NCBI RefSeq assembly: GCF_003385235.1
Contig: NZ_PQIA01000014.1
Span: forward strand, 62,001 to 126,000
Direction of reading: 5' to 3'
Length of the DNA: 64,000 bases
Origin: Amycolatopsis circi
GTDB taxonomy: Bacteria > Actinomycetota > Actinomycetes > Mycobacteriales > Pseudonocardiaceae
Below, piece by piece: positions 1-64,000 of this stretch. A program made the position numbers and the translations under genes. Numbering within the stretch: the stretch's first letter is position 1; each line of letters opens with the position of its first letter. Below the pieces are notes generated by a model. The model saw only the letters and a program-made list of their open reading frames with translations. It ran no database searches and was not told the origin of the DNA.

Positions 1-578
1 AGGTCGAGAACGGTCTGTCGCTGGCGCGGCAACGGCTCCGGCGCAGGCACCGCCAACGCGGCCCACCCGGCGACGACGAACGCCAGCACCGCAAGAGTGC
101 CGAACAGCAAGGAAAACCCGCCCAGCATGATCAGCACGCCGCCGAGCAACGGGCCGAGCGTGTAGCCGACGCTCTTCCAAGCGCCGTAACCACCGAACGC
201 CCGCCCCTGCCGTTTCTCCGGCGACAACCGAGCGACCAACGCGCCCGCCGCCGGCGAGAAGGCCGCCGCAGCCGCACCCTGACCGAACCGGGCCAAGCCC
301 ACCGCAGCCGGATTTCCCGCGAGCACAAAGGCCGCCGACGCGAGCGCGAACGCCAGCAGGCCGCCGAGCAGCACCGGCCGCGGCCCGATCCGGTCGGCCA
401 GCGACCCGAACACCGGCTTGAGCACGACCTCGGCCCCGTCGTATACCGCGAGCAGCAATCCCAAGGTCAGCAAGGAATCACCGTGCGTGTACGCGCCCAG
501 GCTGGCGGCGATGCTGTGCGCGCCGAACGCGGTGACGAACCCGGCGGCGTACAGCGGACGCAGCTCAGCAGAACTCAT
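1..578 (-). CDS. MFS transporter, N-terminal part (runs off the left edge)
   Basis: The ATG at 578 opens a frame that reads to the window edge without a stop, giving about 192 residues. It begins MSSAELRPLYAAGFVTAFGAH and has alternating hydrophobic segments, with the MFS loop 2-3 signature as GSLADRIGPRPVLLGG near residues 55-70 and a second basic loop (LSPEKRQGRAFGGYGAWKS) near residue 120. This is the first half of a 12-TM proton-driven exporter in the cytoplasmic membrane. It lies 96 bases downstream of a ChrB-like gene on the same strand, a pairing often seen with MFS or ChrA pumps linked to chromate resistance. The substrate cannot be told from sequence. Confidence 0.85.
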   Translation of the reverse strand, partial: MSSAELRPLYAAGFVTAFGAHSIAASLGAYTHGDSLLTLGLLLAVYDGAEVVLKPVFGSLADRIGPRPVLLGGLLAFALASAAFVLAGNPAAVGLARFGQGAAAAAFSPAAGALVARLSPEKRQGRAFGGYGAWKSVGYTLGPLLGGVLIMLGGFSLLFGTLAVLAFVVAGWAALAVPAPEPLPRQRQTVLD

Positions 579-674
579 GCGAAACCCTCACCTCTGCGGC
601 AGGGCTTGAAAAACCCGCCTGACGTCGTCTGCGAACCGCCCCGTCCCCGCCGAGCCTGGAGCCCACGCCACCCT

Positions 675-1205
675 TCACATCTGATGTAGGGCTTCGAAAA
701 CCAGCTCGGTGTACTCAGCAAGCCGCTCCGTGCAGTGTTTCAACCGCTGGTCAGCCACGCCCGCCGAAGGCGCCCCGAACACGTCTCGGGCCTTCAGATC
801 CCGATACCAGCGCCGCAACCGCTCGAGGCTCTGCTCTTCCTCTTCCAGTTCGGCCATCGTGAACTTGGCGATCCGGATTTCCTTGTCGATCTCGGCATCG
901 AACTTGCCGCAGTCGGCCAGGAACTCCGTCCACTCCTCTTCCCGTTCGGCAGTGAACAGCTCCACCAGCCGCGAACCGTCCCGTTCCGCGGCGTCGAGCG
1001 TGATCACCTCGCCGTCGCCGCGTTCGGCCAGCTCCGCGACCCGCGCGACGCCGCCGGCGAACCCGGGCACGTCCGGCACCGCCCAGGCGCCCTGCCCGAG
1101 CGACAACGCACCTACCCGCCGCAGCTCACGCCACACGGCGACCCGATGCCGCGACGGTCCGGACGGCACCCGCACCACAAGTACCAGCCACTTGCCCTCT
1201 GCCAC
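675..1205 (-). CDS. ChrB-type chromate-resistance regulator (N-terminal domain family)
   Basis: This 176-residue protein starts at GTG 1205. It shows the ChrB N-terminal family pattern: an opening hydrophobic strand (WLVLVVRVPSGPSRHRVAVWRELRRVGAL), then GAWAVPD, and a charged helical second half ending RRWYRDLKARDVFGAP with a terminal helix. In the family this domain resembles PaaX-like winged helices and senses or regulates chromate stress. No clear Shine-Dalgarno precedes the GTG, but a palindrome lies 10-25 bases upstream. The TetR gene ends 20 bases upstream and the MFS pump follows, so the three may be co-transcribed. The chromate link is by family only. Confidence 0.75.
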   Translation of the reverse strand: MAEGKWLVLVVRVPSGPSRHRVAVWRELRRVGALSLGQGAWAVPDVPGFAGGVARVAELAERGDGEVITLDAAERDGSRLVELFTAEREEEWTEFLADCGKFDAEIDKEIRIAKFTMAELEEEEQSLERLRRWYRDLKARDVFGAPSAGVADQRLKHCTERLAEYTELVFEALHQM

Positions 1206-1214
1206 AGCGCTGAA

Positions 1215-1230
1215 TGTATCACGTGTTACA
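1215..1230. promoter_or_regulatory. Palindrome upstream of the ChrB-like gene (operator candidate)
   Basis: The sequence TGTATCACGTGTTACA is a 16-bp near-perfect palindrome (TGTAwCACGTGwTACA) ending 10 bases before the ChrB-like start and covering the TetR stop codon. Its position suits a repressor site for the chrB-MFS pair. Which protein binds is not known; the ChrB-like product itself is the simplest guess. Confidence 0.45.
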
Positions 1231-1747
1231 TCGACTCAGGTAGCGCCTTCAGGAAGGCACCGACCGTCCGATCCGCCAGCGCCTGACGGTCCGCCAACGG
1301 CAGCGACAGACACTGCAGCGTCACCCCGTCGATCATCGCGAACACCTGCGCCGCCACCTCCTCGGACAGCCCGGCGTCGACATACCACTGCCGCAGCTCG
1401 CGATCGAGCTTGGCATTTTCCTTCTGCAGCACCGGATCCACGACGGCCGCCGCCGCGTAGGCGAGCCATACGCGGGCCCGCCGCGTGCGTGGTTCGTCCA
1501 GCGGCAGCCACAGCTCGACATAACCGGCGATCGATTTCGGTTGCGCCGCCTCGATTTCCGCTAGGAACTGCTCCCCCGCGTACTCGAAACCGGCACGCAC
1601 GAGGTCGTTCTTCGTCCGGTAGTAATACTGCACCTGAGCCGGAGAAACGCCCGCCGCCGCGGCGACCGTCCGCACGCTCAGCGCGCCGATTCCCTGCTCT
1701 GCCAGCACCTCCAGCACGGCATCGAGCACATGGGCAGCCCGCTTCAC
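1226..1747 (-). CDS. TetR/AcrR family transcriptional regulator
   Basis: This 173-residue repressor starts at GTG 1747; the frame is open further upstream but TetR homology begins here. Residues 1-50 form the helix-turn-helix: VLDAVLEVLAEQGIGALSVRTVAAAAGVSPAQVQYYYRTKNDLV, with the usual recognition-helix tail YYYxxKxDL. The C-terminal ligand domain is all-helical and includes the family's WLPLDEPRTRRARVWLAY stretch. The GTG overlaps the TGA of the upstream small membrane gene (GTGA), so translation is coupled. Two palindromes at 1952-1974 in front of the pair are its likely operator. Confidence 0.9.
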   Translation of the reverse strand: MKRAAHVLDAVLEVLAEQGIGALSVRTVAAAAGVSPAQVQYYYRTKNDLVRAGFEYAGEQFLAEIEAAQPKSIAGYVELWLPLDEPRTRRARVWLAYAAAAVVDPVLQKENAKLDRELRQWYVDAGLSEEVAAQVFAMIDGVTLQCLSLPLADRQALADRTVGAFLKALPESM

Positions 1748-1938
1748 CGGCGAGTCGCCCCCGCGCGCGCTCGCCACGCGACGGCGATCAACTCCAGGAT
1801 CCCGAGCACTCCCACCACCACGCCGACCTGCCGCAGCCCGACCACCGGCGTCTCGACGTCGCGGAACACGAAGTACAGCACCGCGCCGACGACCACCATC
1901 AGCACGCCAACCGCGACGTGCCCCCATTTGCCGTTCAT
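1744..1938 (-). CDS. Small two-TM membrane protein (DUF5708-like)
   Basis: This is a 64-residue protein starting MNGKWGHVAVGVLMVVVGAV. It has two hydrophobic helices (about residues 7-25 and 36-54) around a short polar hairpin, RDVETPVVGLRQVG, and a basic tail ending ARAGATRR. That layout matches the small actinobacterial DUF5708-type proteins, whose role is unknown. It is the first gene after the TetR operator and overlaps the TetR gene by 4 bases, so the regulator probably controls its expression together with its own. The family assignment is from memory of the TPV-x-G-x-x-KVG hairpin and is moderate. Confidence 0.7.
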   Translation of the reverse strand: MNGKWGHVAVGVLMVVVGAVLYFVFRDVETPVVGLRQVGVVVGVLGILELIAVAWRARAGATRR

Positions 1939-1951
1939 CCGAACCCTCCTA

Positions 1952-1974
1952 TACGAACGTACAATACGACCGTA
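1952..1974. promoter_or_regulatory. Tandem TetR-type operator
   Basis: Two palindromes of the form TACGNNCGTA (TACGAACGTA at 1952-1961 and TACGACCGTA at 1965-1974) lie 13 bp apart, in the 41-bp gap in front of the small membrane gene and its TetR partner. Tandem offset half-sites of this kind are typical of TetR-family autoregulation with two dimers on one operator. Confidence 0.6.
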
Positions 1975-1979
1975 CAGGA

Positions 1980-2603
1980 CTAAGCGGCCTTCCGTGCGGC
2001 CAACCGTTCGACGATTCCGGCCTTGCTCCGCTCCGCCCGCTCGACCTCGAACCCGGCCGCGGCGAGCAACGGCAGCGGGCGACGAGTCAAGTAATCCCCC
2101 AACTGCCATACAGTCAGCTTCTCCAGCAGCCGTTGACCAGCGAGAACGAACCATCGATCGCTGCCGACGTGGTCCAGCAGCAGAAGCCGCCCGTCCGGCC
2201 GCAGCACCCGGTGCATCTCCGCGATCGCGCCGCGTTCGTCCGGGACGCCGCACAGCCCCAGCGTGCAGACGACCGTGTCGAACGTGCCGTCCGGGAACGG
2301 AAGGGACTGCGCGTCCGCCTCGGTCAGCGTGACCTCGCGTCCGGTCGAAGCGGCCCGGCGGCGGGCGAGGTCCAGCATCGACGGACTGAGGTCGATCCCG
2401 GTCAGCCGCACGTCCGGCGGGTACAGCGGCAGATTCCGGCCGGTTCCGACAGCGACCTCCAGCACTTCTCCCGAAGCCTGGCCGCACACCCACTCGCGGC
2501 CGTCGGCGAGCAGCGCCCGCTCGATCCAGGCGATGTCGCGGTCGTACCGAGGCGCGGCCTCGTCCCACGTCCGCCGCAGCCAGTCCTGTCCCCGCTCCGC
2601 CAT
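1980..2603 (-). CDS. Class I SAM-dependent methyltransferase
   Basis: This 207-residue protein shows the methyltransf_11 layout: motif I VLEVAVGTGRNLPLY (about 47-61), acidic LTGIDLSPSMLDLARRR, motif II DAQSLPFPDGTFDTVVCTLGLCGVPD (about 95-120) and LRPDGRLLLLDHV. The motif I variant EVAVGTGRN is the one found in UbiE-like and phosphatidylethanolamine N-methyltransferase-like enzymes. A lipid or small-molecule acceptor is therefore likely but unproven. The gene is divergent from a second methyltransferase (start 2654) across 50 bp, and its stop lies 6 bases past the TetR operator on that side. Confidence 0.85.
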   Translation of the reverse strand: MAERGQDWLRRTWDEAAPRYDRDIAWIERALLADGREWVCGQASGEVLEVAVGTGRNLPLYPPDVRLTGIDLSPSMLDLARRRAASTGREVTLTEADAQSLPFPDGTFDTVVCTLGLCGVPDERGAIAEMHRVLRPDGRLLLLDHVGSDRWFVLAGQRLLEKLTVWQLGDYLTRRPLPLLAAAGFEVERAERSKAGIVERLAARKAA

Positions 2604-2653
2604 GGTCGCGAACTCCTCTCCGCCCGGGGTCTTTCCCCGTACCCTCGCATCCC

Positions 2654-3418
2654 ATGGGGGATTTCGACTACGACGCGGAACTGCGCCGCTACGACCAGCA
2701 CCTCCGCGAGGCCGCCGATGTCCGGCCGGACGACCACGTCCTCGACATCGGCTGCGGCGCCGGGCAGACCACCCGCGCCGCCGCTCAGCGCGCGATTCGC
2801 GGCAGCGCGCTGGGAGTCGACATATCCGCCTCGATGCTCGCCCGCGCCGAGCGAGCGTCCGCGGACGTGCCCAACGTCCGGTTCGCCCAGGCGGACGCGC
2901 AGGTCCATCCGTTCCCGCCGGCCGCGTTCACCGTCGGGCTGAGCCGGTTCGGCACGATGTTCTTCGAGGATCCGGCCGCCGCGTTCGCCAACGTCGCCCG
3001 CGCGCTGCGGCCCGGAGCGCGACTCGTGCAACTCGTCTGGCAGCACCGGAGCCGTCAGGAGTGGGTCACCGCGATCCACCGCACGCTCGCCGAGGCCGAT
3101 CCGCCGAGCGGCACCGCGCCCGGCGACGCCTTCTCCCTCGCCGATCCCGCGACTGTCCGAAGTGTCCTCACCGCGAACGGATTCGCCGACGTCGAACTGG
3201 CCGACGTGCGCGAACCGGTCTGGTACGGCCCCGATCCGTCCACGGCGCTCGACGCAGTGCTCAAACTCCGCGAAGCGAGCGATCTGCTCGCCGCCCGCGA
3301 CGCCGCCGAGAAAGACCGAGCCCTAGCCCGGCTGCGCGCCGAACTGACGAAGCACCACAGCCGTGACGGCGTCTGGTTCGCCGCACGCGCCTGGCTAGTC
3401 ACCGCGCGCCGGACGTGA
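2654..3418 (+). CDS. Class I SAM-dependent methyltransferase
   Basis: This protein has 254 residues. Motif I reads DHVLDIGCGAGQTTRAAA near residues 28-45, followed by GVDISASMLARAERA and the motif II region ADAQVHPFPPAAFTVGLSRFGTMFFEDP. The tail has LRPGARLVQLVWQ, as in the UbiE/COQ5-like superfamily. No Shine-Dalgarno precedes the ATG, so the message may be leaderless. The gene is divergent from the methyltransferase at 1980-2603, and the ECF41 sigma promoter starts immediately after its TGA. Substrate unknown. Confidence 0.85.
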   Translation: MGDFDYDAELRRYDQHLREAADVRPDDHVLDIGCGAGQTTRAAAQRAIRGSALGVDISASMLARAERASADVPNVRFAQADAQVHPFPPAAFTVGLSRFGTMFFEDPAAAFANVARALRPGARLVQLVWQHRSRQEWVTAIHRTLAEADPPSGTAPGDAFSLADPATVRSVLTANGFADVELADVREPVWYGPDPSTALDAVLKLREASDLLAARDAAEKDRALARLRAELTKHHSRDGVWFAARAWLVTARRT

Positions 3419-3445
3419 TGTCACAAACCGCTGGTCGCCGGCGTC
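3419..3445 (+). promoter_or_regulatory. ECF41-type autoregulatory promoter
   Basis: TGTCACA (3419-3425), a 16-nt spacer and CGTC (3442-3445) match the consensus reported for ECF41 sigma factors (TGTCACA-N16-CGTC) exactly. The element starts one base after the upstream stop codon and 65 bases before the sigma gene. The sigma factor very probably transcribes its own gene from here. Confidence 0.75.
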
Positions 3446-3483
3446 CTATGGGCGATCGACCCGAAACCGCGAAGGAGCCACCC

Positions 3484-4380
3484 ATGACAGCGCCCGGCGA
3501 AGCGAGCCCGGACCTCGCCACCGAGACCTTCCTCGCGCACCGGAACCTGCTGTTCACCGTCGCGTACGAGATGCTCGGCTCGGCCGCCGACGCCGAGGAC
3601 GTGCTGCAGGAAACCTGGCTGAAGTGGGCGGGCGTCAATCTCGCCGAGATCCGCGAGCACCGCGCCTACCTGGTGCGGATCACCACCCGCCAGGCGCTGA
3701 CCCGGCTGCGCACGCTCGGCAGGCGCAAGGAGTCCTACATCGGGACTTGGCTGCCCGAACCGCTGCTCACCGCGCCGGACGTCGCCGAGGACGTCGAACT
3801 GGCCGACAGCGTCTCGATGGCGATGCTGCTGGTGCTCGAAACGCTGCGGCCGACCGAGCGCGCGGTGTTCGTGCTGCGCGAGGTCTTCGACGTGCCTTAC
3901 GACGAAATCGCCGAAGCCGTCGGCAAAACCCCGGCCGCGGTGCGCCAGATCGGGCACCGGGCGCGGTCGCACGTGTCCGCCCGCCGACCGCGCGGCGACG
4001 TCACGCCCGCCGAAACCCGCGGCGCGCTCACCGCGTTCCAGAAGGCCGTCGAGACCGGCGACCTGCAGGGACTGCTCGACCTGCTCGCCCCGGACGTCGT
4101 CTTCCTCGGCGACGGCGGCGGCGTGAAGCAGGCGGTGCCGCGGCCGATCGTCGGCGCGGACAAGGTCGCGCGCCTGCTGACCGCCGGAGGCGCCCGGATC
4201 CCGGCTCCGCTGCGCCCGATGCAGGTCAACGGCCACCCGGCGCTGGTGCTGACGCTCGACGGCGAGGTCGACACCGTGCTCACGCTGCGCATCGACGACG
4301 GCAAGATCACCGGCCTGTACGCGGTGCGGAATCCGGCGAAGCTGTCGCACATGGACTCCGAAACCGCCCTTCGCCGCTGA
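3484..4380 (+). CDS. ECF41-family RNA polymerase sigma factor (SigJ-like)
   Basis: This 298-residue protein starts at ATG 3484, with GAAGGAG nine bases upstream. Sigma region 2 (about 15-80) carries AEDVLQETWLKW; the linker has the ECF41 hallmark YIGTWLPEPL; region 4 (about 110-165) has PTERAVFVLREVFDVPYDEIAEAVGKTPAAVRQIGHRAR. A fused SnoaL-like C-terminal domain (about 180-298) carries LGDGGGVKQA and the terminal NPAKL, close to the family's NPDKL motif. In ECF41 this extension replaces an anti-sigma factor and modulates activity. The usual carboxymuconolactone-decarboxylase-type partner gene is absent here; the only ECF41 promoter seen drives this gene. Confidence 0.93.
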   Translation: MTAPGEASPDLATETFLAHRNLLFTVAYEMLGSAADAEDVLQETWLKWAGVNLAEIREHRAYLVRITTRQALTRLRTLGRRKESYIGTWLPEPLLTAPDVAEDVELADSVSMAMLLVLETLRPTERAVFVLREVFDVPYDEIAEAVGKTPAAVRQIGHRARSHVSARRPRGDVTPAETRGALTAFQKAVETGDLQGLLDLLAPDVVFLGDGGGVKQAVPRPIVGADKVARLLTAGGARIPAPLRPMQVNGHPALVLTLDGEVDTVLTLRIDDGKITGLYAVRNPAKLSHMDSETALRR

Positions 4381-4502
4381 CTCCGTCCGGTACTACCGAA
4401 AGTAGCTCCGACGCTGGCGCGCGCCACCCGGACGGACCATGCCATCCTGGTCCCGCCAGGGGCGGCCCGCCGGGTCGCCGCCGTACCGAGGAGAGGACCG
4501 AC

Positions 4503-4769
4503 GTGGGCGTTGTCAGCTGGATCGTGCTGGGCCTGATCGCCGGGTTGATCGCGAAGGCCCTCATGCCGGGCAAGGACCCGGGCGGCTGCATCATCACCAT
4601 CCTGCTCGGGATCGGAGGCGCGTTCGTGGGCGGGTGGATCGGCAAAACGCTGTTCCACACCCAGCTCGGGACGTTCTTCGACCTGCGCACGTGGGGTCTC
4701 GCGGTGCTCGGCGCGCTGGTCATCCTGACCGGCTACCGGCTCATCGTGGGCGGCCGCCGCCGAGACTGA
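4503..4769 (+). CDS. GlsB/YeaQ/YmgE family membrane protein
   Basis: This 88-residue protein starts at GTG 4503 behind GAGGAGAGGA. It has three hydrophobic helices with the family pattern: IVLGLIAGLIAKALMPGKDPGG, then IITILLGIGGAFVGGWIG, then a third helix LAVLGALVILTGYRLI. The glycine zipper in helix 2 is typical of transglycosylase-associated (GlsB) proteins, which are stress-linked inner-membrane proteins of uncertain function. The gene is monocistronic and closed by a strong hairpin at 4775-4811. Confidence 0.85.
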   Translation: MGVVSWIVLGLIAGLIAKALMPGKDPGGCIITILLGIGGAFVGGWIGKTLFHTQLGTFFDLRTWGLAVLGALVILTGYRLIVGGRRRD

Positions 4770-4774
4770 TCCCC

Positions 4775-4811
4775 GGGGGCGGCCCGCTGCCTCCCGCGGC
4801 GGGCCGCCCCC
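4775..4811 (+). terminator. Hairpin terminator after the GlsB-like gene
   Basis: A 13-bp perfect GC-rich stem (arms 4775-4787 and 4799-4811, 11-base loop) lies six bases after the stop codon. No U-tract follows, as is common in actinomycetes. Confidence 0.7.
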
Positions 4812-4966
4812 GCTTCACGGATTCCGGACGGATTTCGCGAGAATCCGCCATCGCTTCCGGACTCACCCGGGCGCGGCCTCGAATTGAAAGCGACCCCGGA
4901 TTCCGGCCTCGTTTCGTGGCAGAATCAGCGGAGAAGTTTCGGCCAGGTCGACGGGCGGAGCGGACG

Positions 4967-5248
4967 ATGGCGCTGCGCGACCACGAACAACATCAGCTGG
5001 ACGAGATCGAACGTCGCCTCGCCCAGGAAAATCCGCGCCTTGCCCGCCGGTTCGAGAAGTTCCGCCCGGTGCCGGTGGTCACCTTCGCCGCGGCCGCGGT
5101 CGGCGTGCTCAGCGTGTTCCTCACCGGCCTGGTCACGCTGGTGGTCGGGTTCGGCATGGACTCCGCCCCGCCGATCGCGGTGGGCGCGGTGCTCACGACG
5201 GCGATCCCGCTCGCGATCATCTGGTTCTACCGCTGCCACTGGCGCTGA
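4967..5248 (+). CDS. DUF3040 membrane protein
   Basis: This 93-residue protein begins MALRDHEQHQLDEIERRLAQE, the conserved amphipathic opening of DUF3040 proteins (L-x-E-x-E-x-x-x-L-x-EIE-x-x-L). A short RRFEKFRPVP follows, then two hydrophobic helices (about 42-62 and 68-86). DUF3040 proteins are common small membrane proteins of actinobacteria, without known function. The ATG is preceded by GGGCGGAGCGG at a workable spacing. It is convergent with the Rv1733c-like gene 40 bases on. Confidence 0.85.
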   Translation: MALRDHEQHQLDEIERRLAQENPRLARRFEKFRPVPVVTFAAAAVGVLSVFLTGLVTLVVGFGMDSAPPIAVGAVLTTAIPLAIIWFYRCHWR

Positions 5249-5288
5249 CGCTCCCCTGAAACCACTGGCCGGCCAAGGAAACACCTCG

Positions 5289-5768
5289 TCAGGCGGCGAC
5301 GCGCCCGCGCGCGAAACGGCGGAACAGCGCGAATCCGGCGAGCACGGTGACCAATTCCCAGGCGATCGTCGTGATCACAGACACCGACAGCACGTCCGTC
5401 CGGTCCGGGGACGACGACCGCAGCTGCCCCCGCGCGTCCACGCGAACGCGGGTCAGGCCGCGCGCCGCCGGGTCCGAGCGCAGCGGGATGTTCGCTTCCT
5501 CGGTGCCGCCGTCCGGGGCGGTCCACGTGACGCGCCGGGTGTCGGGCATCGCGGCGCCCTCGCTCCCGCGCAGCGCGCCGGATTCGGGCTCGACGGCGGC
5601 GACGACGGACCGTCCGGGCGCGCGGTCGATCGCCGCGGAGCCCTGCCAGTGGATCCACAGGCCCAGCCCGAGCCCGGCCATCGCCGAGACCGCGACGGCC
5701 GCGGCCAGGAGCGGAAGGAGGAACGCGCGTCCGCGCACCGCGGACGCGCGGAAACCACCAGAAGCCAT
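5289..5768 (-). CDS. Rv1733c-like two-TM membrane protein
   Basis: This 159-residue protein has a basic N-terminus, a first TM helix (about residues 16-38, LLPLLAAAVAVSAMAGLGLGLW) and an extracytoplasmic domain of about 80 residues with the conserved TWTAPDGGTEEANIPL segment. A DARGQLRSSSP loop and a second TM helix (about 125-147) follow. This layout is that of Rv1733c-type membrane proteins of mycobacteria and streptomycetes, whose role is unknown. It has no operon partners. Confidence 0.75.
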   Translation of the reverse strand: MASGGFRASAVRGRAFLLPLLAAAVAVSAMAGLGLGLWIHWQGSAAIDRAPGRSVVAAVEPESGALRGSEGAAMPDTRRVTWTAPDGGTEEANIPLRSDPAARGLTRVRVDARGQLRSSSPDRTDVLSVSVITTIAWELVTVLAGFALFRRFARGRVAA

Positions 5769-6067
5769 GCCATGAGAATGCCGGGAAAACCGGGAGCAGG
5801 GCAGGGTTTGCGGACAAATGTGCCCAAGTCGCGGAAAAAGACGCCCGCCGCGGGCAACCGACGCCCGATTTCACCCGTTCTTTTCACTCATTCGTGGGTA
5901 ACGCCACATGGAGGCAACCTCGACGCGGGAGCCGGACCGAGAGCGTCGGGTCAGCTGCCGAACAGCCGTGTTCCATTCGGAACGGAACCGGTCGCGGCAC
6001 CGCGTCGTTTATTGCCGCCGTCTTCCGCCAGTACGTGGGATTCTTCCGGACGCGCGAGCATTCCCCG

Positions 6068-6988
6068 TCACCCGCCGGACGCGCTCAGCAATGCCTGCCC
6101 GGTGGCTGTCACCGCGTGCCGCACTGTGTTCCCGTCCTGTTGGCTCTCCACCAATCCCGCACGGCGCAGAACACCCGCGTGTTTGCCCGCCGCCCCGGGC
6201 GTCACGCCGATCTCCCCGGCCAATTCGGCGGTGGACAGCGGGACCGCCAACGCGTGCAGCGCGCGGGCGCGGTTCGTGCCGAGCAGATCCGGCAGCGGGT
6301 CCTGGGCCGCGTCGCTCGCCGCGATCGCGTGCTCCGCGGGCGCGCCCCAGACCACCGGCAGCTCTGGTCCGGTCCCCGGATCCGGCTCCACGACCCGGAA
6401 ATAGGCCGGGATGACGAGCAAGCCTCCGAAGTAGACACTGCGATCCGCGGACGACTCCGGCCCGTCCCAGCGGATCGGCGCGGCCTTCGCCCGTTCAGGC
6501 CCGGCGGACGGCCACATCGGAGTGCCGTACGAAGCGAGCGCCGAACCGAGCAGGGCGCGGGCCCCGTCGGCCAGTTCCCCGGCCCACGACGGCGCGAGCC
6601 CGTGCACGAAGAACGTCTGAAGGTCGGCGCGCAGGCTCGTTTTCGGGACGTGCACGACGCCGTCTCCCGCGACCGGGCCGAGCTGCCGCCGCCGGTCCGG
6701 TTGTCTCAGCGCCCCCGCGTGCCGGACCGGCGATTGCGAGCGGCCGGACGGCAGTGCCCGCACCGCCCGGTTGCGCAGTTCCAGCGCGGCCGCCGGACGG
6801 GGTTGCGGAAGCAGCCCCTCCCTGCGAAGTTGCTTGCGGGCACGAGCGGACCAGACCCGCAACCCGGCCGCGGGACGGCGGCTCTGCAGAGCGGTGAGGC
6901 TCAGCACCAGTTCCCACAGCGGATCGGGGCCGGTGCGCCGCCTCGTCCGGCCGAAATCGTCGTCGGTGAAATGAATGCGCAACGCCAT
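6068..6988 (-). CDS. ArsR-type winged-helix regulator with large N-terminal domain (DUF5937-like)
   Basis: The ATG at 6988 gives 306 residues opening MALRIHFTDDDFGRTRRR, the usual start of DUF5937-type regulators. A long ligand or dimerisation region (about 1-225) includes WELVLSLTALQ and a DRSVYFGGLLVIPAYF segment. The C-terminal winged helix (about 235-300) reads LLGTNRARALHALAVPLSTAELAGEIGVTPGAAGKHAGVLRRAGLV, followed by a wing, QQDGNTVRHAVT. ArsR-like regulators of this architecture are single-gene repressors in actinomycetes. No metal-binding cysteine cluster is visible, so metal sensing is unlikely. No target is obvious next door. Confidence 0.8.
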   Translation of the reverse strand: MALRIHFTDDDFGRTRRRTGPDPLWELVLSLTALQSRRPAAGLRVWSARARKQLRREGLLPQPRPAAALELRNRAVRALPSGRSQSPVRHAGALRQPDRRRQLGPVAGDGVVHVPKTSLRADLQTFFVHGLAPSWAGELADGARALLGSALASYGTPMWPSAGPERAKAAPIRWDGPESSADRSVYFGGLLVIPAYFRVVEPDPGTGPELPVVWGAPAEHAIAASDAAQDPLPDLLGTNRARALHALAVPLSTAELAGEIGVTPGAAGKHAGVLRRAGLVESQQDGNTVRHAVTATGQALLSASGG

Positions 6989-7340
6989 GTGCTCCCCCTG
7001 CCCCCCGACATGGTTGCGCTTCCAGAGTGCCGCGCCGATCCGCCGCTGTCCAGGCGCGTTTTCCGTTCGGGGAAAGAACCCACCGAATGCCAGCGAATCT
7101 CGCTGAATCAGGTGGCCGGCCGGAGACGGTTCGCACGCGGAACCGCGAAAGCGAGACAAATCGTCTCGCCGGATCGGGCGCACGCATTAGGCGAGACGTG
7201 CGCCGGGCACGCCCGGATGCCGCCGGATCCGGACCGGGCGCGGCCTTCCCCCGGCGCGCGCGAGCTTCGGGACCAGCAGTTCCCGACATTCGCCGCAGCG
7301 ATTTCCCCCGCCCGGGCGACTATTGCGCCGCGAATGCGAA
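6989..7340. other. Gene-free stretch
   Basis: Between the ArsR-type start and the SOD terminator I see no frame with actinomycete-like protein content, and no palindrome longer than a few bases. It presumably holds the promoter of the ArsR-type gene. Confidence 0.5.
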
Positions 7341-7371
7341 ACGGGGCCCGGCCGCGTGGGCCGGACCCCGT
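7341..7371 (-). terminator. Terminator of the superoxide dismutase gene
   Basis: A 13-bp stem with one mismatch (arms 7341-7353 and 7359-7371, 5-base loop) lies 25 bases beyond the SOD stop. The stem is strongly GC-rich and has no clear U-run. Confidence 0.65.
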
Positions 7372-7395
7372 TTCCGGTGCCTCAGTGCTGCCTGC

Positions 7396-8019
7396 TCAGC
7401 CGAGCAGCAGGCCGTTGCCGCCGGCGACGGCGTTGTCGAAGCGCTTGGAGATCTCCGCCCAGTTGAAGATGTTCCACAGGGCGTTGACGTAGTCCGGCTT
7501 CACGTTCTTGTAGTCCAGGTAGAACGCGTGCTCCCACACGTCGACCAGCAGGATCGGCACGGTCGGCAGGATCAGGTTGTTGTGGTGATCGCGCAGCTGC
7601 TGGGTGATCAGCGTCTTGCCGATCGGGTCCCACGACAGCGCGCCCCACCCGTTGCCCTGGATCGTCGTCGACACCGCGGTGAACTGCGCCTTGAACTTGT
7701 CGAAGGAGCCGAACGCCTCGTCGATCGCCGCGGCCAGCTCGCCGGTCGGCTTGTCGCCGCCTTCCGGCGAGAGGATCTTCCACCACACCACGTGGTTGGC
7801 GTGCCCGGCCAGGTTGAACGCCAGCGTCGTCTCCAGCCCCACGATCGACCCGAAGTCGTTCGCTTCGCGGGCGGCGGCGAGCTTGTCCAGCGTGTCGTTC
7901 GCGCCCTTCACGTAGGTCGCGTGGTGCTTGCTGTGGTGCAGCTCGTTGATCTCGCCGGAGATGTGCGGCGCGAGAGCACCGTAGTCGTAATCGAGTTCGG
8001 GCAGCTCGTACCGGGCCAT
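7396..8019 (-). CDS. sodA: Superoxide dismutase (Fe/Mn family)
   Basis: This 207-residue cytoplasmic enzyme dismutates superoxide to peroxide and oxygen. The start at ATG 8019 is preceded by AGAAGGAGGGCCC. The four metal ligands are visible: His28 in NELHHSKHH, His76 in [11 protein letters not shown], and Asp and His in [14 protein letters not shown] near residues 160-164. [12 protein letters not shown] carries the outer-sphere residues near 145; this region is what separates Fe from Mn enzymes, but I cannot decide the metal by eye. It is close to mycobacterial and streptomycete SodA/SodF in length and motifs, is monocistronic and ends at a hairpin. Confidence 0.97.
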
Positions 8020-8232
8020 GGGCCCTCCTTCTGTCTTCGACATCAAGTCTTGCCCCCTCGAACCTAGTAGCACACCCGGGTCCCGGGCGAGCGGGGGCGA
8101 CCTCGGCGCCACGGGGTGGAACCAGCTTGAGTGAATGTTCAACTTCCAGTACCGGCCTCGGCGGCCGACCACTCAGCGTGACCGGTTTGTCCGCCCCGCG
8201 CCGGTTCGCCCGTGCCCGGTACGGTTGACCCC

Positions 8233-8604
8233 ATGGCGACGTCCCGGCTCGGCAGCGTGCAGCGGGTGCTGCTGCTGTTCGCGCTGGCGCTGGGCATCGC
8301 CGTGATGCACCACGTGCCCTCTCCGGGCGCCGGGCATGCCATGACGAGCCAGCTGTCCGTGGTCCAGGCGCACGACGCCGCCCCGGCCGCGGACTCCGGC
8401 ATGCCCGCCGGCGAGCACTCGATGCTGCACCTCTGCCTGGCGGTCCTGTACGCGGCCGGAGCGCTCGTTCTCGGCCTGCTGGCTTTCCGCCGTTACACCG
8501 CCGTCAAGGCGGTCTTCGACGGCACACGCGGCTCCCCCGCCGACCGGCCGCCCGACAGACGGGGCCGGACCGTCCTGACTTCTCTCTGCGTGTTGCGAAC
8601 CTGA
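8233..8604 (+). CDS. DUF6153-like small membrane protein
   Basis: This 123-residue protein starts at ATG 8233; a GTG at 8212 is in frame but less likely. It has an N-terminal TM helix with MHHVPSPGAGHAMT just outside it, a His/Met-containing loop (residues about 28-65, including AGEHSMLHLCLAVLYAAGALV) and a second TM helix. The tail is basic and Pro-rich. The pattern matches DUF6153 proteins, which in actinomycetes usually precede a DUF305 gene, as here (8663). The His/Met content suggests handling of copper or another soft metal, but this is inference. Confidence 0.75.
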   Translation: MATSRLGSVQRVLLLFALALGIAVMHHVPSPGAGHAMTSQLSVVQAHDAAPAADSGMPAGEHSMLHLCLAVLYAAGALVLGLLAFRRYTAVKAVFDGTRGSPADRPPDRRGRTVLTSLCVLRT

Positions 8605-8662
8605 TCGGTCACGTCCGCTCCGGTCTTTCTTCGCAATTCTTCCTTTTGAGAGAAGGTTTTTC

Positions 8663-9238
8663 GTGCGCAAAATCTTTTTCAGCGGTGCCGTGCTGACCGC
8701 GTCGCTCCTGCTCGGCGCGTGCGGCGGTCCGGAATCCCCCGCTCCCGCACCCAGTGCGCAGGCGGGGCACAACGCCGCTGACGTCACGTTCGCCCAGCAG
8801 ATGATCCCGCACCACCAGCAGGCGCTGGAAATGGCGAAAATGGTGCCGCCGCGCAGCAGCGACCCGAAGGTCGTCGACCTGGCCGGCCGGATCGACCGGG
8901 CGCAGGACCCGGAAATCCGGCAGATGCAAGGCTGGCTGACGTCCTGGGGCGTCGCGGCGACCAGCCATTCGATGCCCGGCGGCCACGACATGTCCGGCGA
9001 CCACTCGATGACCGGCATGATGTCCGACGCCGACCTGAAAAGCCTGGACGCCGCCAAGGGCCCGGAGTTCGACCGGTCGTGGCTGGACATGATGGTCAAG
9101 CACCACCAGGGCGCGGTCGAGATGGCGAAGACGGAATTGGCCCAGGGCGCGGATGCCGGGGCCAAGGCGCTGGCGCAGCGGATCATCGACGCGCAGCAGG
9201 CGGAGATCGCTGAGATGCAGGGCTTGCTGAAGAGCTGA
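8663..9238 (+). CDS. DUF305 lipoprotein
   Basis: This 191-residue exported lipoprotein starts at GTG 8663. The signal peptide MRKIFFSGAVLTASLLLGACGG has the lipobox LGAC, giving a lipidated Cys near residue 20. Two DUF305 half-domains follow, each with the hallmark of paired histidines in a helix: FAQQMIPHHQQALEMAKM (about 45-62) and WLDMMVKHHQGAVEMAKTEL (about 145-163). Between them is a His/Met-rich linker (SHSMPGGHDMSGDHSMTGMM), a plausible copper-binding segment. The family is a four-helix ferritin-like fold of unclear function, often near copper genes. It is probably co-transcribed with the DUF6153 gene 58 bases upstream. Confidence 0.93.
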   Translation: MRKIFFSGAVLTASLLLGACGGPESPAPAPSAQAGHNAADVTFAQQMIPHHQQALEMAKMVPPRSSDPKVVDLAGRIDRAQDPEIRQMQGWLTSWGVAATSHSMPGGHDMSGDHSMTGMMSDADLKSLDAAKGPEFDRSWLDMMVKHHQGAVEMAKTELAQGADAGAKALAQRIIDAQQAEIAEMQGLLKS

Positions 9239-9245
9239 TCCGGTG

Positions 9246-9279
9246 GGGCGCCGGGGTCGTTCGAGCGGCTCCGGCGCCC
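9246..9279 (+). terminator. Hairpin after the DUF305 gene
   Basis: A 9-bp perfect GC stem (arms 9246-9254 and 9271-9279) with a 16-base loop starts eight bases past the stop codon. Confidence 0.55.
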
Positions 9280-9668
9280 TGCTTCGGGGCCTTGCGCTGG
9301 CGGAGGTCTCGCCGGGCGAGGTCCAGCACTGGCGGGGCCGGGTCTCGCCACCTGCTCGGCGAAGTCCAGCGCCGTCCGCTCGCGAGACCTGGGTCTGGGC
9401 GAGTTGGCGCCGATCACCCGCGCACAACCCGGCGGGTTTTGTCATCAGGCTCCCCGCGCCAGCCGGAACCGAATCAGACGGCACGCGGCGGCCTCGATCG
9501 AGCGCCACCCCTCCGCCGGAGCTGGAGCGACTCTCTCGACCGCCCGGACGCGCGTCCAGCTGCTCGTGAGGCGAGGCACGGCGGCCGGTCCGGCTCGCGC
9601 GCCCTGTCTCCCGGAAGCCGAGCCGGAATCCGCCGGACCCGGCCGCGACGACCGGATCCGGCGGGTTC
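9280..9668. other. Gene-free stretch between convergent genes
   Basis: No supportable gene. The frames that cross this region are rich in Arg, Pro and Ser and have no recognisable domain. The flanking genes converge on it, so no promoter is expected. Confidence 0.5.
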
Positions 9669-10010
9669 TCATCGCCGCAGTTTCTCCGGCGCTTCGTCGA
9701 TCAGGCGCAGCAGCCGCACCGCGAGGTCCTGGCAGGCGGCACCGGTCAGGCCGGTGTCCTCCTCCAGCACGGCTCGGACGGAGGAGATGCGCTCGTCGTA
9801 TCGCGACACGTACCTGATTTCGTCGGGCATGACGCGGTCCTCTTTCCTGGCTTTTCGGGTTGTTGCGAGGGTTTCGGCGGCGCACGCGCACCGGCGGTGC
9901 AAGCCGCCCGACGCGGTCGCGGCGCAGAAGCGGCTCGCGATCTCGTCGTGCGAGTCGTTTCCATGCGGGCAGACCGCGCAGGTCCCAGTCGTCAGCCGCG
10001 CCGGCGTCAC
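9669..10010 (-). CDS. RGCVC-like small Cys protein reading in frame into a DUF6307-like domain
   Basis: The GTG at 10010 overlaps the upstream TGA (GTGA) and opens a 113-residue frame. Residues 1-45 carry CAVCPHGNDSHDEIASRFC and HRRCAC, the Cys/His spacing of actinobacterial RGCVC-family small proteins; the final motif here is RRCAC rather than RGCVC. Residues 61-113 (MPDEIRYVSRYDERISSVRA...) look like a separate small domain of the DUF6307 type. An internal ATG at 9830 has its own AGAGGA seven bases upstream, so the second part may also be made alone. Either a stop codon between two coupled genes was lost or this is a true fusion. It is the third gene of the desaturase operon. Function unknown. 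Confidence 0.6.
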   Translation of the reverse strand: MTPARLTTGTCAVCPHGNDSHDEIASRFCAATASGGLHRRCACAAETLATTRKARKEDRVMPDEIRYVSRYDERISSVRAVLEEDTGLTGAACQDLAVRLLRLIDEAPEKLRR

Positions 10011-10474
10011 GAGGTGCTCTCCAAGGGATCGGCGGTCTCGGCGCCGGACGCGACGCCGTTGCCGAACAGGATTTCCGCCGAGGTGGCGGTGGAATCGCCG
10101 TCCGAGGCCGACCGGAGCACGGCGCGGGCGACCCCGCCGGGCGCCTCCGGACGGATCACCAGCAGGTGCACCCACCGGGAGTCCGTGCCGATCACCGTGA
10201 TCATGTCCGGGTCGGTGGAACGGAAGCCCTCCAGCCGCACGGTCCGGCCGCCGAGGCGCACCTCGCGTTCCGCCAGCCCCCACGCCTCCAGGTGATATCC
10301 CACCCGGGTGACCAGTCCGACCCGCTGTTCGAGGCAGTGCGCCAGCGACGGCAGCTCCTTCGCCAGCTCCGCCGAACGCGGCCACCAGCCGCCGTCGACC
10401 TTGCTGCGGCGCGCACCCGCCGGCTTCATCTCGACACGAGCTTCGGCCGGCCGCGGTCTGCCGTCAGCCGTCAC
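10007..10474 (-). CDS. DUF5994 family protein
   Basis: This 155-residue protein starts at GTG 10474, which overlaps the desaturase TGA by 4 bases. The family core is clear: RVEMKPAGARRSKVDGGWWPRSAELAKELPSL (about 13-44), then RVGLVTRVGYHLEAWG, VRLEGFRSTDPDMITVIG and a C-terminal strand VHLLVIRPEA. DUF5994 proteins are small soluble actinobacterial proteins of unknown function, often in several copies per genome. Tight coupling to a fatty-acid desaturase suggests a membrane-stress or lipid role here; that is inference. Confidence 0.82.
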   Translation of the reverse strand: MTADGRPRPAEARVEMKPAGARRSKVDGGWWPRSAELAKELPSLAHCLEQRVGLVTRVGYHLEAWGLAEREVRLGGRTVRLEGFRSTDPDMITVIGTDSRWVHLLVIRPEAPGGVARAVLRSASDGDSTATSAEILFGNGVASGAETADPLESTS

Positions 10475-11511
10475 CGGGCACCGTTTCCGGCGCTCGACGC
10501 CGCCCGGAGAGGGGTCCCGACCTGGTGCAAATGGCGCAGGACGTCCGCGTACGTACGGAACAGCCCGCCCTGGCTGTAGCTGATCCCGCGCTCGCGGCAG
10601 AAGTCCCGCACCAGCGGCTGCGCCCTCCCCAGGGTAGCCATCGGGATGCTCGGGAAAAGGTGGTGCTCGATCTGGTAGTTCAGCCCGCCCAGCGCGTACG
10701 TCATCCACCGGCCGCCGCGGACGTTGTGCGACGTCAGCACCTGGCGGCGGAGGAAGTCCAGGCGGTGGCCGGGTTCCAGGTGCGGCATCGCCTTGTGGTT
10801 GGGCGCGAACGAGCATCCCATGTAGACGCCCCACGCGGCGTGGTGCACCACGACGAACACCGCGGCGATTCCGGGCGGCAGCAAGAGAAACACGGCCGTG
10901 AGGTACGCCGCGAGGTGGAGGGCGAGCAGGGCCGCGTCGAGCCGGGGGGACTTGGTTCCGCCGTGGCGCACCGCTTTGATCCCCGACCAGTGCAGGTCGA
11001 TGCCTTCCAGCAACAGCAAGGGAAAGAACAGGAATGCCTGGTATTTCGCCATCCAGCGCAGGAAACCCGCCTTCGCGCGGCCTTGCCGGGTGCTGAACGC
11101 CAAGGCGGAAATGTCGATGTCCGGGTCGGATTCCTCGAGGTTCGGGTTGGCGTGGTGCCGGGTGTGCTTGCCGACCCACCAGCCGTAGCTCAGCCCGACC
11201 AGCGCGGCCAGTGCCGTGCCGGCCGCGTCGTTCGCCCGGCGGCCGCGGAAGATCTGCTTGTGCCCGGCGTCGTGGCCGAGAAAAGAGAGCTGGGTGTAGG
11301 CCACGGCCAGCAGCGCCGCCGTGCCGAGTTGCCACCAGCTGGCCGCGCCGAGCGCGAGCAGCACCCACGCCGCGGCGAAGGCCAGCAACGCCGCGGTGGC
11401 GCGCACCAGGTAGTGCACCGGACGGCGGCGGAACAGTCCCGCCTCTTTCACCAGCGCCGACAGCTCGGCGAACTCGCTTCCGTGTCCCGTCCCCTGCGCC
11501 AGCCTGTCCAT
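10471..11511 (-). CDS. Membrane fatty acid desaturase (acyl-lipid, delta-6-like family)
   Basis: This 346-residue integral membrane di-iron enzyme introduces a double bond into acyl chains. I chose the start at ATG 11511 because GGAG lies about 11 bases before it; an ATG at 11526 is in frame without a Shine-Dalgarno. The three histidine boxes are present: HDAGH (about 92-96), HTRHH (about 128-132) and QIEHH in LNYQIEHHLFPSIP (about 287-291). Four to six TM helices flank them. The QIEHH form of box 3 is typical of the front-end/delta-6 and mycobacterial DesA3-like group; no cytochrome b5 domain is fused. It heads a three-gene operon with 4-base overlaps. Confidence 0.93.
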   Translation of the reverse strand: MDRLAQGTGHGSEFAELSALVKEAGLFRRRPVHYLVRATAALLAFAAAWVLLALGAASWWQLGTAALLAVAYTQLSFLGHDAGHKQIFRGRRANDAAGTALAALVGLSYGWWVGKHTRHHANPNLEESDPDIDISALAFSTRQGRAKAGFLRWMAKYQAFLFFPLLLLEGIDLHWSGIKAVRHGGTKSPRLDAALLALHLAAYLTAVFLLLPPGIAAVFVVVHHAAWGVYMGCSFAPNHKAMPHLEPGHRLDFLRRQVLTSHNVRGGRWMTYALGGLNYQIEHHLFPSIPMATLGRAQPLVRDFCRERGISYSQGGLFRTYADVLRHLHQVGTPLRAASSAGNGAR

Positions 11512-12428
11512 TTCCCAGCTCCGCATCGGGTGGTGTGCCGGACGACCGCGGTGGTTCGACAGAAGTAAAGGCCCGCGACCGCAGGTCTTGCCGCCGAGCC
11601 TACACCCGGGACGAGCGGCGAAGGGCGGATCCGGCGTCACTCACCGGGAGGAATCCGCTTACCGGTCCGTCTCGCCCCAGCCGTGCCACGACTTGAATTC
11701 CCTTGCACCCCAAGGACTTCCGCGACATCGGCCTGACCCGGACGGATATTCGCGACCGCCGAAACCCCGTTTCGGGGGACGCGGCGGGGCGCACGGAGCG
11801 GTCAAGGGTGTACCGTGAGCGGTGTCCGAGAACATCTCGTGCGCCGACAGTCCCGGCCCGCCGAGGCCAGGGCGAGCGCGTGCCATGTCGTCGGGCCCAC
11901 GGCACACCACCGTCCTCCTCGCGGCCTGTCAGCCGCCGAGCTGCCCTAGCTTCGGTCGCACCCGCGACATCAGCCAACGGCGCCCTCTCGGGAACGGCGG
12001 TGGTGCGACGTGGCCAGCCGCCCGGTTCTTCCGTTCCGCCCGCGGTCCTCGCTTCTCCGAAAGGAAAACTCATCACTGCTCCAGTCAGTTCGCCGCTTTT
12101 CAGCCATCCGGTCGCCGAAAGCCCGCGTCCCGATGCGCTCGTCCGGCCGCAGGCCACTCGCTACGGCGGCCTGTTCCGCCAGCCCGCTGTCTCGCCCAGC
12201 GAGCGGAAAGAATCGCAGCCGCTCCAGGGACGAGCGCACTCGCGGCACCACCGTCGCTGACCCGCGTCCCTTCGCGCGGCAGCCGAGAAGCGTCCGAGTC
12301 TCCGGACAAGAGTGCCGTGTGCAGCGAAATCGGCTGTGGCTCAACCGATCCGGGCAGGTTCGACGGCACGCCCCGGACGTGATTCCCGGATTGAGCCGGA
12401 ACACCGAGCGCCGCGAGCGTAGTGCTCG
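11512..12428. other. Gene-free 0.9-kb stretch
   Basis: Frames of up to about 185 codons cross this region on both strands, but all are Arg/Ser/Pro-rich with no domain, no signal peptide and no Shine-Dalgarno. Base composition is less biased than in flanking genes (for example the A-rich stretch near 12060-12085). I read it as non-coding or as thoroughly decayed sequence. The desaturase promoter must lie at its left end. Confidence 0.5.
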
Positions 12429-13094
12429 CTAAGCCTGCCGCTTCACCATCTCCGTGATCCACACCGGCGCGTACGGCGAGGTGCAGTTCGGCGGCGTCGG
12501 GTAGTCCTTGAGCACCCCGAGCCGCTCCCCGATCTCGATCGCGCGGGCCCGCAGGTCGGGATTCCCGATGCCGATCTGCGCGAGGCAATGGTTCATCGCC
12601 CACTGCAACCGGTCCGGGGCGGTTTTCATCTCGGCTTCGATGACGTCGAGCAGACCGGGAAGATCGAGCCCGGCGGGCTTCTTGGCGACCCGGTCCACGG
12701 TCAGCGCCCAGCCCGCGCTCGCGACCACCGGATCGGGGTCTTCGAGCCAGGCCACGCGGAGTTCCTCGGCGTAACGGCTCTTCTTGACGAGGTACGCGAC
12801 GAGCCAGTCCTGGACCTTGGGTTTGCGCGCCTCGCGCAGCATGACGTCGAGGTCGTCGCGGTCGAACTGCTTGGGCCGCGCGACGAGGAGCGCGAGCAGG
12901 CGGGCGTTGGTCTCGCCGGTCTGCCAGAGTTCGCGGGCGAGGCCGGGCTGGGCTTTGAGTTCCTTGGCGAGGGCACGGAGCTTGCCGAGGTTGACGCTGT
13001 GGTCGTCGCCGTGGTTCTCGTTGACTGCCCGGATTTTGGGGTCGTCGAGTTCCGCCAGCCGGGCGAGGACCCCGGAGAGGGTTGCGTCGGCCAC
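12429..13094 (-). CDS. AlkD-like DNA alkylation repair protein
   Basis: This 221-residue protein starts at GTG 13094, with AGGAGG five bases upstream. It is all-helical with HEAT-like repeats: LGKLRALAKELKAQPGLARELWQTGETNARLLALL, VQDWLVAYLVKKSRYAEELRVAWLEDPDPVVASAGWALTV, and RLQWAMNHCLAQIGIGNPDLRARAIEIGERLG. This is the AlkD/DNA_alkylation pattern; these glycosylases remove N3- and N7-alkylated purines. I could not place the usual catalytic Asp with confidence, so activity is uncertain. It is monocistronic. Confidence 0.75.
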   Translation of the reverse strand: MADATLSGVLARLAELDDPKIRAVNENHGDDHSVNLGKLRALAKELKAQPGLARELWQTGETNARLLALLVARPKQFDRDDLDVMLREARKPKVQDWLVAYLVKKSRYAEELRVAWLEDPDPVVASAGWALTVDRVAKKPAGLDLPGLLDVIEAEMKTAPDRLQWAMNHCLAQIGIGNPDLRARAIEIGERLGVLKDYPTPPNCTSPYAPVWITEMVKRQA

Positions 13095-13429
13095 GAGAAC
13101 CTCCTGCTCAGGATGCGGATGGGCTCGAGGCTACGGCAATGGCGGCGCAGGACGCGGTAACGCTCGCGGCCGGGGGACGTCTTTCCGGCCTGCCCCGGAT
13201 TCGCCGCCAGCGCGCGGGCCGGGTGCGCGGTGGATTCGCCCGCCCAGGACCACGGCGCCGAAACAAAGCGATCCCGCAACCGGCCCAGGCCGCGGCCAGC
13301 GGGCGGTCAGCTCGGGCAAGTTCGACCCGCGGCGAGGAATACCAGGGATGCCTCGGCCCCGGCCGCCCGAAGACCTCCGGCGACCTCCAGCGCGAATGGG
13401 CCTGCCAGCAGGCCTACCTGCCCCGGCCG
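13095..13429. other. Gene-free stretch
   Basis: Nothing supportable is seen between the AlkD-like start and the flavin reductase stop. It holds the AlkD-like promoter on its left side. Confidence 0.45.
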
Positions 13430-14038
13430 CTACCCCTCCGCCAGGAACTCCTCGGGAGCAGGAATCGGCACCCGCACCCAGTTGTCCACCCGGGTGAACG
13501 TCGCGCCTCCCATGCGCCCCACCGGCCGGTACACGTCCTGGTCCAGCCGTCCGTCCGGCCGGAGCAGCCGGTCGTCCACCGCCACCCCGACCACCTCGCC
13601 GAACACCAGGTGCGAGCCCCTGAACTCCTCGGTCTTCACCAGCGTGCACTCCAGGCTCGGGCCCGCCCCGGCGGGGTGCGGGACGGCGATCCGCACCCCG
13701 GGCGCCCACGACAACCCGACCCGCTCCGCTTCGTCCACCGAAGAGTCCACTGTGGACGCAGTGCGCGCGACGAGTTCTTCCTGACCGCTCAACGCCATCG
13801 TGATCGCGAACTCGCCCCGAGCCGAGATGTTGGCCAGAGTGTCCTTAGGCGCTTCCGAAATCGAGAAGACGACCGTCGGCGGATCCATTGTCAGCGGGGC
13901 GAAGTAGCTGAACGGCGCGAGGTTCCGCACGCCCGCACCGTCCACTGTGCTCACCCACGCGATCGGCCGCGGGACGACGGCGTTCTTCACCATCCACACG
14001 AAAGCGCCGCGATCGGCGTCGGTATTGCTGCTGTACAC
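13430..14038 (-). CDS. Flavin reductase-like FMN-binding protein
   Basis: This protein has 202 residues and starts at GTG 14038. It shows the split-barrel flavin reductase pattern: VVPRPIAWVSTVDGAGVRNLAPFSYFAPLTMDPPTVVFSI (about 21-60), then SEAPKDTLANI, FAITMALSGQEELV, and late SHLVFGEVVGVAVDD. Such enzymes use NAD(P)H to reduce FMN, or are themselves flavoprotein oxidoreductases. It is the last gene of the minus-strand amine operon, six bases after the amidohydrolase, and might supply reduced flavin or act on an operon intermediate. Confidence 0.82.
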   Translation of the reverse strand: MYSSNTDADRGAFVWMVKNAVVPRPIAWVSTVDGAGVRNLAPFSYFAPLTMDPPTVVFSISEAPKDTLANISARGEFAITMALSGQEELVARTASTVDSSVDEAERVGLSWAPGVRIAVPHPAGAGPSLECTLVKTEEFRGSHLVFGEVVGVAVDDRLLRPDGRLDQDVYRPVGRMGGATFTRVDNWVRVPIPAPEEFLAEG

Positions 14039-14044
14039 AACCCC

Positions 14045-15667
14045 TCACTCTGCCACTACACGTCCTCCGAGCACGGTCAGTTCCGACCGTACGCTCAGCA
14101 ACTCCTCATCCGCAGCGGTGACCGGATCGTGGGCGAAAACCGCGAGGTCGGCGAGCGATCCGACGCCGAGAGTGCCCTTGGAATCCTCCGCGTGTTCGAG
14201 CCAGGCGGGGCCGGTCGTCCACAGCCGCAGCGCTTCCACCCTGGTCAGCGGGTTGGCCACCAGAGAGTACGCGTTCGGCCCGGGTGAGCCGGTGAAGGTT
14301 GCGACGCCGCGGCGCCAGTCTGGAACGGTCACCGGCGCGTCTGAGCTGTCGGCGACCACCACGCCGTGGTCCAGCAACGCTCGCGCGGGGAACGCGTCCG
14401 CCCACCGGGACTCGCCCAGCACGCGGACCATGGACGGGCCGCTGTAGGTCCGCATCAGCGAGCTGGTGATCACCCCGATGCCGGATCGCGCCAGGCGGGA
14501 GAGCACCGCGGCGGACAAGAAGGTGCCGTGGATCAGGGCGTGTCGTGCGTCCGGCCACGGGTCAGCCGCCTGGGCTGCCTCGATCGCGTCGACTACCGCG
14601 TCCGCGGCCCGGTCTCCGGTCACGTGGACCTGCACCCGCACCCGCCGGGCGTGGGCGACCAGGATCAGTTCGTGCAGCTCACGCACTCGCGCGTCGTCGT
14701 CGGGGCCGAAGGTCACGAGACTGCCGTGCTCGCCGGACGGATAGGGCGAGTGCATCCACGCGGTGCAGTGGGTCGGCACTCCGTCGGCGAACAGTTTGAT
14801 GCCGCCGATCCGCAGCAGGTCATCGCCGACGGCGAAGTCAGTCTCGTCCAGCAACTGCGCCAGCGAGGCGGCGGACGTCGTCGGCGACGGCCAGTTCCAG
14901 TGCAGCAGCGCGGTGATCCGCATCCGCAACCGGCCGGCGGCGTGCAGGTCCCGGTAGTCCTGCCACAGGTCCGGCGGGACGATCGGGTCGGTCACACTCG
15001 TCATTCCGAGGGCGTTCAACCGCTCCATGCTGCGCACGATCGCGTCCAGCCGAACGGAACGGCTCGGCTGCGGCACCAGGGAAGCGACCAGCTCCTGCGC
15101 GCTCTCCACGAGCACCCCGGTCGGCTCGCCCGCGGAGTCCCGCACGATCTCCCCGGCTTCCGGATCCGGCGTCGCCGCAGTGATTCCTGCGCGTTTCAAC
15201 GCCGCGCTGTTCGCCCACACCTCGTGTGATGACGCGTGGTGCAGCACCGTCGGCTGTGTGCCAGTCACGCTGTCGAGCCAGGCGCGGGTCGGCACTGCGC
15301 TGCCGTCCGCGAACTCGGCGATCGTCGTTTCCCGCCAGCCCCGGCCGACGATCCACTCCCCCGGCGGAGCGTCGGCCAGCGCGCGAGCGACCGAGTCCAA
15401 AGAAGACGCGGCGGAGAGGTCCACACAGAACTCCGGGCCAGCGGCGGCATGGAAGGCCAGATGCAGATGCGCGTCGTTCAGTCCAGGAAGGACAGTCCGG
15501 CCCGCCAGCTCGACGATCCGCGCCTCCGGTGCCGCCGCGGCGGAAACCGTCTTGTCGTCACCGACCGCGGCGATCCGGCCGTCCGACACCAGCACCGCGG
15601 AAGCGGTCCCGACCACCGGATCGAAAGTCCGGACCACGCCGCCGCGCAGCAGCAATTCCTCAGTCAT
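14045..15667 (-). CDS. Amidohydrolase_3 family metal-dependent hydrolase (YtcJ-like)
   Basis: This protein has 540 residues. The start at ATG 15667 overlaps the stop of the ABC ATPase gene (ATGA). The N-terminal beta-sandwich leads to the metal-binding NDAHLHLAF (HxH, about residues 65-70). The TIM barrel continues with IGGIKLFADGVPTHCTAWM (about 290-308), VQVHVTGDRAADAVVDAI (about 355), HALIHGTFLS and a final ADSSDAPV segment carrying the catalytic Asp. YtcJ-like enzymes hydrolyse amides or related C-N bonds. Within this operon it could open or deacylate the imported amine, but the substrate is unknown. Confidence 0.88.
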   Translation of the reverse strand: MTEELLLRGGVVRTFDPVVGTASAVLVSDGRIAAVGDDKTVSAAAAPEARIVELAGRTVLPGLNDAHLHLAFHAAAGPEFCVDLSAASSLDSVARALADAPPGEWIVGRGWRETTIAEFADGSAVPTRAWLDSVTGTQPTVLHHASSHEVWANSAALKRAGITAATPDPEAGEIVRDSAGEPTGVLVESAQELVASLVPQPSRSVRLDAIVRSMERLNALGMTSVTDPIVPPDLWQDYRDLHAAGRLRMRITALLHWNWPSPTTSAASLAQLLDETDFAVGDDLLRIGGIKLFADGVPTHCTAWMHSPYPSGEHGSLVTFGPDDDARVRELHELILVAHARRVRVQVHVTGDRAADAVVDAIEAAQAADPWPDARHALIHGTFLSAAVLSRLARSGIGVITSSLMRTYSGPSMVRVLGESRWADAFPARALLDHGVVVADSSDAPVTVPDWRRGVATFTGSPGPNAYSLVANPLTRVEALRLWTTGPAWLEHAEDSKGTLGVGSLADLAVFAHDPVTAADEELLSVRSELTVLGGRVVAE

Positions 15668-16689
15668 ACCGCCGCCAATTCCGGAACCTCGCCGCTCGGC
15701 ACCACAGCCTGGTGCTCCGGATGCCAGGCTACGATCACCTCGTCCCCCGGCCGATGCTCGTGCGCGACCCCGGCCGACAACACCGCACAACCGCGCGCAC
15801 CGTCGGAATACCGCAACCAGATCCGCGTGTGATCGCCGACGTACACGATGTCGGTCACCTGTGCGCTCGCCCGCTGGTGTCCACTCGGGACTGGCTCCTC
15901 GGGAGGATGCAGCGTCAACCGTTCCGGCCGCACGATCGTCACCTCCCCCGGCGTGAGCGACAGCGCGTTGGATTCTCCGATGAACTGTGCGACGAATAAC
16001 GTCTCCGGCCGTTCGTACAGTTCCTCCGGCGTGCCGACCTGTTCGATCCGGCCGTCGTTGAACACCGCGATCCGGTCCGACAGCGTAAGCGCTTCCTGCT
16101 GATCATGCGTCACGAAGAGGAACGTCATCCCCAATTCTCGGTGCATCCGCGCGATTTCGCGCTGCAGCTGATCGCGCAGCTTCTTGTCCAGCGCGCCCAG
16201 CGGCTCGTCCATCAGCAACGCACGCGGTTCGTACACCACCGCACGCGCCAGCGCGACGCGCTGCTGCTGACCGCCGGAAAGCTGACGCGGCAACCGATCC
16301 CGCACCGCCGACAGCCCGACCAGCTCCAGCACCGCGTCCACCCGCCGCTCGATCTCGACCTTGGGCACCTTCCGCTGGCTCAGTCCAAAAGCGACATTGC
16401 GCGCCACCGACATGTGCGGGAACAGCGCGTACTGCTGGAAAACCACGCCGAGGTTCCGCCGGTGCGGTTTGAGCCGCGAGATCTCCTGACCGTCCACAGT
16501 GATCGATCCGGCCGTCAGCGGGGTGAACCCGGCGATCATCGACAGCATGGTCGTCTTGCCCGAACCGGACGGGCCGAGGAAGGTCATGAACTCGCCGTCG
16601 GCGATGTGCAGCGAAACGTCGTCCACGGCGGACCGGTCGACGCCGGGGTACGCCTTCGTCACGTGGGCGGTCGCGATTCCGTCAGTCAT
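15664..16689 (-). CDS. ABC transporter ATP-binding protein, PotA-like
   Basis: This protein has 341 residues. Walker A is GPSGSGKTTM (about 39-48), Q-loop VVFQQYALFPHMSV, signature LSGGQQQRVALARA (about 138), Walker B LLMDEPLGALD and H-loop VTHDQQEALTLSDR. A C-terminal TOBE domain (about 245-341) follows EVTIVRPERLTL. It is the energising subunit of a spermidine/putrescine-type (MOI/CUT1-like) importer with the two permeases and binding protein upstream. It overlaps both neighbours by 4 bases. Confidence 0.95.
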   Translation of the reverse strand: MTDGIATAHVTKAYPGVDRSAVDDVSLHIADGEFMTFLGPSGSGKTTMLSMIAGFTPLTAGSITVDGQEISRLKPHRRNLGVVFQQYALFPHMSVARNVAFGLSQRKVPKVEIERRVDAVLELVGLSAVRDRLPRQLSGGQQQRVALARAVVYEPRALLMDEPLGALDKKLRDQLQREIARMHRELGMTFLFVTHDQQEALTLSDRIAVFNDGRIEQVGTPEELYERPETLFVAQFIGESNALSLTPGEVTIVRPERLTLHPPEEPVPSGHQRASAQVTDIVYVGDHTRIWLRYSDGARGCAVLSAGVAHEHRPGDEVIVAWHPEHQAVVPSGEVPELAAV

Positions 16690-17504
16690 GATTGCTCTTT
16701 TCGGCGCAAAAAGGCGGGGACGAACAGCAGGACGGTGGTGAACACGACGATCAGGCTCGACGCGGCGGCGATCGTCGGGTCGATTTCCAGCACGATCGAT
16801 TCGTACATCTTCACCGGCAGCGTCTTGATCGCGGGCGTCTGCAGGAACAACGCGACCACGACCTCGTCGAACGACGTGGCGAAGGCGAACACGAAGCCGG
16901 ACAGCACCCCGGGCGCGATGATCGGGAGCACGACCTTGCGCAGAGTCGTGAACCGAGGCGCGCCGAGGCTGGCCGCGGCTTTCTCCATGATCGGGTCGTA
17001 GCCCGCCAGGCTGGTCTGCACCGACGTGAGCACGAACGGCAGCCCCAGCACCGCGTGCGCCAGCACGAAACCGAGCATCGTGCCGTTCAGCTGCCAGCGC
17101 AGGAAAACCCCGTAAATCGCGACGGCGACGACGATGCCGGGCAGGATCATCGGAGCCATCAGGAGCTGCCGGATCACTCCCCTGCCCCGGCGCATCCGGT
17201 CCAGCGCGAGCGCGGCCGCCACGCCGAGCACGGTCGCCAGTACGGCGGCGAGCACCCCGACCTGGACCGAGTTCGCCAACGCGGCCAGCCATTGCTTGCT
17301 GGTGAAGAACTCCGCGTACCAGTGCCACGACCAGTTCTTCGGCGGGAACTCGAACGTCGAGCCCGCGCCGAAGCTCATCGGGATCACCACGAGCGTCGGC
17401 GCGACGAGCACGAACGCGACGAGGACGACCCACACGCGCAGGCCCCAGCCGAGGCTCCGCTGCCGCACCGCGGCGGCCCTGCTGATGGACGGATTGTCAG
17501 CCAC
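16686..17504 (-). CDS. ABC transporter permease, PotC-like
   Basis: The GTG at 17504 gives 272 residues; GGAGG lies eight bases upstream and the start overlaps the previous gene by 8 bases. A longer in-frame start at 17525 is less well supported. Six TM helices are visible, with the cytoplasmic EAA loop as KAAASLGAPRFTTLRKVVLPIIAPGVLSG (about 172-200), the contact site for the ATPase. It pairs with the PotB-like permease to form the channel. Confidence 0.93.
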   Translation of the reverse strand: MADNPSISRAAAVRQRSLGWGLRVWVVLVAFVLVAPTLVVIPMSFGAGSTFEFPPKNWSWHWYAEFFTSKQWLAALANSVQVGVLAAVLATVLGVAAALALDRMRRGRGVIRQLLMAPMILPGIVVAVAIYGVFLRWQLNGTMLGFVLAHAVLGLPFVLTSVQTSLAGYDPIMEKAAASLGAPRFTTLRKVVLPIIAPGVLSGFVFAFATSFDEVVVALFLQTPAIKTLPVKMYESIVLEIDPTIAAASSLIVVFTTVLLFVPAFLRRKEQS

Positions 17505-18378
17505 GGTCGGCACCTCCAGCCGCACTGGTGCCCAGCGGCGCGGCCACGCGGCTGAGCACGGCGAGCACCACGAGCGTGAGGACCAGCAGGATCGTCCCGA
17601 GCGCGCCGGCGCCCGCGAAGTCGAGCAGGTCGTTGACCTGGGTGCCGATCACCTGCGCGACCAGCGCCTGCTGCGGCGTGCCGAGCAGCGCCGGGGTGAT
17701 GTAGAAGCCGAGCGACATGATGAACACCACCGACACCCCGGCCAGCACGCCCGGCATCGACAGCGGCACGTACACCTGCAGGAACGCCACCGGACGCCGC
17801 GCGCCGAGGCTGCCCGCCGCGTGCAGCAGGCTGCGGTCGATGCTGAGCATCGAACTTTGCAGCGGCAGCACCATGAACGGCAGCATCACCTGCACCATCG
17901 CGACCGTCACGCCGGCCACCGAACCCAGCAGCACGACCCCGTCGATGCCGATCGCCGACAGCGTTTTCTCGATGACGCCGCCGCGCTGTTCGAGCACGTA
18001 CCAGGCGAAGTTGCGCGCCATCAGGCTGGTCCAGAACGGCATCAGGACCAGCAGCGTCAGCACCGTCCGGGCGCGGCGGCCGACGAGCGTCATCGCGTAG
18101 GCGTAGGGATACGCGATGACGAGCGTGGCCGCGGTGATGATCAGCGCGGTCCGCAAAGTCCGCAGCAGCACGCGGATCTGCACCTCGTCGCCGAGCACCG
18201 CCAGGTAATTGCCGACCCCGAACGACGGTTCGGTGAAGCTGCGCCACAAAATCACGGCCAGCGGGTAGAAGAAGAACACCAGCACCACCGCCGCCGCGGG
18301 GAGCAGCAGCCACGAAGTCCGCCGCTTTTCGCGCCCGGCCTGCGGCAAAGCCGGGGGGCGGGTCGCCACGGCGGTCAT
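17497..18378 (-). CDS. ABC transporter permease, PotB-like
   Basis: This 293-residue protein starts at ATG 18378, which overlaps the binding-protein stop (ATGA). It has a basic N-terminus, a first TM helix LLLPAAAVVLVFFFYPLAVILWRSF, five further TM helices and the EAA loop HAAGSLGARRPVAFLQVYVPLSMPGVLAG (about 200-228). PotB-type permeases carry this longer periplasmic segment after TM1. Spermidine/putrescine or other amine uptake is expected from family and gene order. Confidence 0.93.
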   Translation of the reverse strand: MTAVATRPPALPQAGREKRRTSWLLLPAAAVVLVFFFYPLAVILWRSFTEPSFGVGNYLAVLGDEVQIRVLLRTLRTALIITAATLVIAYPYAYAMTLVGRRARTVLTLLVLMPFWTSLMARNFAWYVLEQRGGVIEKTLSAIGIDGVVLLGSVAGVTVAMVQVMLPFMVLPLQSSMLSIDRSLLHAAGSLGARRPVAFLQVYVPLSMPGVLAGVSVVFIMSLGFYITPALLGTPQQALVAQVIGTQVNDLLDFAGAGALGTILLVLTLVVLAVLSRVAAPLGTSAAGGADRG

Positions 18379-19415
18379 CCGGTCGTCCAATCCGACCACG
18401 CCTTCACCAGCGCGGGCCGGTTCGCCGCCCAATAACGCACGTTGCTGAGCACTCGCAAGTCCTCCTTGCCCTCGCCCCAGATATCGAGCTGGCGGCCGAT
18501 CTCCGAACGGGTGGCGGGGGCGGCCGTGTTGGCCGGTCCCACGCCCGCCCGCGCGGCAAAGTCCGCCGCTTGCGCCGGTTGCGAGGCGAAGCGGATGAGC
18601 TTCTTCGCCTCCTCGGCGCGTGCCGTCCCCTTCGGCACCACGAGTACGTCCCAGGTCACCGGCACCGGGATGCCCGGCACCACCTTCCAGTTCGTCGCGC
18701 CCGTCTTGAGCAGCGAAAACGCCCGTGCGCTGACGATCAGCGCCATGTCCGCCTGTCCTCCGGCCATGCGCTGCTGCTGGTCGCCGTACGTACCGCTGAT
18801 GGACAGTTGCGGCCGGATCCGGTCGTACATCCGCAGCGCGCGGTGCATGTCGAGCGGATACAGCTTGTCTCGCGGCACGCCGTCGGCCAGCAGCGCGGCC
18901 TCGATGGTGCCGACGCTCGGATCGCCGCCGTAGATGATGCGGCGGCCGGGGAACTGTTTCGGGTCGAAGAAATCCGCGAGTTTCGTCGGCGGGTTCTTGC
19001 CGTAGACCTTCGAGTCGTACATCAGCATCATGCCGAAGAAGGCGTCCGGCACCCCGCAATCGGTGAGCGAGCCCTGCGGGAAGCCGGCGGCCTGCGCTCC
19101 CATGTCGACGGGTTCGAGCAGGCTTCCGCACACCGCGGCGGCGGCGGACGCGTCGGTGTCGACGACGTCCCAGGTCACCTTGCCCGCCTCGACCATCGCC
19201 TTGAGCTTGGCGTTGCTCGACGGGCCGTCGATGGTGACCGTGGTCCCGGTCTGCTTCTCGTACGGGTCGAGCCACGCGGCGCGCTGGCCCGCCTGGTACG
19301 CGCCTTGGCCGTAGGAGGCGAACACGAGCGAGTTCGGGCCGCCCTCGGAGATCGCGCAGCCGGCAGTGGCGAGCAGAAGCGCGGCGGACAACAGCGTCGG
19401 TATCCGGCGTCTCAT
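18375..19415 (-). CDS. Solute-binding lipoprotein, PotD-like
   Basis: This 346-residue protein starts at ATG 19415 behind GGAGGAG. The lipoprotein signal MRRRIPTLLSAALLLATAGCAI places the lipidated Cys at about residue 20. The mature part has the PotD/AfuA-type fold: LVFASYGQGAYQAGQRAAWLDPYEKQTGTTV, a hinge region WDVVDTDASAAAA, and RIRPQLSISGTYGDQQQRMAGGQADMALIV. It captures the substrate outside the membrane and delivers it to the permeases. The acidic pocket residues that bind polyamines could not be assigned, so another amine or a small cation is possible. Confidence 0.92.
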   Translation of the reverse strand: MRRRIPTLLSAALLLATAGCAISEGGPNSLVFASYGQGAYQAGQRAAWLDPYEKQTGTTVTIDGPSSNAKLKAMVEAGKVTWDVVDTDASAAAAVCGSLLEPVDMGAQAAGFPQGSLTDCGVPDAFFGMMLMYDSKVYGKNPPTKLADFFDPKQFPGRRIIYGGDPSVGTIEAALLADGVPRDKLYPLDMHRALRMYDRIRPQLSISGTYGDQQQRMAGGQADMALIVSARAFSLLKTGATNWKVVPGIPVPVTWDVLVVPKGTARAEEAKKLIRFASQPAQAADFAARAGVGPANTAAPATRSEIGRQLDIWGEGKEDLRVLSNVRYWAANRPALVKAWSDWTTG

Positions 19416-19426
19416 AGCTCCTCCGT

Positions 19427-20704
19427 TCAGCTCGCCGCGGCCGCGACGTGCTTGCACAGCACGTCGGCCAAAGTGTCGATCTGTTCCTCGGTGATCACCA
19501 GCGGCGGGGACAGCACGATGCTGGTCCCGGACGCGCGGACCACCACGCCGTCCGCCCGGCAGCCCGCCTGCACCGGCGCGGTGGGCTGGTCGGCGAACTC
19601 GATGCCGAGCATCAGGCCGACCCCGCGGACCTCGCGCACGTGCGGCAGTTCGGCGAGCGGGTCGAGCCGCGCGCGCAGCCGGGCGCCGAGGACAGTGGCG
19701 CGTTCGAGCAGGTTCTCCTTTTCGATGAGGTCGAGGTTCGCCAGCGCGACCGCCGCGCCGACGGGGTGGCCGTTGTAAGTGAAACCGTGCAGGAACGTCG
19801 CTCCTTCGGCGAGTTCGAGCACCCTCCGTCCAATGAGGACCGCACCCATCGGAATGTACCCGCTGGTGAGCCCTTTCGCGGTGACGATCATGTCCGGTTC
19901 GACGCCGAAGTGCTCGCTGCCGAACCAATGTCCGGTGCGACCGAACGCGGTCACGATCTCGTCCATGATCAGCAGAATCCCGTGTCGGCGCAGCACTTCC
20001 TGCACGCGCGGCCAGTAGCCCTCCGGCGGCGGAACCATCCCGCCGACGCCGAGCACCGGCTCCCCGATGAACGCGGCGATCCGGTGTGCGCCGATCTCCT
20101 CGATGCGCTTTTCCAGCTCCGCCACCAGAAGGTCAGTCGCATGTGGACCGTGCTCGAGGCCGTGCGGTTTGCCGAGCCATTCGACGTCCGGCAGCAGCGG
20201 ACCGTACCCGGCCCGCAGGCCCTCGATCCCGGTCGCGGCCAGCGAAGCGCCGCCCATGCCGTGGTAACCGCCGTGTCGCGCCAGCACCACCGTGCGCTCC
20301 GGAGAACCGGCGTGGTGGAAGGCGAGGCGGGCGAGTTTGATCGCGGTTTCGTTGCCCTCCGACCCGCCGTTGGTGAGGAAACCGCGTTCCATTCCGGACG
20401 GAGCGAGCGACAGCAGGCGTTCGGCGAGGCGGATCGACGGGGCGTTGGAGTAGTCGCCGAAGGACGAGTAGAACTCCAGCTTGCGGATCTGCTCGGCGGC
20501 GACGTCGGCGAGTTCGGCGCGGCCGTGGCCGACCGGGCACTGCCACAGGCCGCAGGTGCCGTCGATGTATTGGTTGCCTTCGGTGTCCCAGAGCAGCGCG
20601 CCCTCGCCGCGGTCGAGGACGAGCGGTTCGGCCGGGGCGCCGATGACGGTGTGCGGATGGATGAGGGTGCGCTGGTCGGCGGCGGGGAGGTCAGCGGTGG
20701 TCAA
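19427..20704 (-). CDS. Class III aminotransferase (omega-amino acid/diamine type)
   Basis: This PLP enzyme has 425 residues; the in-frame start is a TTG at 20704 with AAGGAA upstream. Family landmarks: [14 protein letters not shown] (about 50-63), [17 protein letters not shown] (phosphate-binding region, about 110), [57 protein letters not shown] with the Schiff-base Lys in TAKG (about 278), and [17 protein letters not shown]. It moves an amino group from an amine to pyruvate or 2-oxoglutarate, producing an aldehyde for the dehydrogenase encoded just upstream. Its gene lies 11 bases from the binding-protein gene. Confidence 0.93.
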
Positions 20705-20728
20705 GGCGGATTCCTTTCGGGGAGCGGT

Positions 20729-22168
20729 TCAGAACCGCAGAGCGACAGCTTTGGTCTCGGTGTAGGCGTCGATGCCTTCGGCTCCGCCTTCGCGTTCCTG
20801 GCCGGAGTTCTTCTGGCCGCCGAACGGCAATTCCGGACGCACGGGCGCCGGGTCGTTGACGCCGAGCACGCCGAAGTCGAGCCGGTCGAGCGTGCGCCAG
20901 ATGCGGCGCAGATCGGTGCCGAACACGTAGGCGGCGAGGCCGTAATCGGTGGCGTTGGCCAGTTCGATCGCTTCGTCGTCGGTGCGGAAAGTGGCGACGG
21001 CGAGCACCGGGCCGAACGTTTCCTCGTGGCTGATGAGCATGTCCGGCGTGACGTCGACCAGCACGGTGGGCTCGAAGAAATGGCCTGGCAGCGCGGAATC
21101 CGTCCACCGGTTGCCGCCGACGAGCACGCGCGCGCCCTTGTCGACCGCGTCCGCGACCTGGTTCTCCACCTTCGTCAGCCCGGCCTCGTCGATCAGCGGC
21201 CCGATGCTGGTGCCCTCGGCGTCGCCCCGGCCGACCTTCAGCGCTGCGGTTTTCTTTTCGATCAAGGAAAGCAGGTCGTCGCGGACGCTTTCGTGGACGT
21301 ACAGCCGGTTCACCGCCGTGCAGCTCTGCCCGGCGTTGAAGAACTTCCCGGCGACGACTCCCGCCGCGGCGGCTTCGAGGTCGGCGTCCTCGAACACGAT
21401 CGCCGGCGAATGCCCGCCCATTTCGAGCGACGTGCGGCGGAGGACGTCGCCGGTCTGGCGCAGCAGGCCCAATCCGACTTCGGTGGAGCCGGTGAAGCTG
21501 ACCTTGCGCAGGCGGCGGTCGGCCAGCAGTTCGCCGACGAGTTCGGCGGGCCGGGTGGTGGTCAGCGACTGCAGCACGCCGTCGGGCAATCCAGTGTCCT
21601 GCACGATTTCCAGCAGCGCGGTGGCGATCAGCGGCGTTTGCTCGGCCGGTTTCGCGATGACCGGACAGCCGGCCGCAAGCGCGAGCCCCACCTTGCGGAT
21701 CAGCATGCTGGCCGGGAAGTTCCACGGCGTGATCGCGAGCACCGGGCCGACCGGCGCGCGCAGCACGAGCCCCGGACCGGCCGCGTTCGCCGGGGTGACC
21801 CGACCGTACGCGCGGCGGCCCTCCTCGGCGGCCCACTCCAGCATCCGGGCGGCCCCGGCCAGTTCGCCGTTCGCTTCGGCGAGCGGTTTCCCGTTCTCGC
21901 GGCTCAGCAGCGCGGCGAGTTCGCCTTGTCGCGCGCGGATTCCGGCGGCCGCGGCGCGGAGGTGTCCGCTGCGGGTCTCCGGGTCGGTGTCGGCCCAGCC
22001 GCGGGCGGCCTGCGCGGCCGCGGCCAGTGCGTCCCGCGCCTGATCGGGCCGCGCGTCGGCGGCCTGGCCGAGGACGGCGAGGCTCGCGGGATCGACGACG
22101 TCGAACGTCGCCGGGGCGGAATGCCAGCGGCCGTCGATCAGCAAGGTCGCGGCGGCGGTGTCGGGCAT
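20729..22168 (-). CDS. NAD(P)-dependent aldehyde dehydrogenase (succinate-semialdehyde type)
   Basis: This 479-residue protein is the first gene of the operon. Landmarks: PWNFPASMLIRKVGLALAAGCPVIAKPAEQTPL (cofactor Lys, about 140-175), FTGSTEVGLGLLRQ, general base in EMGGHSPAIVF (about 250; the usual ELGG is EMGG here), catalytic Cys in NAGQSCTAVNRLYV (about 284), and HEETFGPVLAV (about 380). It is closest in pattern to GabD-like semialdehyde dehydrogenases. With the aminotransferase it would oxidise an amine-derived aldehyde to an acid. A 23-bp palindrome lies about 50 bases upstream of the start. Confidence 0.94.
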   Translation of the reverse strand: MPDTAAATLLIDGRWHSAPATFDVVDPASLAVLGQAADARPDQARDALAAAAQAARGWADTDPETRSGHLRAAAAGIRARQGELAALLSRENGKPLAEANGELAGAARMLEWAAEEGRRAYGRVTPANAAGPGLVLRAPVGPVLAITPWNFPASMLIRKVGLALAAGCPVIAKPAEQTPLIATALLEIVQDTGLPDGVLQSLTTTRPAELVGELLADRRLRKVSFTGSTEVGLGLLRQTGDVLRRTSLEMGGHSPAIVFEDADLEAAAAGVVAGKFFNAGQSCTAVNRLYVHESVRDDLLSLIEKKTAALKVGRGDAEGTSIGPLIDEAGLTKVENQVADAVDKGARVLVGGNRWTDSALPGHFFEPTVLVDVTPDMLISHEETFGPVLAVATFRTDDEAIELANATDYGLAAYVFGTDLRRIWRTLDRLDFGVLGVNDPAPVRPELPFGGQKNSGQEREGGAEGIDAYTETKAVALRF

Positions 22169-22218
22169 CGGTACGCCTTTCGGGTCGGCGGGTTCGGGAT
22201 GCGCCGAGTCTGACCCCA

Positions 22219-22241
22219 AGGTGTTGATTAAGTCAACACCT
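22219..22241. promoter_or_regulatory. Operator of the amine operon
   Basis: Perfect 9-bp arms AGGTGTTGA and TCAACACCT flank a 5-base spacer, 51 bases upstream of the aldehyde dehydrogenase start. On the minus strand the palindrome contains a TTGACT that could serve as a -35 box, so a bound repressor would block transcription. It differs from the TetR site at 23006-23023, so a second regulator is implied. Confidence 0.6.
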
Positions 22242-22305
22242 AAATTTCGGCGAAAATCCCTGCCGCACAACAAAAACCGCACCGCTCTATCCCGCGCCTG
22301 GCGTC

Positions 22306-22360
22306 GTCCGTGAGGGGAACCCTGAGGGACTCTGAGTCCCTCAGGGTTCCCCTCACGGAC
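22306..22360. repeat. Palindromic intergenic repeat, family A (copy 1)
   Basis: This is a 55-bp element with 25-bp perfectly complementary arms (22306-22330 and 22336-22360) around a 5-base loop. The outer arm begins GTCCGTGAGGGGAACC. It lies between the TetR stop and the amine-operon operator and could terminate TetR transcription. Related copies lie at 30046, 41239, 45718, 49479 and 49541. Confidence 0.85.
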
Positions 22361-22425
22361 CCGCGCTGCCGGGGTGGGAGCGCTGCCGGGGTTGGAGCGG
22401 TGCCGGGGTCGGAGCGGTGCCGGGT

Positions 22426-22971
22426 TCAGCGAGCCACGGCGGCGAGCAGGCCACGCAGGGCTTCGAGCGCCGGACCCGGATCGACGTCCGGGTCCGCCGC
22501 CTGGTGCAGGAACATTCCGTCGAGGGCGTAGAAAACGAGCTGGGCCAGCCCGCCGTCGGCCGACAGTTCCTTGCCGACCGCGGCGAGATAGCCGTCGTAG
22601 AGCCGCCGGACGATCGGCCGCAATTCGGGCCGCCGCGCCGCTTCCACGACCAGCTGGTACTGGAACACTTGCAGATCCGCGCTGTCCCGGAAACGCTGGC
22701 GCACCTCGGGACCGTCCGCGTAGACGCCGGTGCGGGCCCCGATCAGGCCGTTTTCCGCGCTTTCCTCCAGCACGAGGTCCAAAGAGGACTGGAGGAGGTC
22801 GTCGATCGAGGAGAAATGGTGCTGGACCGCGCCGGTGGTGCAGCCCGCCGCCCGGGCGACCGCACGGTAGGTGAGACCGCGCAGCCCTTCCGAAGCGACC
22901 ACGCCGACCGCCGCCCGGCGCAGGGCGAGCTTCGTCCCGGTCGGGTCGTCCGGGGTTCCGGACCGGCTCAT
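22426..22971 (-). CDS. TetR/AcrR family transcriptional regulator
   Basis: ATG 22971 (GAGGAGG five bases upstream) gives 181 residues; a GTG two codons earlier would sit on the Shine-Dalgarno. The HTH spans about residues 15-60: ALRRAAVGVVASEGLRGLTYRAVARAAGCTTGAVQHHFSSIDDLL. The C-terminal part is helical (DLQVFQYQLVVEAARRPELRPIVRRLYDGYL). It sits just upstream of the amine operon on the same strand, but its own palindrome (23006-23023) differs from the operon's. It may therefore regulate itself and something outside this view. Confidence 0.9.
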   Translation of the reverse strand: MSRSGTPDDPTGTKLALRRAAVGVVASEGLRGLTYRAVARAAGCTTGAVQHHFSSIDDLLQSSLDLVLEESAENGLIGARTGVYADGPEVRQRFRDSADLQVFQYQLVVEAARRPELRPIVRRLYDGYLAAVGKELSADGGLAQLVFYALDGMFLHQAADPDVDPGPALEALRGLLAAVAR

Positions 22972-23005
22972 CCGCACCTCCTCGGCTTCGTTCGGGGTTC
23001 AAGCT

Positions 23006-23023
23006 ACATTACATCTGTAATGT
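23006..23023. promoter_or_regulatory. TetR autoregulatory operator
   Basis: ACATTACATCTGTAATGT is an 18-bp palindrome with 7-bp perfect arms, 35 bases upstream of the TetR start. The AT-rich core and dimensions are typical of AcrR-like sites. Confidence 0.65.
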
Positions 23024-23118
23024 CGGCTAGAGCTGCGTGGCCGACACCGGTGTTCCGGGCGGCAACTCGCGGGGAACAGCGATTTCCGGTCAGGCCTTTA
23101 CCGTGTCGCAGCGCCGAT

Positions 23119-23403
23119 TCAGCCGCGCTTCGAAGCCAACGCGGCGAGCACTCGCTCCCGGGTCGGCACGTCGAGCCGGCACGCGTCCCCCGCGACCGGC
23201 CCGGCCGTCCCCATCACGTCGAGGCCGTCGACCAGGATCGTCGGCGAGCGGTAGCGGCCGACGCGTTCGACGATCGTCGTGTCGAGGCCGCTCTCGGCGA
23301 GGCAGCCGGCCACCAGGGACCGGGCCGCCTCGGCGTTCGGGCAGTCCGGGGCGGTCAGCAGTTCCACCCGCGTCCCGCGGATCTCCGGCCCGGTCGCGCA
23401 CAT
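23119..23403 (-). CDS. Thioredoxin-fold protein (alkylmercury-lyase-associated type)
   Basis: This 94-residue protein has a short thioredoxin-like fold: strand VELLTAPDCPNAEAARSLVAGCLAESGL (about 12-39), then VERVGRYRSPTILVDGLDVMG (about 46-66, with the cis-Pro region) and GDACRLDVPTRERVLAAL. The active-site motif is D-CPN-A with only one Cys, so it is not a dithiol oxidoreductase. Proteins of this type are often annotated as alkylmercury lyase-related or glutaredoxin-like in actinomycetes. No mercury genes lie nearby. Its start has little Shine-Dalgarno support. Confidence 0.7.
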   Translation of the reverse strand: MCATGPEIRGTRVELLTAPDCPNAEAARSLVAGCLAESGLDTTIVERVGRYRSPTILVDGLDVMGTAGPVAGDACRLDVPTRERVLAALASKRG

Positions 23404-23583
23404 GTGTCCAGCGTAGGCGGAAATCGGTCCTTGACAATCCGCTTCCGGAAAAAGCTATGGTGGCCAAGGACGTCGAAAGCCACGGCCCGGTAGGTAGTCC
23501 GGGCGGCGCGCCGCGCTCGTACTCGCACCTTTCCGGTGCGTCCAGCACGTCCCCTTGCTCCGTGTCCAGAAGGGGAATTCGCT

Positions 23584-24720
23584 GTGCCTGGAAAACTTCG
23601 CGTCCTGATCATCGGCGCCGGTGTCGGCGGGCTCGCGCTCGCCCAGGGATTGCACCGTGCCGGGGTTGCCGTCACAGTCTGCGAACGTGATATCTCAACG
23701 GTCGGGCGACTGCAGGGGTACCGCCTGCGGATCGACTCCCACGGCCTCGACGCGCTCGACCGCCTGCTCCCTGCGAGGCTCAGCCAGGCGGTGTGGGATG
23801 CCAGTTCGACGCCGTCGCGTACCAACTACCTCAACGGGACGCCGCCCGAGGAGCCTGTCGAGCGCAATGTCTCGATCAACCGGCTGACGCTGCGCGAGAT
23901 CCTTCTGCACGGACTGGACGACGTCGTCGAGTTCGGCCGCGAGTGCACCGGATATCGCGTGGACGACACCGTCACCGCGACCTTCGCCGACGGATCGACC
24001 GCGTCCGCGGACGTCTTGGTCGCCGCCGATGGCGTGAATTCCGTGCTACGACGGCAATACCTGCCGCACGCGCGCGTGGTCGACACCGGCATCCGCATCA
24101 TGTACGGCCGCTTCCCGCTCACCCGCCAGACCGCCGAACTGATCCCCGACGAGTGGTTCGGGATCTACCACGGGCTCCTCGGCCCGGACCGCCTGCACGT
24201 CGGGATCGCCCCGGTCCACTCCCGGCGTCCGGCATCGCTGCCCGGCCTCACCGACACCAGCGACTACGTGATGTGCCTGCTCGCCGCCCGCACCGAACTG
24301 CTGCCGTATTCCGACGACGAACTCAGCGCCGCCACCGGCTGCCAACTGCGGGATATGACCGTTTCCTTGGCACGCCAGTGGAATCCGCAAGCGAGCGAAC
24401 TGCTGTCCCTCGCCGATCCCGAGACGTTGTTCCCCATCTTCATGCGCACCAGCGTGCCGATCGAGCCGTGGCCAACCACGTCCGTAACGCTGCTGGGCGA
24501 TGCGATCCACGCGATGAGCCCAGCGGTCGGCGTCGGAGCGAACACGGCTCTGCGCGACGCCGAACTGCTCGCCGCGAAGCTCACCGAGGCCGGTACCGAT
24601 CCTCTTCCGGCGCTGCGGGAGTACGAGACGGCGATGATCGGCTACGGCTTCGACGCGGTCCGGACGTCCGCGAAGTTCGGGGCGCTGCGGATGGGCCAGC
24701 CCCCGCTCACGCAGGCTTGA
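23584..24720 (+). CDS. FAD-dependent monooxygenase (PHBH fold)
   Basis: GTG 23584, with AAGGGGA upstream, opens a 378-residue flavoprotein. The dinucleotide motif is VLIIGAGVGGLALAQGLHRAGVAVTVCERD (about 6-35), followed by the DG fingerprint VLVAADGVNSVLRRQYLPHA (about 143) and GD motif LLGDAIHAMSPAVGVGANTALRDAELLAAKL (about 303-335). It resembles FAD_binding_3 aromatic or antibiotic hydroxylases that need NAD(P)H and oxygen. The gene has no partners, and its last 14 bases overlap the convergent GNAT gene. Substrate unknown. Confidence 0.9.
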   Translation: MPGKLRVLIIGAGVGGLALAQGLHRAGVAVTVCERDISTVGRLQGYRLRIDSHGLDALDRLLPARLSQAVWDASSTPSRTNYLNGTPPEEPVERNVSINRLTLREILLHGLDDVVEFGRECTGYRVDDTVTATFADGSTASADVLVAADGVNSVLRRQYLPHARVVDTGIRIMYGRFPLTRQTAELIPDEWFGIYHGLLGPDRLHVGIAPVHSRRPASLPGLTDTSDYVMCLLAARTELLPYSDDELSAATGCQLRDMTVSLARQWNPQASELLSLADPETLFPIFMRTSVPIEPWPTTSVTLLGDAIHAMSPAVGVGANTALRDAELLAAKLTEAGTDPLPALREYETAMIGYGFDAVRTSAKFGALRMGQPPLTQA

Positions 24721-25645
24721 GCAGCGGAACATCCCGGGAGGCCTCGCTGAATCCGACGCTGTAGTACAACCCCCGCGCCGACGGATGTCCAGGCGCGCCA
24801 AGGCAAGCGACCGTCGCGTGGGCGGCTCCGGCCGCCCGCGCGCGGTCCATGCCGTGCAGCAGCATCGCGCGGCCCAGTCCGAGCCGCCGGTAGTCCGGAT
24901 GCGTGCCGACCGGCTCGAATTCGACCGTCTTGTTCGCCTCGTCGAGCCACATGATCGCGGACGCCGCCATCGTCCCGTCCGGTGCTTCGACCAGGACGTG
25001 CAGGTCGCCGCGGTACGCCGGGGTCGTGCGGACGCCCTCGTAGCTCTCCGGCGTGTACGCGGTCACACCCCAGGCGTCCACATGAGCCTGGACAGCTGCC
25101 TCCGGTCCGGCCTCGGCGGCGGTGCGGAAGCGGAATCCGTCCGGCAGCACCGGCGTTTCGAGCACCTCGAGGTCGCGCTCGTTCAGCTGCGTCCAGGATC
25201 CGGTGTCGCCGAGGCCGTCCGGGTCGGGGCGGTAGCCGTTCGCGGCCCAGCGGTCCAGGCCGAACTTGTCGGCCGCGCCGGGCAGCACGGTGCGTTCGAG
25301 GCCGTCCGCAGTGGCGTCGAACCAGTCGATCACCTCGTCGACCAGCTCGGCGTGGTCGGGATGGACCTGATATGCCAGGTAAGCACCGGTGACATCTTTG
25401 ACCGAGCCGTCGTTGAGCCGCACGCTCCGGGGCAGTTGCGCCCAGCCCCATGCGACGAGGTCGTCCCCGGCGAACCACAGCCGGCGGACCCAGCTCGCCC
25501 CTTGCGCGGCCTGCCCTTTGCCCCAGTTCCAGGCCAGCTCGCCGTAGGAGGCGTCGCTGTTGACCAGATCCGGGCGGACGGCGGTGATCCGCTGCGCGAG
25601 CCCCTGCATGAGAAGCACATCCGCGGCGGTCAGCAGATCAGTCAT
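24707..25645 (-). CDS. GNAT family N-acetyltransferase (two-domain)
   Basis: This protein has 312 residues. The C-terminal GNAT domain (about 170-312) has the acetyl-CoA site VEFEPVGTHPDYRRLGLGRAMLLHGMDRARAAGA (motif A RRLGLGRA) followed by HPSARGLYYSVGF. The N-terminal half resembles a degenerate second GNAT domain (WFAGDDLVAWGWAQLPRSV). Such tandem proteins acetylate small molecules or aminoglycoside-like amines, but the acceptor cannot be predicted. It overlaps the convergent monooxygenase gene by 14 bases. Confidence 0.88.
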   Translation of the reverse strand: MTDLLTAADVLLMQGLAQRITAVRPDLVNSDASYGELAWNWGKGQAAQGASWVRRLWFAGDDLVAWGWAQLPRSVRLNDGSVKDVTGAYLAYQVHPDHAELVDEVIDWFDATADGLERTVLPGAADKFGLDRWAANGYRPDPDGLGDTGSWTQLNERDLEVLETPVLPDGFRFRTAAEAGPEAAVQAHVDAWGVTAYTPESYEGVRTTPAYRGDLHVLVEAPDGTMAASAIMWLDEANKTVEFEPVGTHPDYRRLGLGRAMLLHGMDRARAAGAAHATVACLGAPGHPSARGLYYSVGFSEASRDVPLLKPA

Positions 25646-25657
25646 GGCCGGACTCTG

Positions 25658-26335
25658 TCAGGCGGACGGCCGGGCGTCGACCGGTTTTCCGCCGCAGCGG
25701 CGGATCATCGCGTCGGCGAGCAGGTCGGTCGGGTCCAGCACCCCGGACGCCTGCCTTGCCAGCAACGGAAGTTCCGTGCAGGCCAGCACGGACAACGGCG
25801 CGTCGACCTCCGCGAGCGCCCGATCGAAATGCGCCGCTCCGCCCGCCAGGTCGCCGCGTTTCACCGCCGCCACCGCTGCGTCCACAGCCGTCTGCCCGGC
25901 CTCAGACGGCAGCGCCCACTCGATCTTGGGTACTCCCCGCTGATACAACCCGGCGGCGATCGTCCCGCGAGTGCCGAGGAGCCCCACTGGGCCTTTGCGT
26001 CCGGCGAGGAATTTCGCCGTTTCCGCGACCATGTCCACGAACGGCACTCCGCTGTCCGCGGCCAACCGCGGCAGGAAGAAATGCGCGGTGTGGCACGGAA
26101 TCGCAATCACGGACGCGCCGAGATCGCGCAGTTTTTCCGTCCCGGCAAGCAAAGCCGGATACGGGTCGGTGCTCCCGTCGAGCACGGCGGCAACCCGGTC
26201 CGGCACCGTCGGATCCGCCCAGATCGCCACCCGCAGATGGTCTTGGTCGCGCTCAGCCGCGGTGCGCGCGATGAGCTTCGCGTAGAACTCCGCCGTCGCC
26301 GCGGGCCCCATGCCGCCGAGGATGCCCGCGATCAC
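25658..26335 (-). CDS. Aspartate/glutamate racemase family protein
   Basis: This 225-residue protein starts at GTG 26335, overlapping the stop of the upstream PLP gene (GTGA). Signature elements: ILGGMGPAATAEFYAKLI (about 5-22), first catalytic Cys in VIAIPCHTAHFFLP (about 79), and second catalytic Cys in LSVLACTELPLLA (about 188). Cofactor-independent racemases of this family interconvert L- and D-Asp or Glu. Coupling with the D-cysteine-desulfhydrase-like enzyme suggests metabolism of a D-amino acid, possibly with a sulfur or acidic side chain. Confidence 0.9.
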   Translation of the reverse strand: MIAGILGGMGPAATAEFYAKLIARTAAERDQDHLRVAIWADPTVPDRVAAVLDGSTDPYPALLAGTEKLRDLGASVIAIPCHTAHFFLPRLAADSGVPFVDMVAETAKFLAGRKGPVGLLGTRGTIAAGLYQRGVPKIEWALPSEAGQTAVDAAVAAVKRGDLAGGAAHFDRALAEVDAPLSVLACTELPLLARQASGVLDPTDLLADAMIRRCGGKPVDARPSA

Positions 26336-27336
26336 TGGAACGTCGACCGGTAGCCGAACAGCCCCACGGCGCCGCCGGTGTGCACGAACACGACGGTGTC
26401 GGTCGCGGCGAACCGGCCTTCCTCGATCTCGCCGAGCAGCCCGGCGAACCCCTTCCCCGAGTACACCGGGTCCAGCAGGATGCCCTCGGTCTCGGCGAGC
26501 AGCCGCACCGCGTCCACCATGGACTGGGTCGGCACGCCGTAGCCCTCGCCGACCCAGCGGTCGTCCACCAGCACGTCGTCGCGGGAAACCTCGGCGCCGA
26601 TCAGCTCCGCCGTCCGGCTGGCGAGCCCGTGCACCGCGTCGATCTGCCGCGCTTCCGGCTGCCGCACGCTGACGCCGAGCACCCGCGCGGGACTGTGCAC
26701 CGCGCGCAATCCGGCGACGAGCCCGGCCTGCGTGCCGGTGCTGCCGGTCGCGTGCACGACCCAGTCGACCGGAATCGGCGCTGCGTCCAGCTCCAGCGCG
26801 CACTGGACGTAGCCGAGCGCGCCGATCGGATTCGACCCGCCGCCCGGGATCACGTACGGCCGCCGTCCCTCCGCGCGCAGCTTCTCGGCCACCGTTTCCA
26901 TCGCCGCTGACATATCAGTTCCGGCCGGTGCCCGGTCCACGATCTCCGCCCCGAGCAATTCGTCGAGGAGCACGTTGCCGGAGTTCTCGTACTCCTCGTC
27001 GCGCACCTGTCGTTGTTCCAGCAGCAACTTGCAGCTCAATCCGGCGCGCGCGGCGGCCGCGGCGGTCTGCCGGGCGTGGTTGGACTGCGTCGCGCCCTGG
27101 GTGATCAGCGTGTCGGCACCCTGCGCGAGCGCGTCGCCGACGAGGAATTCCAGCTTGCGCGTCTTGTTGCCGCCGGTCGCCAAACCGGTGCAGTCGTCGC
27201 GTTTGATCCAGAGGTCCGGTACGTCCCGCTGGCGTTCGCGCAGCCGCGCGGTGAGCCGTTCCAGCGGTTCGAGCGGGGTCGGGAAGTGTCCGAGCGGGAA
27301 GCGGGCGAAGCGCGTCGTCTGTACCACGGACGCCAT
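26332..27336 (-). CDS. D-cysteine desulfhydrase / ACC deaminase family PLP enzyme
   Basis: This 334-residue fold-type II PLP enzyme has the substrate strand [29 protein letters not shown] (about 42-70) with the Schiff-base Lys in GGNKTRKLE, then [24 protein letters not shown] (about 78-101), [19 protein letters not shown] (phosphate loop, about 190-208) and a C-terminal [14 protein letters not shown]. The family includes D-cysteine desulfhydrase, ACC deaminase and L-cysteate sulfo-lyase (CuyA); the exact substrate cannot be fixed by eye. It is coupled to the racemase gene by a 4-base overlap, with an IclR gene upstream. Confidence 0.9.
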
Positions 27337-27373
27337 CGTGCTTCCCCGGCCCGGCCGCTGTCCACCACGTCCG

Positions 27374-28030
27374 TCACGGATGCAGCTCGGCCCGGATCAC
27401 CTGCGCCGCCTGAGCCAGCCGCTCCCCGATCGCAGAGATATCAGCCGGACCGGTCAAATACACCACCGCCAGCGCCGCCGGATGCTGCCCGGGCACCGCG
27501 AGCGGCACCGCGATCGACGACAGCCCGGGGATCACCTCGTCATGACTGGTCTCGTACGGCGCTTTCTCCCCGCGCAGCTGCTGCAGGATCGCGCGACCCG
27601 GTGCGCCGTCGGTGATCGGATGCCGGCTGCCCGGCCGCTGCGCCACCGCCGCCGTCGCCTGCCGCGGCTCGACGCTGGCCAGCGTGACGACGGAATCCTC
27701 GCCGTCGAGCGTCGCGAGGAACGCCGTCATGCCCAGTTCGTTCGCGAGCACGGTCAGCTCGGGCAACGCGGTCGACTGCAGGTCACGGGAAACGTTGCGC
27801 GCCAGCGCCGCCAGCCGCGCACCCAGCTCCAGCTCGCCGTTCGCGCCGCGCACGACGAGGCCGTGGTCCTCGAGGGTGCGCACGATGCGGTAGGTGATCG
27901 ACCGGTGCAGCCCGAGCCGCGACGCCAGCTCGCCGATCGACAGCGGCACGTCGGCCTCGGCGAGGACTTCCAGCGCGGTGAGCCCGCGCGACAACGTCTG
28001 CGACCCGGCCGCTTGCTTGGCTTCCGTCAC
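27374..28030 (-). CDS. IclR family transcriptional regulator
   Basis: GTG 28030, with GGAAGGA upstream, gives 218 residues. The winged helix spans about 8-65 (SRGLTALEVLAEADVPLSIGELASRLGLHRSITYRIVRTLEDHGLV). The IclR effector domain follows, with GMTAFLATLDGEDSVVTLASVEP and APGRAILQQLRG. It is divergent from the aromatic hydroxylase at 28182 and in line with the PLP enzyme and racemase genes downstream. Two 15-bp palindromes at 28090-28124 in the shared gap mark it as the local regulator. Confidence 0.92.
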   Translation of the reverse strand: MTEAKQAAGSQTLSRGLTALEVLAEADVPLSIGELASRLGLHRSITYRIVRTLEDHGLVVRGANGELELGARLAALARNVSRDLQSTALPELTVLANELGMTAFLATLDGEDSVVTLASVEPRQATAAVAQRPGSRHPITDGAPGRAILQQLRGEKAPYETSHDEVIPGLSSIAVPLAVPGQHPAALAVVYLTGPADISAIGERLAQAAQVIRAELHP

Positions 28031-28089
28031 GACTCGGTCCTTCCCCGCGGGGTCTTGTGCACCGGAGCGGCCCACCTTAGCATCGATGT

Positions 28090-28124
28090 ACTCAATAATT
28101 GAACAACGAGTTCTATTATCGAAC
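28090..28124. promoter_or_regulatory. Paired IclR operators in a divergent promoter
   Basis: Two related 15-mers face each other: GTTCAATTATTGAGT on the minus strand (28104-28090) and GTTCTATTATCGAAC on the plus strand (28110-28124), sharing GTTCNATTATNGA. They lie in the 151-bp gap between the IclR gene and the hydroxylase gene, about 60 bases from each start, in an AT-rich promoter context. Confidence 0.7.
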
Positions 28125-28181
28125 ACGGTCCCTCTTGGTGCTTCACCGCGCTCCGGTGCTCACAGCGAAGTGAGGAAACTT

Positions 28182-30053
28182 ATGCAGTTCCACCACCACG
28201 GCTACGTTTCCGGCGAACCGCGCGTCCTGCCCGCCGCCGGCACCGGGATCGACCGGCCCGCGGAACTGCCGGACGAGGTCGACGTGCTGATCGTGGGCAC
28301 CGGCCCGGCGGGCATGATCACCGCCGCGCAGCTGTCCCGGTACCCGAACGTCGCCACGCGCATCGTCGAACGCCGCGGCGGGCGGCTCGAAGTCGGCCAG
28401 GCGGACGGGATCCAGGCGCGCAGCGTCGAAACGTTCCAGGCGTTCGGGTTCGCGAACCGGATTGTCGAAGAGGCGTACCGGATCACCACGATGTCCTTCT
28501 GGAAGCCCGATCCCGCCAACCCGAAGCGCATCGTCCGCTCCTCGCGCGTTCCCGACGACCCCACCGGGATCAGCGAATTCCCGCACCTCATCGTGAACCA
28601 GGCCCGCGTGCAGGACTATTTCGCCGAGTGCATGGCCCACTCGCCGAGCCGGATGACGCCCGATTTCGGCCTGGAATTCCAGTCGCTGGCCATTACCGAG
28701 GGCGACGAATATCCGGTGACCGTCACGCTGCGGCACACCACCGGCCCGCGCGCCGGCGAGGATCGCGTCGTTCGGGCCAAGTACGTGGTCGGCTGCGACG
28801 GCGCACGCAGCGCGGTGCGCGAGTCGATCGGCCGGGAACTCGTGGGCGACCAGGCTTTGCACGCGTGGGGCGTGATGGACGTCCTCGCCGTCACCGATTT
28901 CCCGGACATCCGCACGAAATGCGCCATCCAGTCCCACGACGGCGGCAATATCCTGCTGATTCCCCGCGAGGGCGGCGCGCTGTTCCGGATGTACGTCGAT
29001 CTGGGCGAGGTGCCGGAGGACGATCACGGGGCAGTCCGGAAGACGACCATCGACCAGATCATCGCGCGTGCCAACGCGATCATGCACCCGTACACTGTGG
29101 ACGTTAAGAATGTGGCCTGGCACAGCGTGTACGAGGTCGGCCACCGCCTCACCGACAAATTCGACGACGTTCCCGTCGGCGATACCCGGCTGCCGCGCGT
29201 CTTCATCACCGGCGACGCCTGCCACACGCACAGCGCGAAAGCCGGACAGGGCATGAACGTCTCGATGCAGGACGGGTTCAACATCGGCTGGAAACTCGGC
29301 CACGTCCTGGACGGGCGCGGTCCCGCTTCGCTGCTCGCCACCTATTCCGCGGAACGCCAGCTGATCGCGAAGAACCTCATCGACTTCGACAAGGAATGGT
29401 CGACGCTGATGGCGACCCGGCCAGAGGACTTGGCCGATCCGGCGGAGCTGGAAGAGTTCTACGTGAAGACGTTCGAATTCCCGTCCGGGTTCATGACGTG
29501 CTACCAGCCTTCGGTGCTCGTCGCCGCATCGGACCATCAAGATCTGGCGACCGGTTTTCCGATCGGCAAACGCTTCAAGTCGACCCCTGTCATGCGGGTC
29601 TGCGACGCGAACCTGGTCCACTTAGGACACCATGCACAGGCGGACGGTCGTTGGCGCATCTACGTTTTCGGACCCGCCGCCTCGGTGGCTGACTTCGCCG
29701 ACTGGCTGGGGAATTCCCCGGACTCGCCGGTCGTGGCCCACACGCCGAAGGATCTGGACGTCGACGCCTGGTTCGACGTGAAGGTGATTTACCCGCAACC
29801 GTACGAGGACATCGATCTCGGCGAGGTGCCGGAGATCTTCCTCCCTCGCACCGGCCCCTTCTCGCTGATCGACTACGAAAAGGTTTATGCGGCAGACCCG
29901 GCGGATGACATCTACGCCGCTCGCGGAATCGCGCCCGAGGGTGCGGTCGTGGTGGTCCGGCCGGACCAGTACGTCGCGAACGTCCTCCCCCTCACCGCGA
30001 CCGCCGAACTGGCCGCGTTCTTCGCCCCCATCTTCAGCGCCGAATGTCCGTGA
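28182..30053 (+). CDS. Phenol 2-monooxygenase / 3-hydroxybenzoate 4-monooxygenase-like flavoprotein
   Basis: This 623-residue FAD enzyme starts at ATG 28182 behind GTGAGGAAA. FAD motifs: VDVLIVGTGPAGMITAAQLSRYP (about 32-54), YVVGCDGARSAVRESIG (about 203-219) and FITGDACHTHSAKAGQGMNVSMQDGFNIGWKL (about 345-376). The C-terminal thioredoxin-like domain of phenol hydroxylases occupies about 440-620. Length and the long C-domain fit MobA-type 3-hydroxybenzoate 4-monooxygenase or phenol hydroxylase. It would ortho-hydroxylate a phenolic ring using NADPH and oxygen. Regulated, by context, by the divergent IclR protein. Its TGA lies inside palindromic repeat copy 2. Confidence 0.92.
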   Translation: MQFHHHGYVSGEPRVLPAAGTGIDRPAELPDEVDVLIVGTGPAGMITAAQLSRYPNVATRIVERRGGRLEVGQADGIQARSVETFQAFGFANRIVEEAYRITTMSFWKPDPANPKRIVRSSRVPDDPTGISEFPHLIVNQARVQDYFAECMAHSPSRMTPDFGLEFQSLAITEGDEYPVTVTLRHTTGPRAGEDRVVRAKYVVGCDGARSAVRESIGRELVGDQALHAWGVMDVLAVTDFPDIRTKCAIQSHDGGNILLIPREGGALFRMYVDLGEVPEDDHGAVRKTTIDQIIARANAIMHPYTVDVKNVAWHSVYEVGHRLTDKFDDVPVGDTRLPRVFITGDACHTHSAKAGQGMNVSMQDGFNIGWKLGHVLDGRGPASLLATYSAERQLIAKNLIDFDKEWSTLMATRPEDLADPAELEEFYVKTFEFPSGFMTCYQPSVLVAASDHQDLATGFPIGKRFKSTPVMRVCDANLVHLGHHAQADGRWRIYVFGPAASVADFADWLGNSPDSPVVAHTPKDLDVDAWFDVKVIYPQPYEDIDLGEVPEIFLPRTGPFSLIDYEKVYAADPADDIYAARGIAPEGAVVVVRPDQYVANVLPLTATAELAAFFAPIFSAECP

Positions 30054-30100
30054 GGGGAACCCTGAGGGAATCAGAGTCCCTCAGGGTTCCCCTCACGGAC
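30046..30100. repeat. Palindromic intergenic repeat, family A (copy 2)
   Basis: 24-bp perfect arms (30046-30069 and 30077-30100) flank a 7-base loop. It lies between two convergent genes and overlaps the last codons and the TGA (30051-30053) of the hydroxylase, ending six bases before the peptidase stop. A bidirectional terminator role is likely. Confidence 0.88.
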
Positions 30101-30105
30101 CTTGG

Positions 30106-31542
30106 TCAGGAACGTTCGGCCGGGCAGAAGCGGTCGCGGGACGGGAAGTTTCCGTCGACGAGGTATGCCGTCGCGGTGTCGTTCAGGCACTTGTTCGCAC
30201 CAGCACCGTAAGCGACGTGTCCGCCCTGGTCGGCAGTGACCATCCGGGCCCGGTCGCCGAACGCCCATCGCGTGCGCAGCGCCCCGGGCAACGGCGTCGC
30301 CGGATCGCGGAGGTTCTGCACCATGAGCACGTTCGCCGGTCCGTCGCCGGTGATCCGCACCTTCTGCTCCACCGGCGCGGGCCAGTACGCACACGCCCGG
30401 ATATTGGCGGTGTAAGCGCCGTACATCGGATACCGCACCCGGTCGATCTCGACGTTGCGCTGATAGGTCCGCACGGACGTCGGCCACTGCGAATCCCCGC
30501 AGATCACCCCGAGGTAGCCGACCGGGAAGCTGCCGCGATCATCGGCCTTCGCCGCGGAGTCTCCCGGAAGCGGCTGGTGCGTGTCGAGCAGATGCCAATA
30601 CGTGGCAAGCTCTTTGAAGCTGCCGTCGTTCCGGAGATCCCCGGACGTGAAGCCGCGAAACGCCGTCCCGTCGAACCCGGACTCCGGCTTCTTATCGAGC
30701 CGATCGGCCAGCTCGTAGTACTTCGCCGTCACCGCCGCCGGAGTGGTGCCTAGGCGGTAATCCTGGTCGTGCTTCGCGGCATACTTCGCGAAATCGGGGA
30801 ATCGCAGCTGGAACCCCATGCCTTGCGCCCGCAACGCCGCGACGTCGTATCCCTCCGGCGGCAGACTGCTGTCCAGCACGACCCGGTCGGTGCGCTCCGG
30901 GAACAAGGTCGTATACACCGCCCCGAGATAGGTGCCGTACGACTCGCCGTAATAGGAAACCTTCGCCTCGCCCAAGGCTTCCCGGATCCGGTCCATGTCG
31001 CGCGCCGTGTTGGCGGTGGTAATGAACGGCAACAGGTCGGCAGTCTCCGAACTGGTGCACTGCTTGGCGATCCGCTTCGCCAACTCGGCCGACTTCGCCA
31101 CCTCCGCCGGGTTGTGCGGATAGGGCGGGTTGGCCGCGACCGCCTTGTCCGCGTCATTCAACCCGCAGGTCAGCCCCGCGCTGGAACCGATCCCGCGCGG
31201 GTCGAATCCGACGATGTCGTAACTGTCCCGCACCGCCTGCGGAAACGGCTGCACCGCCGGAACGCGCAACCCGGCCAGACCCGGCCCGCCGGGATTGACC
31301 AGCAGCACCCCGCGTCGCTTCTCCGGCTTCGCTGCGGACAGCCGAGACACCGCCAGGTCGATCTTCCGCCCGTCCGGATGCCGGTAGTCCAGCGGAACAG
31401 CCACAGTCGAACACTGCAAGCCGGGCAATTGCCCGCCGCCTGGGCACGCGCCCCACCGCAACGGCCCAGCCGACGCGGGAGCCGCCGACACCACCCCCGC
31501 CAGTGCCGCGACGGCCAGCGCGATCGGCATGGTCTTTCGCAT
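30106..31542 (-). CDS. Secreted tripeptidyl aminopeptidase-like alpha/beta hydrolase (S33)
   Basis: This protein has 478 residues. The Sec signal peptide MRKTMPIALAVAALAGVVSAAPASA is cleaved near residue 25. The alpha/beta-hydrolase core has GVLLVNPGGPGLAG (oxyanion region, about 78), FDPRGIGSSAG, the nucleophile elbow VSYYGESYGTYLGAVY (Ser about 194), Asp in NLRDPATPLPGA (about 410) and His in ADQGGHVAYGAG (about 437). The TAP-like C-terminal domain is present. Streptomyces Tap/SlpD-type peptidases of this length release N-terminal tripeptides outside the cell. It has no operon partners. Confidence 0.93.
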   Translation of the reverse strand: MRKTMPIALAVAALAGVVSAAPASAGPLRWGACPGGGQLPGLQCSTVAVPLDYRHPDGRKIDLAVSRLSAAKPEKRRGVLLVNPGGPGLAGLRVPAVQPFPQAVRDSYDIVGFDPRGIGSSAGLTCGLNDADKAVAANPPYPHNPAEVAKSAELAKRIAKQCTSSETADLLPFITTANTARDMDRIREALGEAKVSYYGESYGTYLGAVYTTLFPERTDRVVLDSSLPPEGYDVAALRAQGMGFQLRFPDFAKYAAKHDQDYRLGTTPAAVTAKYYELADRLDKKPESGFDGTAFRGFTSGDLRNDGSFKELATYWHLLDTHQPLPGDSAAKADDRGSFPVGYLGVICGDSQWPTSVRTYQRNVEIDRVRYPMYGAYTANIRACAYWPAPVEQKVRITGDGPANVLMVQNLRDPATPLPGALRTRWAFGDRARMVTADQGGHVAYGAGANKCLNDTATAYLVDGNFPSRDRFCPAERS

Positions 31543-31615
31543 TCAGCTCTCCTCTTCGGATCGGAGTTGCCGATTCACCACACCAGCCGGCGGCCCGACC
31601 GACCCCTGCCATTTG

Positions 31616-32776
31616 TCACCCCACGGCACGCAGCACCGCGGCGAGCCCCTCTCGCAGATCCCGGACGAAGCAACCTGGCACCTCCAGCGACGGGAAATGC
31701 CCGCCCCGTTCCGGTTCCCGCCACCGGACGATCTGCCGGAACCGCTCCTGCGCCCAAGGCCGAGGGGTCTTCTCAGTGTCACGGGGGTACATAGTGATGG
31801 ACGCCGGAACGTCCACCCGCAGCTCCGGATCCAGCGAATTGTGGCTCTCGTAGTAAATCCGGGCCGCCGACGCTCCGGACCGCGTGAGCCAATACAACGT
31901 GACGTCGTCCAGGACGCGATCGCGGGAAATAGTCTCGAATGGACTGTCCACAGTGTCCGACCACTCCGCGAACTTGTCCACGATCCAGGCAAGAAGCCCG
32001 ACCGGCGAGTCGACGAGCGAGTAACCGATGGTCTGCGGCCTCGTCGCCTGCTGCTTCGCATACGCCGCGCGATGCCGCCAGAAATGCCGGGTCTCCTCAG
32101 TCCACCTGAGTTCGTCCGCCGTCAGGCCGTCCGTCGGCAGTCCGGGCGGACCTTCCGCGAACAACGTGTGGACGCCAAGAACCTGCTCCGGAAACCGGCC
32201 AGCGAGAACGGTGGTGATATTGCCGCCCCAGTCGCCGCCGTGCGCCAAGAACCGGCGATACCCGAGCTTCCCCATCAGTTCCACCCACGCGGCCGCGATC
32301 TTCTCCGTCCCCCATCCGGTACTGGTCGGTTTGTCGCTGTACCCGAAGCCCGGCAACGACGGAGCCACGACATGAAACGCCGGCGCGCTGGCGTCTTCCG
32401 GGTCCGCCAATTCGTCCACGACATCGACGAACTCGGCAATGCTGCCCGGCCACCCGTGCGTCATGATCAGCGGAGTGGCGTCCGCGCGCGGGGACCGGCG
32501 GTGCAGGAAGTGGATTCCCAGACCGTCGATGGTCGTGCGGAACTGGCCGATCCGGTCCAGTCGTTCCTCGAACGCCCGCCAGTCGTACTCGGTGCGCCAG
32601 TAGTCGACGAGATCGACCAGATCGGCGAGCGGAACGCCTTGATCCCATCGGCGCGGACCGCGCACCGTCTCGGTCTCCGGAAGCCTCGCCGCGGCGAGCC
32701 GAGCCCGCAGATCTTCGAGGTCAGCGTCGGTCGCACGGGCTTCGAATGCTTGTACGTCGCTGGTCAGCGAGGTCAC
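31616..32776 (-). CDS. Epoxide hydrolase (EHN-type alpha/beta hydrolase)
   Basis: The GTG at 32776 gives 386 residues. The N-terminal EHN domain (about 5-110: FEARATDADLEDLRARLAAARLP, WRTEYDWRAFEERLDRIGQFRTTIDGLGIHFLH) is followed by HGWPGSIAEF (oxyanion, about 126), GFGYSDKP, nucleophile Asp in LAHGGDWGGNITTVLAG (about 182) and His in ERGGHFPSLEVPGCF (about 364). It adds water to an epoxide to give a diol. Two palindromes that probably bind the CGNR regulator lie in the divergent promoter. Confidence 0.92.
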   Translation of the reverse strand: MTSLTSDVQAFEARATDADLEDLRARLAAARLPETETVRGPRRWDQGVPLADLVDLVDYWRTEYDWRAFEERLDRIGQFRTTIDGLGIHFLHRRSPRADATPLIMTHGWPGSIAEFVDVVDELADPEDASAPAFHVVAPSLPGFGYSDKPTSTGWGTEKIAAAWVELMGKLGYRRFLAHGGDWGGNITTVLAGRFPEQVLGVHTLFAEGPPGLPTDGLTADELRWTEETRHFWRHRAAYAKQQATRPQTIGYSLVDSPVGLLAWIVDKFAEWSDTVDSPFETISRDRVLDDVTLYWLTRSGASAARIYYESHNSLDPELRVDVPASITMYPRDTEKTPRPWAQERFRQIVRWREPERGGHFPSLEVPGCFVRDLREGLAAVLRAVG

Positions 32777-32796
32777 GAGTCCTCCTCAGTCGTTTG

Positions 32797-32856
32797 GAAC
32801 CGGCTTAGACGGTTCTAGCAGTCGCCCGCGTCCGAGCGCAACCGGCTAAGCTGGTT
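32797..32856. promoter_or_regulatory. Two palindromic operators between epoxide hydrolase and CGNR regulator
   Basis: GAACCGGCTTAGACGGTTC (32797-32815) and AACCGGCTAAGCTGGTT (32840-32856) share the half-site AACCGGCT and TTAG/TAAG core, with centres about 42 bp apart. They fill the 82-bp gap between the divergent genes, the second ending two bases before the regulator's ATG. Confidence 0.7.
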
Positions 32857-32858
32857 CC

Positions 32859-33434
32859 ATGCCTGCCGCGTTCCCTGACTTCCGCCTCGGCACCGTGCTC
32901 GCGACCAGCTTCACGGCGACCCTCACCGAACGCCGCGGCGACGCGGTCGAGCGCATCCCGACACCGCAGCGGCTCGCCGATTGGCTGGCGGTGAGCGGCC
33001 TCGCCGTGGACGCCTGCACCACCGCCCAGCTCGAACTCGCCCGTGACCTGCGGGAGTCGATTCACGCCGCCGCGACCGCGGCCGCGCTCCACGAAGCCCT
33101 CCCCGCGTCCGCCGTCCAGGTCATCAATGACCGCAGCGCTCAGGGCCGGGCCGCGGCGGTCCTGACACCCGACGGCGAACGGCGCTGGCAGCTCAGCTCG
33201 GCGACCGCCGTGGAAGACGCGCTCGGCGTGATCGCCGCCGACGCGATCAGCATCATCTCCGGCGAACGCGACGGAAAACTGGCCTTGTGCGCTTCGCCGA
33301 CCTGCCAAGCCGCCTTCTTCGACACCAGTCAAAGCCGAACCCGCAGGTGGTGCGAAATGAACACGTGCGGGAACCGGCAGAAGAAGGCGCGCTTCACCGC
33401 GAACCAGCGAAAGAACCGCACCGCAGTGGAGTGA
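32859..33434 (+). CDS. ABATE/CGNR zinc-finger transcriptional regulator
   Basis: This protein has 191 residues. The N-terminal ABATE domain (about 5-135) starts RLGTVLATSFTATLTERRGDAVERIPTPQRLADWL. The C-terminal CGNR zinc finger is CASPTCQAAFFDTSQSRTRRWCEMNTCGNRQKKARF (about 146-182), with four Cys and the CGNR signature. ABATE/CGNR proteins are thought to sense a ligand and bind DNA. No Shine-Dalgarno precedes the ATG and an operator abuts it, suggesting a leaderless, autoregulated transcript. The divergent epoxide hydrolase is the likely target. Confidence 0.9.
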   Translation: MPAAFPDFRLGTVLATSFTATLTERRGDAVERIPTPQRLADWLAVSGLAVDACTTAQLELARDLRESIHAAATAAALHEALPASAVQVINDRSAQGRAAAVLTPDGERRWQLSSATAVEDALGVIAADAISIISGERDGKLALCASPTCQAAFFDTSQSRTRRWCEMNTCGNRQKKARFTANQRKNRTAVE

Positions 33435-33533
33435 ATGCGAGCAACCATCGCGGCCGATCCGCGCTGAACACTGGTTTCGGGCAGCTGCGAAAGCGAGTCG
33501 CCGAATACCCGAGCTAAAGCTCACAATAGAGCC

Positions 33534-33872
33534 ATGACCAGCGAAAACCTGGCGACCACGTCGAAGAGCTGGAAGCCGCCATCGGACGCCCCTGCCCGGC
33601 GATCACGCTGAAGCAGCTCGACCGTCTCGACGAAGGCTGCGAAACGATCCTGGTGCACTCCCCGTTCGCCGGCTGCGGCTACCGGCACACCACATTCGTC
33701 GGCGGCACACCTGGTTTCCTGCACCTCCGGCTCGCCGACGCAGATCTCCTTCGCGTTGCCCGCCCATGCCCCGGAACCGGTGATCGACCAAGGCATCTCT
33801 TTCGTGATCCTCTTGCCTGGTGTCGGCGGCTGCCCACGCTCGGCCGTCGTCATCGATCTGGAGGACGACTGA
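33534..33872 (+). pseudogene. Decayed gene remnant (PPOX-flavoprotein-like, low certainty)
   Basis: Protein-like sequence is spread over at least two frames. One frame reads DHVEELEAAIGRPCPAITLKQLDRLDEGCE..., then HSPFAGCGYRHTTFVGGTPGFLHLRLADADLL. After about 33755 the reading moves to another frame: PAHAPEPVIDQGISFVILLPGVGGC ending VVIDLEDD and TGA at 33870. The opening ATG (33534) frame stops after 26 codons. These are the marks of a small gene broken by frameshifts. The FVGGTPGF...LLPGVG pattern recalls small pyridoxamine-oxidase-like flavoproteins, but I am not sure of the family. Confidence 0.5.
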
Positions 33873-34020
33873 CGCCCGAACTCTCGGCTCCCGGACTCAA
33901 CGATCACCCACCGTCGCAATAGCTCGCCGACGACCGCACACCCGCGCCGCCAGCCCGCCCTCCGCCGTCGTCATCGAGCTGCGAGACGGCTGACGCCCGG
34001 AATTGTCGGTGCCCGGATTT
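33842..34020 (+). repeat. Degenerate duplication of the remnant's 3' end
   Basis: About 60 bases around 33842-33903 and 33962-34020 align, sharing CCGTCGTCATCGA, then GACG and CTGACGCCCG, and TCGG followed by CCCGGA. The second copy carries the same in-frame TGA. This is an imperfect tandem duplication about 120 bp apart, downstream of the decayed gene. Confidence 0.55.
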
Positions 34021-34051
34021 ACCATGACGGCACATCCGAGGAGGTGTGCAC

Positions 34052-34849
34052 ATGCGGGACGCCGTGCTCGAGGCGGCGAGGTTCCTGGCCGCCGGACGCA
34101 CCCGGCAGCTCACGCTCGAGGACGTGGCCGACCACGTCCGGTACAGCCCGTTCCACCTGGCGCGCGCGTTCGAGCGGGAGATCGGCCTGCCGCCAGGGAA
34201 ATTCCTTGCCGCGCAACGGTTCCAGCTCGCCAAGGAGTTGCTGCTGGACACCGGCGAGAAGGTGGTCGACATCTGCCACGAGGTCGGGTTCTCCGCGCCG
34301 GGCACGTTCACCACCCGCTTCACCGCGGCGGTCGGGGTGAGCCCGCACCAGTTCCGGCAGCTGCCCGGCCTCCTCGCCGAGCACCCGCCGGAACCGGTGC
34401 GGGTGGCCGGCCCGGACTGCGCGGGCGGGGCCGTCACCGGCCGCGCGCTGCTGAGCCCGGCCGCGGTCGCCGCGCTCGACGGGGCCCCGGCGGTGTACGT
34501 CGGGCTGTTCGCCGGGTCGTCGGCGCGCGGCGTCCCGGTCAGCGGCTCGCTGCTCGGGCCGGACCTGGAGTTCACGCTCGTCGACGTGCCCGCGGGCTCC
34601 TACCGGCTGCTGGCCTGCGCGCTGCCCTCGGCCGCCGGTCCGCGCGCGCAGCTCGCGCCGAGCGTGCAGGCGGTCGGCGCGGCCGCCCGGCCGGTGCGGA
34701 TCCGGGCCGGGCCGGTGCCGCTGCGCCAGGACGTCCGGCTGGAGGTCGCGCCCGCGTGGTCGCCACCGGTGCTGGTCGCGCTGCCGCCGCTGGCGTCGGC
34801 GGGAGCGCAAGAATGGAGAGGCGGCTCCCGGCTGGCGAGATTAGGTTGA
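34052..34849 (+). CDS. AraC family transcriptional regulator with effector-binding C-terminus
   Basis: ATG 34052 has GGAGG seven bases upstream and gives 265 residues. The AraC double HTH is at the N-terminus (about 5-105): [83 protein letters not shown]. Residues about 140-260 resemble a GyrI/SOUL-like ligand domain ([30 protein letters not shown]). This HTH-first order is that of Rob/TetD-type regulators. It directly precedes the beta-propeller/MoaD pair and may activate it. Confidence 0.88.
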
Positions 34850-34881
34850 ACCAGGTCACAGCCCGTTGTCAGGGAGAAACC

Positions 34882-35997
34882 ATGCCTGGAGTTCGAGTAT
34901 TGGTCGGCACGCGCAAGGGCGCGTTCATCCTCACCTCGGACGAGGGCCGCACGCGGTGGGAGGTTGACGGCCCGCACTTCGGCGGCTGGGAGGTCTACCA
35001 CCTCGCCGGCTCGCCCGCGGACCCGGACCGGCTGTACGCGTCGCAGTCCACGTCGTGGTTCGGCCAGCTGATCCAGCGCTCCGACGACGGCGGGAAGACC
35101 TGGAACCAGGTCGACCACGAGTTCGGCTACGAGGGCGGGGCGGGCGAGCACCTCTGGTACGACGGAACGCCGAAGCCGTGGGAGTTCACGCGGATCTGGC
35201 ACCTGGAACCGTCGCTGACCGACCCGGACACGGTGTACGCGGGCGCGCAGGACGCGGCGCTGTACCGCAGCACCGACGGCGGGAAGAGCTGGCGGGAGCT
35301 GACCGGGCTGCGCAAGCACACGTCCGGGCCGGGCTGGCAGCCGGGCGCGGGCGGGCTGTGCCTGCACACGATCATCCTCGACCCGCGGAACTCGAAGCGG
35401 ATGTTCGCCGCGATCTCCGCCGCGGGAGCGTTCCGCAGCGACGACAGCGGCGAAACCTGGCAGCCGATCAACCGCGGCCTGCACTCCGACGGCATCCCGG
35501 ACCCGGACGCCGAGGTCGGCCACTGCGTGCACCGGATCGCGCTGCACCCGTCGCGGCCGGACGTGCTGTTCATGCAGAAGCACTGGGACGTGATGCGCTC
35601 GGACGACGCGGGCGAGAACTGGCGGGAGATCAGCGGCAACCTGCCGAGCGACTTCGGTTTCCCGATCGCGGTGCACCCGCACGAACCGGAAACGGTGTAC
35701 GTGGTCCCGATCCGCAGCGATTCCGAGCACTACCCGCCGGAGGGCAAGCTGCGCGTGTACCGCAGCCGCACCGGCGGCGACGACTGGGAACCGCTCACCA
35801 ACGGCCTGCCCCAAGAAAACTGCTACGTGAACATCCTGCGCGACGCGATGGCCGTCGACTCCCTCGACGAGGCAGGCATCTACTTCGGCACCACCGGCGG
35901 CCAGGTCTACGCGTCGAACAACGCGGGCGAGAGCTGGGCCCCGATCGTGCGCGACCTGCCCGCGGTGTGCTCCGTCGAGGTGCAGACCCTGCGATGA
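34882..35997 (+). CDS. BNR/Asp-box beta-propeller protein (exo-alpha-sialidase-like fold)
   Basis: This protein has 371 residues with no signal peptide, so it is cytoplasmic. It opens [19 protein letters not shown] and carries at least five Asp boxes (S/T-x-D/N-x-G-x-x-W): SDDGGKTW (about 65), STDGGKSW (about 131), SDDSGETW (about 188), SDDAGENW (about 240) and SNNAGESW (about 348). This is a six- or seven-bladed propeller of the WD40/YVTN/BNR superfamily. Catalytic sialidase arginines are not evident, so despite common naming a hydrolase role is doubtful. Its TGA overlaps the ATG of the MoaD/ThiS-like gene (ATGA). Confidence 0.88.
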
Positions 35998-36299
35998 CCA
36001 CCGTCGTGCGCGTCAAGCTGCCCACGCACCTGCGCCGCCTGGCGAAGGTCGAGGGAGAGATCCAGCTGCCGATCGAAGACCCGCCAACCCGGGACGCGCT
36101 GCTGGACGCGCTGGAACGCACCTACCCCCAACTGCGCGGCACCGTCCGCGACACGACCACCGGCAAACGCCGCGCGTTCGTCCGGTTCTTCGCCTGCGAA
36201 GAAGACCTGTCGAACACCGCCCCGGACACCGCCCTGCCCGCCCCGGTCCTGTCCGGAGCCGAACCGTTCCTGATCATCGGAGCCATGGCGGGCGGCTGA
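35994..36299 (+). CDS. MoaD/ThiS family ubiquitin-like protein ending in Gly-Gly
   Basis: This 101-residue protein has the beta-grasp pattern: [50 protein letters not shown] (about 4-53), [10 protein letters not shown], and a C-terminus [16 protein letters not shown]. The GG end is what MoaD, ThiS and other sulfur carriers need for adenylation and thiocarboxylation. No E1-like, MoaE or thiazole gene is in view. The 4-base overlap with the propeller gene implies coupled expression and perhaps a complex or conjugation target. A strong hairpin follows. The partner pathway is unknown. Confidence 0.88.
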
Positions 36300-36326
36300 C
36301 CACGAACCACCGGCCGAGGGGAAGAA

Positions 36327-36369
36327 CCCCGGGCCTCGGTGCGTCCCGGGGGCGCACCGAGGCCCGGGG
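36327..36369 (+). terminator. Terminator after the MoaD/ThiS-like gene
   Basis: A 17-bp perfect GC-rich stem (arms 36327-36343 and 36353-36369) with a 9-base loop starts 27 bases past the stop codon. Confidence 0.75.
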
Positions 36370-37257
36370 GCTTGTTCGGCTGCCGGGCCGGATTTTGCGG
36401 GGCTACCGGAGCCGCTCCGCCCACGCCGGTCGCCGCCGAGTTCGCTTGGCCGAGCCCTCGTGCCGGGCGCAACACGCCAAGTCGCTCGCACCACGCCGAA
36501 CGCGTTGACGCTGCGGTTGATCCGCCCAGGCCTTTCCCGCTACCCAGCCCCGTATTCTTCTGCTCGCCGCTAGACCGCGCGCAACGAAGCACTTATGCCC
36601 GGCTCGCTCGAACGGCTCGCCAACGCAGCACGGCCCGCACTCACCGAACTGGGCCTCAATCCGGGCGCGAGCCGAGACCAGCTCACCGTCAAAGCACCCG
36701 ACCTCCGCACACCAGCACATTCGCCCCGAACCTCGCCAGCTCCCCTCGCGGCAAGCCAGACCGCTGCCGGGGTCTCGCGCATCGGACGGAAGGCAACTCG
36801 CCGACGGCGCACCGCGCGCCGGAGCCCGGCCTGCAACAACCAGTTCCGTCAGCGCGATCACGGCGGACTCGATCCTGGCCAGCGCCGGGCTCAAAGCACC
36901 CAAACGCCTGCACACCAGCGCCGGGTCTCGCTGGATCCCATCGCGGCAAGCGCTTCCGCGAGTCCAGACCGCGGCCAGGTTCCGGCGCTCCGGACCCAAG
37001 GCAGCTCACCGGAGCGCCAGCAACCGCGTGCCGGAGCCCAGCCCGCGAAACCCAGTTCCGTAGTCACGATCGCTGCAAGCCAGATCCCAGCCAGCGCCGT
37101 GCTCGCTCCCGCTGGGCATGTTCCCCCATGCGGCCTTCGATGCCCACACACCCAACGCCACATGGCAGCGACCCGCAGCGGCCGAAGCCTCCCTCGACGT
37201 GCCCGCCAGAGGGTTCGCCAACCCTAAACTGCCCGTCTCCCCAGCCAATCGGCAGAA
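36370..37257. repeat. Gene-free stretch with ~202-bp degenerate tandem repeats
   Basis: Two adjacent units, 36694-36895 and 36896-37097, align over their length with a period of 202 bp. Both start GCACCC and share CACACCAGC, CGCGGCAAG, CCAGACCGC, GCCGGAGCCC, CCAGTTCCGT and CCAGCGCCG in the same order. The sequence before 36694 may hold a more diverged third unit. Open frames of 200-370 codons cross the region but have repetitive, domain-free content, so I do not call a gene. Confidence 0.6.
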
Positions 37258-37596
37258 TCAGCCCCGTACCGGCTTCACCGGGTCGTGGCCCAGCGACATC
37301 AGCCCCTGCCGCCACCCGGCGTCGCCCGCCACGGGCTCCAGGTCGTCTCGGCGCGAGGCGTGCACGCGGTCCACGACATCGCGCATCACCTCGACGTCGC
37401 TCTCGTTCACGTCCGACTTCCGCTTGCCCAGGATCGACAGCACCTTGCGCCCCGTAGCGGGCCCCGCCTGGTCCGGCAGGGGTTCGGTTTCCGGTCCGGC
37501 TTCCCGGGTGCGCAGCCAGTCGCCCAGTTCCCGCGAGGTCATGTTCACCACCCGGTGGAATTCCGTCCACAGTTCCTCGTCCACGTGCGCGGACAC
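37258..37596 (-). CDS. DUF3140 family protein
   Basis: This protein has 112 residues. I chose GTG 37596 because GGAGG lies eight bases upstream; GTG 37605 overlaps the FadR-type stop and is an alternative. The family core is VDEELWTEFHRVVNMTSRELGDWLRT (about 6-31), then GRKVLSILGKRKSDVNESDVEVMRDVVDRVHA (about 49-80) and a tail AGDAGWRQGLMSLGHDPVKP. DUF3140 proteins resemble small DNA-associated HTH-like proteins but have no assigned function. It lies immediately after the FadR-type gene. Confidence 0.82.
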   Translation of the reverse strand: MSAHVDEELWTEFHRVVNMTSRELGDWLRTREAGPETEPLPDQAGPATGRKVLSILGKRKSDVNESDVEVMRDVVDRVHASRRDDLEPVAGDAGWRQGLMSLGHDPVKPVRG

Positions 37597-37601
37597 CTCG
37601 A

Positions 37602-38384
37602 TCACCTCCCGGCGTCGTCTTCGGGAGTCCGGTTACCCGGACCGCGAGACGGCAAACCCGGGAGCGTCGAGTCCACATAGGACCAGGCCCGCGCGGCGAT
37701 TCGCGCCAGGGCGGCACATCCTGGTTCCGGAGTGCCCGTCCGGACGGCCGAAGCGATCGTCCGGTGGTCCTCCCAGGACCGGGAAAGGTCGCCGTGTTCG
37801 GTGAGTTCCTCCAGGAGCCGGTCGGCCATCAGGCGGCGCAGCGGGACGCGGATCGCGAGCATGCTGCGCAGCAGGATCCGGTTGTGTGCGGCTTCGGCCA
37901 GCGCGACATGAAACTCCGCGTCCGCCTCCAGGAAGCGGTCTCGGTCGGTCGAAGCCGCCGCCATCCGGTCGACCAAATCGGTCAAAACCGCCAGCTCGGC
38001 GGCGGTCCGGCGGCGGGCGGCCAACTCGATGACGGTCGATTCGACCGCTTCCCTCGCCTCGACCAGCTCGCGATACTCGGCCACGTCCGAAGCGCCCAGC
38101 TGCCACGGGACGAACCGGGCCGCCGAAGGTTCCAGCACGAACGTTCCGACACCCTGGCGCGTCTCGACCCACCCGCGCGCCTGCAGCGTCCGGACTGCTT
38201 CTCGGACGGTCAGCATCGACACCCCGGCCGAGGCCGCGAAGTGCCGCAGCGACGGCAGCGCGGTCCCGGGAGGCCAGTCGCCGCCGAGGATTTTGCGGGT
38301 CATCTCTTCGACCAGCGAGTCCACCACGCTGACCCGCCGCACCCGGGCCAGCTCCGGCGGCGGCCCCCTCCGTCCCGAGGTCAT
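37602..38384 (-). CDS. FadR/GntR family transcriptional regulator (FCD domain)
   Basis: This protein has 260 residues. The winged helix (about 17-85) reads VVDSLVEEMTRKILGGDWPPGTALPSLRHFAASAGVSMLTVREAVRTLQARGWVETRQGVGTFV. The FCD effector domain (about 98-235) includes EYRELVEAREAVESTVIELAARR and DAEFHVALAEAAHNRILLRSM, supplying the usual Asp/His metal site. It is divergent from the FAD/Fe-S oxidase, the typical place of an LldR/GlcC-type regulator of lactate or glycolate oxidation. A TGTTTCAAACA palindrome in the gap is its likely site. Confidence 0.92.
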   Translation of the reverse strand: MTSGRRGPPPELARVRRVSVVDSLVEEMTRKILGGDWPPGTALPSLRHFAASAGVSMLTVREAVRTLQARGWVETRQGVGTFVLEPSAARFVPWQLGASDVAEYRELVEAREAVESTVIELAARRRTAAELAVLTDLVDRMAAASTDRDRFLEADAEFHVALAEAAHNRILLRSMLAIRVPLRRLMADRLLEELTEHGDLSRSWEDHRTIASAVRTGTPEPGCAALARIAARAWSYVDSTLPGLPSRGPGNRTPEDDAGR

Positions 38385-38400
38385 CGCGTCAGCGTACGGA

Positions 38401-38429
38401 TTGACGGCACTGTTTCAAACACCTAAATT
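38401..38429 (+). promoter_or_regulatory. Sigma-70-type promoter with embedded FadR-type palindrome
   Basis: TTGACG (38401-38406), a 17-base spacer and TAAATT (38424-38429) form a good -35/-10 pair. The spacer contains the palindrome TGTTTCAAACA (38411-38421). The oxidase ATG is only 10 bases past the -10 box, so the transcript is probably leaderless and repressed by the divergent FadR-type protein. Confidence 0.6.
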
Positions 38430-38438
38430 CAGGCCGGG

Positions 38439-41222
38439 ATGCCCACCGAAACCGATCTGCTCGCCGACCTCAGCGCGAACGTCCGCGGCGAGGTGCACGC
38501 CGACGCGCGCCGTCGCGCCGAGTACTCCACTGACGCGTCCAACTACCGGGTCGTCCCGCAGGTCGTCGTGCTGCCGCAGGAGACCGACGACGTTCTCGCG
38601 ACCCTTGAGATCGCTCGCCGCCACGGCGTGCCGCTGACCAGCCGCGGCGGGGGCACGTCGGTCGCGGGCAATGCGATCGGGCCGGGCCTCGTGCTCGACT
38701 TTTCGCGGCATCTCAACCGCATCGTCGACCTCGATCCGAAGGCGCGGACCGCGGTCGTCCAGCCTGGTGTCATCCTCGCCGACCTCCAGCGGGCCGCCGC
38801 GCCGCACGGGCTGCGCTTCGGTCCCGACCCGTCCACGCACGCCCGCGCGACGCTAGGCGGCATGATCGGCAACAACGCCTGCGGTCCGCACGCGATCGCC
38901 TACGGCCGCACCGCCGACAACGTTCGCGAGTTAAGTGTGGTCGACGGCACCGGACGCCGGTTCATTGCAGGTCCGTCCGACGCGGTGCCGGGCCTCGCCG
39001 AGCTGATCGACACGCGGCTCAGCTTGCTGCGCACCGAATTCGGCCGGTTCAGCCGCCAGGTCTCCGGCTACTCGCTGGAACACCTGCTGCCGGAGAACGG
39101 CCGGTCGCTGGCCCGCACGCTGGTCGGCACCGAAGGCACCCTGGCCGTCACGCTCGAAGCGACCGTCGACCTGGTCGACATCTCCCCCGCGCGGCTGCTG
39201 GTCGTGCTCGGCTACCCGGACATGGCGACGGCCGGCGACGTCGTGCCCGGGCTGCTGCCGCATCGGCCGCTGGCCGTCGAAGGGCTCGATGCCCGGCTGG
39301 TCGACCTGGTGCGCCACCACCGCGGCGAGGTGCCCGCGCTCCCGGACGGCGGCGGCTGGCTGATGATCGAGGTCGGCGGCGAGACGGAAGCCGAGGCCCG
39401 CCACAACGCCGAACGTCTCATCAAGGACTCCCAAGCACTCGACCACGTCGTACTGGCGCAAGGCGCCGAGGCCGCCGCGATGTGGCGGATCCGCGAGGAC
39501 GGCGCCGGGCTGGCGGGCCGGACTCCGACCGGTGAGCAAGCGTGGCCCGGGTGGGAAGATGCCGCCGTCCCGCCCGAACGGCTCGGTGCGTATCTGCGGG
39601 ATTTCGACGCTCTCCTGGACGAATTCGGCCTCGAAGGACTCCCCTACGGCCACTTCGGCGACGGCTGCGTGCACGTCCGGCTCGGCCTGCCGCTCGAACG
39701 CGACGCGTCGGTGTTCCGCGCGTTCCTGACCGCCGCCGCCGACCTGGTCGTCGGCTACGGCGGCTCGTTCTCCGGCGAGCACGGCGACGGCCGGGCGCGC
39801 GGCGAACTGCTGCCGAAGATGTACTCGGCGGAAACGATCGAACTGTTCGGCGCGGTCAAAAACCTCTTCGACCCCGGCGACCTCCTCAACCCGGGCGTAG
39901 TCGTCCGGCCGCACCCGCTCGACACCGATCTCCGCCGCCCGCAAGCACATCCGCTTCCCGTAGTCGCGGGCGGTTTCTCGTTCGCGCACGACGGCGGCGA
40001 CTTCACCCGCGCCGTGCACCGCTGTGTCGGGGTCGGGAAATGCCGTGCCGACAACCGTGCGGCCGGCGGTTTCATGTGTCCGTCTTATCTCGCCACTCGC
40101 GATGAGAAGGACAGCACACGAGGCCGGGCCCGGGTGCTACAGGAGGTCGCGAACGGCTCGCTCGTGTCCGGCTGGTCGGACGACGCGGTGCACGAGTCCC
40201 TTGATCTTTGCCTGTCCTGCAAGGCCTGCGGCAGCGACTGTCCGGCCGGAGTGGACCTGGCGCAGTACAAATCCGAAGCCCTGCACCGGAAGTACCGGCA
40301 TCGGATCCGTCCCGTCTCGCATTACACGCTCGGCCGGTTGCCGGACTGGATCCGCCTGCTGCACCGGATCCCGGTGCTCGGTCCGCTCGTCGTCAACGCA
40401 CTGATGTCGATCCGTCCGGTCGAGAAGGTCCTGTTAGCACTGTCCGGAGTGGACACTCGACGGCACGCGCCGAGGTTCGCCCGAAGCTCGTTCACCCGAT
40501 CCCGGCGCAGGATCCGCGAGCAGGGGCCGGAAGTGGTGCTGTGGGCGGATTCCTTTTCGGACGGCATGGACACCGACGTCGCCGAAGCCGTCGCGGCCGT
40601 GCTCGCCGACGCCGGGTACCGCGTGCTCGTCCCGCCGCGCCGTCCGTGCTGCGGGCTCACCTGGATCACCACCGGTCAGCTCGACACCGCTCGACGCAAG
40701 CTCAGCGATCTCGTGCACACGCTGCGCCCTTACGCGCGGGCCGGGCTTCCGATCGTCGGCGTCGAACCGTCGTGCACGGCCGTCCTGCGGTCCGATCTGC
40801 TGGACCTGTTCCCGGACGATCCGGACGCCACCACAGTTTCCGCCGCGGTCACGACGCTCGCAGAACTCCTCGCCAAGACAGACGGCTGGCAAGCACCTGA
40901 CCTGTCCGGCGTGAAAGTGGTCGTACAGCCGCATTGCCACCATCATTCGGTGCTGGGTTTCGAGGCGGATCGAGCCTTGCTCGCCGAAACCGGAGCCGAA
41001 CTCCGGACTCTCGCCGGCTGCTGCGGCCTGGCCGGGAACTTCGGCATGGAACGCGGCCACTACGACGTTTCCGTTGCGGTAGCGGAGAATGCACTGCTTC
41101 CGACACTGCGGGAGAACCCGGACGTCGTCTTCCTCGCCGACGGTTTCTCCTGCCGGACGCAAGCCGATCAGCTTGCCGGAGTGCGCGGTGTCCACTTGGC
41201 ACAGTTGCTGAAACGACGCTGA
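38439..41222 (+). CDS. FAD-linked oxidase fused to Fe-S/CCG module (D-lactate/glycolate dehydrogenase type)
   Basis: This protein has 927 residues. The FAD_binding_4 domain (about 35-215) has VPLTSRGGGTSVAGNAIGPGLVLDFSRHLN and ATLGGMIGNNACGPHAIAYGRTADNV. The FAD-oxidase C domain (about 225-490) ends SGEHGDGRARGELL. Two 4Fe-4S clusters follow near 528 (CVGVGKCR) and 590 (CLSCKACGSDCP). Two CCG domains are at about 735 (PCCGLTW) and 860 (GCCGLAGNFG). This single-chain layout oxidises a 2-hydroxyacid, probably D-lactate or D-2-hydroxyglutarate, and passes electrons to quinone. Divergent from the FadR-type regulator. Confidence 0.93.
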   Translation: MPTETDLLADLSANVRGEVHADARRRAEYSTDASNYRVVPQVVVLPQETDDVLATLEIARRHGVPLTSRGGGTSVAGNAIGPGLVLDFSRHLNRIVDLDPKARTAVVQPGVILADLQRAAAPHGLRFGPDPSTHARATLGGMIGNNACGPHAIAYGRTADNVRELSVVDGTGRRFIAGPSDAVPGLAELIDTRLSLLRTEFGRFSRQVSGYSLEHLLPENGRSLARTLVGTEGTLAVTLEATVDLVDISPARLLVVLGYPDMATAGDVVPGLLPHRPLAVEGLDARLVDLVRHHRGEVPALPDGGGWLMIEVGGETEAEARHNAERLIKDSQALDHVVLAQGAEAAAMWRIREDGAGLAGRTPTGEQAWPGWEDAAVPPERLGAYLRDFDALLDEFGLEGLPYGHFGDGCVHVRLGLPLERDASVFRAFLTAAADLVVGYGGSFSGEHGDGRARGELLPKMYSAETIELFGAVKNLFDPGDLLNPGVVVRPHPLDTDLRRPQAHPLPVVAGGFSFAHDGGDFTRAVHRCVGVGKCRADNRAAGGFMCPSYLATRDEKDSTRGRARVLQEVANGSLVSGWSDDAVHESLDLCLSCKACGSDCPAGVDLAQYKSEALHRKYRHRIRPVSHYTLGRLPDWIRLLHRIPVLGPLVVNALMSIRPVEKVLLALSGVDTRRHAPRFARSSFTRSRRRIREQGPEVVLWADSFSDGMDTDVAEAVAAVLADAGYRVLVPPRRPCCGLTWITTGQLDTARRKLSDLVHTLRPYARAGLPIVGVEPSCTAVLRSDLLDLFPDDPDATTVSAAVTTLAELLAKTDGWQAPDLSGVKVVVQPHCHHHSVLGFEADRALLAETGAELRTLAGCCGLAGNFGMERGHYDVSVAVAENALLPTLRENPDVVFLADGFSCRTQADQLAGVRGVHLAQLLKRR

Positions 41223-41238
41223 CGCCGACCGCGGAAAT

Positions 41239-41291
41239 GCCGTGAAGGGAACCCTGAGGGACTCTGATTCCGTGAAGGTTCCCCTCACGGC
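41239..41291. repeat. Palindromic intergenic repeat, family A (copy 3, diverged)
   Basis: The outer 15 bases of each side pair with one mismatch (GCCGTGAAGGGAACC against GGTTCCCCTCACGGC), but the inner part has lost symmetry. It lies between convergent genes (oxidase stop 41222, GntR stop 41307). Confidence 0.75.
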
Positions 41292-41306
41292 CAACAAGCC
41301 GAGGAG

Positions 41307-41984
41307 TCAGGTTTCCCAGAAGCCTTGTTTTTCCAGCAGGGCGACCGCGCGCTCGCCGCCGTCCGAGAAGTGCTTCTCCACAATGGACCGCGCTCGCGAA
41401 GCGGACCGGGCGCTGAGCGCGTTCAGGATTTTCCGGTGGTCGTCGTGGGCTTTGCCCGGCCAGTCCGCGTGCGCCTCGTAAAAGCCGTGCGTCACCGTTT
41501 TAGCCAGGATGCCCAGGATCGAGACCAGCCGACGGGAGTCGGCGGCGTAGTTGATCCGCCGGTGGAACTCGAAGTTCAGCCGTTCCTGTTCGGCACGGTC
41601 CACTCCGGACTCCATCCGGTCCGCCAGATCGTGCAGCGCCTGCAGGCTTTCCGGCGAAATATTCTTCGCCGCCCGCTCCGCCGCCAGCCCGGACACCAGG
41701 CCGAAGACCCGGTAGTGGTCCCGGATGTCGTCGCGCGTCATCCGCGCCACGAACGCGCCCCGGCGGGCGATGTGCTCCACCACGCCCTCGTGGTCCAGCG
41801 TGATCAAAGCTTCGCGGATCGGCAGTTTGCTGATGCCGAGTTCGTCGGCCAGCGCTTCCTGGTCGATCTTCGCGCCCGCGCGCAGCTGACCGGAGAAGAC
41901 GCGCCGCCGGATCTCGTGCGCGGCCAGCGCTTTCAGGTTCGCCGGACCGCCGCGGCGCAGTCCCGGGCCCGTGGTTTCGGGCAT
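41307..41984 (-). CDS. GntR family transcriptional regulator (FCD domain)
   Basis: ATG 41984, with GGAGG eight bases upstream, gives 225 residues. The winged helix (about 16-78) reads LAAHEIRRRVFSGQLRAGAKIDQEALADELGISKLPIREALITLDHEGVVEHIARRGAFV. The FCD domain follows with ERLNFEFHRRINYAADSRRLVSILG and late HDDHRKILNAL, including the metal-site Asp/His residues. It is divergent from the hot-dog dehydratase and enoyl-CoA hydratase genes, which are its likely targets. Confidence 0.92.
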   Translation of the reverse strand: MPETTGPGLRRGGPANLKALAAHEIRRRVFSGQLRAGAKIDQEALADELGISKLPIREALITLDHEGVVEHIARRGAFVARMTRDDIRDHYRVFGLVSGLAAERAAKNISPESLQALHDLADRMESGVDRAEQERLNFEFHRRINYAADSRRLVSILGILAKTVTHGFYEAHADWPGKAHDDHRKILNALSARSASRARSIVEKHFSDGGERAVALLEKQGFWET

Positions 41985-42144
41985 CCCCTCGGCCTCCCCC
42001 GCCAGCAATCGTCAGACAGCTGAAGTATCGCACAAGCCTTTCTGCTCGAACGCCGCTCCTCCCCGCTGTTCGAGCTGACCGCCCGGACATTCCTGATAAG
42101 GTACTCACCCGACGGCCTCGTCCGAACCAAGATTCGAGGAACCC

Positions 42145-43023
42145 ATGTCCGAACCGGAAGCCTGGGAACCGTACGCCGTCACCAGCGAAGAGGTCGTCGA
42201 ACCCGGCCCAGTCGCCGCACTGGCCGCGTTGTTCGACAACGGACTTCCCGCTCCCCGCGAAGGCGACGTCCTGCCGCCGCTGTGGCATTGGGTCGCCCTT
42301 CCGCACTGGCCGGTGTCGTCGCGGCTCGGCCTCGACGGTCATCCGGTGCGCGGGACCTTCCTGCCGCCGGTGGAACTGCCGCGACGGATGTTCGCCGGGG
42401 GCGAGGTCGTGTTCCACCGCGCGCCCAAGGTCGGCGAAACCGTGCACCGGCGCTCCATTGTGGACTCTGTCACCGAAAAGTCCGGCCGTTCCGGGAAATT
42501 GGTCGTCGTCCAGGTGCGCACGAAACTGTCCGGAATGGACGGAACTCCGTATGTCGAGGAACGCCAGGACATGCTCTACCGCGAGAGCGGACCGTCCGCG
42601 GCCGCACCCGCCGTGGCGGAAACCGCTGCCGCACTGGAACCGGCGGGATCGCCGTTCCGCCGCACCGACGGGCAGACTTGGGAGTTCGCCACCGATCCGA
42701 CGCTGCTGATGCGGTTCTCCGCGGCCACCGCGAACCCGCACCGCATCCACTACGACTGGCCGTACGCCACGCGAGTCGAGGGCTATCCCGGCCTGGTCGT
42801 GCACGGGCCGTTGATGTCGCTCGCCCTGGCCGAGGTGCTGCGGCTCGACTCGCCCGCCTCGCGGGTGCGCCGGATCAGCCACCGCAACCAGGCACCGCTG
42901 TTCTGCGGACAGCCCGCACAGCTGCGGTCCAGCCCGGGCACCCGCTCGGTCGCGCTCGACCTGCTGGGTCCGTCCGGGCCGAGCACGAGCCTCGCCGTCG
43001 AACTGGCCGACGAAGGCACGTGA
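42145..43023 (+). CDS. Hot-dog (MaoC/HTD2-like) acyl-CoA dehydratase
   Basis: This 292-residue double hot-dog protein has an N-terminal half with PPLWHWVALPHWPVSSRLGLDGHPVRGTFLPPVELPRRMFAGGEV (about 45-90) and FHRAPKVGETVHRRSIVDSVTEKSGRSGKLVVVQV. The C-terminal half carries the hydratase motif SAATANPHRIHYDWPYATRVEGYPGLVVHGPLM (about 192-224). The pattern matches mesaconyl-C4-CoA/3-methylfumaryl-CoA hydratase and HTD2-like enzymes. With the enoyl-CoA hydratase 66 bases downstream it probably handles a branched or dicarboxylic acyl-CoA. Confidence 0.85.
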   Translation: MSEPEAWEPYAVTSEEVVEPGPVAALAALFDNGLPAPREGDVLPPLWHWVALPHWPVSSRLGLDGHPVRGTFLPPVELPRRMFAGGEVVFHRAPKVGETVHRRSIVDSVTEKSGRSGKLVVVQVRTKLSGMDGTPYVEERQDMLYRESGPSAAAPAVAETAAALEPAGSPFRRTDGQTWEFATDPTLLMRFSAATANPHRIHYDWPYATRVEGYPGLVVHGPLMSLALAEVLRLDSPASRVRRISHRNQAPLFCGQPAQLRSSPGTRSVALDLLGPSGPSTSLAVELADEGT

Positions 43024-43089
43024 TCTAGCGGCCGCGTCCGGAGCAATGGCATGGTGGCGCAGGTGTTCCGGACGACGGAGGGAAGCTGA

Positions 43090-43908
43090 ATGAGCCGCTA
43101 CGCGCAGTTCGAGAACCTGCGAGTCGACGGACCGGACGAGGACGGCGTCATCGAACTCGTCCTGGACGCGCCGCACCTCAACGCGGTCAGCGAGGACGCG
43201 CACGGCGAACTCGCCGACGTCTGGCGGGAATTCGACCGCGACCCCGACGTCAAAGCCGTCCTGCTGCGCGGCGAGGGCAAGGGGTTCTCCGCGGGCGGAT
43301 CGTTCGACCTGGTCGAGAAGCTGGCGAACGACTTCGAGGCCCGTTCGCGCACCATGCGCGAGGCTCGCGACCTGGTCTACAACGTCATCGACTGCTCCAA
43401 ACCGACCGTCTCCGCGATCCACGGCCCGGCCGTCGGCGCAGGCCTGGTCGCCGGGCTGCTGTCGGACATCTCCGTGGCCGCCGCCAACGCCAAGATCATC
43501 GACGGCCACACCCGCCTCGGCGTCGCGGCGGGCGACCACGCGGCGGTGTGCTGGCCGCTGCTCTGCGGGATGGCGAAGGCCAAGTACTACCTGATGACCT
43601 GCCGTCCGATGACCGGAGCCGAGGCCGAGCGGATCGGGCTGGTTTCGCTGTGCGTCGAGGAGGAGGCCGGGCTGCTGCCCGCCGCGCGGGAGATCGCGCA
43701 CGAGCTGGCCAACGGCGCGCCGAACGCGATCCGCTGGACCAAACAGAGCCTCAACCTCTGGTACCGGCAGCTCGCGGGCGCGATCTTCGACTCCTCGCTG
43801 GCGCTGGAGTTCTACGGTTTCGCCGGTCCGGAGGTCCGCGAAGGACTCGCCTCACACCGCGAGCGGCGGAAGCCGGACTTCACCCGGGTGCACGACCGGG
43901 AGGACTGA
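43090..43908 (+). CDS. Enoyl-CoA hydratase/isomerase family protein
   Basis: This 272-residue crotonase-fold enzyme starts at ATG 43090 behind GGAGGGAAG. Oxyanion-hole segments are [17 protein letters not shown] (about 60-76) and [44 protein letters not shown] (about 110-155). The tail ends in a helical [13 protein letters not shown]. The canonical Glu pair of hydratases is not obvious (GDHAAV in place of ...GGT/E), so isomerase, lyase or other crotonase chemistry is possible. Probably co-transcribed with the MaoC-like gene. Confidence 0.9.
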
Positions 43909-43929
43909 CCAAACCGGCGGGGAGACCTG

Positions 43930-44085
43930 CTACCGCGAACCGTGCGTCAGCGGCAGATTGAACGAATACCGCGGCACCCGGTAAGTGTGGCAGCCGTACT
44001 CGGCCTGTTTCGTCGTACGTCGTGCGCTGCGTGGTCAGCAACGCCGCGCCGGACGCTTCGTCCACCAGCTCCGGTATCGCGCCGA
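43930..44085 (-). pseudogene. Remnant of a GntR/UTRA regulator (C-terminal tail, frameshifted)
   Basis: On the minus strand one frame reads ELVDEASGAALLTTQRTTYDETGR and, after a one-base shift near 44009, another continues EYGCHTYRVPRYSFNLPLTH to TAG at 43930. Joined, this is the end of a UTRA ligand domain (RTTYD-x-x-GR-x-EYG-x-H-x-YR-x-x-RYSF). All of the DNA-binding part is missing. It abuts an IolD fragment pointing the other way, suggesting that an inositol-catabolism region was deleted here. Confidence 0.75.
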
Positions 44086-44330
44086 CAACGGTTCGCTGGA
44101 GGGGGACGTGCTGCCGGTCGACCACGCGGCCAGCCTCGGCGCGACCGTCCTTCGCGTGTCCACTGTGGACGAGTTCCGGGCGTCTTTGAAGCAGGCCAAG
44201 GCGAATCCGGTCACGACGGTGGTGCACGTGGAGACCGATCTGCACGCGCCCAACCCGCCGGGCTCGGCATGGTGGGAGATGCCGGTGAGCGAGGTGTCCG
44301 ATTTGGACTCCACTCGAGAAGCGGAGCCAA
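44072..44330 (+). pseudogene. iolD: Remnant of iolD (C-terminal fragment)
   Basis: A frame of about 85 codons matches the end of IolD, the thiamine-diphosphate enzyme that opens 3D-trihydroxycyclohexane-1,2-dione in myo-inositol degradation: RYRADNGSLEGDVLPVDHAASLGATVLRVS, then ASLKQAKANPVTTVVHVETD and SAWWEMPVSEVSDLDSTREA. The first ~550 residues are absent, no start is plausible, and after STREA the frame runs on into unrelated sequence up to the MFS start. Non-functional by inspection. Confidence 0.8.
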
Positions 44331-44388
44331 CGACACTGCCTCTGACGCTTCGGCCCGCACCGAACCATTCCCGCGCCACCCTGGTCCC

Positions 44389-45747
44389 GTGACCGCGACA
44401 ATCTCTGCACCCAAGCAGCGCCTGGCACTCATCGCCCTGTGCCTGCCCTTCTTCATCGTCCAGCTCGACGCGACCGTGGTGAACGTCGCCGTCGAAGCGA
44501 TCCGGCACGACCTCGGCGGCGGGCTTGGCGGTGAGCAATGGGTGATCGCGAGCTACACCATCGCGCTGGCCGCGGGCATGCTCACCGCGGGGTCGCTCGG
44601 CGACCGTTACGGCTCGCGGCGGGTGTGCGTGCTGGGGACCGTCGTGTTCGGGGTCGGGTCCGCGCTGTGTTCGCTCGCCCCGAGCATCCCGGTGCTGATC
44701 GTCGCGCGGATCCTGCAGGGCGTCGGCGCGGCCGCGTTGCTGCCGTGTTCGCTCGCGCTGATCGTCCGGCAGTTCCCGGAGCCGCGAGCGCGGGCGCACG
44801 CGCTCGGGCTGTGGGGCGGCATCGCGGCCATCGGCCTCGCGACCGGCCCGGTGGCGGGCGGCGTGCTCATCGCGCTGGCCGACTGGCGGGCGATCTTCTG
44901 GGTCAACGTTCCGTTCGCCGCCCTCGCCATCGTGCTGACCTGCCGGTACGTCGTCGAATCGCCGCCGCGGCGGGAGCGTCGCCTCGATCCGTACGGACTC
45001 GTCCTCGGCACCGTCGCCCTGTCCGCGCTCGCCGGCGGCCTGATCCAGGTCGGCCGGTCCGGCTGGGCCGTCCCGCTGATCGCTGTCGGCTTGCTGACCG
45101 GGCTCGCGTTCATTCTGGTAGAACGTCGTCGGCGCGATCCGATGCTGCCGCTGGCGATCTTCTCGTCCCGCCCGTTCTCCGCCGCGAGCACCGCCGGGCT
45201 GCTCTTCAATTTCTGCCTCTACGGCACCCTGCTCTGCCTGTCGCTATTCCTCCAAGGCCCGCTCCACCAGTCCGCGTACGCGACCGGCATGCTGACGCTC
45301 CCGCTCACCATCGCGATCGGCATCGGAGCCACGGCCAGCGGACGGCTCACCGCACGCTTCGGCCCCCGGGTCCCGATGCTGACCGGTTTCAGCCTCGCCG
45401 GGCTCGGTGCCGTCCTACTGGCCACGGCCGATTCCCCGTCGATGGTGGTGGCCGGCGGCGTGGTGTTGTGCTGCTGCTCGATCGCGATGCCCGCGATGAC
45501 GTCGGTTGCGATGTCGACGCCTCCGGAGGAGCACACCGGACTCGCCAGCGGAGTCTTGAACACCGCCCGGCAGACCGGGGGCGCTTTGGGCACCGCGGTG
45601 CTCGGCACGCTGCTCACCGCGGGCTCGACGATGTCGCTGAGTGTCCCGATGACCGTGGCCGCTCTCGGCTACGCGGCGGCGGTCGGCTGCACCCTGCTGG
45701 CGACCTCGCCTCGGGCTGTCCGTGAGGGGAACCCTGAGGGACTCTGA
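44389..45747 (+). CDS. MFS drug-efflux transporter (DHA2-like)
   Basis: The GTG at 44389 gives 452 residues. It opens RLALIALCLPFFIVQLDATVVNVAVEAI (motif D1, LDxTVVNVA), followed by motif A GSLGDRYGSRRVC (about 66-78) and motif C-like GLATGPVAGGVLIALADWRAIFWVNVPFAA (about 145-175), the mark of drug:H+ antiporters. Hydrophobic segments number about 12 to 14. The last eight residues, REGNPEGL, and the TGA are encoded by palindromic repeat copy 4; the natural C-terminus probably ended near TSPRAV. Confidence 0.92.
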   Translation: MTATISAPKQRLALIALCLPFFIVQLDATVVNVAVEAIRHDLGGGLGGEQWVIASYTIALAAGMLTAGSLGDRYGSRRVCVLGTVVFGVGSALCSLAPSIPVLIVARILQGVGAAALLPCSLALIVRQFPEPRARAHALGLWGGIAAIGLATGPVAGGVLIALADWRAIFWVNVPFAALAIVLTCRYVVESPPRRERRLDPYGLVLGTVALSALAGGLIQVGRSGWAVPLIAVGLLTGLAFILVERRRRDPMLPLAIFSSRPFSAASTAGLLFNFCLYGTLLCLSLFLQGPLHQSAYATGMLTLPLTIAIGIGATASGRLTARFGPRVPMLTGFSLAGLGAVLLATADSPSMVVAGGVVLCCCSIAMPAMTSVAMSTPPEEHTGLASGVLNTARQTGGALGTAVLGTLLTAGSTMSLSVPMTVAALGYAAAVGCTLLATSPRAVREGNPEGL

Positions 45748-45772
45748 TTCCCCCAGGGTTCCCCTCACGGAC
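45718..45772. repeat. Palindromic intergenic repeat, family A (copy 4)
   Basis: Outer arms of about 19 bases pair perfectly (starting GTCCGTGAGGGG and ending CCCCTCACGGAC); the centre is asymmetric. It covers the last codons and stop of the MFS gene and ends 11 bases before the convergent DUF418 stop. Confidence 0.87.
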
Positions 45773-45783
45773 CGGCACCGGGG

Positions 45784-46941
45784 TCAAGGCACGAGCAGGG
45801 TCGCCCGATGCACCAGCCATTCCAGCGGACCGCGCCGCCGCCAATGCCGCCACGCCACCGACGCGGCCAGCATCACCGCGACCATCAGCACCAGGAACAC
45901 GAATGAATACGGCTTCGGCACCAGTTTCAAAACCGCGAAATGTGCCGCGTACCAGGTGAAAGCCATCCCTCCGGCCGCGGCGAGCGGCCACAGCGCGCGA
46001 CGGCCGAGCGGCCGGTCCAAGGCGATCAGCAGTCCGCCGAGCAGCATCATCGCGACGCCGATCATGAGCACGATGCCGAGCGGACTGGTGGCGTACAGCG
46101 ATCCGTCCGGCGGCATCGCCAGGAGCACCTGCCACGGCATCCCGGGCGGCCGGGTCGTCGCGATCGCCTCGGCTCCGCCCAGCGGATTGGTGGCGATCCA
46201 CGAGCCCAGGATCGACACAGCGGCGAGCACGAAACCGGTGTACAGCAAGCGGATCCGGACCTGGTGCGCGCGGAGGTCGAGGCGGCCGATCGCCATCCCG
46301 GCCAGCGCCAGCGGCAGGCCGTACGCGACCTGGAAACCGCCGCCGAACAACACCATCCCCTTGAAGAACTCGCCCCATTGTTCGGGATGCCCCAAGATCG
46401 CGAGCCCGCTCGCCGTTTCGGACCCGGACCTCATCCAGTCGGAATGAGCGTTGAACACCCAGAACGCGTAAAGCGTCATCGCGGGCACGGCGATTCCGGA
46501 GAGAATGAACAATGTCCGCGCGCGCAGCCGGGTCAGCGGCAGCAGGAGAAGCAGGAGCACCGCGTAGTACCCGATCACCGACATGCCGTACTCGTCGATC
46601 GCCAGGCTGAGCAGGAACAACACCACCGCCCGGACCGCGAGCCTGCCGCGGGCGCGCCACCGCTCGTTTCCGCCGTACGGGGTCGAGCCGCCGGTCATCA
46701 ATGCCGCGGACAGCCCGAAGAGCAGCACGAACAGGCTCATCGCCCGGGACGACGTCTGCACGTTCAGCCACGACAAGAACGCCGGGGCAGCCTGGGGCGG
46801 GCCGCCGTGCAGCCAGCCGCTCGCGAAGAAATGCTCGATGAACACTCCGACGATCGCCAGCGCCCGGACCGCGTCCACGCCCAGCAATCGTCCCTTCGGC
46901 ACCCGGGTTTCCGCCGGGTCCCGCACCGCTTCCGTCCTCAT
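45784..46941 (-). CDS. DUF418 family membrane protein
   Basis: ATG 46941, with GGAG upstream, gives 385 residues. About ten TM helices follow a polar N-terminus. It opens GRLLGVDAVRALAIVGVFIEHFF, the acyltransferase-3/DUF1624-like start shared with heparan-alpha-glucosaminide N-acetyltransferase relatives, and ends in the DUF418 signature GPLEWLVHRATLL. Such proteins are presumed membrane acyltransferases without known substrate. It is convergent with the MFS gene and divergent from the lipoprotein/two-component operon. Confidence 0.88.
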   Translation of the reverse strand: MRTEAVRDPAETRVPKGRLLGVDAVRALAIVGVFIEHFFASGWLHGGPPQAAPAFLSWLNVQTSSRAMSLFVLLFGLSAALMTGGSTPYGGNERWRARGRLAVRAVVLFLLSLAIDEYGMSVIGYYAVLLLLLLPLTRLRARTLFILSGIAVPAMTLYAFWVFNAHSDWMRSGSETASGLAILGHPEQWGEFFKGMVLFGGGFQVAYGLPLALAGMAIGRLDLRAHQVRIRLLYTGFVLAAVSILGSWIATNPLGGAEAIATTRPPGMPWQVLLAMPPDGSLYATSPLGIVLMIGVAMMLLGGLLIALDRPLGRRALWPLAAAGGMAFTWYAAHFAVLKLVPKPYSFVFLVLMVAVMLAASVAWRHWRRRGPLEWLVHRATLLVP

Positions 46942-47094
46942 CGGACTCCTCCCTGGTCGATTCCCCGCCAAGGTAGGAACGGCGGATCACCGATCGCCGG
47001 GAATCGCGTTGCGGTGGCCCGGAGGAAACCCATCGGTCTGGTAACAGCGCTCCCCGAGCAGCGCGCGGACGGCAAAATGGCTACTGTGCAAAGC

Positions 47095-47628
47095 ATGCGG
47101 AGGACAGCGGTCGCGGCGGTTGCGGTGCTGTCGCTCACCGCTTGCTCCGATGTGGACGGTGTCCGGGTCGCCGGCCCGGCTCCACCGGCAGCGGCCGCCC
47201 CGGCACCGGCGAACAACCCGCGCGGCCCGACCGTCGACACGGTCGCTCTGCTGCGCGCGGACCCGACAGTCAGCGCCCGGACGAAGGCGGCGTTGCGACC
47301 GTGTCCGTACGGTCCGAGCGCCGGGTCGTATCCCGTCAGCACCGCGTACCACGAGCTGACCGGCGAGGTCGACGTCGTAGTGAACGTCTATCCGTGCGGC
47401 GCGGTCGGAGCCCCGGGCACCGGCAGCAGCGGCGCGACCGGCGTGCCGGTCAGCGCGTATCTCGGCGGCTACATCTACACGATCGGCGGGAAACAGCTGT
47501 TCAGGCTGGAGAACTCCGGCGCCATGCTGACCGTGCTCGACGGGCAGCTGGCCACGATGTCGGCGACCGGACCGAACAACGGGGTCGCCCGCTACCGCTG
47601 GACCGGCAAGGGTTTCTCGCCGGAGTGA
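47095..47628 (+). CDS. Lipoprotein upstream of a two-component pair (CseA-like position)
   Basis: ATG 47095 gives 177 residues starting MRRTAVAAVAVLSLTACSD, a lipoprotein signal with lipobox LTAC. In-frame ATG 47077 would add six residues before the basic region. The mature part has a Pro/Ala-rich linker, then TVALLRADPTVSARTKAALRPCPYGPSAGSYPVSTAYHELTG and a beta-rich domain with two cysteines (RPCPYG, VYPCGA) that may form a disulfide. A lipoprotein before an OmpR-type regulator and kinase mirrors the cseA-cseB-cseC order of Streptomyces, but sigE is missing and similarity to CseA is positional. Confidence 0.8.
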   Translation: MRRTAVAAVAVLSLTACSDVDGVRVAGPAPPAAAAPAPANNPRGPTVDTVALLRADPTVSARTKAALRPCPYGPSAGSYPVSTAYHELTGEVDVVVNVYPCGAVGAPGTGSSGATGVPVSAYLGGYIYTIGGKQLFRLENSGAMLTVLDGQLATMSATGPNNGVARYRWTGKGFSPE

Positions 47629-47636
47629 GAGGGGAC

Positions 47637-48308
47637 ATGACGCAGGTACTGCTCGTCGAGGACGACGACGTGATCCGGGAGGCGACGCAGCTCGCGCTAG
47701 AACGCGCCGGTTTCCGGGTCTCGACGGCCGCGGACGGGCTCGCCGGGCTCGACCAGTTCCGCGCGCAGCCGCCGGACGTGGCGTTGCTCGACGTGATGCT
47801 GCCCGGGCTCAACGGCGTCAGCCTGTGCCGCCGGATCCGCGAGGAAAGCCGGACGCCGGTGCTGATGGTCTCCGCCCGCGACGATTCGGTCGACGTCGTG
47901 CTCGGCCTCGAAGCCGGCGCCGACGACTACGTCACCAAACCGTTCGACACCGCGGTCCTGATCGCGCGGATCCAGGCGGTGCTGCGGCGAAGCGGCTGGT
48001 CCGGGCCGGAGGAGGACGCGTTCGTTCGCTTCGGCGACCTCGAAATCGACCGCGCCGGGCTGGAGGTGCGCCGAGCAGGCCAGCCGGTGGATCTGACGCC
48101 GACCGAACTGCGGCTGCTGCTCCGGTTCGCCGAATCGCCGGGCAACGTGCTCAGCCGCGACACGCTGCTGGCCAGCGTGTGGGATTACGCGTGGGGCGGC
48201 GACACGCGGGTGGTCGACGTCCACGTGCAGCGGCTGCGGGTGAAGATCGGTCAGGAACGGCTGCAAACCGTGCGGGGCTTCGGATACAAGCTCCGCGCCG
48301 AGCCGTGA
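47637..48308 (+). CDS. OmpR/PhoB-type response regulator (CseB-like)
   Basis: This 223-residue protein starts at ATG 47637 behind GAGAGGGG. The receiver domain has acidic LLVEDDDVI (about 5-13), phospho-acceptor Asp in VALLDVMLPGLNG (about 52), and Lys in DDYVTKPFDT (about 101). The winged helix (about 125-222) has LTPTELRLLLRFAESPGNVLSRDTLLASVWDYAWGGDTRVVDVHVQRLRVKIG and ends VRGFGYKL. It is phosphorylated by the kinase encoded next, whose GTG overlaps its TGA. Likely role: envelope-stress control, by analogy to Cse. Confidence 0.95.
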   Translation: MTQVLLVEDDDVIREATQLALERAGFRVSTAADGLAGLDQFRAQPPDVALLDVMLPGLNGVSLCRRIREESRTPVLMVSARDDSVDVVLGLEAGADDYVTKPFDTAVLIARIQAVLRRSGWSGPEEDAFVRFGDLEIDRAGLEVRRAGQPVDLTPTELRLLLRFAESPGNVLSRDTLLASVWDYAWGGDTRVVDVHVQRLRVKIGQERLQTVRGFGYKLRAEP

Positions 48309-49507
48309 AGCTCTTTCCGGCCACCCTCCGGTGGCGGCTGACCGCGGCGGTGACCCTCGTGTCGGCCGCCGTCGCGTTGACGTTGAGTTTGTTGGTGCAC
48401 CAGCAATTCGCGCGCACCCAAGCCGAGCAGGCCCGTCATGCGCAGGACGAATGGATCCAGCTGCTGCTGCGCAACCCCGGTGTCGACGGCCAGTTCGACG
48501 ATCCGACGCTGCCCGCTCCCCTGCGCGACGCCGTCCGCGGCGGCAACCGAGCGACCTATTTGGACGGTCCGGTTTTGTGGGCAGCCGCCGAAACTGGCGG
48601 ACACGTCGTCTCGGTGCGGACCAGTTATGCGTCGCAAACGCAGGCACTGGCCACTTTGGACCGAGAATTGCTGGCCGGTTCCGCCGTAGTGACCGTCGCC
48701 GGAGCACTACTGGGTGTCGTGCTCGGAGCGGGGATGGCGCGACGGCTCCGGCGGGCCGCCGACGCTGCCCGCGACGTCGCGAACGGCGCTCCGGCAAGGG
48801 TGCGTGACGCGATCGGCCCGCGTCCGCGAGACGAAGCGGCCGATCTCGCCCAGGCTGTCGACGCGATGGCGGACGCGTTGCAGGCGCGGTTGGCCGCGGA
48901 ACAACGGGTCACCGCGGACATCGCGCACGAACTGCGGACCCCGGTGACCGGCTTGGTGACCGCTGCCGAACTGCTGCCGCCCGGACGCCCGGCGGAGTTG
49001 GTCCGCGACCGGGTCGCCGCGCTGCGCTCGCTGGTGGAGGACGTGCTGGAGGTGGCCCGGTTGGACACCGCGGCCGAGCGGGCGGATCTGGCGGAGATCG
49101 ACCTGGCGGAGTTCGTGCGCCGCCGGGTGCCGGACGCGGTCGCTCCGGTCGCGGTCCGGGTGTGGACGGATCCCCGGCGGTTGGAGCGGATCCTGGCGAA
49201 CCTGCTGTCGAACGCGGCGAAACACGGGGCCGCGCCAGTGACGGTCGAGGTGGCCGGCCGGTGCGTGACGGTCAGCGACCGGGGGCCGGGATATCCGGAG
49301 GTGCTGATTCGGGAAGGGCCCGCCCGGTTCCGGACCGGCGCGGACGCACGCGGCGGCGGGCACGGGCTGGGATTGACGATCGCGGTCGCACAGGCGCGGG
49401 TGCTGGGCGCCGAGCTGGAGTTCGAAAACCCGCCCGGCGGCGGAGCACGGGCGGTGCTGCGATTGCCAGAGTTGGCGAGCCGTGAGGGGAACCCTGAGGG
49501 ACTCTGA
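48305..49507 (+). CDS. Sensor histidine kinase (CseC-like)
   Basis: This protein has 400 residues and starts at GTG 48305 (GTGA overlap). TM1 spans about 12-32, an extracytoplasmic sensor about 33-120, TM2 about 128-150, and a HAMP-like linker 150-200. The H-box ADIAHELRTPVTGLVTAAELL has the phospho-His near residue 211. N-box LERILANLLSNAAKHG is at about 298, followed by G boxes VSDRGPGYP and GGGHGLGLTIAVAQA. The final REGNPEGL and stop come from palindromic repeat copy 5, as in the MFS at 44389; the catalytic domain ends before it, near LPELAS. Confidence 0.93.
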   Translation: MKLFPATLRWRLTAAVTLVSAAVALTLSLLVHQQFARTQAEQARHAQDEWIQLLLRNPGVDGQFDDPTLPAPLRDAVRGGNRATYLDGPVLWAAAETGGHVVSVRTSYASQTQALATLDRELLAGSAVVTVAGALLGVVLGAGMARRLRRAADAARDVANGAPARVRDAIGPRPRDEAADLAQAVDAMADALQARLAAEQRVTADIAHELRTPVTGLVTAAELLPPGRPAELVRDRVAALRSLVEDVLEVARLDTAAERADLAEIDLAEFVRRRVPDAVAPVAVRVWTDPRRLERILANLLSNAAKHGAAPVTVEVAGRCVTVSDRGPGYPEVLIREGPARFRTGADARGGGHGLGLTIAVAQARVLGAELEFENPPGGGARAVLRLPELASREGNPEGL

Positions 49508-49532
49508 ATCCGTGAGGGGAACCCTCACGGAC
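49479..49532. repeat. Palindromic intergenic repeat, family A (copy 5, rearranged)
   Basis: The left half matches copies 1-4 (GCCGTGAGGGGAACCCTGAG...), but the right half is a compact CCGTGAGGG-GAA-CCCTCACGG hairpin (49510-49530). It overlaps the end of the kinase gene and supplies its last eight codons and TGA. Confidence 0.8.
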
Positions 49533-49540
49533 CGCGACTG

Positions 49541-49594
49541 GCCGTGAGGAGCCCCCTGGGGAACTCTGATTCCGTGAGGGGAACCCTCACGGAC
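49541..49594. repeat. Palindromic intergenic repeat, family A (copy 6, rearranged)
   Basis: It has the same layout as copy 5: a partly diverged left half (GCCGTGAGGAGCCCCCTGGGG) and the compact CCGTGAGGG-GAA-CCCTCACGG hairpin at the right. It follows copy 5 by nine bases, an apparent tandem pair. Confidence 0.75.
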
Positions 49595-49675
49595 CACGAT
49601 CCGAACAGGCACCCGCGCACCCAACGATCGAGGCACCCAGCCCCTGCCCTGCACCCCGATACGAAGCCTCCCTGC

Positions 49676-49730
49676 GGTCTGGGGGTGCTTGTCAAGGCAT
49701 CTTTCCCGCCTTGACAAGCACCCCCAGACC
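49676..49730. repeat. Long inverted repeat, family B (probable strong terminator)
   Basis: Arms of 23 bp (49676-49698 and 49708-49730) are perfectly complementary around a 9-base loop ATCTTTCCC. The arm starts GGTCTGGGGGTGCTTGTC. It lies between the kinase operon and the GH92 gene and would form a very stable RNA hairpin in either direction. Confidence 0.85.
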
Positions 49731-49780
49731 GTCAGCACAATCAAACTTCGGGGTGCGGGGCCCCAACCGCACCACGGTTT

Positions 49781-49838
49781 CGCGAGAGGAACCCTTACGA
49801 ACCCTGACCCCCTGCGGGAATCAGGGTCCCCCGCACGG
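49781..49838. repeat. Diverged palindrome, possible family A relic
   Basis: CGCGAGAGGAACCC..., an inner ACCCTGA/TCAGGGT stem and CCCGCACGG preserve the order of family A blocks with many changes. The pairing is weak. I list it as a probable decayed copy. Confidence 0.4.
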
Positions 49839-49936
49839 AACGCGGCCCGGAAGCTGTCCCGTTGTCGGCCTTCTCAAAGCCGCGACGGGATGACAAGCTG
49901 CTCACCAGCCGGTCGCCTCCGCACCGGCTCGCACGA

Positions 49937-49950
49937 TGACAACGTTGTCA
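49937..49950. promoter_or_regulatory. LacI-type operator upstream of the GH92 gene
   Basis: TGACAACGTTGTCA is a perfect 14-bp palindrome with a central CG, the form of LacI/GalR-family operators in actinomycetes. It lies 20 bases before the mannosidase ATG, overlapping where transcription would start. No LacI gene is in the window. Confidence 0.7.
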
Positions 49951-49970
49951 GCCCTGGAGGTAGCGCGTCC

Positions 49971-52900
49971 ATGTGGTCGCAGAAGAGACGGGTGGCCGCG
50001 ATCGCTGCGGCGGGCCTCGTGGTGGCCGGGCTGGTGTCCGGCACGACCGGCGCCGCCACCGCGAGCACGGCCGCGGCGGATCCGGTGTCGCTGGTCAACC
50101 CGTTCGTCGGCACGCAGAACTTCGGCAACACCTTCCCCGGGGCCAGCGCGCCCTTCGGCATGGTCCAGGTCAGCCCGGACACCGGCGGCCAAGGCGGCTA
50201 CGACTACCAGCAGAATTCGATCTACGGCTTCAGCCAGACGCACCTCTCCGGCGTCGGCTGCGGCGTCATGGGCGAGCTGCCGGTCATGCCGACCACCGGG
50301 GCCGTCGACTCCGTCGACAAGAACTCCTACAAATCCGAGTACAGCCACGACGACGAGAAGGCCGAGCCCGGCTACTACCGCGTCGGGTTGAAGAAGTACG
50401 GCGTCAACGCCGAACTCACCGCCACTCCGCGCACCGGCTGGCAGCGCTACACCTTCCCGTCGACCGGCCAGGCCAACGTGCTGTTCAACACCGGCCAGGC
50501 GAACCAGTCCGTGAAGGATTCCGAAATCCACGTCGTCGGCGACCGGACCCTGGAGGGTCGCGTGCGCGCGGGCGGGTTCTGCGCCGGACACGACGAGCAC
50601 ACCGTCTACTTCACCGCGACCTTTGACCGCCCGTTCGCCTCCTACGGCACCTGGCGCGGCAACACCCGCAGCGCGGGCAGCCGCGACGCCGCGGGCACCG
50701 GCGGCAACGGCGCGTGGGTCAGCTTCGACGCTGCCGCTGACCACGACGTCGTCCTCAAGGTGGGGCTCTCCTACACCGGTCTCGCTGGCGCGCGCGAAAA
50801 CCTCACCGCGGAGACCAGCGACAGCTACGACTTCGACGCCACCCGCGCCGCATTGCGCAAGCAGTGGGCGGACCGGCTCGGCGCGATCAACATCAGCGGC
50901 GGCACCACCGAACGACAGACCGCGTTCTACACCTCGCTCTATCACGCGCAACTGCATCCGAACCTGGCTGGCGACATCAGCGGCGACTATGCCGGTTTCG
51001 ACGGCAAGGTCCACCGTGCCAACGGCTACACGCCGTATCAGAACTTCTCCCTCTGGGACACCTATCGCCCGCAGAACCAGCTGCTCGAAATGCTGGAACC
51101 GCAGGTAGCCCGGGATGTCGCGCTCTCCGTGGTCGCGATCGGCCGCGACGGCGGCTGGCTGCCGAGATGGGCGCTGGCGGGCAGCGAAACCAACATCATG
51201 ACCGGCGATCCAGTAACGCCGTTCTTGGTCGAGGCCTGGTCGAAGGGCTTGCTGGCCGGGCACGAGGACGAGGCGTACGGGCTGCTCAAGAAGAACGCCA
51301 CGAGCACACCGCCCGCTGATTCGCCGTACAACGGCCGCTCCGGCGTGAATTACTACAACGACCGCGGCTATATCCCGAGCGGTCTCACGCTCGGCAAGGA
51401 CTGCGCGGCCAAGGGCGGCGACAACGACTGCGAGCATCCGACCTCGGCGACCATGGAGTACTCCGCCGCCGACGCCGCGCTCGCGTTGATGGCCAAGGGC
51501 TTGGGCCACCAGGCCGACGCGCGCATGTTCGCCGATCGCGGCCAGTGGTACCGCAACGTCTGGAACGCCGCCGACAAGCAGTTCCGTCCGCGCACCACGG
51601 ACGGCACCTGGCTGACGCCGTACAACCCGGTCGACGCCGACCACCAGTTCCACGAGGGCGGCGCCTACCAGTACCAGTGGCTGGTCCCGCAGGATCCGGC
51701 CGGGCTCACCTCGCTGATGGGCGGCAAGCAGGCGACCGAGAAGCGGCTCGACTCCTTCTTCGCCTACGACAACCTGCTCAAGGACCCGGCGGGCACCGCG
51801 CGCAAGGACTGGATCGCCAGCCCGTACGACTACTACGCCAAGGCCACCTACAACCCCAACAACGAACCCGATCTCCTTTCGCCATACATGTACAACTGGG
51901 TCGGTGCCCCGGCGAAGACCGCGACCGTCGTCCGCGCGGCGATGACGTTGTTCACCACCGGCCCGGACGGCATGACCGGCAACGACGACCTCGGCACGAT
52001 GTCCGCCTGGTACGTCTTCTCCTCGCTCGGCCTGTACCCGACGATGAGCGGCGCGAACTTCCTCGCCGTGTCCAGCCCGCAGTTCGAATCGGCGACTGTC
52101 CGGATCGGACAGTACGAGGGCAAGCAAGGCGGCACGCTCACTGTCACCGCGCCGGGTGCGAGCGACACGAACCGTTACGTGCAAACCGTTTCGCTCAACG
52201 GGCGGGACGTCCGGCAGACCTGGCTCGACTGGTCCGCGGTCGCGCACGGCGGCAAGCTCGCCTACCAAGTCGGCGCGACGCCGTCGAACTGGGGCACGCA
52301 GCCGGGCACGGAACCGCCGTCGGTGAACAAGGCGACCGGTGACCTCCGTCGACATGTGGACGCGACGCTGCGGCCGAGTTCCGTCGTGCTGCCGCAGCAA
52401 TCCTCGGCACAGACTGTCCACTTGAACCTGGACGTGCTCGGCCAGAACCCCGGAGCACAGCCGGTCTTCGTGACCGCGTCAGCCCCGTCCGGCTGGCGGG
52501 TGCAGACCGATCCGCTGCAGTTGTTGTGGTCCTTCCGGCTGCCGACGCAGAAGACCGCGCCGGTCACCGTGACCGTTCCGGCGAACACGCCAGTCGGCCC
52601 GTATTCGGTGCAGCTCAAGGCATCCGGGCCGGGAGCGAATACCGTCACCCGCACCGCGAACATCGAGGTCCGGCAACCGACGGTGTGCGCGACGACGTCC
52701 GGAACGCAGTGCGCGGTCCATCTCAGCCACGACCGCAATCACGACGGGACTGCGACCGTCGCGGCGTCCACGGAAGGCAACTTCGACGGCAGCGGCTGGA
52801 GTTACGACGCGGACCTGATGCCGTCAGCCGGTACCTTCGTCCACAATGGAGTTACGTACGCAGCTCCCGACCCCACCGGCACTGCGGCGAACTTCGTGGA

Positions 52901-53243
52901 AGCACGCGGGCAATCGCTGCTGCTGCCCGCCGGAAAGCACCAGGCGGTCCAGCTGATCGGCTCGTCGCACAACGGTCCGGTGTCCACCTCGCTGACCGTG
53001 CACTACAGCGACGGATCCAGCGCGGACCTTCCGGTGACCTTCGGCGACTGGGCTGGCTCGACCCCGTCCGGCACTACCGTCGTGCTCGACATGGCGCACC
53101 GTATCAAGGCGGGCAGCGGGGTCGACGGTCCGCCGGTGCGGCTGTTCGGCATTGCCTCCACAGTGGACGGAGCCAAGACCGTCCAGTCGGTGAGCCTGCC
53201 GAACGACCCGCGCGTCCAGCTCTACGCGATCACGCTCGGCTGA
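49971..53243 (+). CDS. Secreted GH92 alpha-mannosidase with C-terminal accessory domains
   Basis: ATG 49971 (GGAGG ten bases upstream) gives 1090 residues. Signal peptide to about 35 (RRVAAIAAAGLVVAGLVSGTTGAATASTAAA). The N-terminal GH92 domain opens PVSLVNPFVGTQNFGNTFPGASAPFGMVQVSPDT. The catalytic (alpha/alpha)6 part has FSLWDTYRPQNQLLEMLEP (about 357), HPTSATMEYSAADAALALMAKGLG and the hallmark GPDGMTGNDDLGTMSAWYVFSSLGLYP (about 664-690). A NEW3-like domain (about 790-905) and a second beta domain (about 910-1090) follow. It trims alpha-mannosides, calcium-dependent, outside the cell. Probably induced by loss of LacI-type repression. Confidence 0.95.
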   Translation: MWSQKRRVAAIAAAGLVVAGLVSGTTGAATASTAAADPVSLVNPFVGTQNFGNTFPGASAPFGMVQVSPDTGGQGGYDYQQNSIYGFSQTHLSGVGCGVMGELPVMPTTGAVDSVDKNSYKSEYSHDDEKAEPGYYRVGLKKYGVNAELTATPRTGWQRYTFPSTGQANVLFNTGQANQSVKDSEIHVVGDRTLEGRVRAGGFCAGHDEHTVYFTATFDRPFASYGTWRGNTRSAGSRDAAGTGGNGAWVSFDAAADHDVVLKVGLSYTGLAGARENLTAETSDSYDFDATRAALRKQWADRLGAINISGGTTERQTAFYTSLYHAQLHPNLAGDISGDYAGFDGKVHRANGYTPYQNFSLWDTYRPQNQLLEMLEPQVARDVALSVVAIGRDGGWLPRWALAGSETNIMTGDPVTPFLVEAWSKGLLAGHEDEAYGLLKKNATSTPPADSPYNGRSGVNYYNDRGYIPSGLTLGKDCAAKGGDNDCEHPTSATMEYSAADAALALMAKGLGHQADARMFADRGQWYRNVWNAADKQFRPRTTDGTWLTPYNPVDADHQFHEGGAYQYQWLVPQDPAGLTSLMGGKQATEKRLDSFFAYDNLLKDPAGTARKDWIASPYDYYAKATYNPNNEPDLLSPYMYNWVGAPAKTATVVRAAMTLFTTGPDGMTGNDDLGTMSAWYVFSSLGLYPTMSGANFLAVSSPQFESATVRIGQYEGKQGGTLTVTAPGASDTNRYVQTVSLNGRDVRQTWLDWSAVAHGGKLAYQVGATPSNWGTQPGTEPPSVNKATGDLRRHVDATLRPSSVVLPQQSSAQTVHLNLDVLGQNPGAQPVFVTASAPSGWRVQTDPLQLLWSFRLPTQKTAPVTVTVPANTPVGPYSVQLKASGPGANTVTRTANIEVRQPTVCATTSGTQCAVHLSHDRNHDGTATVAASTEGNFDGSGWSYDADLMPSAGTFVHNGVTYAAPDPTGTAANFVEARGQSLLLPAGKHQAVQLIGSSHNGPVSTSLTVHYSDGSSADLPVTFGDWAGSTPSGTTVVLDMAHRIKAGSGVDGPPVRLFGIASTVDGAKTVQSVSLPNDPRVQLYAITLG

Positions 53244-53256
53244 GCCCCTGAAACCC

Positions 53257-53301
53257 GGCCGGGTTCGTCGGATCCCTCCCCTTCGTCCGACGAACCCGGC
53301 C
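53257..53301. terminator. Bidirectional terminator between GH92 and the fusion gene
   Basis: 16-bp perfect arms (53257-53272 and 53286-53301) flank a 13-base pyrimidine-rich loop, in the 89-bp gap between convergent stops at 53243 and 53333. Confidence 0.8.
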
Positions 53302-53332
53302 ACCCCCCAGCACCCCAGTTCCCCCAGAAGTC

Positions 53333-55354
53333 TCAGGCGGCTTGACCCGCGGGCACCGCCGCGACCCGGCCCATCGCCTCGGCGTAGCAGGCTTCGAAAG
53401 AATCCAAACTGGACTCCAGCGCGTGCCCGGCGATCATCTTGCCGCTCGCCGCCCCCATCCGCGCCAGCGTCGCCGGGTCGGCGACGACCGCGTGCAGCCG
53501 CTCGGCCAGTTGCCCCACGTTGCCCGGCTCGAACAGCCAGCCGTTGTAGCCCGGACGGCACAGGTGCGGCAACGCCATCGCGTCCGCGACCACCACCGGC
53601 TTCCCGGCCGCCATCGCCTCCATCGTCGCGAGGCTCTGCAGTTCGGCGATGCCGGGCATGCAGAAGAGATCCGCGGCCGCGTAGGCGTCCAGCAAGTCCT
53701 CTTCGGACACAAACCCGCGGAATCGCACCCGGTCGGCGATCCCGAGTTCGTCGGCCAGCTTCTCCCAGCCCGTCCGGCACGAACCGTCGCCGACGATCTC
53801 CGCGCGCAACCCGGGCACGAGCGCCACCGCGCGCAACAGCTCGTCGACGCGCTTCTCTTCGTCAAGCCGCCCGACGAACAACACCGTCGGATCGTCGGAC
53901 GTCCGCGAAACCTTGCGCAACCGGTAGCGGTCGATGTCGATGCCGCACGACACTGGAATGGCTCGCTCCGGGAAACCGTTGTCGTGCAACAGTTCCACCG
54001 CACGCGGCGTCGGCGCGGTGACCACGCGGGCCGTCGAGAACACTCGCGTCAAGTCCCGCCACGCCCACCGCGAAGCCGCACCGCGCAGCCACGTCGGCAC
54101 GCGCACGTGACCGAAGAGGTTCTCCGGCATGAAGTGGTTCGTCGCCACTCCCGGAATGCCCATCGCGGCGGCATGCTTCAGGACGTACCGGCCGACCACG
54201 AAATGCGCCTGGACGTGCACAAGATCCGGCTGCAACTCCTCCAGCAGCGCAGCGACGTCCTTGCTCACCTCCCATGGCAGGCCGATCCGGAAGGTCCGGT
54301 GGAACGGGGTGCGATGCGACCGGACCCGGTGCACCACAACGTCGCCAGCTCTTTCGGTGCGCGCCGGGCCGTCCGGGGCGACACTGATCACGTGCACCTC
54401 GTGCCCGCGGCCGGCGAGGCCGTTGGACAGCCGGTACGCGAACTGCGCCGCGCCGTTGACGTCCGGCGGATAGGTTTCGGCGGCGACCACGATGCGCAAA
54501 GCCCGGTCGTCGTTCACAGGGTGCTCCGATCTGGTGGAATGGACAGGAGAAGAACTGCTGCGGCTCAACACCGCGACGCCGCCGACCGCCAGGACCGCCG
54601 CGGTCAGCGCGACCGCGGTCGCCGTGGCGTCGAGGTGGGTGGCTTCGCCGAGCACCCCGGCGCCGAGACCCACCGCTACCAGCGGATCCACGACGGTCAG
54701 GCACGCGACGGCGAGGTGCGGCGGACCGCACCGGTAGGACAGTTGCACGAGCCAGCCGCCGGCCAGCAGCGCCGTCACCATGGCGGCGACCGACACCGCG
54801 GTGCTGAAGTCGACGGTGCCCTCTTGTATTTCAAGGGAAACCGCTCGCATCAATACCGAGACGAAGCCGTACGCAGCGCCGCCGGCCGCGCCGAAACACA
54901 GCCCGCGGACCGACGGGCGAGAAGAAATCGCGCCGATCAAAGTCAGCAGCGCCATGGCCCCCAGCACCAGCAACGCCGCCCGCGTTTGCGCGTCGGCACC
55001 GACCGCGGTGCTCGTGGTGCTGCCCGCGGCGACGGTCACGAACGTCCCGACGCCGAGCATGGTGACCGCGACCGCGGGCAGATCCCGCCGCCGCCGGTCG
55101 AGAATCGCGGTAATCGCAACGGCAATCACCCCGACCGGCTGCACGACAGTCAGCGGAGCCATCCCCAACGCGACCGCGTGCACGCCCGCCCCCGACCCCA
55201 GCAGCGCCAGGCCGCCGAGCCAGCGCGGCGCCCGGATCAGCTCGCCGATCCGCGGTCGGCCCGGCAGCCCGGTGACCACCCCGTGCTGCAGAAGTGCGCC
55301 GGTGGAAAAGAAAACCGCGCCGAGCACAGCAAGCGCGATGGCGATGATCGTCAT
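53333..55354 (-). CDS. Fusion of DMT/NIPA-like membrane transporter and GT4 glycosyltransferase
   Basis: One uninterrupted frame from ATG 55354 codes for 673 residues. Residues 1-275 form about nine or ten TM helices of DMT type (IIAIALAVLGAVFFSTGALLQHGVV; LGMAPLTVVQPVGVIAVAITAILDRR). Residues 285-673 are a GT-B glycosyltransferase of family 4: AAETYPPDVNGAAQFAYRLSNGLAGRGHEVHV, VLFVGRLDEEKRVDELLRAV (about 485) and the E-x7-E segment ELQSLATMEAMAAGKPVV. An internal GTG at 54517 (residue 280) with GGAG six bases upstream could let the GT also be made alone. The gene overlaps the DUF998 gene by 4 bases. Coupling sugar transfer to membrane transport is inference. Confidence 0.8.
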   Translation of the reverse strand: MTIIAIALAVLGAVFFSTGALLQHGVVTGLPGRPRIGELIRAPRWLGGLALLGSGAGVHAVALGMAPLTVVQPVGVIAVAITAILDRRRRDLPAVAVTMLGVGTFVTVAAGSTTSTAVGADAQTRAALLVLGAMALLTLIGAISSRPSVRGLCFGAAGGAAYGFVSVLMRAVSLEIQEGTVDFSTAVSVAAMVTALLAGGWLVQLSYRCGPPHLAVACLTVVDPLVAVGLGAGVLGEATHLDATATAVALTAAVLAVGGVAVLSRSSSSPVHSTRSEHPVNDDRALRIVVAAETYPPDVNGAAQFAYRLSNGLAGRGHEVHVISVAPDGPARTERAGDVVVHRVRSHRTPFHRTFRIGLPWEVSKDVAALLEELQPDLVHVQAHFVVGRYVLKHAAAMGIPGVATNHFMPENLFGHVRVPTWLRGAASRWAWRDLTRVFSTARVVTAPTPRAVELLHDNGFPERAIPVSCGIDIDRYRLRKVSRTSDDPTVLFVGRLDEEKRVDELLRAVALVPGLRAEIVGDGSCRTGWEKLADELGIADRVRFRGFVSEEDLLDAYAAADLFCMPGIAELQSLATMEAMAAGKPVVVADAMALPHLCRPGYNGWLFEPGNVGQLAERLHAVVADPATLARMGAASGKMIAGHALESSLDSFEACYAEAMGRVAAVPAGQAA

Positions 55355-55983
55355 GAGGCCACCTCGGCTCGCGCCATCGCGGTGACGGCGAAGAGTTGTG
55401 CGTAGAGCAGTGCGTACAGCAAACGTTCGAACAACCCCAGGAACTCGGGCACGGACTGCTCCAGCAAGGGCACGTGCGCCAGCAGAAAGGCGAGCGAGGC
55501 GGCGCCGGACGCCAAGGAAAGCCAGCGCACCGCCTTCGCTTCCGGACGCCGGCGCGCCAGCAACCAGCCCGCCAGCGGCAGGCACACGAACATCGCCGCG
55601 CCCGCATATCGGTGCACCGCACCGGAAAACGACGTTTCCACGCCGGTCGGATCAGTCGGGAAGAACGTCGCGATGACCAGTCCCGCCACCCACAGCGCGA
55701 TCAGCACCGACTCCGGGCCGTGTTTCGGCAGCCCCTGCCGGAGCAGCGCGTGCCGGACCGCCAGCGACGCCCCGGCCAGCCCGAGCGAGGCCGCCGCCAG
55801 GAGCACCGCCCCGCCGGGAGGGAAGACGTAGTCGCTGATGACGTCGCGGACCGGGTCGATCGTGCCCGCCGCCACCACGTGCAGCAGGAGGATCGGCACC
55901 AGCGAAAAAGCCAAGGCCGCGGCGGCGATCGCGGGCGCCGTCGCGCTGCTCTTCCGCGTTATGAGGGTCACATCGATCAGCAT
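55351..55983 (-). CDS. DUF998 family membrane protein
   Basis: This 210-residue protein has six hydrophobic helices. It opens with a short basic N-terminus and AIAAAALAFSLVPILLLHVVAAGTIDPVRDVISDYVFPPGGA, where SDYV is the DUF998 landmark. Later FFPTDPTGVETSFSGAVHRYAGAAMFVCLPLAGWLLARR carries the conserved FPTDP and HRYAG motifs. DUF998 proteins are of unknown function. Its TGA overlaps the ATG of the DMT-GT4 fusion, so the two act together, perhaps in building or exporting an envelope glycolipid. Confidence 0.9.
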   Translation of the reverse strand: MLIDVTLITRKSSATAPAIAAAALAFSLVPILLLHVVAAGTIDPVRDVISDYVFPPGGAVLLAAASLGLAGASLAVRHALLRQGLPKHGPESVLIALWVAGLVIATFFPTDPTGVETSFSGAVHRYAGAAMFVCLPLAGWLLARRRPEAKAVRWLSLASGAASLAFLLAHVPLLEQSVPEFLGLFERLLYALLYAQLFAVTAMARAEVAS

Positions 55984-56376
55984 GCTGGCGGCTGTGACCG
56001 CCCGGCATCGGGGAACACCCTGAGATGCACCCCTGGAATCCGCGGCCGGTCCGGGGCCGCTCAGTGCCGGATCGGACGGGACGCGCGCCTCCGGTCCGCC
56101 GTCGGCACGGCCGGGCGAAATGTCCCGATCCGAGCTGAATAGGACGTTATACAGCGACCGGCGCGCCCCGATCTTACTGTCCTTTGTGGACCTCCCGGGT
56201 CCCTCACCCGGGTGGATGTCAGCCCGGGCGGGTGAGGCCGCGAGCCGCCGCCCTCGCCCTGCTGACGGCGCGAAACCGCGCGATCGCTCGGCGCGATGTC
56301 CGGGTGAGCCGCGGTTGCCGCCGCTGTGGCCCCGTGTTCAGATCCCGGCGAACCCAGCCGAAGGAGCACAATTCCC
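55984..56376. other. Divergent intergenic region without a gene
   Basis: It lies between the DUF998 start (minus) and the OmpA-like lipoprotein start (plus). A modest hairpin (CTCACCC at 56203-56209 with GGGTGAG at 56230-56236) is the only structure I see. It must hold both promoters. Confidence 0.45.
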
Positions 56377-56946
56377 ATGCAGAGGGCACTCGTCAAGGCG
56401 GTCGTCGGGGCCGCAGCCGTCGTCGCGCTGGTCAGCGCGTGCGGGTCGGGCGGATCGAACGACTCGTCCGGATCCGGAGCGTCCGGGCAGAACAGCGCCC
56501 AGTCCAGCGGAGCCGCCCAGTCCGGGCAGAACGGCGCGTCCGGGCAGAACGCCGCGTCCGGCGAGAACGGGGCGCCTGGCCAGAACGGGGCCGCCGGGCA
56601 GAACGGGCCGGCCGCACAGGCGGTCACCGCCGCGATCCAGCAGGCCTCGCAGGCCTCGCCGATCAAGTTCGAGCCGGAGAAGGCGGAATTGACCGGCAAG
56701 GCCAAGGAAGGCCTGGCCGCGGTCGCGAAAGCCATGCAGGGCAACGATGTCAAGCTGAAGGTCGTGACCCACGCCGGCTACCCGGACGCGGACAAGGCGA
56801 AGAAGCTTTCCGAGGAGCGCGCACAGGCGATTTCGACCGCGCTCGAGAGCGACGGCGTCGCCAAGGACCGCGTGCAAAGCGAGCCGAGCGGAAGCGAAAA
56901 CGCACAGGGCGACCAGGCGTTGGAAACGCAGCTCAGCGTCGCGTAG
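56377..56946 (+). CDS. OmpA-like lipoprotein with GQN-repeat linker
   Basis: ATG 56377, with AAGGAG ten bases upstream, gives 189 residues. The lipoprotein signal MQRALVKAVVGAAAVVALVSACGSG has lipobox VSAC. A low-complexity linker (about 25-85) repeats the block GQNGA/GQNxAxG five or six times (SGQNGASGQNAASGENGAPGQNGAAGQNG). The C-terminal domain (about 95-189: IKFEPEKAELTGKAKEGLAAVAKAMQ, LKVVTHAGYPDADKAKKLSEERAQAISTAL) is OmpA-like and may bind peptidoglycan, though the usual Asp-Arg pair is not clear. It is probably anchored to the outer face of the membrane and spanned to the wall by the linker. Confidence 0.82.
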   Translation: MQRALVKAVVGAAAVVALVSACGSGGSNDSSGSGASGQNSAQSSGAAQSGQNGASGQNAASGENGAPGQNGAAGQNGPAAQAVTAAIQQASQASPIKFEPEKAELTGKAKEGLAAVAKAMQGNDVKLKVVTHAGYPDADKAKKLSEERAQAISTALESDGVAKDRVQSEPSGSENAQGDQALETQLSVA

Positions 56947-57089
56947 CAACTCGCTGGTGGGCATTGCCTTGCGGGACCGGACTTCGGTGACGAGCTGAGC
57001 GCTGCGGCCTGGCCTGCACCGACGCCTGGTGCCTTCCCGGAACCGGCGCAGTTCGGCGATCCGCGCGAAATCGCCTCCTGGACACAGTC

Positions 57090-57119
57090 AGCGGTGCACG
57101 ACCCCGGTCGTGCACCGCT
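57090..57119. terminator. Bidirectional terminator
   Basis: Perfect 14-bp arms (57090-57103 and 57106-57119, so effectively a 12-bp stem with a CCCCGG loop) lie between the convergent lipoprotein and MHS-transporter genes, 23 bases beyond the transporter stop. Confidence 0.7.
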
Positions 57120-57141
57120 CTGTGGTCCCGGCGGCCGCGGC

Positions 57142-58458
57142 TCAGTTGAGTGCGCCGCGGCTCTGATCGGCCAGCGCCCCGAACCCGATGCACAACGCAC
57201 CCGCGACGAACAGCAGGGAAACTCCCCAGGTCGCGTGCGTCGCGGACGCTTCCACGATCGCCAGCGCGGCCAGCGGCGCGAGCCCGCCGGACACCGCTCC
57301 CCCGACCTCGCGCCCGGTGCCGAGACCGGTCGAGCGGACCTCTGCCGGGAATTGCTTGGCCAGGAACGCGCCCTGTGCCGAAAGCATCGCCGGAACCACG
57401 ATGCCGGTGGCCAGCACGAGGCCGAGCCAGATGAACCAGCTGGTACCGGTGTCGAGCAGCCAGAAGAACGGGAACGCCAGCAATCCCGTCGCCACCGCGC
57501 CGGCGACCACGACCTTCTTCGCCCCGACGCGGTCGCTGATCCATCCGGCGATCGGCACCGTCACGATCGCCGTCGCGCTCGCGATGCTGATCCCCAGCGC
57601 ACCGATATTCGCCGGTATGCCACGGAAATTCGTCAGGTAGGCGAGCGAGAAGGTCTTGAACACATAGCTGACGCCGTTGTAGCCGATGGTGATCACCATG
57701 ACCACCGCCAGCGCGCGCCAGTCGCTGCGGAACAGCTTCACCAGCGGCCGGTTCGCCCAGCCGCGCGGCCGGTTTTTCTTGCTCCGCACCAGGTTCTCGA
57801 ACTCCGGCGTCTCCGGCACCCGGCGGCGCACCCACAGCCCGACGCCGACGAGCAGGAAGCTGGCCAGGAACGGAATCCGCCAGCCGAAACCGTGCAGGAA
57901 TTCTTTGTCCAAAGTGGTCAGTCCGGCGACGGCGAGCGAGGAGACGAGCAGCCCCACGTTCACGCCCAGCGCGGGCCACGAACCTTGGCGACCGCGTTTG
58001 CGCGGGTCAGCGTGCTCGTAGGCGACCGCGATCGCGCCGCCGAATTCCGCCCCGGCACCCAGTCCTTGCAACAGCCGCAGCACCACGAGCAGTACCGGCG
58101 CGAGAAGCCCGGCGCTCGCGTAACTGGGCAGCAAGCCAATCCCCGCCGAGGAAACGCCCATCAGCACGAAGGTCCACGACAGCACCTTCTTCCGGCCGAT
58201 CCGGTCGCCGAGCGCGCCGAACACGATGCCGCCGATCGGCCGGGCCAGGAAGCCGACCGCGAAGGTCGCGACCGAGGCCATCGTCGCGGCGGCGTCGTCG
58301 CCGGGCGGGAAGAACACGTGGCCGAACACCAACGCGGCCATCGACGCGTAGAGGTAGAAGTCGAACCACTCGAGCGCGGAGCCGACGACCACCGCCACCC
58401 CGACTCCGCGCGGGGCTTTCCGGGTCGTTCCGACGCTGTCGTCCACAACACTGGGCAT
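57142..58458 (-). CDS. MFS transporter of the metabolite:H+ symporter (MHS) family
   Basis: This protein has 438 residues and 12 TM helices. The MHS opening SALEWFDFYLYASMAALVFGHVFFP (about 27-51) is followed by motif A IVFGALGDRIGRKKVL (about 78-93) and the central RLLQGLGAGAEFGGAIAVAYEHADPRKRG (about 127-155), then GFGWRIPFLASFLLVGVGLWVRRRVPETPEF. The family (ProP, KgtP, shikimate, citrate) imports carboxylates or betaines with protons. Upstream sites sharing CGTATATCCG with the IclR/acyl-CoA dehydrogenase promoter suggest it imports the acid degraded by that group. Confidence 0.92.
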   Translation of the reverse strand: MPSVVDDSVGTTRKAPRGVGVAVVVGSALEWFDFYLYASMAALVFGHVFFPPGDDAAATMASVATFAVGFLARPIGGIVFGALGDRIGRKKVLSWTFVLMGVSSAGIGLLPSYASAGLLAPVLLVVLRLLQGLGAGAEFGGAIAVAYEHADPRKRGRQGSWPALGVNVGLLVSSLAVAGLTTLDKEFLHGFGWRIPFLASFLLVGVGLWVRRRVPETPEFENLVRSKKNRPRGWANRPLVKLFRSDWRALAVVMVITIGYNGVSYVFKTFSLAYLTNFRGIPANIGALGISIASATAIVTVPIAGWISDRVGAKKVVVAGAVATGLLAFPFFWLLDTGTSWFIWLGLVLATGIVVPAMLSAQGAFLAKQFPAEVRSTGLGTGREVGGAVSGGLAPLAALAIVEASATHATWGVSLLFVAGALCIGFGALADQSRGALN

Positions 58459-58520
58459 GGTCCTGCTCTCCGGAACTGGGGCACGGGCGAGCGGAAGCCA
58501 GCCGGCGCGCGCCGTTGCGT

Positions 58521-58554
58521 GCGTATTTGGGAACGCTTGATGCGTATATCCGGA
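58521..58554. promoter_or_regulatory. Operator-like motifs upstream of the MHS transporter
   Basis: GCGTATTTGGGAACGC (58521-58536) and GCGTATATCCGGA (58542-58554) lie 63-96 bases before the transporter start. The 10-mer CGTATATCCG recurs at 59483-59492 in the IclR/acyl-CoA dehydrogenase gap, pointing to a shared regulator. Confidence 0.5.
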
Positions 58555-58600
58555 TGTCAGGAGACCGCGAACACACCGGTCAAGGGGGACGGGGCCGGGT

Positions 58601-58646
58601 CTCGTGAGTGTTTATGCCGGTTAGAACCGGCATAAACACTCACGAG
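58601..58646. repeat. Palindromic repeat, family C
   Basis: 22-bp perfectly complementary arms (58601-58622 and 58625-58646) with a 2-base centre; the arm starts CTCGTGAGTGTTTATGCC. It lies four bases after the IclR stop on its strand and upstream of the MHS transporter, where it could end IclR transcription. It is AT-richer than its surroundings. Confidence 0.85.
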
Positions 58647-58649
58647 CAG

Positions 58650-59390
58650 TCAGCTTTGGCGCGAGGCTTCCCAGCGCTTCACGACTGCCGCCGTGATGTC
58701 GGCCAGCGCGTCGCCGATCTCGGGCAGTCGTTCGGAAATCCGCGTGGTCGGACCCGCGACCGCGATCGCCGCGACGACCTCTCCGTCGACCAGGATCGGC
58801 CGCGCCGCCGCGCTCACGTCGGGCAGCGTTTCGCCGCGGTTGAGCGCGACGCCCTTGGCGCGGACGGTGTCGAGTTCTTCCAGCGCGGCCTGCACGCGAT
58901 CGGTATCGGGGAGCACCGACTTGAGGTACGCCTCGCGCCTGCGCGCCGGCCAGTGCGCGAGGAAGATCTTGCCCGCGCTCGGCGGATACAGCGGCCGTCG
59001 GGTGCGCAGCGGCGCGGAGTAGCGGATGGGCTGCTCGGATTCGACCGCGTCCACGTAGATCAGCGAATCCCCGACCGCGGCGCCGAGCATGACCGTCTCG
59101 CCGAACCGGCGGCGCAGTTCCTCCAGCGCGGGCCGGGCCGCGGTCGCGATGCCGGGCAGGCCGCCGGTGAGCAGGTTCCCCAGCGCGGGACCGAGCTGAT
59201 AGGCGCCGTCGGCCTCGATCAGGTAGCCGGTCGACACCAACCCCTTGACCAGGCCGAACACCGAGGATTTCGGCGCGTCGAGGGCCACCGACAGCTCGTG
59301 CAGCCGCATCCCGGGCTGCCGCGCGACGCACTCCAGGATGCTGGTGACGCGCCCGACCGTCCGGTGCGCCTTGGCAGTCGACTCGGTCAC
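58650..59390 (-). CDS. IclR family transcriptional regulator
   Basis: GTG 59390, with GGGAGG five bases upstream, gives 246 residues. The winged helix (about 8-70) reads AHRTVGRVTSILECVARQPGMRLHELSVALDAPKSSVFGLVKGLVSTGYLIEADGAYQLG. The effector domain has RFGETVMLGAAVGDSLIYVDAVESEQPIRYSAPLRTRRPLYPPSAGKIFLA and late AARPILVDGEVVAAIAVAGP. It is divergent from the acyl-CoA dehydrogenase/CoA-transferase pair and upstream of the MHS transporter on the same strand. Shared sites suggest it controls all three. Confidence 0.93.
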   Translation of the reverse strand: MTESTAKAHRTVGRVTSILECVARQPGMRLHELSVALDAPKSSVFGLVKGLVSTGYLIEADGAYQLGPALGNLLTGGLPGIATAARPALEELRRRFGETVMLGAAVGDSLIYVDAVESEQPIRYSAPLRTRRPLYPPSAGKIFLAHWPARRREAYLKSVLPDTDRVQAALEELDTVRAKGVALNRGETLPDVSAAARPILVDGEVVAAIAVAGPTTRISERLPEIGDALADITAAVVKRWEASRQS

Positions 59391-59406
59391 GGCAGCCTCC
59401 CCTGCG

Positions 59407-59494
59407 TTCGTAGATACGAACCCTATCGCGACATCCACCCAGAACGACGCTTGACCCGAGGCGAGCGTCGCCTTACGTTGAACGTATATCCGAA
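59407..59494. promoter_or_regulatory. IclR operator candidates in a divergent promoter
   Basis: TTCGTAGATACGAA (59407-59420) is a 14-bp palindrome next to the IclR start. AACGTATATCCGAA (59481-59494; reverse TTCGGATATACGTT) is a related 14-mer next to the acyl-CoA dehydrogenase start. Both keep TTCG and ATACG at fixed spacing. Confidence 0.6.
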
Positions 59495-59532
59495 CTCGGC
59501 GTTCTTATATGCGCATGATGGAGAGCAGCACT

Positions 59533-60699
59533 GTGGACTTCCAGCTGACCCGAGACCAGGAGGACATCCGGCGCGCCGTGCGCGAGCTGGCCGCCCGGTT
59601 CCCCGACGAGTACTGGGCCGAACGAGACGAACGTTCGGAGTTCCCGCGCGAGTTCTACGACGCGTTCGCCTCGGCGGGCTGGCTCGGCATGGCGATCCCG
59701 GAGCAGTACGGCGGCGGCGGGCTCGGCATCCTCGAAGCCGCGTTGCTGCTGGAAGAAGTGGCCGCGTCCGGGGCCGGGATGAACGGGTGCAGCACGATGC
59801 ACCTGACGATCTTCGGGCTCAACACGATCGTCAAGCACGGCAGCGAGGAAATGCGCCAGGAGATCCTGCCCGGCGCGGTCGACGGTTCGCTGCACGTCTG
59901 CTTCGGCGTGACCGAACCGGACGCGGGCACCGACACCACCCGCATCTCCACCTTCGCCCGCCGCGACGGCGATTCCTACGTGGTGAACGGCCGGAAGGTC
60001 TGGATCACCAAGGCGGGCCAGTCGCAGAAGATGGTGCTGATCGCCCGCACCACGCCGCGCGACGAGGTGGAGAAGCCGACCGACGGCATGTCCCTGTTCG
60101 TCGTGGACATCGAATCCGACGCGGTGCAATTGCGCGCGATCCCCAAGCTCGGCCGCAACGCGGTGTCGTCCTACGAGGTGCTGATCGACGGCCTGCGGGT
60201 GCCGGAATCGGCGCGCGTCGGCGAGGAGGGCAAGGGCTTCCGGTACCTGCTCGACGGGCTCAACCCGGAACGCATCCTGCTCGCGCACGAGGCGCTCGGC
60301 ATCGGGCGGGCGGCACTGCGGCGGGCAGTTCGCTATGCCGGGGAACGGCAGGTGTTCGGCCGTCCGATCGGGCAGAATCAGGGACTGGCGTTCCCGCTGG
60401 CCGAGGCCGCGACCCGGCTCGACGCGGCGGAACTGATGGCGCGCAACGCCGCCTGGCGCTACGACAACGGCCTGTCCTGCGGCAAGGAGGCGAACATGGC
60501 GAAATGGCTGTGCGCGGACGCCGGGTTCCAGGCCGCCGACCAGGCGATCCAAACGCACGGCGGAATGGGCTACGCGCGGGAGTACCACGTGGAGCGCTAC
60601 TTCCGGGAGGCGCGGCTGCTGCGGCTCGCGCCGATCAGCCAGGAAATGGTGCTGAACTACGTGTCCCAGCACGTGCTCGGGCTGCCGAGGTCGTACTGA
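59533..60699 (+). CDS. Acyl-CoA dehydrogenase
   Basis: I chose GTG 59533 (388 residues) because GGAG lies nine bases upstream and VDFQLTRDQEDI is the usual family start; ATGs at 59509, 59515 and 59518 are in frame without a Shine-Dalgarno. Landmarks: GMAIPEQYGGGGLGILEAALLLEEVA (about 52-77), CFGVTEPDAGTDTTRISTFARRDGDSYVVNGRKVWITKAG (FAD and substrate strands, about 120-160), RILLAHEALGIGRAALRRAVRYAGERQVFGRPIG (about 248), and IQTHGGMGYAREYHVERYFREAR near the end. It oxidises an acyl-CoA with FAD. It overlaps the CoA-transferase gene by one base (TGATG). Confidence 0.94.
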   Translation: MDFQLTRDQEDIRRAVRELAARFPDEYWAERDERSEFPREFYDAFASAGWLGMAIPEQYGGGGLGILEAALLLEEVAASGAGMNGCSTMHLTIFGLNTIVKHGSEEMRQEILPGAVDGSLHVCFGVTEPDAGTDTTRISTFARRDGDSYVVNGRKVWITKAGQSQKMVLIARTTPRDEVEKPTDGMSLFVVDIESDAVQLRAIPKLGRNAVSSYEVLIDGLRVPESARVGEEGKGFRYLLDGLNPERILLAHEALGIGRAALRRAVRYAGERQVFGRPIGQNQGLAFPLAEAATRLDAAELMARNAAWRYDNGLSCGKEANMAKWLCADAGFQAADQAIQTHGGMGYAREYHVERYFREARLLRLAPISQEMVLNYVSQHVLGLPRSY

Positions 60700-61916
60700 T
60701 GGGCGCGCTCGACGGGCTGCGGGTGCTGGACCTGTCGCGGGTGCTGGCCGGGCCGTACTGCACGCAGATGCTGGCCGACCACGGCGCCGAGGTGATCAAG
60801 GTCGAATCGCCCGCCGGGGACGAGACCCGGGGCTGGGGGCCGCCGTTCCTTTCGGAAGGCACCAGTGCCTACTACGCGAATCTCAACCGGGGCAAGAAGA
60901 ACATCGTGCTGGATCTGTCCGGTTCGGACGGTCGTTCCCTGCTCGGAACGCTGCTCGCTGGCGCGGACGTCGTGGTGGAGAACTTCAAAGCGGGCACGCT
61001 CGCGCGCTGGGGCTGGCCGGACGAGACGATCCGGGCGGAGTATCCGGCGTTGATCCATTGCCGCATCACGGGTTTCGGTACCGACGGACCGCTCGGCGGG
61101 CTGCCGGGGTATGACGCGGTGCTGCAGGCATACGGCGGGTTGATGAGCGTGAACGGCGAGGCCGACGGGCCGCCGTTGCGGATCGGAGTGCCGGTCGTCG
61201 ACGTGGTGACCGGAGTGCTCGGGTTTTCCGGGATTCTGCTGGCCTTGCACGAACGGGAGCGGTCCGGGCTCGGGCAGCTGGTCGATTGTTCGTTGCTGGA
61301 CACCGTGATCAGCTTGCTGCATCCGCATTCCGCGGCCTGGCTCGCTGACGGCGCGGTGCCGCAGCGGACTGGTTCGGCGCATCCGTCGATCGCGCCGTAC
61401 GAGACTTTTTCGACGGCGGACGGGCTCTTCTTTGTCGGCGCGGGGAATGACCGGCAGTTCGCGGCGCTTGTCGAGGTGCTGGGTGCACCTGGACTGGCTT
61501 CCGATCCGCGGTTTGCTTCGAATGCGGACCGGGTCCGCAATGTGGGTGCGTTGCGGGCCGAGCTTGGTGTCCTGATCGGACAGTATAAGCGGGATTCGTT
61601 GGCCGAGTTGTTGCTGGCGAGGGGAGTTCCGGCGTCTCCGGTGCACGACATCGCGGAGGCGATGAACGCTCCGCAGGTGCGGCACCGGGAAATGGTGGTC
61701 GAGCGAGACGGGTACCGCGGCGTCGGGGTGCCGGTGAAGCTCGGCCGTACGCCTGGTTGTGCCGCTGAGTCGCCTCGGTCTCCGGGAGCAGATACGCGGG
61801 AGGTTCTTGCCGCGGCTGGGCTTACCGCCGCGGAGGTCGAGGACGCGCTCGCCAGCGGGGCGGCGGGTACGCAACTTCTCCGGCATAACCAGGTCCGGCC
61901 GCCGGGGTCTGGCTGA
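60699..61916 (+). CDS. CaiB/BaiF (family III) CoA-transferase
   Basis: This protein has 405 residues. It opens LDGLRVLDLSRVLAGPYCTQMLADHGAEVIKVESPAGDETRGWGPPF, then YYANLNRGKKNIVLDLSG, VVVENFKAGTLARWGW, the CoA-site GLPGYDAVLQAYGGLMSVNGE and catalytic Asp in GLGQLVDCSLLDTVISLL (about 193). It moves CoA between a donor acyl-CoA and a free acid, here probably activating the acid imported by the MHS transporter for the coupled acyl-CoA dehydrogenase. Confidence 0.94.
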   Translation: MGALDGLRVLDLSRVLAGPYCTQMLADHGAEVIKVESPAGDETRGWGPPFLSEGTSAYYANLNRGKKNIVLDLSGSDGRSLLGTLLAGADVVVENFKAGTLARWGWPDETIRAEYPALIHCRITGFGTDGPLGGLPGYDAVLQAYGGLMSVNGEADGPPLRIGVPVVDVVTGVLGFSGILLALHERERSGLGQLVDCSLLDTVISLLHPHSAAWLADGAVPQRTGSAHPSIAPYETFSTADGLFFVGAGNDRQFAALVEVLGAPGLASDPRFASNADRVRNVGALRAELGVLIGQYKRDSLAELLLARGVPASPVHDIAEAMNAPQVRHREMVVERDGYRGVGVPVKLGRTPGCAAESPRSPGADTREVLAAAGLTAAEVEDALASGAAGTQLLRHNQVRPPGSG

Positions 61917-61943
61917 GTTACGACGGTTCGGGGTCGCGGGGGC

Positions 61944-62333
61944 TCACCGATGATGCCAGGGCTGAGCTTTGAGCCAGGTCAGGTATTCGTCGAAGATCGC
62001 CGCCGTGCCGCCGCGCTCGGACCGCTTCTCGAGGAATTCGTCCAGCAGGGAGAAGAGCAGGTCGTTCACGGTCTGCCGACCAGCCCCGGCGGCTTCGTCG
62101 CGCCAGCCTTCGGTGCGATCCGGGAACGCGAGGTGCAGCACCAGCGAGTCCCAGGTGAGGTTGTCGCCGGCGCCGGCGCGCACGACGAGCGACTCCCTGA
62201 AGCCGGTGAGCAGCTGCCTGTCGTTGCCGAAGTCGACGCCGTGGAGGAACGTGCAGTAGTCGTGATAACTGCCGTCCAGTCCGTAGAGACCCGGGCGCAG
62301 GCGGATGTCGCCGAACAGTTTCCGGTAGTCCAT
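61944..62333 (-). CDS. Conserved hypothetical protein
   Basis: This 129-residue soluble protein starts MDYRKLFGDIRLRPGLYGLDGSYHDYCTFLHGVDFGNDRQLLTGF and contains NLTWDSLVLHLAFPDR and LLFSLLDEFLEKRSERGG near the end. I know similar hypothetical proteins in streptomycetes with the RPGMYGLDGS opening but no function. The single-domain, slightly acidic, Trp-containing make-up resembles small immunity or SMI1-like proteins, though no toxin gene is nearby. It is convergent with the CoA-transferase gene 27 bases away. Confidence 0.7.
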   Translation of the reverse strand: MDYRKLFGDIRLRPGLYGLDGSYHDYCTFLHGVDFGNDRQLLTGFRESLVVRAGAGDNLTWDSLVLHLAFPDRTEGWRDEAAGAGRQTVNDLLFSLLDEFLEKRSERGGTAAIFDEYLTWLKAQPWHHR

Positions 62334-62348
62334 AGTGCACCCAGGCTA

Positions 62349-62379
62349 GTGGGCGGCTCTGCTCGGCAGAACCGCCCAC
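62349..62379 (-). terminator. Terminator of the Pls/PosA-type gene
   Basis: 14-bp arms with one mismatch (62349-62362 and 62366-62379) flank a 3-base loop, seven bases beyond the stop at 62386. Confidence 0.65.
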
Positions 62380-62385
62380 CGGGCT

Positions 62386-64000
62386 TCACCGCCAGGGACG
62401 GACCGGCGTGCCGCGCCAGCGGGTGCGCGGCGGAACCGTCTCCCCCGCCATCACCAGCGACCCCGAGCCCACCGTCGCGCCGTCGGAAACCCCGCTGCCC
62501 GGCAGCTGGAACGCGCGCGGGCCGAGCGTCGCGCCGGGGCCGAGGCGAACCGGGTCCAGTCGCATGACGCGGTCGTGGAACAGGTGCGTCTGCAGCACGC
62601 AGCCGCGGTTCACCACGGCGCCGTCGCCGAGCTGGATGAGGTCCGTTTCCGGAAGCCAGTAGCTCTCGCACCAGACCCCGCGGCCGATGCGGGCGCCGAG
62701 GGTCCGCAGCCACCAGTTCAGCACCGGCGTGCCGAGGAACGACCCGGCGAACCACGGCACCGCAAGCGTCTCGACGAACGTGTCGTACAGCTCGTTCCGC
62801 CACACGAACGCGCTCCACAATGGATGCCGGCCCGGGCGGAATCGGCCGACCAGCGTCCATTTCATCAGCGTCGTCAGCAGCGCGGCGAAGAGACCGGCCG
62901 AGACGAACACCGCGGGCGCGATGGCGGCGGCGACCCAGAAACCGTCCGCGATGTCCACTCCGGCCAGCACTGTGGACACGGCGAGTCCGAGAAGGCCCGC
63001 GATCAGCAGCGGCGCGATCCGGCAGGACTCGACCAACGCGCGCGCCAGCATCAATCGGCGCGGAGGCGCGAAAGTGCGGGCGGGGTCGACGGTGTCGGCC
63101 GTCCGCCGCAGCTCCAGCGCGGGCCGGCCGAGCCAGGACGTGCCATCGGGGACGTCCGCCGGGGTATCGGACAGGACGCCGACGAGCGCGCCTGAGCCGA
63201 GCGTCCGGTCCGGGCCGACGACTGCGGAGTTGCCGACGAACGCGCGTTCCCCGACCTCCGAAACGCCCAGCCGGACCCAGCCGCGGTCGAGTTCGTACGG
63301 TGCAGCGAGGACGTCGTCGGCAAGGAAAGCGCCGTCCCGCACCCGAAGCAGCGACGGCAGACTGAGCACAGTGGACAGTTCGACGCCGCGACCGATCCGC
63401 GCGCCCAGCAGTCGCATCCAGACTGGAGTCGCCAGCGCGGCATAGAGCGGGAACAACTGCCGCCGCGCGATTTCCAGCAGTTCGTGCACGAACCAGGCCG
63501 CCCAGCCCGCACGGCTGAGCACCGGATAGGTACCCGACCGCACGGCCAGGCTGGCCAGCCGCACGAGCAGGACGATCGTCAAGGCGTACAACACGATTCC
63601 GGCGAAGACGAGCAACGGCGTCCACGGCAGGATCGCCAGCGCGGCGGTGCGCGGGTCGTCCGCCGCCGGGACCCGCAGCAGCGCGACCACGATCAGCGGA
63701 ATCGCGGACACGAACATGAACAGCGACCGCAGCGTGCCACCGAGTGCGAAGGCCAGCGAGTACCGCTTCGCCCGCGGTGCCGCCACGGTCGGCCGCGGCG
63801 GGCGCTCACCCGAAGGTCCGGCCGGAGAACCGCCCCAGACCGCGCCGTCCGGCACGCGAGTGTCGAGTGTCGAACCCGGCAGGAGCACCGATCCAGTGCC
63901 GAGATCCGTGCCCGGCAGCAGCGTGCTGCGACCGCCGACCCGGGCGCCGGCGCCGACCCGGACGCGGCCGATCCGCAGCACCGCACCGTCCAGCCACCAC
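62386..64000 (-). CDS. Pls/PosA-family NRPS-like synthetase, C-terminal part (runs off the right edge)
   Basis: About 538 residues are in view and the frame continues past the edge. Three left-handed beta-helix (hexapeptide) segments (LRIGRVRVGAGARVGGRSTLLPG; LGARIGRGVELSTVLSLPSLLRV; LGARIGRGVWCESYWLPETDLIQLGDGAVVNRGCVLQTHLFHDRVM) alternate with pairs of TM helices (about six in total). This is the terminal domain of Pls/PosA-type single-module peptide synthetases such as epsilon-poly-lysine synthetase, where tandem soluble domains between TM helices join amino acids. The adenylation and carrier domains would lie to the right of the window. The product may be a cationic homopolymer. Confidence 0.85.
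   Translation of the reverse strand, partial: WWLDGAVLRIGRVRVGAGARVGGRSTLLPGTDLGTGSVLLPGSTLDTRVPDGAVWGGSPAGPSGERPPRPTVAAPRAKRYSLAFALGGTLRSLFMFVSAIPLIVVALLRVPAADDPRTAALAILPWTPLLVFAGIVLYALTIVLLVRLASLAVRSGTYPVLSRAGWAAWFVHELLEIARRQLFPLYAALATPVWMRLLGARIGRGVELSTVLSLPSLLRVRDGAFLADDVLAAPYELDRGWVRLGVSEVGERAFVGNSAVVGPDRTLGSGALVGVLSDTPADVPDGTSWLGRPALELRRTADTVDPARTFAPPRRLMLARALVESCRIAPLLIAGLLGLAVSTVLAGVDIADGFWVAAAIAPAVFVSAGLFAALLTTLMKWTLVGRFRPGRHPLWSAFVWRNELYDTFVETLAVPWFAGSFLGTPVLNWWLRTLGARIGRGVWCESYWLPETDLIQLGDGAVVNRGCVLQTHLFHDRVMRLDPVRLGPGATLGPRAFQLPGSGVSDGATVGSGSLVMAGETVPPRTRWRGTPVRPWR

Follow-up and report, generated by a model that had tools for sequence, protein, structure and literature searches.

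The question raised by this locus is whether one gene makes one protein or two. In the 64,000-nucleotide stretch of the Amycolatopsis circi genome that we analysed (the window), a gene on the minus strand (53333..55354) encodes a DMT/NIPA-like membrane domain followed by a GT4 glycosyltransferase (GT), and its 673 codons form a single frame with no stop from the ATG at 55354 to the terminal stop. An earlier note on this DNA had described a DMT-like part and a complete GT-B enzyme sharing one frame; the 673-residue open frame, its Pfam GT domains and the equal architecture of its relatives bear this out. The closest named matches of the fused gene are from Amycolatopsis, and a search of 80 genomes of the genus returned 42 matches in 35 genomes (E value of 1 × 10−60 or better). 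Forty of these 42 were near full-length fusions without internal stops, distributed over 34 of the 80 genomes, while the two GT-only matches (G031 and G067) had separate DMT and GT genes close by, G067 carrying a fused copy in addition. The window's own genome contains a second full-length fused copy (49% identity), likewise preceded by an overlapping DUF998 gene. Given this second copy and the 40 near full-length matches in the genus, the fusion is no chance event. The own genome is a draft of 305 contigs, which might suggest an error of sequencing or assembly, but the fused matches come from 34 independent genomes, some of them single-contig assemblies, and we consider such an error refuted for practical purposes. 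The DMT-GT4 fusion is thus confirmed. The own genome also holds a GT remnant of 195 amino acids from a GTG (L003, contig C273, 1468-2055, plus strand), located beside a histidine-kinase-like gene; it closely resembles the C-terminal half of the paralogue L002 and is probably a decayed partial duplicate.

We next characterized the two halves of the protein. The GT4 glycosyltransferase occupies residues 285-673, and each GT-B half scores above its Pfam gathering cut-off: PF13439 (Glyco_transf_4) at residues 299-476 with 94.5 bits (cut-off 28.5) and PF00534 (Glycos_transf_1) at residues 480-637 with 122.1 bits (cut-off 26.4). An AF2 model built from an alignment of 16 fused homologues (mean pLDDT 82.9, pTM 0.60) supported the GT-B fold, with matches to 6kih_A (Z 42.1, rmsd 2.5, 370 aligned residues) and 3c4q_A (Z 41.8); the solved structures matched by the GT part were sucrose-phosphate synthase, MshA, BshA and PimA (Z 42.1 to 38.1). 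Residues R496, K501, E571 and E579, aligned with MshA, are invariant across the 16 fused proteins, so the GT enzyme looks intact; we take R496 and K501 to be the donor-site Arg and Lys, and E571 and E579 to be the E-x7-E motif. The fused GT shares the GT-B fold and conserved donor-site residues with MshA/BshA/PimA-type GT4 enzymes but falls far short of NCBIfam equivalog cut-offs, and identity with MshA was rejected (TIGR03449, 95 bits against a cut-off of 462.5).

The membrane domain (approximately residues 2-267; 54554..55351, minus strand) scored below the family cut-offs, with 20.7 bits for PF05653 (Mg_trans_NIPA, cut-off 26.2) and 41 bits for NF038012 (NCBIfam DMT_1, cut-off 50), and we therefore limit its name to DMT/NIPA-like. 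A profile of 18 relatives reached NIPA2 (9z7s) at an E value of 2.2 × 10−4, over the first half only, and a fold search with the full-length model as query gave only GT matches among the matches listed. The earlier note had counted ten transmembrane segments; the AF2 model suggests nine membrane-length helices when the broken pair 68-75/77-85 is taken as one, a count that is not decisive. These helices are followed by a disordered linker (residues 267-282; 54509..54556, minus strand; pLDDT < 50) and then by the GT-B enzyme. By visual inspection, the placement of basic loop residues is consistent with an N-outside, C-inside topology, under which the GT part would sit in the cytosol.

The linker region carries a possible second start. 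A Shine-Dalgarno (SD) word, GGAG (54524..54527, minus strand), precedes with a spacer of 6 an in-frame GTG (54515..54517, minus strand) that is codon 280 of the fused frame. Initiation at the ATG at 55354 would yield the 673-residue protein, its C-terminal GT4 enzyme held on the cytosolic side by the DMT/NIPA-like domain, and initiation at the GTG at 54517 would yield a free GT of 394 residues with the GT-B fold (53333..54517, minus strand). To determine how often such a site occurs, we looked in the linkers of 86 distinct fused genes for an SD word 5 to 9 bases ahead of an in-frame ATG or GTG located 11 to 30 codons upstream of the GT motif. We found one in 75 of the 86, compared with 112 of 2491 (4.5%) equally sized control windows taken from other parts of these genes; L021 was dropped from this set and has no site, so that 12 of 87 genes lack it if L021 is included. 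A spacer of 6 predominates (68 of 75 sites). The site is present in 45 of the 54 fused representatives in our GT tree, though many of the 86 genes are close relatives with shared ancestry and the counts therefore overstate independence. The GTG with its SD word, proposed in the earlier note, is accordingly present and appears usable, with support much stronger than the sequence of one genome could give.

Within the window's subgroup (28 representatives), the codon pattern NNG-GAG-N6-GTG occurs in 26 of 28. The Glu codon inside the SD word is GAG in all 28, and the two codons between the SD word and the GTG vary freely. The GTG itself is found in 26 of 28, and the two genes without it (L056 and L063) instead carry an ATG one codon downstream. 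Codon 280 is one of only two single-codon columns among 45 conserved Val columns. Directly before the SD word, AGA appears in 18 of 28 rows, a codon used for only 7 of 1406 Arg residues in the window's 61 called genes. Immediately upstream of the site, GC3 drops to 0.43 where the site exists and is 0.87 in the genes lacking it; over whole genes the values are 0.92 and 0.94, respectively. In all 75 genes that have the site, the 50 surrounding bases of mRNA are predicted to fold less strongly than the gene average, and the same holds for 5 of the 11 genes that lack it. Taken together, the conservation of the SD word and start codon, the AGA, the dip in GC3 and the weak folding point to selection on the linker nucleotides as a start region. 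On the level of sequence, then, the internal SD word and start codon are conserved, and two products, the fused protein and a free GT, probably come from this one gene.

It is conceivable that the fusion is the sole product and that the internal SD word and start are a non-working leftover of a formerly separate GT gene, since the site clearly resembles the GT gene start in separate pairs and 11 of the 86 fused genes manage without it. We consider this improbable: a leftover would hardly be expected to persist across genera whose linkers have otherwise diverged, to keep codon 280 fixed, to be replaced by an ATG one codon downstream in both of the genes that lost the GTG, or to keep its surroundings weakly folded in every gene that has it.

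The 11 genes without a detected SD-linked start codon in the linker bear on the opposite question, whether the fused protein itself works. Nine of them are members of a single subgroup or similar to it (L019, L020, L022, L023, L024, L031, L168, L176 and L182), and the remaining two are L065 and L172. By sequence, the fusion is the sole route to an intact GT in these genes, so there the fused protein is probably a working product; by the same count, the free GT is not required everywhere. Alternatively, only the free GT may act as an enzyme, with the fusion arising as idle read-through after loss of a stop codon. In keeping with this, the internal start is strong and well conserved, and separate genes do work in other genera. 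However, the linker frame is still open in 86 distinct genes, and the genes lacking the site have no other route to an intact GT; we therefore regard an idle fusion as improbable and continue to favor two products. As a separate observation, L065 (G319) is the sole tree representative in the window's clade in which the internal SD word and start were lost and the fusion was retained.

Next, we examined where the fusion and its separate-gene relatives are found. Fusions of the same kind, which the earlier note had suggested looking for in other genomes, occur in the 34 genus genomes described above and in at least 11 other genera. By record title and among the matches listed, these include Saccharothrix, Lentzea, Umezawaea, Actinosynnema, Kibdelosporangium, Actinocrispum, Prauserella, Actinacidiphila, Glycomyces, Fodinicola and Rhodococcus rhodnii. 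The earlier note had named separate genes in every close relative as an outcome speaking against the fusion; this is not what we observed, as the fusion recurs within the genus. Separate adjacent DMT and GT genes were found, among the matches listed, in Pseudonocardia, Saccharopolyspora, Solihabitans, Arthrobacter, Nonomuraea, Brevibacterium and others. In Pseudonocardia, Saccharopolyspora, Arthrobacter and Nonomuraea these are the same families in the same order, often overlapping, and DUF998 is likewise present in several genera; unlike the window's gene, they are two genes with a stop between them. Two fused genes have unusual layouts: in L161 (Actinosynnema pretiosum) approximately 160 additional residues separate the DMT and GT parts within the fused frame, and in L171 (Kibdelosporangium philippinense) the DMT domain is split over two open frames approximately 1.5 kb apart, the second of which is fused to the GT.

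In a sample of the family, the DMT domain was matched in 239 of 297 genomes, paralogues included, and all 17 sampled stand-alone DMT loci (L088-L102, L106 and L107), chosen from the stronger stand-alone matches, had a GT4 gene directly downstream of the DMT gene. Among 19 more distant DMT loci in the class, 10 had an adjacent separate GT, 8 had no close GT neighbor, and L124, with a frame break between DMT and GT, was doubtful; for the family and class loci, as for the neighbor comparison below, genes were called with a simple script. In L079, another gene intervenes between the DMT and GT genes. Beyond these samples, 9 of 296 genomes in a phylum sample reached the strict limit, and outside the own genome the matches listed start at query residue 240 or later, which is the GT part. 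Only 4 of 72,556 plasmid records matched, with the GT half only.

To place the fused and separate forms on one phylogeny, we built a GT tree of 100 representatives, a quick tree with some long branches that omitted 32 loci without the anchor motif. The tree requires 7 changes between fused and separate states, or 6 without the doubtful L124 (placed as separate), counts in which gain and loss are indistinguishable, and an AU test rejected a single fused clade (p value 2.3 × 10−61). The sister of the window's clade (29 rows) is a separate, overlapping Solihabitans pair (support 90). Separate-gene relatives, Solihabitans included, show 4-base start/stop overlaps and an SD spacing equal to that of the fused genes. 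Of 48 distinct separate pairs, counted after skipping loci without the anchor motif, the phase of the 4-base start/stop overlap accounts for 22; another 19 share one frame with an intervening stop, and 7 fall in the third phase. The overlapping separate DMT-GT pair is the likely parent state of the fusion: the frames of such a pair may have become continuous with the ribosome-binding site of the GT retained, and some lineages would then have come to lack the internal site, leaving the fusion as their only product.

We assign a probability of roughly 0.65 to the reading as a whole, namely two products descended from a former overlapping pair, with lipid glycosylation and a DMT transport step as the function we infer. 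If it is true, the overlapping pair, the fusion with an internal start and the pure fusion form a natural series, from two genes through a fusion still able to yield free enzyme to a fusion alone, with a second protein predicted inside the 673-residue frame. The sections of a Salmonella census that we drew on (PMC11005335) describe N-terminal proteoform pairs arising from in-frame internal starts, which resemble the present case in that one gene with two starts in the same frame gives two proteins. Compared with the pairs in those sections, the predicted short form here would separate a complete enzyme from a complete membrane domain, and its initiation site seems to derive from that of a once separate gene. 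In the one openly licensed library that we searched, searches on such a fusion, on the DMT-GT pair and on internal starts in fused genes turned up no description of the DMT::GT4 fusion. The gene is real, conserved and unusual, an enzyme-transporter fusion with two predicted in-frame products.

What the module may do is suggested mainly by its neighbors. Upstream of the fused gene lies a DUF998 membrane protein gene of 210 amino acids (55351..55983, minus strand; PF06197, 82.8 bits against a cut-off of 30). The earlier note had paired the two genes by a 4-base overlap, and this holds, the DUF998 frame (55983..55351) running past the fused gene's start at 55354. A same-strand DUF998 gene accompanies 83 of the 86 distinct fused genes, and in 71 of the 86 its offset equals that seen in the window, where the two genes share 4 bases. 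The DUF998 fold had no informative match in the PDB (best Foldseek E value 0.5; best VIA Z 11.5, to a DpHF19 filament). DUF998 is reported with a six-helix fold common to Frag1/DRAM/Sfk1 (PMC10584675), and this, together with the neighbors, suggests lipid chemistry. Among the named Micrococcaceae loci, 15 of 17 carry a CDP-alcohol phosphatidyltransferase gene upstream of the DMT-GT genes (two other members were checked against Pfam). Against a lipid role, the lipid-linked neighbor genes vary by lineage, and the large neighbor in the window itself encodes a GH92 glycosidase. From these neighboring genes we infer that the GT may glycosylate a lipid moved by the DMT part, with DUF998 as partner: at the inner face, the fusion and DUF998 would place sugar on a lipid of the membrane or on a lipid-linked acceptor, and the glycosylated product would cross the membrane with help from the DMT part. 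The membrane glycosylation machine suggested in the earlier note is thus a reasonable reading of the gene neighborhoods. DUF998, DMT-like and GT4 proteins make up a recurring actinobacterial membrane module, a candidate glycolipid maker and exporter.

The module could instead glycosylate and export a soluble metabolite. MshA, BshA and sucrose-phosphate synthase, which are among the closest solved GTs, act on soluble acceptors, and metabolite export is common among DMT proteins. Against this, the lipid glycosyltransferase PimA is about equally close in fold (Z 38.1), a gene of phospholipid-synthase type precedes the pair in Micrococcaceae, and the fold reported for DUF998 is that of Frag1/DRAM/Sfk1 (PMC10584675); we hold a soluble product to be somewhat unlikely and prefer a lipid acceptor. 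The closest working analogy, with no homology claimed, is MprF, described as uniting a synthase and a flippase within one protein (PMC8131360). As in MprF, a lipid-modifying enzyme would be joined to a translocating membrane domain, both functions being putative here; in contrast to MprF, the folds and chemistry differ, with a GT4 enzyme on a DMT/NIPA-like domain and an internal start for the enzyme itself. By this analogy, the locus might be a glycolipid counterpart of MprF, with synthesis in the inner leaflet coupled to flipping, an internal start that sets how much enzyme is tethered and how much is free, and a third working part in DUF998. The overlapping pair, the fusion with an internal start and the pure fusion would then trace, stage by stage, the origin of a bifunctional membrane enzyme. 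We consider a counterpart in this full sense unlikely.

Finally, we noted several features of the neighborhoods. A CDP-alcohol phosphatidyltransferase gene stands before separate DMT-GT genes in L119 (4765-5346, plus strand), L120 (5310-5936, plus strand) and 16 more loci, mostly Micrococcaceae, and in L119 and L120 it overlaps the DMT gene. L211, from a record titled Acidobacteria bacterium isolate G2_11, has a Micrococcaceae-type operon that reflects contamination or transfer. The DUF998 match lies downstream of the GT, not upstream of the DMT, in L212, L213 and L214 (Spongiactinospora and Nonomuraea). Separate-gene loci have an alpha/beta hydrolase downstream in 18 cases and a second GT4 gene downstream in 19. 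Across the 133 loci compared, a histidine kinase of one cluster lies near 27 and a response regulator of one cluster near 24, clusters that may mix unrelated members owing to single linkage. In L073 (4322-9192, plus strand), a response regulator, histidine kinase, DUF998 and DMT::GT form a single gene run, which raises the possibility of two-component control for the second fused subtype. In the window, a large GH92 glycosidase gene with an NPCBM-associated domain (49992-53243, plus strand) is convergent to the fused gene, and a response regulator and histidine kinase (47637-49507, plus strand) lie upstream of it. GH92 was rejected as a constant partner, its protein cluster covering 7 loci that include L133, which centers on a distant DMT paralogue. 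At 28 loci of other genera the large neighbor falls in a patatin-like phospholipase cluster (members L081 and L085 were checked against Pfam), and we counted neither the GH92 nor the phospholipase neighbors as part of the system. The window also encodes, divergently from the DUF998 gene, a 189-residue protein (56377-56946, plus strand) in which an Ala/Gly/Gln-rich stretch precedes an OmpA domain.
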